Below, one piece after another: positions 1-25,402 of a stretch of DNA of 25,402 nucleotides; the first letter of the stretch is position 1; each line of letters opens with the position of its first letter. A model generated the notes under the pieces. The model saw only the letters and a program-made list of their open reading frames with translations, was not told the DNA's origin and made no database searches. Made by a program: the position numbers and the translations under genes. This stretch comes from a virus. The DNA lies in the IMG/VR virus record IMGVR_UViG_3300024348_000220, positions 1 to 25,402 of that record, one strand, 5' to 3'.

Positions 1-317
1 ATTTCACGGAATATGGTAAAATTTATCATGTTCCCAGAACGGTCAGTGAAGCCAATTTTGCAACGTCAGAATATGAAGCATGGCGAACTGCATTTCGGGA
101 ATGTGTGAAATTGACATTGAAAGGCAATGAGATAACGAAAAAATGGTTGTCTCGATGGACGTCTTTTGCTGAAGGAGAATTCAGTGATTTTGTTCTTTTG
201 GGTGCAGAACAAGGGCGAGATTTCGCGTTGGAGAACAAAGATGATCCAGCTGCCTTGAAAAATACTGAAAACTGGACCTGGTTGCAACAGTATTTCCACT
301 CACGAAATGATGTGTAA
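1..317 (+). CDS. C-terminal fragment of an unidentified phage protein
   Basis: The open frame enters the window already in progress (first full codon at base 3) and runs to TAA at 315-317, giving about 104 C-terminal residues. It is soluble-looking and rich in Trp and charged residues. Visible features include EAWRTAFRECVKL near the start of the fragment and LLGAEQGRDFALENK further on, ending in WTWLQQYFHSRNDV. From memory this tail resembles the end of large conserved proteins of marine T4-like phages, some annotated as glycosyltransferases, but no catalytic motif lies in the visible part and I assign no function. A GTG at 105 exists inside the frame but is unlikely to be the start because coding continues upstream of it. 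Confidence 0.75.
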   Translation, partial: FTEYGKIYHVPRTVSEANFATSEYEAWRTAFRECVKLTLKGNEITKKWLSRWTSFAEGEFSDFVLLGAEQGRDFALENKDDPAALKNTENWTWLQQYFHSRNDV

Positions 318-336
318 TATTCCGATGTAATGGTTT

Positions 337-344
337 TATAAATA
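337..344 (+). promoter_or_regulatory. T4-type late promoter
   Basis: Exact TATAAATA, the late promoter box recognised in T4-like phages by the gp55 sigma factor with gp33 and the sliding clamp. It lies in the short gap after the first gene and 26 nt before the ATG at 371, as expected for a late structural transcript. Confidence 0.8.
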
Positions 345-370
345 TACATAACTAATAGTATAGGATACTT

Positions 371-703
371 ATGGCACCAGTTAAACATCTAGTGATTGAT
401 CAAGGCACAACATTCAGCTTTTCAATCACTGTTACAGATATTCAAGGAAATCCTATAAATTTAACGGGATACACGTTAACTTCCCAGTTACGCAAAAGTT
501 ATAACAGCAACACATACACAGCATTCGTTGTAACTGCTCCAACTCCTTTAACTGGAGAAATGACGTTATCGTTGACAGCAACCACAACATCATCCCTCAA
601 GTATGGACGGTATGTGTATGATGTCGAAATTAGAAGTGCTTCCAATGAAGTCACTCGCGTCTTGGAAGGCATCATCACTGTTAATCCTGAGGTGACAAAA
701 TAA
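371..703 (+). CDS. Small virion protein, BppU/Ig-like fold candidate
   Basis: A 110-residue protein starting MAPVKHLVIDQGTTFSFSI. The pattern of an N-terminal IDQG followed by alternating hydrophobic strands, then GNPINLTGYTLTSQLRKS and a C-terminal GRYVYDVEI, resembles the N-terminal beta-sandwich of phage baseplate upper proteins (BppU-like), widespread in tail regions of marine myoviruses. It has no signal peptide, membrane segment or cysteine. It follows a T4-type late promoter, and its TAA overlaps the next ATG by one base (TAATG), so it begins a late structural operon. A virion or baseplate-associated role is inferred from fold resemblance and position. Confidence 0.8.
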   Translation: MAPVKHLVIDQGTTFSFSITVTDIQGNPINLTGYTLTSQLRKSYNSNTYTAFVVTAPTPLTGEMTLSLTATTTSSLKYGRYVYDVEIRSASNEVTRVLEGIITVNPEVTK

Positions 704-960
704 TGCCCGTAACAGTTCAAGTTAACACAACATCATCGGCATCATTGGTTACAAAAGTTAACACACCCCCCGCGATTAATACTCGGTTAAAAAAAATTGA
801 TTTTTCGTTAGTGAAATTGGAAGAATTGACAAATGTTGATGAAAACGGTTTACAAGATGGCTATACTTTGATATATGATGCAGGGACACAACAGTGGACC
901 ACACAGGAATTGACCGATGACAATATCAATATCGGTAATATCGACGGCGGCACGTACTAA
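703..960 (+). CDS. Small tail-associated protein ending in IDGGTY
   Basis: An 85-residue protein whose ATG shares one base with the preceding stop codon, suggesting translational coupling. The N-terminus is Thr/Ser/Val-rich; the middle reads LKKIDFSLVKLEEL, and the C-terminal half (DGYTLIYDAGTQQWTTQEL) resembles short modules found at the ends of phage fibre proteins. It finishes with NIDGGTY, the same last six residues (IDGGTY) as the next, unrelated-looking fibre protein. I do not recognise the family. Position suggests a minor virion component. Confidence 0.75.
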   Translation: MPVTVQVNTTSSASLVTKVNTPPAINTRLKKIDFSLVKLEELTNVDENGLQDGYTLIYDAGTQQWTTQELTDDNINIGNIDGGTY

Positions 961-966
961 ACATCT

Positions 967-974
967 TATAAATC
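967..974 (+). promoter_or_regulatory. Near-consensus T4-type late promoter
   Basis: TATAAATC matches 7 of 8 bases of the late box and lies in the 30-nt gap before the ATG at 991, with a purine-rich GGAGACAGG Shine-Dalgarno region following. The spacing of 16 nt is shorter than at the other boxes, so the call is moderate. Confidence 0.5.
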
Positions 975-990
975 GTACACGGAGACAGGT

Positions 991-2481
991 ATGGCAACAG
1001 TAATTCAGATTAAGCGATCTTCAGGTTCCGCCGCACCCTCAACTAGCGCATTGGTTGAAGGTGAATTGGCATATAGCGAAGATAGAAGTAATTCAGGTGC
1101 AGGTGCAGTATTGTATATTGAGTCAATTGGTAGCGATGGAACAACACAAGTCATTGATAAGATTGGTGGTAAGTATTACACCAATACTGTTGACGAGCTG
1201 TTAACCCCCGCGGCAGCAGGAACAGCAGGTGCCCTTGAACTGTTTGAAGCTACTGCAAATGGATCTAATAAAATTTTGTTAACTGCTCCTGCAACATTGG
1301 CAGCAAATGTAACATACACATTACCTGCAACACCCACGAACAGTTACTTTTTGCAAACGAACGCAACAGGTACGTTAAGTTGGCAACAAGTTACCAGTAA
1401 CTTTGATATTGATGGTGACACGGGTCTTGATACATTCAATACAGGTGAAACGTTGGTGTTTGCTGGTACAGCAAATCAAATGTCCACTGCTGTCACAAAC
1501 AACACGGTCACATTTGCACTGACCAACGATGTCACCTTGGTGGGCGATTTAACGGTTGGTGGCAACGACATCAAAGCATCAGATGGTGCCACGGCATTAA
1601 CATTGACAGCAGCTTCAGGCAATGTCACCGTGGCAGGTGATTTGAAAGTTGGGGGCAATGATATTCTGGCATCTGATGGTGTCACGGCATTAACATTGCT
1701 TGCATCATCAGGTGATGTCACAGTGGCGGGTGATTTGAAAGTCACGGGCAATGATATTAAATCATCATCCGGGTCAACTGCCATCACGTTATCAGGCACC
1801 AATGTCACTGTGGCGGGCGATCTAACGGTCGGCGGCAATGATATTCTAGCATCAGATGGTGCCACAGCGTTAACATTGACCGCATCCTCAGGTGATGTCA
1901 CCGTGGCTGGCGATTTGAAAATCATGGGTAATGATATTAAATCATCATCCGGGTCAACTGCCATCACGTTATCAGGTACCAGTGTCACGGTGGCTGGTGA
2001 CTTAACGGTTAACGGCTCAACAACTGTTATCAATTCAACAACTGTTACCATTGATGACTCGTTGTTGAAATTGGCTGATGGAAACATTGCCAATAGCATT
2101 GATACAGGTGTGTATGCTGAGTATGTTGATACTGTTGCAAAATATGCCGGGTTTTTCCGTGATGCGTCTGATAACAACATCTTTAAGTTTTTCAAGGGCG
2201 CGGAAACAGAACCCACCACAACAGTTAACACCGCAGGAACAGGATACACAGTTGGTACGATTTTAGCCAACTTAACAGGTGGAACTGTATCATCTCTGGC
2301 ATCAGCTATCGGCGTTACAGATGGCGGTACAGGTGCAGCAACATTCACTTCAAACGGGGTGTTGTATGGTAACGGCACAGGTGCCATTCAAGCAACAGCT
2401 GCCGGCACTGACACGTACATTTTAAAATCAAATGCCGGTGTACCTGTTTGGTCAAATGTCATTGACGGCGGCACATACTAA
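991..2481 (+). CDS. Repeat-containing tail fibre-like structural protein
   Basis: A 496-residue protein. The N-terminus (IQIKRSSGSAAPSTS followed by GELAY) is the signature seen at the start of many phage fibre and tropism-determinant proteins. Residues 185-335 are five tandem repeats of 29-31 residues with the core VAGDLKVxGNDI..SSG.TA.TL, a pattern expected to form a regular beta-strand shaft. The segment from 336 (GDLTVNGSTTVINSTTVTID) is a module I recall from cyanophage structural proteins. The end carries DGGTGAATFTSNGVLYGNG and finishes VIDGGTY. It contains no cysteine. It is probably a trimeric fibre or whisker-like virion component; its place on the particle cannot be read from sequence. 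Confidence 0.85.
   Translation: MATVIQIKRSSGSAAPSTSALVEGELAYSEDRSNSGAGAVLYIESIGSDGTTQVIDKIGGKYYTNTVDELLTPAAAGTAGALELFEATANGSNKILLTAPATLAANVTYTLPATPTNSYFLQTNATGTLSWQQVTSNFDIDGDTGLDTFNTGETLVFAGTANQMSTAVTNNTVTFALTNDVTLVGDLTVGGNDIKASDGATALTLTAASGNVTVAGDLKVGGNDILASDGVTALTLLASSGDVTVAGDLKVTGNDIKSSSGSTAITLSGTNVTVAGDLTVGGNDILASDGATALTLTASSGDVTVAGDLKIMGNDIKSSSGSTAITLSGTSVTVAGDLTVNGSTTVINSTTVTIDDSLLKLADGNIANSIDTGVYAEYVDTVAKYAGFFRDASDNNIFKFFKGAETEPTTTVNTAGTGYTVGTILANLTGGTVSSLASAIGVTDGGTGAATFTSNGVLYGNGTGAIQATAAGTDTYILKSNAGVPVWSNVIDGGTY
1543..1995 (+). repeat. Five tandem 87-93 bp coding repeats
   Basis: Five in-frame units of 31, 31, 29, 31 and 29 codons. The third and fifth are nearly identical: 47 consecutive bases at 1750-1796 recur at 1930-1976, pointing to recent duplication or gene conversion of a two-unit block. 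Confidence 0.85.
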
Positions 2482-2498
2482 AAACACATGGACATATT

Positions 2499-2672
2499 AT
2501 GGATCAAACAAAATTTGTGAATGCCTATATACAGAAACTCAGTGATACAGCAAAAAATTTAATGTTGGAGAAAATTGTGTTTGAAACACAAATCACTCTG
2601 ATGACAGAAGAAATTTCTGAACTGAAAAAACACATTGCTGCGTTGGAAGAAAAATTGACACCACAAAACTAA
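2499..2672 (+). CDS. Short coiled-coil protein (57 aa)
   Basis: A 57-residue frame starting MDQTKFVNAYIQKLSDTAK and ending EEKLTPQN. The stretch from about residue 20 to 52 has heptad-spaced hydrophobics (L, I, I, L, I, L, I, L) with many Glu and Lys, typical of an amphipathic coiled coil. It lies 17 nt after the fibre gene, and its stop codon is inside the left arm of the terminator hairpin. The ribosome site is weak. From memory, similar small coiled-coil proteins follow fibre genes in T4-like marine phages. A role in trimerisation or assembly is only inference. The ATG at 2488 is in another frame and is not used. Confidence 0.7.
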   Translation: MDQTKFVNAYIQKLSDTAKNLMLEKIVFETQITLMTEEISELKKHIAALEEKLTPQN

Positions 2673-2694
2673 AAAGAGCCTTCGGGCTCTTTTT
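2671..2694. terminator. Bidirectional intrinsic terminator
   Basis: A perfect 10-bp stem (AAAAAGAGCC pairing with GGCTCTTTTT) closed by a TTCG tetraloop. A-tract and T-tract lie on both sides, so it works as a terminator on either strand. It ends the plus-strand operon, whose stop codon TAA is at 2670-2672, and the minus-strand methyltransferase gene, whose stop codon begins at 2695. Confidence 0.93.
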
Positions 2695-3412
2695 ATTTAA
2701 CTGCCGCAATTAACTGTGGACAACTTTTGTGTACAGCAATATAATCAGGTCCTTTGAAATCTTCATCCCATAATTGATAATTTTTAAATTGCACACCCTG
2801 AGGAGTAAGTTTACCTATCTCAAATCCCAAGGGTGTCAACAATTCATAAAAATCTACAAGAAGTTTTTTAGTTAAAATACTGATGTATCCATATTCAAAT
2901 TGAATCATTTTTATTTGTTCTTGTTGCAACATGGAGTGAAATCCTTCAAGCACTCGATATTCATGTCCCTCGGTATCTATTTTCAAAAAATCAATCTGTG
3001 AGATGTTATGCATTCGACAATATGCATCACCTGGCACACCCAGGCCTGTTAGATACACACTGTTATCATGCGCAAGGTTCAATACACTTGTTGACACCCG
3101 ATCATTATCTGACACCACTTTAAGATCCACAAGATGCAAATTATCAGAAAGACCAAAACTATTGGGAAACATTTTAGCATCTACAATGTTGTTGGAAATC
3201 AATTTACTGAACGTTTGTGGCACAATCTCAAATAAATGAATGTCACTGACAGGATGATATCTGCGAGTCATTCTGCTCCACTCACCTATATTACACCCAA
3301 CATCGAAAATGGTGCGTAAATTATGGTGCTGTAATTTTTCATGGAGCTGTATTTCTCCATGAATGGCAAATTCATGTTCGGCATATGATTGATTGTATTC
3401 TGGAAATGTCAT
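2693..3412 (-). CDS. FkbM-family SAM-dependent methyltransferase
   Basis: A 239-residue protein with the FkbM (Methyltransf_21) layout. The SAM-binding motif I is TIFDVGCNIGEWS at residues 34-46, the acidic end of strand 2 is LFEIVP at 60-65, and the family hallmark DFLKIDTEGHEYRVLEG is at 141-157, followed by IQFEYG. Family members O-methylate small molecules or sugars; many sit in polysaccharide and glycan clusters. Its ATG overlaps the stop of the upstream glycosyltransferase by 4 bases (ATGA on the minus strand), so the two are co-translated and probably act on the same glycan. The gene stops inside the shared terminator. The FkbM assignment is secure; the substrate is not known. Confidence 0.92.
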   Translation of the reverse strand: MTFPEYNQSYAEHEFAIHGEIQLHEKLQHHNLRTIFDVGCNIGEWSRMTRRYHPVSDIHLFEIVPQTFSKLISNNIVDAKMFPNSFGLSDNLHLVDLKVVSDNDRVSTSVLNLAHDNSVYLTGLGVPGDAYCRMHNISQIDFLKIDTEGHEYRVLEGFHSMLQQEQIKMIQFEYGYISILTKKLLVDFYELLTPLGFEIGKLTPQGVQFKNYQLWDEDFKGPDYIAVHKSCPQLIAAVK

Positions 3413-6030
3413 AAAGATGGTGTAAAAATTGTTGAGCCAATATGATTACACACAATAGAAGAATCCACGTAAATTTTAGCGCCATGTTCTTTTGCTTTCT
3501 GACAAAAATATAAATCTTCAGAAAATGTATTAGCATGATCAATAGCTGATTTATACACGAATTGAGGATATCCTATTTTATTAATTATTTCAGTTTTTAC
3601 TAATACACACCCGAACCCACACGCATCAATTTCGTGCAATCCAGGGGGTTGAATGTCCCCCATTTGTGTATTAGAAAATCCCCCATTTGTATTTTTTCTA
3701 TAAATCTCTAGAATTTCATAGCCTGGTTTACGTTGAATATATACTCCTGAAACTATGTCAACATCATGAAAAAACATTTTATGTAATGCATCCTTGGGTA
3801 ATACAATATCGCTATCAACAGAAAGTAGATAATCAAATGCAGTACACCAATGTGCAATTAAATTTCTAATTTGATCTATTTGATACCCATGAAAATACTG
3901 AAACGTAACATCTAAATTTTTAGGAATATCTAAATCATAGATGCTTTTAAACGTCTCCGGTTCAATATATTTTGCGGTTGGTATTGCAATTAGTAATTTT
4001 TTAGGTCCCATGAGTAATACTCGGTTAGCTGTTTTAGTTTGTAGAGGTCCATGAATTTTATAATCATTTATCGGATTCTTGTCATTATATTTGTAGATAA
4101 TATCAGGAATGGCTTTAATTTTATTAGGATCTGCATTTTCAAGAACATTATAGAATATTGCCGTGTCACCGCCGGCTTTATACCAGTCGCCACGCTCATC
4201 TTTGAATAGATCAAGTGATATACCGTCAAATAATTTTCTCTTAAAGGTTCTTAAATGTGTATATGGCATATTCCACGGAAACTTATATTTTCGATAAGAT
4301 TTTGTTTCTCGAATATGTTTAGGATATGTTTGAGCAATCAAAGGAATACCATCTATACTTGACCAACAGGATCCATATGTAAATTCAACACCTTGAGCAT
4401 ATACTGAACTTATGTATGAAAAAATATTAGGATTAGGCATTAGACAATCATCACCATCAATTAACATAATTGTGTCATCAGACGAAATAATATTTTTTAT
4501 GATTTTAATCTGATTATATACGGCTCCCATATTATAATTATTCTTTGTCAGATTAAAATTTCCTTGTATATTTTTCGGTAAGTTTTTAATCGTCTCTTGT
4601 GCTATCTCAAAACTATTATCTGTTGAACAATCATCAATTAGATAATGCCGATATGATGAATAATTTTGTGCTGCAATAGATAATATGCAATCTTTTATAT
4701 AATCCTGTGCATTATAAAATGGCGTAATTACATGAAATAATGTGGAATTATTTACTTGATAATCAAAATCTTCAGAGTTAGAAAATCTACGATTAAAAAT
4801 ATGATGAATGCGTGTATTGATAAATTGAACTTTATTCTGCTCAACAACATCAAGATAATATCCGAGTTTTCTGTAAAAATGCTGCTTCCATTGTAACGCA
4901 ATTGTATTCCATCCTGCAACATCAACAACGATACTACAATAGTTCATTTTTTGATAATGCAAATATGCATTATTATAAGCACTTAATGTCAATTCAATGA
5001 ACTTTCTGCATTGTTCATCTATGTTAATCTCTGGGAATAAATTATTGGGCTCAATGGCATAATCTATTTTATAACAAGCTAGATCCACTGCAGTTTCTTC
5101 TAACGCCCCAAACCGATTTGTGATAATAGGAGTGTTATACAGCAATGATTCTAAACTGGAAATTCCAAATGTTTCCGGGAAGGCATTCGGAAAAATCATG
5201 AATGACGACTTGGACAACCTTTCAGCAACTTCCTTTTGAGGAATGATACCAGTGAATTCTATATCTAAGGCTTTTAAATCTTCTCGTTCTGCCAATTCGC
5301 GCACAGTTTTTTCTTGTGCGTCCGGTTCAGCATCATCACGAAAACGATAATAGCCGCCAATAATTTGAAGTTTAGCTGCTGGAATATTCTTCTTCACTTC
5401 GGGCCATATCTTGTTAACAAGAGGAATCATTCCTTTAGTTGCTGAAGCATTATAGATGAATAAATTTTTATCCTTTGCGGCGATATCAACTTCATCAATA
5501 TATTTTTTAGCACCATTTCGTGTGATGAACGTTTTGTTTTTCAACACTTCAAAATTACGCCGCTTGCCGTGATTGGCGTTCAATACATATGATGTGTGGA
5601 AATCTGACAATGTGAAAATTTCATCAATATGTCCGTGAACAAGCAAATCTTCAACAAATTCATCTCCCTGACAAAACGTGTCATGCAGCCATAGCACCTT
5701 TAATTTAGCACTGGTTTTCAAAGAAGAAAATTTCGTGTTTTCAGGTAGATAAGGAACAACTGTGCGTGACACAATCATGATGTCACATGTTGCATCTTCA
5801 GGAAAACTTGCCAGGTCAACATATTCAACCCCGTCATATACGCCGGGAGCTGATCGACTATCACGGCAGTTGTTGTAGACCGTGACATGAAACCCGTGAT
5901 TGTTCAATTCAGCTGCCATGTAGATCACAGCAGATTCTGACCCTCCCAACCCGTATTTTTCAATTGTGGTGGCGTCATATGTTAATCCAATAACATCAAC
6001 AATAGCAATTTTCAGTTTTTCCATAATCAT
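3409..6030 (-). CDS. Triple-domain glycosyltransferase (GT4 + GT2 + GT-A)
   Basis: An 873-residue protein with three transferase modules. Residues 6-410 are a GT-B fold GT4-type enzyme, with the N-terminal glycine loop YGLGGSESA (26-34) and the C-terminal EX7E motif (E286 to E294 in PETFGISSLE). Residues 431-665 are a GT2-type GT-A domain: VITPFYNAQDYI, the DD of YLIDDCST (466-467) and DGDD (525-528) for nucleotide-sugar and metal binding. Residues 678-870 are another GT-A-like domain with the DxD motif DSD (739-741) and a downstream ED (838-839). It would transfer up to three sugars from activated donors. The start may instead be the ATG at 6024, because the GGGTGA ribosome site is better spaced for it. 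It is AT-rich compared with flanking late genes and has its own promoter. Confidence 0.92.
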   Translation of the reverse strand: MIMEKLKIAIVDVIGLTYDATTIEKYGLGGSESAVIYMAAELNNHGFHVTVYNNCRDSRSAPGVYDGVEYVDLASFPEDATCDIMIVSRTVVPYLPENTKFSSLKTSAKLKVLWLHDTFCQGDEFVEDLLVHGHIDEIFTLSDFHTSYVLNANHGKRRNFEVLKNKTFITRNGAKKYIDEVDIAAKDKNLFIYNASATKGMIPLVNKIWPEVKKNIPAAKLQIIGGYYRFRDDAEPDAQEKTVRELAEREDLKALDIEFTGIIPQKEVAERLSKSSFMIFPNAFPETFGISSLESLLYNTPIITNRFGALEETAVDLACYKIDYAIEPNNLFPEINIDEQCRKFIELTLSAYNNAYLHYQKMNYCSIVVDVAGWNTIALQWKQHFYRKLGYYLDVVEQNKVQFINTRIHHIFNRRFSNSEDFDYQVNNSTLFHVITPFYNAQDYIKDCILSIAAQNYSSYRHYLIDDCSTDNSFEIAQETIKNLPKNIQGNFNLTKNNYNMGAVYNQIKIIKNIISSDDTIMLIDGDDCLMPNPNIFSYISSVYAQGVEFTYGSCWSSIDGIPLIAQTYPKHIRETKSYRKYKFPWNMPYTHLRTFKRKLFDGISLDLFKDERGDWYKAGGDTAIFYNVLENADPNKIKAIPDIIYKYNDKNPINDYKIHGPLQTKTANRVLLMGPKKLLIAIPTAKYIEPETFKSIYDLDIPKNLDVTFQYFHGYQIDQIRNLIAHWCTAFDYLLSVDSDIVLPKDALHKMFFHDVDIVSGVYIQRKPGYEILEIYRKNTNGGFSNTQMGDIQPPGLHEIDACGFGCVLVKTEIINKIGYPQFVYKSAIDHANTFSEDLYFCQKAKEHGAKIYVDSSIVCNHIGSTIFTPSL

Positions 6031-6044
6031 TCACCCTGCCAAGT

Positions 6045-6052
6045 TATAAATA
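6045..6052 (+). promoter_or_regulatory. T4-type late promoter for the collagen-like fibre
   Basis: Exact TATAAATA in the divergent gap, 64 nt before the ATG at 6117. It lies just outside the -10 box of the opposite-strand sigma70-like promoter, so the two polymerase footprints would overlap. Confidence 0.82.
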
Positions 6053-6057
6053 TACTT

Positions 6058-6075
6058 ATGTAATATATATTACAT
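6058..6075. repeat. 18-bp perfect palindrome in the divergent promoter region
   Basis: ATGTAATATATATTACAT reads the same on both strands. It covers the -10 box of the minus-strand promoter and the expected start point of the plus-strand late transcript. This is what an operator for a dimeric regulator would look like, although AT-richness makes chance palindromes more likely here. Confidence 0.6.
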
Positions 6076-6090
6076 GACATACTATGTCAA
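6062..6090 (-). promoter_or_regulatory. Sigma70-type promoter driving the glycosyltransferase cassette
   Basis: On the minus strand, TTGACA (plus-strand 6090 down to 6085) is followed by a 17-bp spacer and TATATT (6067 down to 6062). The -35 is perfect, the -10 matches 5 of 6 and the spacing is ideal. Transcription would start near 6055, about 25 nt before the glycosyltransferase start. This is a host RNA polymerase promoter, unlike the phage late boxes elsewhere in the window, and suggests early expression. Confidence 0.75.
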
Positions 6091-6101
6091 CCGCTACATA
6101 G
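6082..6101 (+). other. Small inverted repeat in the fibre-gene leader
   Basis: CTATGT and ACATAG are separated by 8 nt and could form a short hairpin in the 5' leader of the fibre mRNA, just before the GAGGAG ribosome site at 6107-6112. It also overlaps the -35 of the opposite promoter. A 6-bp stem is weak, so functional relevance is uncertain. Confidence 0.35.
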
Positions 6102-6116
6102 CGTTTGAGGAGCCAT

Positions 6117-9173
<3,057 letters not shown>

Positions 9174-9176
9174 TTT

Positions 9177-9950
9177 ATGCCAATAAACATCACAACATTA
9201 TTAACAGCATCCAATCCTATAGGATACACAGGTAGCTTTGGATACACAGGTAGCATCGGCTACACAGGTAGCTTTGGTTATACTGGTAGCCTTGGTTACA
9301 CAGGATCTTCAGGTGCCTATGCTGCATTAGGATACACGGGAAGTTTAGGGTACACGGGATCATTAGGGTTCACGGGGAGCCAAGGTGAAGTCAGTTTAAC
9401 TGACACACAAACACTGACCAACAAAACGGTTAATCTCACCAGTAACACCTTGTCTGGCACCATAGCCCAGTTTAATACTGCGCTCAGCGACGCAGATTTT
9501 GCTACATTGGCGGGTGCAGAAACACTGACCAATAAAACACTCACCACGAATTTACTCAGTGGGAACATTCGTGAAAAAACAACCATTGTTGCAAGTGCCG
9601 CCACTGGAACCATTGCCTATGATTGTTTAACACAACAAATTTTATATTACACCACCAACGCAACTGCCAATTTCACCATCAATGTGCGCGGTAACGCATC
9701 AACCACCTTGAACAGTTTGATGGCAACAGGTGATGCCATCACCGTGGTATTCATGAACACCAACGGTGGCACCGCATACTACGCAAATGCATTTCAAGTT
9801 GATGGGGCATCAGTAACTCCGAAATGGCAAGGAGGCACAGCACCTTCCGCGGGAAATGCCAGTTCAATTGATGGATACACATTCACTATCATAAAAACGT
9901 CGGCTTCTCCTACATATGTGATGTTAGGCGCTATCACCAAGTATACCTAA
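9177..9950 (+). CDS. GYTGS-repeat fibre protein with LTNKT module
   Basis: A 257-residue protein beginning 3 nt after the fibre gene. Residues 16-70 are GYTGSxG collagen-type repeats of the same kind as in the upstream fibre, including the interruption SSGAYAALG. Residues 74-130 carry two copies of the TLTNKT motif common in phage fibres, and 131-257 form a beta-rich C-terminal domain. That domain is clearly paralogous to the end of the protein at 17308-17814: both contain TPKWQGGTAP, an AGN, SIDGY and a terminal IIKT segment. It is likely a fibre or fibre-tip component sharing partner or register with the long collagen-like fibre. No chaperone domain is present. Confidence 0.87.
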   Translation: MPINITTLLTASNPIGYTGSFGYTGSIGYTGSFGYTGSLGYTGSSGAYAALGYTGSLGYTGSLGFTGSQGEVSLTDTQTLTNKTVNLTSNTLSGTIAQFNTALSDADFATLAGAETLTNKTLTTNLLSGNIREKTTIVASAATGTIAYDCLTQQILYYTTNATANFTINVRGNASTTLNSLMATGDAITVVFMNTNGGTAYYANAFQVDGASVTPKWQGGTAPSAGNASSIDGYTFTIIKTSASPTYVMLGAITKYT

Positions 9951-9951
9951 T

Positions 9952-10785
9952 ATGACACCGTTACTAGGAACATTTAGTGTTGGATCAGCGCGAGGATATG
10001 GAAGAGAAACATCTGCCGGTGTCGCTGGCCAGCAAACCTATACCACGGCAGGTACCTATACGTTTGTTGTTCCTGCTGGAGTAACTAGCGTTTCCGTAGT
10101 TTGTGTTGGTGCATCCAAGCAGTATTCAAATCAGACTAATTATGGACTAGGTGGTGGTGGGTTAGGATATAAAAATAATATCACTGTAGTTCCTGGAAAC
10201 AGTTATGAGGTTGTGGTTTCTGGTGCAAATGATGGCAGAGGATCACATTTTATCAATACTTCAACAGTACTAGGTGGTCAATCTATTTCCAATTCAGGCG
10301 GGGGTACATTCGTTGGTGATGGTGGCGGCAATGGAGGCAATGGCGGTGCTGGCACTGGCGGCAGCTCAGGCGCTGGAGGCGGCGGCGCTGGAGGATATGC
10401 AGGGAATGGAGGTAATGGGGGAAATCAAGGTGCAAATAACGGAAGCGCTGCTGCTTCTGGCTCTGGTGGGGGAGGAGGGGGGGCAGGTGGAACCTCGGGC
10501 TCTTTTGGCGGAGGTGGCGGAGGTGTAGGATTATTTGGAATTGGAGCTGATGGTGCGGCGGGCCTTTATGCCGCCGAAGATAGTTATATACTCGGAGGTG
10601 GTGGAGGTGGATCCGGCGGAACGCGCGGCTCACGTTCAAACACAGCAGGAGCGTACGGAGATGCTGCCTATGGTGGTGGACTTCCTGGAACAGGAGCCAC
10701 GGTCAGCGCGGGAAATTATGGGGGTGCTGTTCGTATTATCTGGGGTGCCGGAAGATCATTTCCATCCAACGCAGCAAATGTATAA
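9952..10785 (+). CDS. Polyglycine-rich adhesin candidate
   Basis: A 277-residue protein. Residues about 28-110 (TYTTAGTYTFVVPAGVTSVS onward) form a beta domain common at the start of Gly-rich phage tip proteins. Residues about 117-250 are dominated by GG, GGG and longer glycine runs separated by short loops. The end, GAVRIIWGAGRSFPSNAANV, is a C-terminal signature I recall in many marine phage Gly-rich proteins. Architecturally it recalls the gp38 adhesins of T2-like phages, whose polyglycine-II helices present variable loops to host receptors, but sequence homology to gp38 is not claimed. It lies 1 nt after the GYTGS-repeat gene, in the right place to be a receptor-binding tip. Confidence 0.83.
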   Translation: MTPLLGTFSVGSARGYGRETSAGVAGQQTYTTAGTYTFVVPAGVTSVSVVCVGASKQYSNQTNYGLGGGGLGYKNNITVVPGNSYEVVVSGANDGRGSHFINTSTVLGGQSISNSGGGTFVGDGGGNGGNGGAGTGGSSGAGGGGAGGYAGNGGNGGNQGANNGSAAASGSGGGGGGAGGTSGSFGGGGGGVGLFGIGADGAAGLYAAEDSYILGGGGGGSGGTRGSRSNTAGAYGDAAYGGGLPGTGATVSAGNYGGAVRIIWGAGRSFPSNAANV

Positions 10786-10806
10786 TACAAAGGAGAAAAT
10801 ATTATA

Positions 10807-11052
10807 ATGAGTGATACAAATAATTTAGTAATTAAAGTAGAAAATGGACAATCCATAAATCATCCAGTGACATACAGTAACTTTTTGTTATTATTTCCAG
10901 ATTGTTTAGTGCAAGATACACCTACTAATGAAGTTATATCCATATATGGATATGAAGTATTTTCACCCACACCATATCCACAATTTGAATCAGGATCATA
11001 TATAAAACAAAATGATGGCAGATGGACAAATACGTGGGTCGCAAAAAATTAA
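10807..11052 (+). CDS. Small tail-fibre-region protein
   Basis: An 81-residue protein with an AAAGGAGAAA ribosome site upstream of its ATG. The opening NLVIKVENGQSINHPVTYSN and the end SGSYIKQNDGRWTNTWVAKN follow a pattern I recall from small conserved proteins beside fibre genes in marine phages. In tailed phages such proteins are often fibre assembly factors, but no chaperone family signature is visible here, so that role is only a guess from position. It is AT-rich relative to the preceding adhesin gene. Confidence 0.72.
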   Translation: MSDTNNLVIKVENGQSINHPVTYSNFLLLFPDCLVQDTPTNEVISIYGYEVFSPTPYPQFESGSYIKQNDGRWTNTWVAKN

Positions 11053-11085
11053 GATGCTCAATAATCACATCAACTAATAAATCAT

Positions 11086-11247
11086 ATGCCTGCAATAGAT
11101 TTTCCCAGTTCTCCCGCTGTAAGTCAAATTTACAGTGTAAATAACAAATCCTGGCAATGGAATGGTACGTCATGGATATCATTGGCAACGCAAGGGGCAG
11201 TCAGTTTCAATCCCGAAGAAGCCATACTGTATGCTAGCTTATTGTAA
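11086..11247 (+). CDS. 53-residue W-rich small phage protein
   Basis: A short frame starting MPAIDFPSSPAVSQIYSV, then NKSWQWNGTSWISL, and ending EEAILYASLL. The combination of an FPSSP opening and a WxWNGxxW core is, from memory, a recurring module in marine phage fibre-region proteins, where it occurs alone or fused to larger fibres. That pattern supports calling this small frame a real gene. It begins 33 nt after the previous stop and ends just before the next late promoter. Function is unknown; a minor virion role is likely. Confidence 0.7.
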   Translation: MPAIDFPSSPAVSQIYSVNNKSWQWNGTSWISLATQGAVSFNPEEAILYASLL

Positions 11248-11257
11248 TGCCGGTCTT

Positions 11258-11265
11258 TATAAATA
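11258..11265 (+). promoter_or_regulatory. T4-type late promoter
   Basis: Exact TATAAATA in the 41-nt gap, 23 nt before the ATG at 11289. It starts the next block of overlapping structural genes. Confidence 0.82.
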
Positions 11266-11288
11266 TAACATAGTTCACAGGAATACAC

Positions 11289-11612
11289 ATGAATGTAGCC
11301 TTAACCAACGCCACCACTAGAAATATAGGAACAACTCCGGTTGTTGTCTATACAACCCCAAATGACACCACCAGCCACATTGTAAGTTGTCGTTTGGCTA
11401 ATCTTACCTCAGGAATTTTGCCTGTGTCCGCGTATGTGTATAATGGAGCAACATCCACCTATCTGGTTAAAAATCTTCGGGTGCCTGCAGGTGAGTCGGT
11501 TAATATTTTAGATGATGGCAAAATGATTCTACAAGAAAATGAAATCATTTACTGTGTCGCAGGTGATTCCGCAAGTTTTGATTGCATCGTATCAGTCATG
11601 GAGACAACCTAA
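11289..11612 (+). CDS. Small beta-rich structural protein
   Basis: A 107-residue protein preceded by AGGA at good spacing and by a late promoter. Alternating hydrophobic strands (VVVYTTP, HIVSCRLANL, VSAYVYNG, YLVKNLRVPAGES, IIYCVAG, FDCIVSVME) suggest a single beta-sandwich domain of the kind that decorates tails and capsids. It contains four-residue NVALT and VPAGE motifs seen in small marine phage virion proteins. I do not recognise the family. Its TAA overlaps the next ATG by one base. Confidence 0.75.
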   Translation: MNVALTNATTRNIGTTPVVVYTTPNDTTSHIVSCRLANLTSGILPVSAYVYNGATSTYLVKNLRVPAGESVNILDDGKMILQENEIIYCVAGDSASFDCIVSVMETT

Positions 11613-11854
11613 TGGCAACACTTGTTCAAGAAGAATGGCCAGATGATATTGCAAAATCCATATTTTTCGGATTTCGACTGAATCCTGATGACGGCGGGTT
11701 AGTTGTTGAAAAAATTGATGATAACACCATGACGATTAAAATCCCGGACACAGAAATAACTGATAAGTATGATTATAAACATTGGATATGGTCATCCCAT
11801 ACCTTGAAATTCAGTTGGAATAATACAGGACATTTACTACTAGAGGTAATATGA
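11612..11854 (+). CDS. Small acidic protein of unknown function
   Basis: An 80-residue protein starting MATLVQEEWPDDIAKSIFFG. The start chosen is the ATG at 11612, which overlaps the preceding stop (TAATG), rather than an in-frame start 30 nt upstream inside that gene. The end overlaps the next gene by four bases (ATGA). It is acidic, with Trp pairs (KHWIWSSH, FSWNN) and no cysteine or membrane segment. The family is not recognised. Tight coupling to the large structural gene that follows suggests a partner or assembly factor for it. Confidence 0.72.
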   Translation: MATLVQEEWPDDIAKSIFFGFRLNPDDGGLVVEKIDDNTMTIKIPDTEITDKYDYKHWIWSSHTLKFSWNNTGHLLLEVI

Positions 11855-14493
11855 GTCAACTTATAGACTTAGGGAAACTACGTTTCTATTTTGCAGGTGA
11901 ATACAATTCAGCTACCGAATATGAATCAAATGACATAGTTAAATATGGCGGCAATGTTTACGTTTATACCAATGTGGTTAAGGCAACGGGCGTGACTCCT
12001 ACAACGACCACACACTGGGCGTTGATGATTGAAGGATTCAAATTTCTTGGAACATATAGTGCCGGCACAGCGTATAAAATCGGTGATGGTGTCGCTCACG
12101 GCGGCAAAGTATACATCTCTATTCTTGCTTCAACAGGACAAACACCCCCCAACGCCACATATTGGTCACAATTTGCAGACGGCATTCAATATGAAGGTAC
12201 TTACGCTGGCGGCACAGCATATCAAAAGAATGACGTAGTTAAGTATGGTGGTCAAGTTTACATTGCCTTGCAAGATACAACAGGTAATCTTCCTACCAAC
12301 GTAACCTTTTGGGCAAAGTTTGTAGATGGTATTGCGCCCCAATCTGTATATAATTCAGGGACTGCATATTTTCCTGGAGATATTGTTGGTTACGGCGCCA
12401 ATTTATATCGTGCCACAGCAAACACTACTGGTAATGTACCTACCAATACTTCTTATTGGTCATTGTTCATTGAAAGTGTTGCATACAAAGGTGTGTGGGT
12501 AACTGCCACAGTATATGGATTAAACAGTTTAGTGATGTATGGTGGCAGTACATATATTTGTACAACTGCACACACAGCAGGAACATTTGCCACAGATTTA
12601 GCAGCCACTCGCTGGACAAAATTCAGTCAAGGAATAAGAAACCGTGGAGCATGGGTCATAACAACAAGCTACTTGGTTGATGATTTGGTCACAGATGGTT
12701 CATCAACATATATTTGTATTGTTGATCATACATCTGCTGTCAGCTTAGCAAGTGATTATTCAGGCGGTAAATGGCAGCTATTCGCATCCGGTGGCGGTGG
12801 CATTCTTCCTGCCTTGGGTGGCACAGATCACGGCAAATCGTTAACCGTTTCATCAGATGGCACCACCAAGGCATGGATTGGCGCCACATCATCCAATAAA
12901 GTATACTATGTTGCCCCGCATGGAGTTGATAGTGCCACCTCAGGGTTATCACTGTCCACCCCATTTGCCAGCATCAAGTATGCCACAACACAATGCGGCA
13001 CAGATGCCACCATCTTTGTCAAGACAGGCACATACAGTGAACAACTACCCATCACCATTCCTGGCAATGTTGCCATTGTAGGCGACAATCAACGTACAAC
13101 AATTGTCCAACCTGCCGCGGGATTGAGTGATGATGGGGTCACACCAAACAATCAAGCCACCATGTTCTTGATGAGCAACGGCTCCATTTTGAACAAGATG
13201 ACATTCAAGAGTCTGACAGGCTGGGTGCCTGGGGCGACTGCCGCTGATGTTACCACATCAACCATCAAGGGTGTGTACGTCCGTTTGAATCCTGCGTCCA
13301 CGATCACAACAAAATCACCTTATGTGTTGGAATGTTCTGCCATTGGATCAGGTGGCATCGGCGCATTAATTGACGGCAGCGTGCATGCATCTGGCGCGAA
13401 AACAATGATTTTCCATGGATACACCATTATCAATGATAACGGGATTGGGTATTGGGTAAAGGACAACGGAAAAGCAGAAATTGTGTCTTGCTTCACCTAC
13501 TATTGCTATTTTGGATACACGGCATCAGGTGGTGGGTTCATTCGTGCATTGAATGGTAACAATTCATACGGCACCTGGGGTGCCACGGCACGGGGCTATG
13601 ATGCATCAGAAACGCCAGCAACAGGTGCCATCAATGGACAACAACTAAACTTCGCGTATAGTGGTGGTACCATCAATGTGGGCGACACAGTAACAGGGAG
13701 TGGAGGAGGATCGGCAACTGTCACCAACGTGCAATACACCGCCAACAAGGTGTATGTTGTTAATCCCACAGGAAGTTTCGCTTCGGGTAACACACTCACC
13801 TTCACCGGTGGTGGCACAGGCACAGTAACCGCGGGTGCTTTGGAAAATCAAAAAGGATATGTGTTGATATGTGATGGCTTTAGCGCAACACCCGTCCCAG
13901 GACAAAGCATCTCAATTGCAGGTGACGCAATTTCCTATGTGATTCAAAGTGTGTCAGGCACCTATGTGAATTCTGCAAGCAACATGGTGCTGGTGTTGGC
14001 GCAAGAAAAAACCACAGGATCCGCTGATAATGCAGCAATCACGTTACGTTCAAAATACTCACAAATTCGTTTGACCGGACATGATTTCCTAAGCATTGGC
14101 ACAGGTGGTACCACCACAACAAATTATCCAGGAACACCCACTCAACCTGCTGCACAAGGCAATGAAGTGGATGAAGCCTACCCAGGTCGTGTGTATTACG
14201 TGTCCACTGACCAAGATGGTAATTTCCGTGTCGGTGAATATTTCCGAATTGACCAGGCAACAGGTACCGCCACGTTGAACGCCAACGCTTTCAACTTGGC
14301 AGGATTGTCATCATTGCGTCTAGGATCCATTGGTGCACAACTTGGTGAAACCATCAATGAATTTTCATCGGACGCCACCATGGCAGGCAACAGTAATGCA
14401 GCAATTCCCACAGAATACGCCGTTCGCACGTTCGTTATAAATAGAATAAGTACTCAAGGTGTATTTAATACCTATATTCATTTACAAGTTTAG
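11851..14493 (+). CDS. Tail protein with six sugar-binding-like repeats and a beta-helix
   Basis: An 880-residue protein. Residues 13-313 are six repeats of about 50 residues with the pattern Y..GT.Y..gD.V.YGG..Y.......G..P.....W, resembling CBM5/12-type carbohydrate-binding modules. From about 350 (KVYYVAPHGVDSATSGLS) to 600 is a right-handed beta-helix of the pectin-lyase fold, with rung-like TIFVKTGTYSEQLPITIPGN. A small Gly-rich beta insert follows at about 592-667. The C-terminal part (GRVYYVSTDQDGNFRVGEYF, then TGTATLNA and NSNAAIPTEYAVRTFV) matches a region I recall as conserved in T4-like cyanophage structural proteins. It is probably a baseplate or tail-spike component binding surface polysaccharide; no catalytic residues can be assigned. 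Confidence 0.87.
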   Translation: MSQLIDLGKLRFYFAGEYNSATEYESNDIVKYGGNVYVYTNVVKATGVTPTTTTHWALMIEGFKFLGTYSAGTAYKIGDGVAHGGKVYISILASTGQTPPNATYWSQFADGIQYEGTYAGGTAYQKNDVVKYGGQVYIALQDTTGNLPTNVTFWAKFVDGIAPQSVYNSGTAYFPGDIVGYGANLYRATANTTGNVPTNTSYWSLFIESVAYKGVWVTATVYGLNSLVMYGGSTYICTTAHTAGTFATDLAATRWTKFSQGIRNRGAWVITTSYLVDDLVTDGSSTYICIVDHTSAVSLASDYSGGKWQLFASGGGGILPALGGTDHGKSLTVSSDGTTKAWIGATSSNKVYYVAPHGVDSATSGLSLSTPFASIKYATTQCGTDATIFVKTGTYSEQLPITIPGNVAIVGDNQRTTIVQPAAGLSDDGVTPNNQATMFLMSNGSILNKMTFKSLTGWVPGATAADVTTSTIKGVYVRLNPASTITTKSPYVLECSAIGSGGIGALIDGSVHASGAKTMIFHGYTIINDNGIGYWVKDNGKAEIVSCFTYYCYFGYTASGGGFIRALNGNNSYGTWGATARGYDASETPATGAINGQQLNFAYSGGTINVGDTVTGSGGGSATVTNVQYTANKVYVVNPTGSFASGNTLTFTGGGTGTVTAGALENQKGYVLICDGFSATPVPGQSISIAGDAISYVIQSVSGTYVNSASNMVLVLAQEKTTGSADNAAITLRSKYSQIRLTGHDFLSIGTGGTTTTNYPGTPTQPAAQGNEVDEAYPGRVYYVSTDQDGNFRVGEYFRIDQATGTATLNANAFNLAGLSSLRLGSIGAQLGETINEFSSDATMAGNSNAAIPTEYAVRTFVINRISTQGVFNTYIHLQV
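14436..14443 (+). promoter_or_regulatory. T4-type late promoter inside the 3' end of the upstream gene
   Basis: Exact TATAAATA within the last codons of the 880-residue gene, 64 nt before the ATG at 14508. The distance equals that of the box at 6045. The box would let the 932-residue gene be transcribed independently. Confidence 0.68.
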
Positions 14494-14507
14494 GAGTTTC
14501 TTAAAAC

Positions 14508-17306
14508 ATGTCAACAACTCGTTCAATCATAACAAGAAACTTACCGAATACCTTAACTTCTGTTTATACAAACACAAGTGGCGGTACTGCGGTATTGAAA
14601 TCAATAAACATTGATGGCGCAGCAGATCCCACTTCGTTAACAACAGCGGCAGGATCCAGCGAATGGAGCTTTTTTGGTTCGCCCATCAATCCATTAATTC
14701 AAACATCAGCAACATCCAGTGCCAACTTCGGTATTCCTTACCCAGTTCAATTAAGCGCTGATCGTGTTTTACTTCTATACCTCCCGCATTTCATGCATCA
14801 AGGAGGTGCCAATGATTTCATGACAGGTAACATTTTACATTCACAAATTGTTGAATACACCGGGTCAACCTATCGAGCAGGCCCTATTGTGAATGTGACA
14901 TTGCCTACTACAGTATACGCAGGCGCAACTAGCAGTTTATGGTCACTACCTGCGAGCATGACAGGCGGTTATGGTCAATCTAATTTCCGTGCTGTTGCTC
15001 TTTCAGCAACCAAAGTGGTGTGTGCCTATCGTTTAGGATCAGCATTCCGAATGATTCGCTTAACCATCTCAGGAAATTCCGTTGACTTGTCCACGGTTGC
15101 CAACGTGGATTTAACTGGTGCCTCATATTTTAATAACAGCACAGCTGGTGCGTTTGATTTAACCACTGTACCAGGTGCCACAACAAAGGTAATTGTCGCA
15201 GGATACACCGCAACAAACTGGAGTGTGCAAGCAATTAATATTCCTGATTCAGGTGCATTATCAAATGCGGGTGCGTTATTTAGCACCGGTATCACAGCAT
15301 CATTGGCTGGCGGATGTGCTATCGCTCCCATGGCAAAAACTGCGGTATCGAATTCTAACGCCTATATTTTTGGTGGCGCAACTGCCGCGACAAACATATC
15401 TTCTTTGATTGTCACATATAATAGCTCAACTGATGCATTAAGTGTTTCAGGAACAACACAAACATATGCAAGAAATACCCAGGTGACAGGTGTTGAGGCT
15501 GTTTGTTTATCAACAGATACCACAGCAAATGCGGTATTGGCTATGACCGACACAGGTGCACCTAGTGTTATCAACTTCCGTCGGCAAACCAGTTTAACAC
15601 AAGCCAGTTCTGCTGCAGAAACAACCTTGACCTTGCAACATGCCACAGCAAAATCCATTGTTGCAGGATTCAACTGGGGTGATGAACGTGCAGTATTCAC
15701 GGGTGAATTGGGCGTGTGTGTTGTCTTTGATAGTGCCGGTACTGCCACAAACTTAACACCTGCCACAGAAACAACAAATACAACACGTATTCTTCAACAG
15801 TTTATTCCTTTCAATTCACGCCCATTGTACACCTTGTATGATCCTGCCACACTTCGGGTGGATCGTGTTTCACAATGGTATTCACGCACTAGTATTGCTT
15901 CAGCAACATCATCAGGAACCCATACCGTAACAGGCAATTACTTCCCATGGGGCCATGATTACGGCGGACATTATTCCTGGAATGAACAAACAGGTACATG
16001 GATTGTCGGCTTGTATGGTCGGTTGTATTCCATCAACACAACAGGTGTTGTGGCTGATGAAATCCCACTTTATCAATTAAGCACCACGTTCAACTATTTG
16101 TACACCATCAAACAAGTTCAAGTATTGCCTTCCGGTAAAATCTTGTTTGCGGTGGAATACGCCATGGGGATTGTTCCAGGATATAACACCAATACTCAAT
16201 GGACATCAGCTACTGGTAGTGTGAACATTTATGCTGCAGCAACCAATCCCATCACTGCATTTAATCCATTAAGTCGTGCGGCATTGTCAGCTCCCATCTT
16301 GACTTGTACGAGTGGTATGTTTACTCTGTGTATGACACAGTTCCAAGATGCCTCAGGTGATGAGCGCGCCATTCTCTTGTATTCCAACACAACACCAAAC
16401 GTTGTGAGTGCTCAATTTTATGGCAGCACCTGGTATTTGGGCAGTACGAATAGTAATGTAACAGTCTCATTGGCAGGTGCATGGAGTTATGGCCATCGCC
16501 CTAACTTGAAGATCATTCAAGACACGCCAGCACAACTTCCTGGATACCCAACGGGATTATGGCGGTTGTTAGGTGCACCTGGTTTGAACTCACAAGCCAA
16601 CATGGGATACATATCCATCACATCATCTCCATTGGCAGCCACCAGTGTTGATTCATTGAACATGAGCACAACACTTTCAACCATGACCGCACATGGATAT
16701 AGTATGCCATGGCGAGTGGGTCCAATAGGAAAAACCATGGTTGCCGCCATGTATGATGCCGCCACGGCATTCACAACCATTCGGGTGTTTGCTTCAGTTG
16801 ATGGTAAGTTGCAAAGTCCATTAGGATTTTATCCTACATCAGGAAACGGTGTGAACACCAACTTGAAATATCCCACAATAGCAGCAGCAAAATTCGGATA
16901 TGCTGTGGGATACAATAACACAGACAGCACAAGCAATCTTGCCACTATTGGATATGCGTTCACAGCCAATAACCCGAACACACCTGCAGCAACCGTAACC
17001 GTGGCATCAGGTAACGGCACTGTCGTTACCAATCAAGTAGATAAAGTTCGGTTCAGCATCTTTGGTGCAAGTGCTGACGCAGTATACACACAATCGGGCC
17101 CAAATGACACCGTGAAATTCTTTGCTGCCATCTATGATGGTACCAATGACTTCTTTATCAATCCAGGTCAGAATGTGTTGTCAACAGACAATGCAGCATA
17201 TCGCAGCAACGACACGTATATGGTTCCGAATAACTACAGTTTAAAACTACGTTGTGATACACAAAATAGTTTACATTCATTGGTTACAATCATCGAGGAA
17301 GCCTAA
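14508..17306 (+). CDS. Large virion structural protein (932 aa)
   Basis: A 932-residue protein whose TAGGAG ribosome site overlaps the previous stop codon. The opening MSTTRSIITRNLPNTLTSVY and the C-terminal VRFSIFGASADAVYTQS followed by MVPNNYSLKLRCDTQN look like phage receptor- or virion-binding beta modules. The long middle has spaced repeats of strand pairs of the type SADRVLLLYL, SATKVVCAYRL, TTKVIVAGYT and SGKILFAVEYA, about 50-70 residues apart, as in beta-propeller blades. No enzymatic motif is visible and it is not Gly-X-Y repetitive. I infer a tail-attached fibre or spike; the propeller fold is a suggestion to be tested by structure prediction. Confidence 0.82.
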   Translation: MSTTRSIITRNLPNTLTSVYTNTSGGTAVLKSINIDGAADPTSLTTAAGSSEWSFFGSPINPLIQTSATSSANFGIPYPVQLSADRVLLLYLPHFMHQGGANDFMTGNILHSQIVEYTGSTYRAGPIVNVTLPTTVYAGATSSLWSLPASMTGGYGQSNFRAVALSATKVVCAYRLGSAFRMIRLTISGNSVDLSTVANVDLTGASYFNNSTAGAFDLTTVPGATTKVIVAGYTATNWSVQAINIPDSGALSNAGALFSTGITASLAGGCAIAPMAKTAVSNSNAYIFGGATAATNISSLIVTYNSSTDALSVSGTTQTYARNTQVTGVEAVCLSTDTTANAVLAMTDTGAPSVINFRRQTSLTQASSAAETTLTLQHATAKSIVAGFNWGDERAVFTGELGVCVVFDSAGTATNLTPATETTNTTRILQQFIPFNSRPLYTLYDPATLRVDRVSQWYSRTSIASATSSGTHTVTGNYFPWGHDYGGHYSWNEQTGTWIVGLYGRLYSINTTGVVADEIPLYQLSTTFNYLYTIKQVQVLPSGKILFAVEYAMGIVPGYNTNTQWTSATGSVNIYAAATNPITAFNPLSRAALSAPILTCTSGMFTLCMTQFQDASGDERAILLYSNTTPNVVSAQFYGSTWYLGSTNSNVTVSLAGAWSYGHRPNLKIIQDTPAQLPGYPTGLWRLLGAPGLNSQANMGYISITSSPLAATSVDSLNMSTTLSTMTAHGYSMPWRVGPIGKTMVAAMYDAATAFTTIRVFASVDGKLQSPLGFYPTSGNGVNTNLKYPTIAAAKFGYAVGYNNTDSTSNLATIGYAFTANNPNTPAATVTVASGNGTVVTNQVDKVRFSIFGASADAVYTQSGPNDTVKFFAAIYDGTNDFFINPGQNVLSTDNAAYRSNDTYMVPNNYSLKLRCDTQNSLHSLVTIIEEA

Positions 17307-17307
17307 T

Positions 17308-17814
17308 ATGGTGTTGCAGTCATTAGTTCCTATTGATAGAACTTTTGGGCGATTAAACACTCCGGAAATATACACCAATCGGCAAGTATTTCAAGGATCT
17401 CCAACAAGTTTATCTCAACTGATTGCGGGTGCCGCTGCTGAAAAAGTCACTGTTATTTCAGCGCCCACCACAGGTACCATCACATTGGACATCACGACTT
17501 CTCCTATATTATATTTCACCGCTAACGCCACAGCAAACTGGTCATTGGCATTGCGTGGATCATCAACATCATCTATAAATAGTTTGATGAACGTGGGTGA
17601 ATCTGTCACGGTGGCGTTTCTTAGTACTCAAGGTGGTACAGCATACTATCAAACCTCGTTGACAGTTGATGGGTTAACCATCACACCAAAGTGGCAGGGT
17701 GGGACTGCACCTGCAGCAGGAAATATTAATAGCATTGATGGATATGTATGTAATATTATTAAAACGGGACCTGGACAATTCACAGTTTTAGAAGCACAAA
17801 CACGATTTGCATAA
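17308..17814 (+). CDS. Fibre C-terminal-domain protein, paralogue of the 9177 gene end
   Basis: A 168-residue protein. The start chosen is ATG 17308, 1 nt after the preceding stop with GAGGA 8 nt upstream; an in-frame upstream start lies inside the preceding gene. Residues 1-45 carry an NTPEIYTNRQVFQG linker. From about 46 the protein parallels residues 131-257 of the 9177-9950 product: TGTI, a strand ending ILYFTANATANW, SLMNVGESVTVAF, GGTAYY, TPKWQGGTAP, SIDGY and IIKT. The two are stand-alone and fused versions of one beta-rich domain, likely a fibre tip or connector. The exact role is not known. Confidence 0.82.
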   Translation: MVLQSLVPIDRTFGRLNTPEIYTNRQVFQGSPTSLSQLIAGAAAEKVTVISAPTTGTITLDITTSPILYFTANATANWSLALRGSSTSSINSLMNVGESVTVAFLSTQGGTAYYQTSLTVDGLTITPKWQGGTAPAAGNINSIDGYVCNIIKTGPGQFTVLEAQTRFA

Positions 17815-17826
17815 TAGGATATATAC

Positions 17827-18585
17827 ATGTATATTACACGATTAGCAGCTGCTGCAGCACGTGCCTTTGGAATGCTTGGGGGTGTACTCCAACCTGTAAT
17901 TACATCTATTACATCAGCAAATCAAAATTCTTTAACGGTAAACTGGACTAATAAAAGCACCACCAATCAAATATTAGTATATGTAAACAATGTGTTAAAT
18001 GCGACAATTGCAGCAAACAGTACAAGTGGTACTATAACAAGTTTAACATGTAATACAACATATCAAATTTCATTAGCATATAATTTTGGCGGCACTCCAG
18101 GACCACGCACAAACAATCAATCAGCTACGGTTACTCCTTTAGCAAATGGTACATATCTAAGTCAATATTGTTCAGGGTGTGACTTAATATATTCATACAG
18201 TAACGGATCGTGTGGGACGTATACCACAAATCAAGGCTTCAACGGCAGCACGTGTTGTCCTTTGCAAGTTGCCGGGGTCGCGTATGCGGACACTGCCGTA
18301 TGCGGATACTACGGCTGCAGCGCTTACGTGTTAATGCATGTGGACGGGCCAGTCGGCGGCACCGACGCGTCGGCAGGTCTATGTTATAGTGGGTCGGCAT
18401 TTGCTGGTTATTATTATAATGCAGGAAATTACTACATTTACGGGGGAGTATGCAACCAGAGTGCTGACTTAACCCTGTATTTGTACAGAAGTTATCCGAA
18501 TCAAATATCTGGAAGTTGGAACATAGGGTGTGTACAAAGTTGTGGTTACTACTCATATGGTGGTTATGGTGTATATATTAACTAA
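17827..18585 (+). CDS. FN3 plus cysteine-rich virion protein
   Basis: A 252-residue protein. After a short amphipathic start (RLAAAAARAFGML), residues 22-105 have the strand pattern of a fibronectin type III domain (ITSITSANQNSLTVNW, then TTYQISLAYNFGG). The rest is a Tyr/Gly/Cys-rich module with eleven cysteines (115, 118, 129, 143, 144, 159, 164, 186, 209, 235, 239), beginning GTYLSQYCSGCDLIYSYSNG, a start I recall in marine phage adhesin tails. So many cysteines suggest disulfides or metal sites in the finished particle. Bases 18235-18380 are strikingly GC-rich compared with both sides, suggesting local replacement by recombination. It is probably a receptor-binding tail component. Confidence 0.78.
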   Translation: MYITRLAAAAARAFGMLGGVLQPVITSITSANQNSLTVNWTNKSTTNQILVYVNNVLNATIAANSTSGTITSLTCNTTYQISLAYNFGGTPGPRTNNQSATVTPLANGTYLSQYCSGCDLIYSYSNGSCGTYTTNQGFNGSTCCPLQVAGVAYADTAVCGYYGCSAYVLMHVDGPVGGTDASAGLCYSGSAFAGYYYNAGNYYIYGGVCNQSADLTLYLYRSYPNQISGSWNIGCVQSCGYYSYGGYGVYIN

Positions 18586-18609
18586 CAATTATCAATCAAA
18601 CAAAAAACT

Positions 18610-19305
18610 ATGAAAACATTTACAAATGATGACATTGGTGAAATAGCAAAAGAAGCAAAAGATGTGTTTTTCATTTATGTGAAAATGGGAATGTCAACGG
18701 AAAAAGATGTTGTTGAAATTGCACTAGATGAAAAAATTGCCAATCTCAATCGCCCAGATATACAAGTATTTGTTCAACATACAGATCCTGCAAAATTTGA
18801 CATTTTAAAACCTATGGTAGGAATAATATATGCATTTATTCCGGGAAATAGTCAAGTGATGATGTCGGGTACTCCTAATTTCTTTTTGCTTGATAATCCT
18901 CATGGAGAAGCAGGAAACTTTACCCGAGCCATGTGGCATTTAGATGCTCGAAAAAATAATATGACGATATTACAACATCTTGAAATTCATGCACCATTAG
19001 AAGCTGAAAAAATTAGAGAACAACAAGAAAAAGGAAAACTGTTACAAAATACAGCTAGCCAAGTATTTACAACAGATTTTGAAGAAGCTCGGCAACAATA
19101 TCTTGCACAATTTACCAATAAATCACTTGAAGAAATTGTTAATGCCGTTGCTCCATTGGAAATTGCAGAAGAAAGATTTAATATTTGCGGGGGATGTGAC
19201 AAGTTTAATAAAGAAATTGCACTATGCAATGAATGTGGATGTTCAATGGCCACTAAAGTTAATATAAAAAATGCTTCTTGTCCTTTATCAAAATGGGTTA
19301 ATTAA
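18610..19305 (+). CDS. Unknown protein with C-terminal six-Cys metal-binding motif
   Basis: A 231-residue, AT-rich gene without a clear ribosome site (A-rich leader). The N-terminal half is mixed alpha/beta and unrecognised. A helical, charged linker (about 130-145, EAEKIREQQEKGK) follows. The C-terminus contains C193-x2-C196, C206-x2-C209-x-C211 and C224-P, in a CGGC...CNECGCSM...CPLSKW arrangement. From memory, this CxxC...CxxCGC...CPxxKW pattern recurs in T4-like marine phage proteins and is read as a zinc-ribbon-like or iron-sulfur-binding tail. It ends 5 nt before the heme oxygenase gene and starts the AT-rich cargo block. Whether it serves bilin synthesis, for instance as an electron carrier, is speculation. 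Confidence 0.78.
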   Translation: MKTFTNDDIGEIAKEAKDVFFIYVKMGMSTEKDVVEIALDEKIANLNRPDIQVFVQHTDPAKFDILKPMVGIIYAFIPGNSQVMMSGTPNFFLLDNPHGEAGNFTRAMWHLDARKNNMTILQHLEIHAPLEAEKIREQQEKGKLLQNTASQVFTTDFEEARQQYLAQFTNKSLEEIVNAVAPLEIAEERFNICGGCDKFNKEIALCNECGCSMATKVNIKNASCPLSKWVN

Positions 19306-19310
19306 TAATT

Positions 19311-19874
19311 ATGACATTACGTGAGCTAACACATCATAAACATATAGAAGCTGAGCAACATGAATTTTCAAAGATTCTTCTTAGTGGTGAAATTTCAAAG
19401 GCTTTATACGCAAATTTTTTATTTAACAATTTAATATGTTATGCTGCGTTAGAAAACAAAATACAGCATATACTGGTTGATAAAAATTTACAAGGAATTG
19501 AAAGAACAAATAAAATGGCATTTGATCTTTCACAATTATCTGATAATATTGTATTTGGGCTATTACCCAGTACACAGCAATATTGTGAATATATCAATAA
19601 TCTTTCTGATGACAAAAAATTAATTGCACATATGTATGTCCGGCACATGGGCGACATGTATGGTGGGCAAATATTGAAAAATCTTGTGCCAAGTGTAGGT
19701 ACTATGTATGAGTTTACTAATCGCAGTGAATCAGTAAAAATCATTCGTGAAAATCTGACAGATGATATGGCACCTGAAGCCATCATTGTTTTTAATTTTG
19801 TCATCTCTTTATTTGACGAATTAATGATTTTTCATAAAGAAATTGAAAAACAAATTGAAGAAATGACTATTTAA
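19311..19874 (+). CDS. hemO: Heme oxygenase
   Basis: A 187-residue protein of the biliverdin-forming heme oxygenase family. The proximal heme ligand is H11 in the H-x-x-A-E pattern HIEAE. The distal-helix signature is LIAHMYVRHMGDMYGGQIL at 104-122, containing G114 and D115, which match human HO-1 Gly139 and Asp140. The enzyme opens heme to biliverdin IX-alpha, CO and iron using O2 and electrons, probably from ferredoxin. At 187 residues it is shorter than cyanobacterial HO1 (about 240) and closer to bacterial HemO. It is very AT-rich (22-30% GC in three hand-counted 60-base lines). It lies in one transcription direction with the bilin reductase, the next enzyme in the route. The name hemO follows usage for phage enzymes; ho1 would be an alternative. 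Confidence 0.95.
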   Translation: MTLRELTHHKHIEAEQHEFSKILLSGEISKALYANFLFNNLICYAALENKIQHILVDKNLQGIERTNKMAFDLSQLSDNIVFGLLPSTQQYCEYINNLSDDKKLIAHMYVRHMGDMYGGQILKNLVPSVGTMYEFTNRSESVKIIRENLTDDMAPEAIIVFNFVISLFDELMIFHKEIEKQIEEMTI

Positions 19875-19893
19875 CTATGAGGATGGATATATT

Positions 19894-20754
19894 ATGTTTT
19901 TTTTGAAACAACGACCATATAAAATTACTGCCTATACTAGTGAAGCTTCGGTATATGACTATTGTAAACCATCTATAGGTAAAGAAAAATTACCTGACAT
20001 TTTTACATCTGTTCCAAAATATCAATCGGGAACAGCCAGAAAAAATTATCAAGAGGCAGGTATTACTGTTGATGAGAATGATCCTCGTTTAAATCAATTA
20101 GATAAAAATAAAGGATATGCTTCAGCTAATTTAGATGCAACTACTAAATTACCTACCATAGCAACATGCCCGGGTATTAAAGATTTTTATCAACTCCCAA
20201 TACATTTAAAAATGTGGGGTGAAGCTGAAGTTCATGTAAAACCTGATGGAAAGTGGTCAACTAATATCAATCCTGCCCTTGGGATACAAATGACCTATCA
20301 TTCTAGTTTACAATATGGAAAAATGTATTCTGATAGAATATTTGTAAAAATGGAGAGTCCTTGGTATTTTTCATCTGACGATGATGTAAATGTAATGTTC
20401 ATGGAATCACATTACAGTGCTTCATTTTTTCGAGATAATGATTTAATAGTTCCTCCAGGTATTTTAAATTTTAAATATCAACCTGGCACAAATGTGCATA
20501 TTGGATACAAGATTAAAGAACAGCCTTACGCGGTAAAATGGAAATTAAATCAACCATTGGTTTCTATGTTTGCATTGACTGAACGTCCAGTGGTGATTGA
20601 ACACAAGTTAATTTCACACAATGATTGGCAAACATTAGTTAATTTTCCAAAATGTAATATTGGTCGTTATTTTAAAAAACTTCAGATTTTAAAAGAGATG
20701 GGAAAAAATGCACCTTCTCCTGACACACATTTAAAAGAAAGAAGTAAAAAATGA
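19894..20754 (+). CDS. Conserved marine-phage protein of unknown function, wedged between bilin genes
   Basis: A 286-residue soluble protein starting MFFLKQRPYKITAYTS, with GAGGATGG upstream. The N-terminus has DYCKPS and LPDIFTSVPKYQ. The centre has TCPGIKDFYQLPIHLKMWGE and an SPWYFS segment, and the C-terminal half has PPGILNFKYQPG, YAVKWKLNQPLVSMFALTER and the basic tail LKERSKK. From memory, this TCPxxxDxxxLPIxLxxW plus PPGI-F pattern belongs to a common family in marine myoviruses, possibly related to DUF6065; I could not verify that. No catalytic motif is recognised. It follows heme oxygenase by 19 nt and overlaps the bilin reductase by four bases (ATGA), so its translation is coupled to that enzyme. 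Confidence 0.85.
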   Translation: MFFLKQRPYKITAYTSEASVYDYCKPSIGKEKLPDIFTSVPKYQSGTARKNYQEAGITVDENDPRLNQLDKNKGYASANLDATTKLPTIATCPGIKDFYQLPIHLKMWGEAEVHVKPDGKWSTNINPALGIQMTYHSSLQYGKMYSDRIFVKMESPWYFSSDDDVNVMFMESHYSASFFRDNDLIVPPGILNFKYQPGTNVHIGYKIKEQPYAVKWKLNQPLVSMFALTERPVVIEHKLISHNDWQTLVNFPKCNIGRYFKKLQILKEMGKNAPSPDTHLKERSKK

Positions 20755-21398
20755 TTTTTTCATTACTGGATTCAGCCGTTCACGAGATGCTTGAACGGCT
20801 GAATGTGTATCCTGTGTCTGAGCATGAAACACATGATTTTCCCTGGAGAACATACACCTGGGAAAGTCCCACGTTTCGCCGCGCCAATCTTGATATTATA
20901 GATGTCCGCGACACCAAGAAATTGTACATGATGCACTTGTGTGTGTTTCCACATCTTGATGATCCCAGCCCAGTGTTTGGGTTGGATCTGGTGGCGGGTC
21001 CAAAAATAGTGACCGGGGCATTTCATGATTTCAGTCCTATTGGATCAAGCCCCATGAACACCTGGTTTGCCGAGTCGGTGTCAGCATTCATTCCCACCAA
21101 ACGCCGAGAACTGCCTCCCTGGGCCACCGCCATTTTCAGTGACAGCATGCTGGCAGCTAGCAGCGTGAAAGACCCAGAAGAATTGCAACACATCATCACC
21201 TTGATGTTGAAAAATCTGGATTACTTTCTGGCACATGTGGGGAACATTCGCACTGCTGACAATTACACCACACAGCAGAACCAGTATTGTTTCAATCAGA
21301 AACAAAATCCTCACACCCCGCGAGTCATGGCGGCATTGGGATTTGATGAACAGGTTACTCGTGATTTCATCCAGAACTGTTTGTTTCCAGAGTTATAA
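20751..21398 (+). CDS. pcyX: Ferredoxin-dependent bilin reductase (PcyA/PcyX type)
   Basis: A 215-residue protein with the FDBR fold signature. LYMMHLCVFPHLDDPSPVFG continues into LDLVAGP, aligning with the PcyA core: H62 corresponds to PcyA His88 and D79 to Asp105, with the same 17-residue spacing. The PcyA Glu76 position appears to be Asp (D48), with a two-residue insertion after it. GAFHDFSP matches the PcyA AxxDLSP strand, and the C-terminus NQYCFNQKQNPHTPRVMAAL ending CLFPEL matches the family end. The enzyme reduces biliverdin IX-alpha with ferredoxin electrons. PcyX enzymes from oceanic viruses make phycoerythrobilin; whether this is PcyX, PebS or PcyA type, and hence the product, is inferred. 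It is much GC-richer than its cargo neighbours. The stop overlaps the next late promoter. Confidence 0.92.
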   Translation: MIFSLLDSAVHEMLERLNVYPVSEHETHDFPWRTYTWESPTFRRANLDIIDVRDTKKLYMMHLCVFPHLDDPSPVFGLDLVAGPKIVTGAFHDFSPIGSSPMNTWFAESVSAFIPTKRRELPPWATAIFSDSMLAASSVKDPEELQHIITLMLKNLDYFLAHVGNIRTADNYTTQQNQYCFNQKQNPHTPRVMAALGFDEQVTRDFIQNCLFPEL

Positions 21399-21401
21399 AT
21401 A
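21394..21401 (+). promoter_or_regulatory. T4-type late promoter for the neck-terminase genes
   Basis: Exact TATAAATA overlapping the stop codon of the bilin reductase and lying 26 nt before the gp13 start. It uncouples the packaging and neck operon from the cargo genes. Confidence 0.83.
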
Positions 21402-21427
21402 TACATGGATCCTACACCGAGTACACC

Positions 21428-22399
21428 ATGCCAATAACAACCCGCCAACAATTAAAAGATTACTGTCTCCGCCGCTTGGGGTATCCTGTCATTGAAATCA
21501 ATGTGGATGATGACCAAGTGGAAGACAGAATTCAAGATGCTGTTGAATTTTGGCAGGAATATCATTTTGATGGTGTGGAGAAGGTGTATCTGTCAGAACA
21601 AATCACCGCATCCACCTTGAAGTTGTCATCGGTGTTGGCAAACAACTTCACTGAAGGTGAAACGCTCATCGGCGCGACATCTGGTGCATCAGGTGTGATT
21701 CATGACATTGTTAGCATCAACACCATTGACATCAAGAATGAAACCAAGGCGTTTCAAAACAGTGAAACCATCACCGGACAAACGTCTGGATTTTCCACAA
21801 CATTGCATGCCACGTTGGGATACACCCAAGGAAGTTTGGCGCGCAAATATTTTGAAGTTGCTGACAACATCACGGGTGTGATTCGGGTGTTTCCATTGGG
21901 ATCAGCAGGTAGCAGCAGCACGGGATCCACAAACATTTTCAATGTGGTGTATCAATTCAGATTGAATGACATGTACAATTTGTTGTCATCTGACATCACA
22001 TATTTTCAACAAGTACGCGCACATTTGCAATTGCTGGATGATATGTTTGCTGGCAATCGCACCATTCGATTCAACAGAAAAATGAATCGCATCTTTCTTG
22101 ATGTGAATTGGGCTGAGACATTTTCCATTGGAGATCATGTCATCTTTGAAGCCAATGCCATCATTGATCCTGAAGTGTATCTTGAAGTGTACAACGACAT
22201 GTTCTTGAAACGGTATGCCACTGCATTGATCAAACGGCAATGGGGTGACAACATGAAGAAGTTTCAAGGCATGAAACTCCCAGGTGGCGTGGAAATGAAT
22301 GGACAACTGATCTACAATGAATCCATGGAAGAAATACAACAGATAGAAACGGAAATGCAAAGCCGGTATGAACTCCCGGTTGATTTCATGGTAGGATAG
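21428..22399 (+). CDS. 13: Neck protein gp13
   Basis: A 323-residue homologue of T4 gp13, which with gp14 forms the neck that closes the DNA-filled head for tail joining. Diagnostic parts are the N-terminal QQLKDYCLRRLGYPVIEINV, the VEDRIQDAVEFWQEYHFDG helix and the C-terminal LKRYATALIKRQWGDNMKKF followed by KLPGGVEMNG. Residues about 60-131 are an extra beta segment made of two related halves (F74 to S96 and F109 to G131), each containing E-T-x-x-G-x-T-S-G. That segment is absent from my recollection of T4 gp13 but similar to TSGA modules in other marine phage virion proteins. It follows a late promoter, and the gene order 13-14-15-16-17 confirms identity. Confidence 0.93.
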   Translation: MPITTRQQLKDYCLRRLGYPVIEINVDDDQVEDRIQDAVEFWQEYHFDGVEKVYLSEQITASTLKLSSVLANNFTEGETLIGATSGASGVIHDIVSINTIDIKNETKAFQNSETITGQTSGFSTTLHATLGYTQGSLARKYFEVADNITGVIRVFPLGSAGSSSTGSTNIFNVVYQFRLNDMYNLLSSDITYFQQVRAHLQLLDDMFAGNRTIRFNRKMNRIFLDVNWAETFSIGDHVIFEANAIIDPEVYLEVYNDMFLKRYATALIKRQWGDNMKKFQGMKLPGGVEMNGQLIYNESMEEIQQIETEMQSRYELPVDFMVG

Positions 22400-22400
22400 C

Positions 22401-23129
22401 ATGGCCACTAATTTCTATTTTCAATCAGGAAACACTTCAGGCACCACCAATGAACAACGCCTCTTGGAGGACTTGATCATTGAGAGCATGAAAATTTATG
22501 GACATGATGTGTATTATCTTCCACGGAGAACCATCAAGCAAGATGACATTCTGGGTGAAGATGTGTTAAGTCGGTTTGAAAATGCCTATCCCATTGAAAT
22601 GTATTTGAACAACGTTGATGGTTGGGAAGGTGATGGAGAATTGTTCACGAAGTTTGGAATTCAATTAACACATCAAGCCACGTTCGTGGTGTCAAAACGT
22701 CGATGGGAAGAAGTGGTAGGGTTAACGCCCGATGAATTTCTCCAACTGCCTGATCGTCCTGCGGAAGGAGACATCATTTATTTTCCCAAGACCAACAGCA
22801 TGTTTGAAATCAAGTTTGTGCAACATCTTGATCCCTTTTATCAATTGGGCAAATTTTACATTTACAGCATGCAATGTGAATTGTATCAATACAGTTCAGA
22901 AATATTTGAAACAGGTGTGGAAGAAATTGATCAGGTGGATGACAACATGTCCATGGACAATCTCACCTACCAGCTGTTGATGCAAACAGGTGATTTGTTA
23001 TTGACACAAACAGGCAACGCCATCATTAGCACCACACCACGAGATGGCATGGGTGACAATGCCCTTCTTGACAATGAAGGAGCTGACATTCTGGACTTCA
23101 CGGAATTCAATCCTTTTGGTGAATACTAA
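22401..23129 (+). CDS. 14: Neck protein gp14
   Basis: A 242-residue homologue of T4 gp14, the second neck protein, which completes the head and makes the tail-docking surface. Recognisable parts are LLEDLIIESMKIYGHDVYYL, the DDILGEDVLSRFENAYPIEM region, QATFVVSKRRWEE, and the EGDIIYFPKTNSMFEIKFV strand pair ending near MQCELYQYSSE. The acidic C-terminal part (EEIDQVDDNMSMDN and after) is typical. It starts 1 nt after the gp13 stop and overlaps gp15 by one base (TAATG), so the neck genes form one operon. Length is close to the T4 protein (about 256). Confidence 0.93.
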   Translation: MATNFYFQSGNTSGTTNEQRLLEDLIIESMKIYGHDVYYLPRRTIKQDDILGEDVLSRFENAYPIEMYLNNVDGWEGDGELFTKFGIQLTHQATFVVSKRRWEEVVGLTPDEFLQLPDRPAEGDIIYFPKTNSMFEIKFVQHLDPFYQLGKFYIYSMQCELYQYSSEIFETGVEEIDQVDDNMSMDNLTYQLLMQTGDLLLTQTGNAIISTTPRDGMGDNALLDNEGADILDFTEFNPFGEY

Positions 23130-23935
23130 TGTTTAAAACACAACATTTCTACCATCAACATGTTCGTAAAGCCATTATTGCGTTTGGAACATTGTTCAAT
23201 CAAATACAAGTACGCAGAACAAATGCTCAAGGAGAAGTTGTTCAAAGTGTGTTTGTTCCATTAAGTTATGCACCCAAGCAGAAATTCATAGAACGTATTC
23301 GTGAAGTGCCTGATGTTGATGAAAATCGGCAACCGTTTGCCGTGACGTTACCTAGAATTGGTTTCGAGATCACCAACTTTTCATATGATCCATCCAGAAA
23401 ATTATCCATCACACAACCTGTGCGGGCGGTGGACACCACACAAACCACGAAAACTGGCACACGATATTCCCATGTGGCTACACCATACAACATGGGAATC
23501 AGCATGAGTGTGTTTGTGAAAAATCAAGATGATGGCTTGCAAATCATAGAACAAATTCTTCCCTATTTCAATCCTGATTTCAACGTCACGGTGAACGCCT
23601 TGCCTGATTTGGGTGTGAAGCATGATATTCAAATTGTGTTGGATAGTGTCACCTACAACGATGAATGGGAAGGCAGTTTCGACAAAAGATTGAGTGTGAT
23701 CTGGGATTTAAATTTCACCATGAAGTTGAACTTCTATGGATATGTCACAGACGCTCAATTGATTAAAAAGACCATTATCGACTTGTACAATGATAGCAAT
23801 CTGTTTGCTGGAAAACCACCGGTCAACACCATAGTGGGTACGGAAATCACAACAACAGTAGATCCATATAATGCATTACCCATTGATACATATTCCTACA
23901 TCACAGATTTTGATGAAATTTATACTGGTGATTAA
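23129..23935 (+). CDS. 15: Tail sheath stabiliser / tail completion protein gp15
   Basis: A 268-residue homologue of T4 gp15, the hexameric terminator that caps the tail tube and sheath and docks to the neck. Visible conserved parts are the N-terminal HQHVRKAIIAFGTLFNQIQV, the SYAPKQKFIERIREVPD segment, the TLPRIGFEITNFSYDPSRKL motif and the C-terminal EGSFDKRLSVIWDLNFTMKL. Its length matches T4 gp15 (272). It overlaps gp14 by one base and gp16 follows after 2 nt, the canonical T4 order. Confidence 0.94.
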   Translation: MFKTQHFYHQHVRKAIIAFGTLFNQIQVRRTNAQGEVVQSVFVPLSYAPKQKFIERIREVPDVDENRQPFAVTLPRIGFEITNFSYDPSRKLSITQPVRAVDTTQTTKTGTRYSHVATPYNMGISMSVFVKNQDDGLQIIEQILPYFNPDFNVTVNALPDLGVKHDIQIVLDSVTYNDEWEGSFDKRLSVIWDLNFTMKLNFYGYVTDAQLIKKTIIDLYNDSNLFAGKPPVNTIVGTEITTTVDPYNALPIDTYSYITDFDEIYTGD

Positions 23936-23937
23936 CC

Positions 23938-24348
23938 ATGTTTGAAGAATTGGATGATAAATTCAATGTAACACCCACCACGACTCAACACACATCTCCA
24001 GTTGTTACCAAGAAAGCAATTGAAGATGATGCTGAACATGCTCGTGAAACGTTACATAATTTGATAAGTAAAGGCAACGAGGCGGTGGATGGCATTCTAC
24101 ACATTGCAAAAAACAGTGATCATCCCCGAGCCTATGAAGTGGCGGGACAACTGATCAAAACCATTTCCGATGTTGCCAAAGATTTACTGGAAGTGCAAAA
24201 GCGCAAGAAGGATCTGGAAAAGGATGAGAAGCCAAAAATACAAACACAAAACAATTTGTTTGTTGGATCAACTCATGAGTTGTTGCGGGCGATGCGGCAA
24301 GCGCAAGAACCGTTGAAAATTGCTGAAGTGATTCATGACGGCGCTTGA
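23938..24348 (+). CDS. 16: Small terminase subunit gp16
   Basis: A 136-residue, mostly helical and charged protein matching the T4 gp16 class that recognises concatemeric DNA and stimulates the gp17 ATPase. The N-terminal 25 residues are Thr-rich and probably disordered. The central part has long helices with heptad-like spacing (HARETLHNLISKGNEAVDGI and VAGQLIKTISDVAKDLLEVQ), as expected for the coiled-coil oligomerisation core. Then comes a lysine-rich stretch (KRKKDLEKDEKPK) and the FVGSTHELLRAMRQA C-terminal motif typical of marine T4-like phages. It overlaps the large terminase gene by 14 bases. Confidence 0.92.
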   Translation: MFEELDDKFNVTPTTTQHTSPVVTKKAIEDDAEHARETLHNLISKGNEAVDGILHIAKNSDHPRAYEVAGQLIKTISDVAKDLLEVQKRKKDLEKDEKPKIQTQNNLFVGSTHELLRAMRQAQEPLKIAEVIHDGA

Positions 24349-25402
24349 AACCTCATATCATGGTAATCCCAATTTAAAGCAAATAGGATTGCAATTACAA
24401 TTCACAACTGAACAAATTCAAGAAATAGTTCGGTGTCAGCAAGACCCCATTTATTTCATTGAAAATTTCTGTCACATTGTCACACTAGATCGTGGGCTTG
24501 AACTGTTCAAGTTGTATGAGTGTCAAAAGAAAAAAGTTCAGGTGATTTTAAATAACAGAAAAGTTGTGTTGATGGAAGGTCGGCAGCAAGGCAAGACCAT
24601 CACATCAGCGGCATGCATCCTGTGGTACACGTTGTTTCAAGATAGCAAAACAGTTGCCATTCTTGCCAACAAAGGAAGTGCTGCGCGTGAAGTGTTGGAT
24701 CGGTATCAAATCATGTATGAACATCTTCCCATGTGGATGCAACAAGGTGTGAAAACATGGAACAAAGGTAACGTGGAGTTGGAGAATGGAAGCAAGGTGT
24801 TTACTGCTGCCACAACAGCATCAGGTATTCGTGGTAAGTCCGTGAACTGGTTGTACATTGACGAAGCCGCCATTATTCCCAACAATATTGCTGAACAATT
24901 CTTTGCATCCGTGTATCCCACCATTTCATCAGGTACCACCACGAAGATTTTGTTGACATCAACGCCTCTGGGATACAATCATTTCTGGAAATTCTGGAAT
25001 GAAGCGGAAAAGGGGAAGAACGGATTTGTGCATCATTTCATTCCCTATTGGGAAATTCCTGGGCGTGATGATGCATGGGCGGAAGAACAACTCAGAATGT
25101 TGGGTGAGTTGAAATTCAACCAAGAAGTGTTGTGTGAATTTTTAGGATCAAGCAACACATTGATCAATGGAAGAACGTTGGGGCAAATGAGTAGTGTGGA
25201 TCCTTTCTTCTACAGTGAAATGGGGTTGGCTCTGTTTGAAGAACCCGCTAAAGACCGGACATATATAATTACAGTGGATGTTGCACGCGGCGTGGGCGGA
25301 GATTATTCCGCGTTCACTGTGATTGATGTCACTGATATGCCGTACACCATGGTGGGGCGCTTCAAGAACAACACCATTGCCCCCATGTTGTTTCCTGATG
25401 TG
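24335..25402 (+). CDS. 17: Large terminase subunit gp17 (5' part, runs off the window)
   Basis: The first 356 residues of the DNA-packaging motor protein; T4 gp17 is 610 residues. The start is ATG 24335, inside the end of gene 16. The ATPase domain shows the Walker A EGRQQGKT (81-88), like the T4 SRQLGKT, and the Walker B WLYIDEAA (172-179, with the D176-E177 pair). The coupling motif LLTSTPLGYNHFWKFW corresponds to the T4 TTTPNGLNHFY. The RNase H-like headful nuclease domain begins with YIITVDVARGVGGDYSAF, in which D315 corresponds to the first catalytic Asp. It translocates DNA into the prohead and cuts the concatemer. Truncation is due only to the window edge. Confidence 0.95.
   Translation, partial: MTALETSYHGNPNLKQIGLQLQFTTEQIQEIVRCQQDPIYFIENFCHIVTLDRGLELFKLYECQKKKVQVILNNRKVVLMEGRQQGKTITSAACILWYTLFQDSKTVAILANKGSAAREVLDRYQIMYEHLPMWMQQGVKTWNKGNVELENGSKVFTAATTASGIRGKSVNWLYIDEAAIIPNNIAEQFFASVYPTISSGTTTKILLTSTPLGYNHFWKFWNEAEKGKNGFVHHFIPYWEIPGRDDAWAEEQLRMLGELKFNQEVLCEFLGSSNTLINGRTLGQMSSVDPFFYSEMGLALFEEPAKDRTYIITVDVARGVGGDYSAFTVIDVTDMPYTMVGRFKNNTIAPMLFPDV

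Follow-up and report, generated by a model that had tools for sequence, protein, structure and literature searches.

Why should a T4-like phage carry genes for heme breakdown and bilin synthesis immediately ahead of its neck genes, what would they make, and to whose benefit? We addressed this in a single IMG/VR virus record of 25.4 kb (hereafter the window, meaning this whole stretch of DNA), in which tail-fibre genes occupy the left part and gp13, gp14, gp15, gp16 and the start of gp17 the right. The heme oxygenase (HO) and reductase ORFs are both complete, both on the plus strand, and lie directly upstream of the T4-type neck genes (Table 1). An earlier note on this DNA had called the setting T4-like, which the series gp13 to gp17 following the cassette bears out, and had described 19311-21398 as encoding two enzymes on one strand; the two enzymes are there as described, and a third ORF of 286 aa had gone unmentioned. 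We consider it very likely that this is a hemO-pcyX auxiliary metabolic cassette, which would take heme to biliverdin IX-alpha and on to phycoerythrobilin with electrons from ferredoxin.

Table 1. Features of the HO-reductase locus, in window coordinates.
Feature	Position	Strand	Description
Late-promoter motif TATAAATA	17574..17581	+	nearest copy upstream of the cassette
DUF6171 ORF	18610..19305	+	231 aa, Cys-rich C-terminal domain; PF19668 30 bits; phrog_13558
Heme oxygenase (HemO)	19311..19874	+	187 aa; H11, distal helix HMGDMYGGQ with G114, D115, G118, G119
ORF286	19894..20754	+	286 aa, between HO and PcyX; weak phrog_7084 match
PcyX-type ferredoxin-dependent bilin reductase	20751..21398	+	215 aa; D48/H62/D79
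Late-promoter motif TATAAATA	21394..21401	+	spans the PcyX stop codon, heads gp13
gp13, gp14 (neck), gp15 (tail sheath stabiliser), gp16 (small terminase)	21428..24348	+	directly downstream of PcyX

The gap of 876 nt between the end of HO and PcyX, on the same strand, is largely taken up by ORF286, and because the end of ORF286 and the start of PcyX have 4 nt (ATGA) in common, HO, ORF286 and PcyX read like one operon. The DUF6171 ORF ends 5 nt before the HO start, and a few relatives likewise have an ORF of this type ahead of HO. Neither Rfam elements nor tRNAs were detected in the window. The fibre region has features of its own, including an FkbM-type methyltransferase and an 873-aa protein with GT1, GT2 and C-terminal phage glycosyltransferase parts (2693-6030, minus strand), a 1022-aa collagen-like fibre at 6105-9173 with a GYTGSxG repeat and a C-terminal S74 chaperone peptidase, and directly after it, at 9177, a further GYTGS-repeat ORF.

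By profile, residues and fold the 187-aa protein is a canonical heme oxygenase. It scores 72.8 bits against PF01126 (cut-off 23), matches HO-2 (1wov) in a PDB sequence search (E 4.7e-9), and has the H11, G114 and D115 that had been read as an intact signature. Relatives keep both the proximal H11 and the HMGDMYGGQ of the distal helix, with His at position 11 in 145/145 rows that have a letter there and Asp at position 115 in 152/152. The AF2 model (pLDDT 93.5) matches rat and human HO-1, HmuO and cyanobacterial (Syn) HO-1 with TMq values of 0.74-0.82, and the marks of the HO-1/HmuO superfamily, an all-helical fold (here predicted) with a proximal His and a distal GD..GG motif, are all found.

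The 215-aa reductase is a ferredoxin-dependent bilin reductase (FDBR), and specifically a PcyX, on the basis of its tree position, residue signature and predicted fold. Against the family profile PF05996 it scores 69.1 bits (cut-off 31), and the core described previously (H62, D79 and the C-terminal YC..Q..N..T.RV) is present. The best match in a PDB sequence search was the PcyX structure 5OWG at 175.5 bits, with PcyA at about 49 bits; the AF2 model (pLDDT 92.3) matches FDBRs and, less strongly, their relatives the red chlorophyll catabolite reductases, and 5OWG again has the highest identity (31%) among these structure matches. In an alignment of the window protein with 161 relatives from viral contigs and phages and 24 references, D48, H62 and D79 align with PcyX Asp55, His69 and Asp86. 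This Asp-His-Asp signature is found in 162/162 PcyX proteins, H62 and D79 being invariant, and all 13 PcyA-type references, cyanobacterial and cyanophage, read Glu-His-Asp. The earlier note had assigned the protein to the FDBR family and proposed a phylogeny as the check; in a maximum-likelihood tree of 60 rows, where long branches meeting near the root affect the joining order of the outer groups, it falls inside a PcyX clade of 37 rows (support 100/100, recovered in 200/200 bootstrap trees) that includes the characterised EBK42635 and stands apart from PcyA, PebA/B and PebS.

Two other identities were considered and rejected. PcyA is contradicted by the tree and by D48, since every PcyA reference has Glu at this site (Glu76 of the Asp-His-Glu triad). 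PebA, PebB and PebS are contradicted by the tree position and by H62, as the His at the PcyA His88 site is absent from 10/10 Peb references, which have Asn there.

Characterised PcyX enzymes make phycoerythrobilin (PMC11480375, PMC13197396). Two points nevertheless weigh against assigning this product here: the window enzyme is 42% identical to the PcyX of the Pelagibacter phage Mosig EXVC030M (MT647606), lying with L004 and L005 on a deep branch within PcyX away from the Mosig/5OWG branch, and this small lineage has Asn (N46) at the PcyA His74 equivalent, beside the active-site Asp. The reductase might thus be functionally a PcyA, making phycocyanobilin (PCB) rather than phycoerythrobilin, like the 'PcyA/X' of the freshwater phage CB_2, which yields PCB and illustrates that the product can differ (PMC11480375); the replacement of the usual His by N46 and the branch shared by PcyX and PcyA (our tree; PMC10151467) would both be compatible with such a switch. 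We regard it as very unlikely, given the nesting within the PcyX clade at 100/100 and the presence of the PcyX-specific D48, a residue reported missing in CB_2 and replaced by Glu in every PcyA examined.

If the two enzymes act as hemO and pcyX, HO would open heme using O2 and electrons to give biliverdin IX-alpha, Fe2+ and CO, as the CB_2 HemO makes biliverdin IX-alpha (PMC11480375), and PcyX would carry out a four-electron reduction of biliverdin via 15,16-dihydrobiliverdin to the pink pigment phycoerythrobilin. Turnover, alpha-regiospecificity and phycoerythrobilin as the product are what we would expect from the sequence. The electrons for PcyX would come from ferredoxin, either made by the host or made by the phage from elsewhere in its incomplete genome. 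The window contains neither a [2Fe-2S] ferredoxin nor a homologue of CpeT-type lyases, in agreement with the earlier note. We searched 24 PcyX-bearing records, most of them incomplete fragments, for partner families, and Mosig was the only one with a [2Fe-2S] ferredoxin, located elsewhere in its genome, unlike the window record. The Mosig protein (MT647606, W04:C1:2758-3000, locus L337) is a candidate electron donor for PcyX.

Comparison with a close relative, L004, indicates that the locus is a mosaic. The two share 95.1% DNA identity in the gp13 region and 91.5% in PcyX (93% as protein), whereas the L004 HO is only 46% identical to that of the window as protein, and ORF286 is absent from L004. 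Strong homology starts at the PcyX start codon, window position 20751, so PcyX is kept, HO and ORF286 form a block in which the window departs from L004 and L005, and we infer that in the window lineage HO and ORF286 were exchanged by recombination beside a retained PcyX. The G+C content at 19-20 kb, where HO and ORF286 lie, is 30%, versus 40-45% around, which fits a recent foreign origin. One could read the low G+C stretch and its apparently recent exchange as signs that HO and PcyX are decaying or captured genes without function. We find this scarcely credible, as against it stand full-length frames, all catalytic residues kept, predicted folds of high confidence, and PcyX dN/dS values of 0.06-0.20 between the window and L003, L004, L005 and L006, which signify purifying selection.

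ORF286 itself had no match in Pfam, PDB or INPHARED, and its relatives in IMG/VR are limited to two near-identical contigs, L002 and L003/L083. The weak match is to phrog_7084, a group of unknown function that yielded no homologue set worth folding. It could be imagined that a deep-lineage PcyX with Asn, a swapped HO and a late co-transcribed ORF286 together handle bilins unlike the Mosig cassette, giving another product or employing ORF286 as a bilin or heme partner; we think this unlikely.

How consistently the two enzymes travel together was judged from one IMG/VR scan, which returned 386 PcyX relatives. The best 80 of these for the window PcyX, the best 80 for the Mosig PcyX and Mosig itself make up 161 loci. 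HO is upstream of PcyX in 157/161, that is, in all with upstream DNA visible; since the loci are partly redundant, these 157 should not be taken as independent cases. The remaining four have their PcyX start no more than 26 nt from the contig end, so that the upstream gene is cut off. Viewed in reverse, 38 of 47 loci found by HO have PcyX within reach. No PcyX was found in the GTDB collection of 84,980 bacterial and archaeal genomes with a pattern-based scan that could miss divergent cases, and the best matches there were PcyA-type proteins of 24-34% identity, nearly all cyanobacterial. In roughly 160 partly redundant loci, then, no exception to the pairing of HO and PcyX was seen, even where HO has been exchanged, and that the two are kept together despite this exchange argues that the whole pathway, and not either enzyme alone, is selected.

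The window also gives some indication of when the cassette is expressed. The motif TATAAATA, the T4 late-promoter consensus, occurs six times (337, 6045, 11258, 14436, 17574 and 21394), always on the plus strand; 1.37 copies are expected, and 0/100 shuffles reach six. Of 79 non-redundant relatives, 31 have a copy in the first 100 nt downstream of PcyX, where about one would be predicted from the plus-strand average of 0.013 per 100 nt, and in 4/68 relatives (L036, L059, L060 and L074) a copy lies 28-40 nt upstream of HO. Loci of the latter kind have recurrent genes for a pfkB kinase, an epimerase, a HAD hydrolase and a cytidylyltransferase beside HO-PcyX. For the window cassette the closest copy on the upstream side lies at 17574, so that transcription reading through from there late in infection is the simplest interpretation; this motif would drive the fibre ORF at 17827, the DUF6171 ORF, HO, ORF286 and PcyX as one late unit. 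Taken together, the motif positions suggest that the HO-PcyX cassette is expressed late in infection.

By terminase (50-52%), gp13 and gp15, cyanophages and pelagiphages are about equally close to the window phage. Neither psbA nor any other photosystem II reaction-centre protein was found in the 24 PcyX-bearing records. That psbA is missing from the family and that the cultured member Mosig is a pelagiphage both point, in agreement with what has been published, to family hosts outside the cyanobacteria, and the host of the window phage is probably a non-cyanobacterial aquatic bacterium.

As to benefit, we lean, with low confidence, towards a role in which heme is degraded for its iron or for redox protection and PcyX clears the biliverdin, rather than towards light-harvesting. 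The neighbour families around the 80 closest loci (Pfam on representatives) are 2OG-Fe(II) oxygenases, tail assembly chaperone, cupin, carbamoyltransferase, PhoH, sugar enzymes, lysozyme and structural genes, and no known bilin binder is among those that recur. The 24 PcyX-bearing records likewise gave no phycobilisome proteins (PF00502), no GAF domains and no AlaS (valaS) over the cut-off. It is plausible, without being probable, that selection acts on heme breakdown (for iron release, CO or redox protection) and that the bilin is a by-product, PcyX serving to remove biliverdin; the lack of a bilin-binding family and of psbA in these records agrees with this, as does the keeping of the pair when HO was replaced by a 46%-identical allele. 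On the other hand, the records are mostly fragmentary and the bilin could be bound by proteins of the host. PcyX, for its part, evolves under strong purifying selection and is always paired with HO, and a specific four-electron phycoerythrobilin synthase would be an elaborate route merely for biliverdin disposal.

The bilin might instead be a chromophore for a host photoreceptor, a bilin-binding globin or a phycobiliprotein, which, like the by-product reading, is compatible with the proposed chemistry. Cyanobacteria put FDBR products to such uses, and pre-PcyA enzymes are associated with bilin-binding globins (PMC10151467). We regard this use as possible but doubtful, since no partner appeared among the recurrent neighbours, nor PF00502 or GAF in the 24 records. 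Mosig, moreover, infects Pelagibacter, which to our knowledge has no phycobilisome.

The window is best placed beside systems that are already known. Mosig is likewise T4-like, has the same order of HO, PcyX, gp13, gp14, gp15 and terminase, and its PcyX shares the Asp-His-Asp signature; it differs in that HO is followed immediately by PcyX with no ORF286, ferrochelatase and 2OG oxygenases lie upstream, and its HO is 33% identical to that of the window. EBK42635 (5OWG), a phage PcyX from a marine metagenome, has the same Asp-His-Asp site and fold but belongs to the Mosig branch and not to that of the window. The peat-bog phage CB_2, with hemO/pcyA(X)/valaS, likewise carries a phage-borne heme catabolic pair, although its reductase, unlike that of the window, is without the PcyX Asp and makes PCB (PMC11480375). 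In contrast to the valaS-hemO-pcyX cassette, where a 5-aminolevulinate synthase gene adjoins the pair, the neighbours of the pair here are ORF286, the DUF6171 ORF and gp13. Cyanophage PcyA and PebS resemble the window enzyme in FDBR fold and family and in their T4-like phages, but cyanophage PcyA is 24-29% identical to it with Glu at position 48, and PebS has Ala/Val at 48 and Asn at 62; the PebS phage P-SSM2 carries psbA.

Phage hemO-pcyX and the phycoerythrobilin activity of PcyX were reportedly covered by Ledermann in 2016 and 2018. The phage hemO-pcyX cassettes, the gp13 link to T4-like pelagiphages and PcyX activity are published (PMC11480375, PMC13197396), as is hemO-pcyX beside gp13 in pelagiphage Mosig (PMC11480375). 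The pigment cassette has thus been seen before in phages of marine and fresh waters, with part of its biochemistry worked out, and the window is a divergent new copy. What is new is the deep PcyX branch, in which Asn occupies the site of PcyA His74, the presence of HO ahead of PcyX at every one of the 157 loci whose upstream DNA can be seen, the exchanged HO with the inserted ORF286, and the late-promoter context. Bilin synthesis by phages of hosts thought to be without phycobilisomes is a standing puzzle that has been called enigmatic (PMC11480375). The window does not alone settle the role of the pigment; what it adds is a second deep PcyX lineage for product testing.
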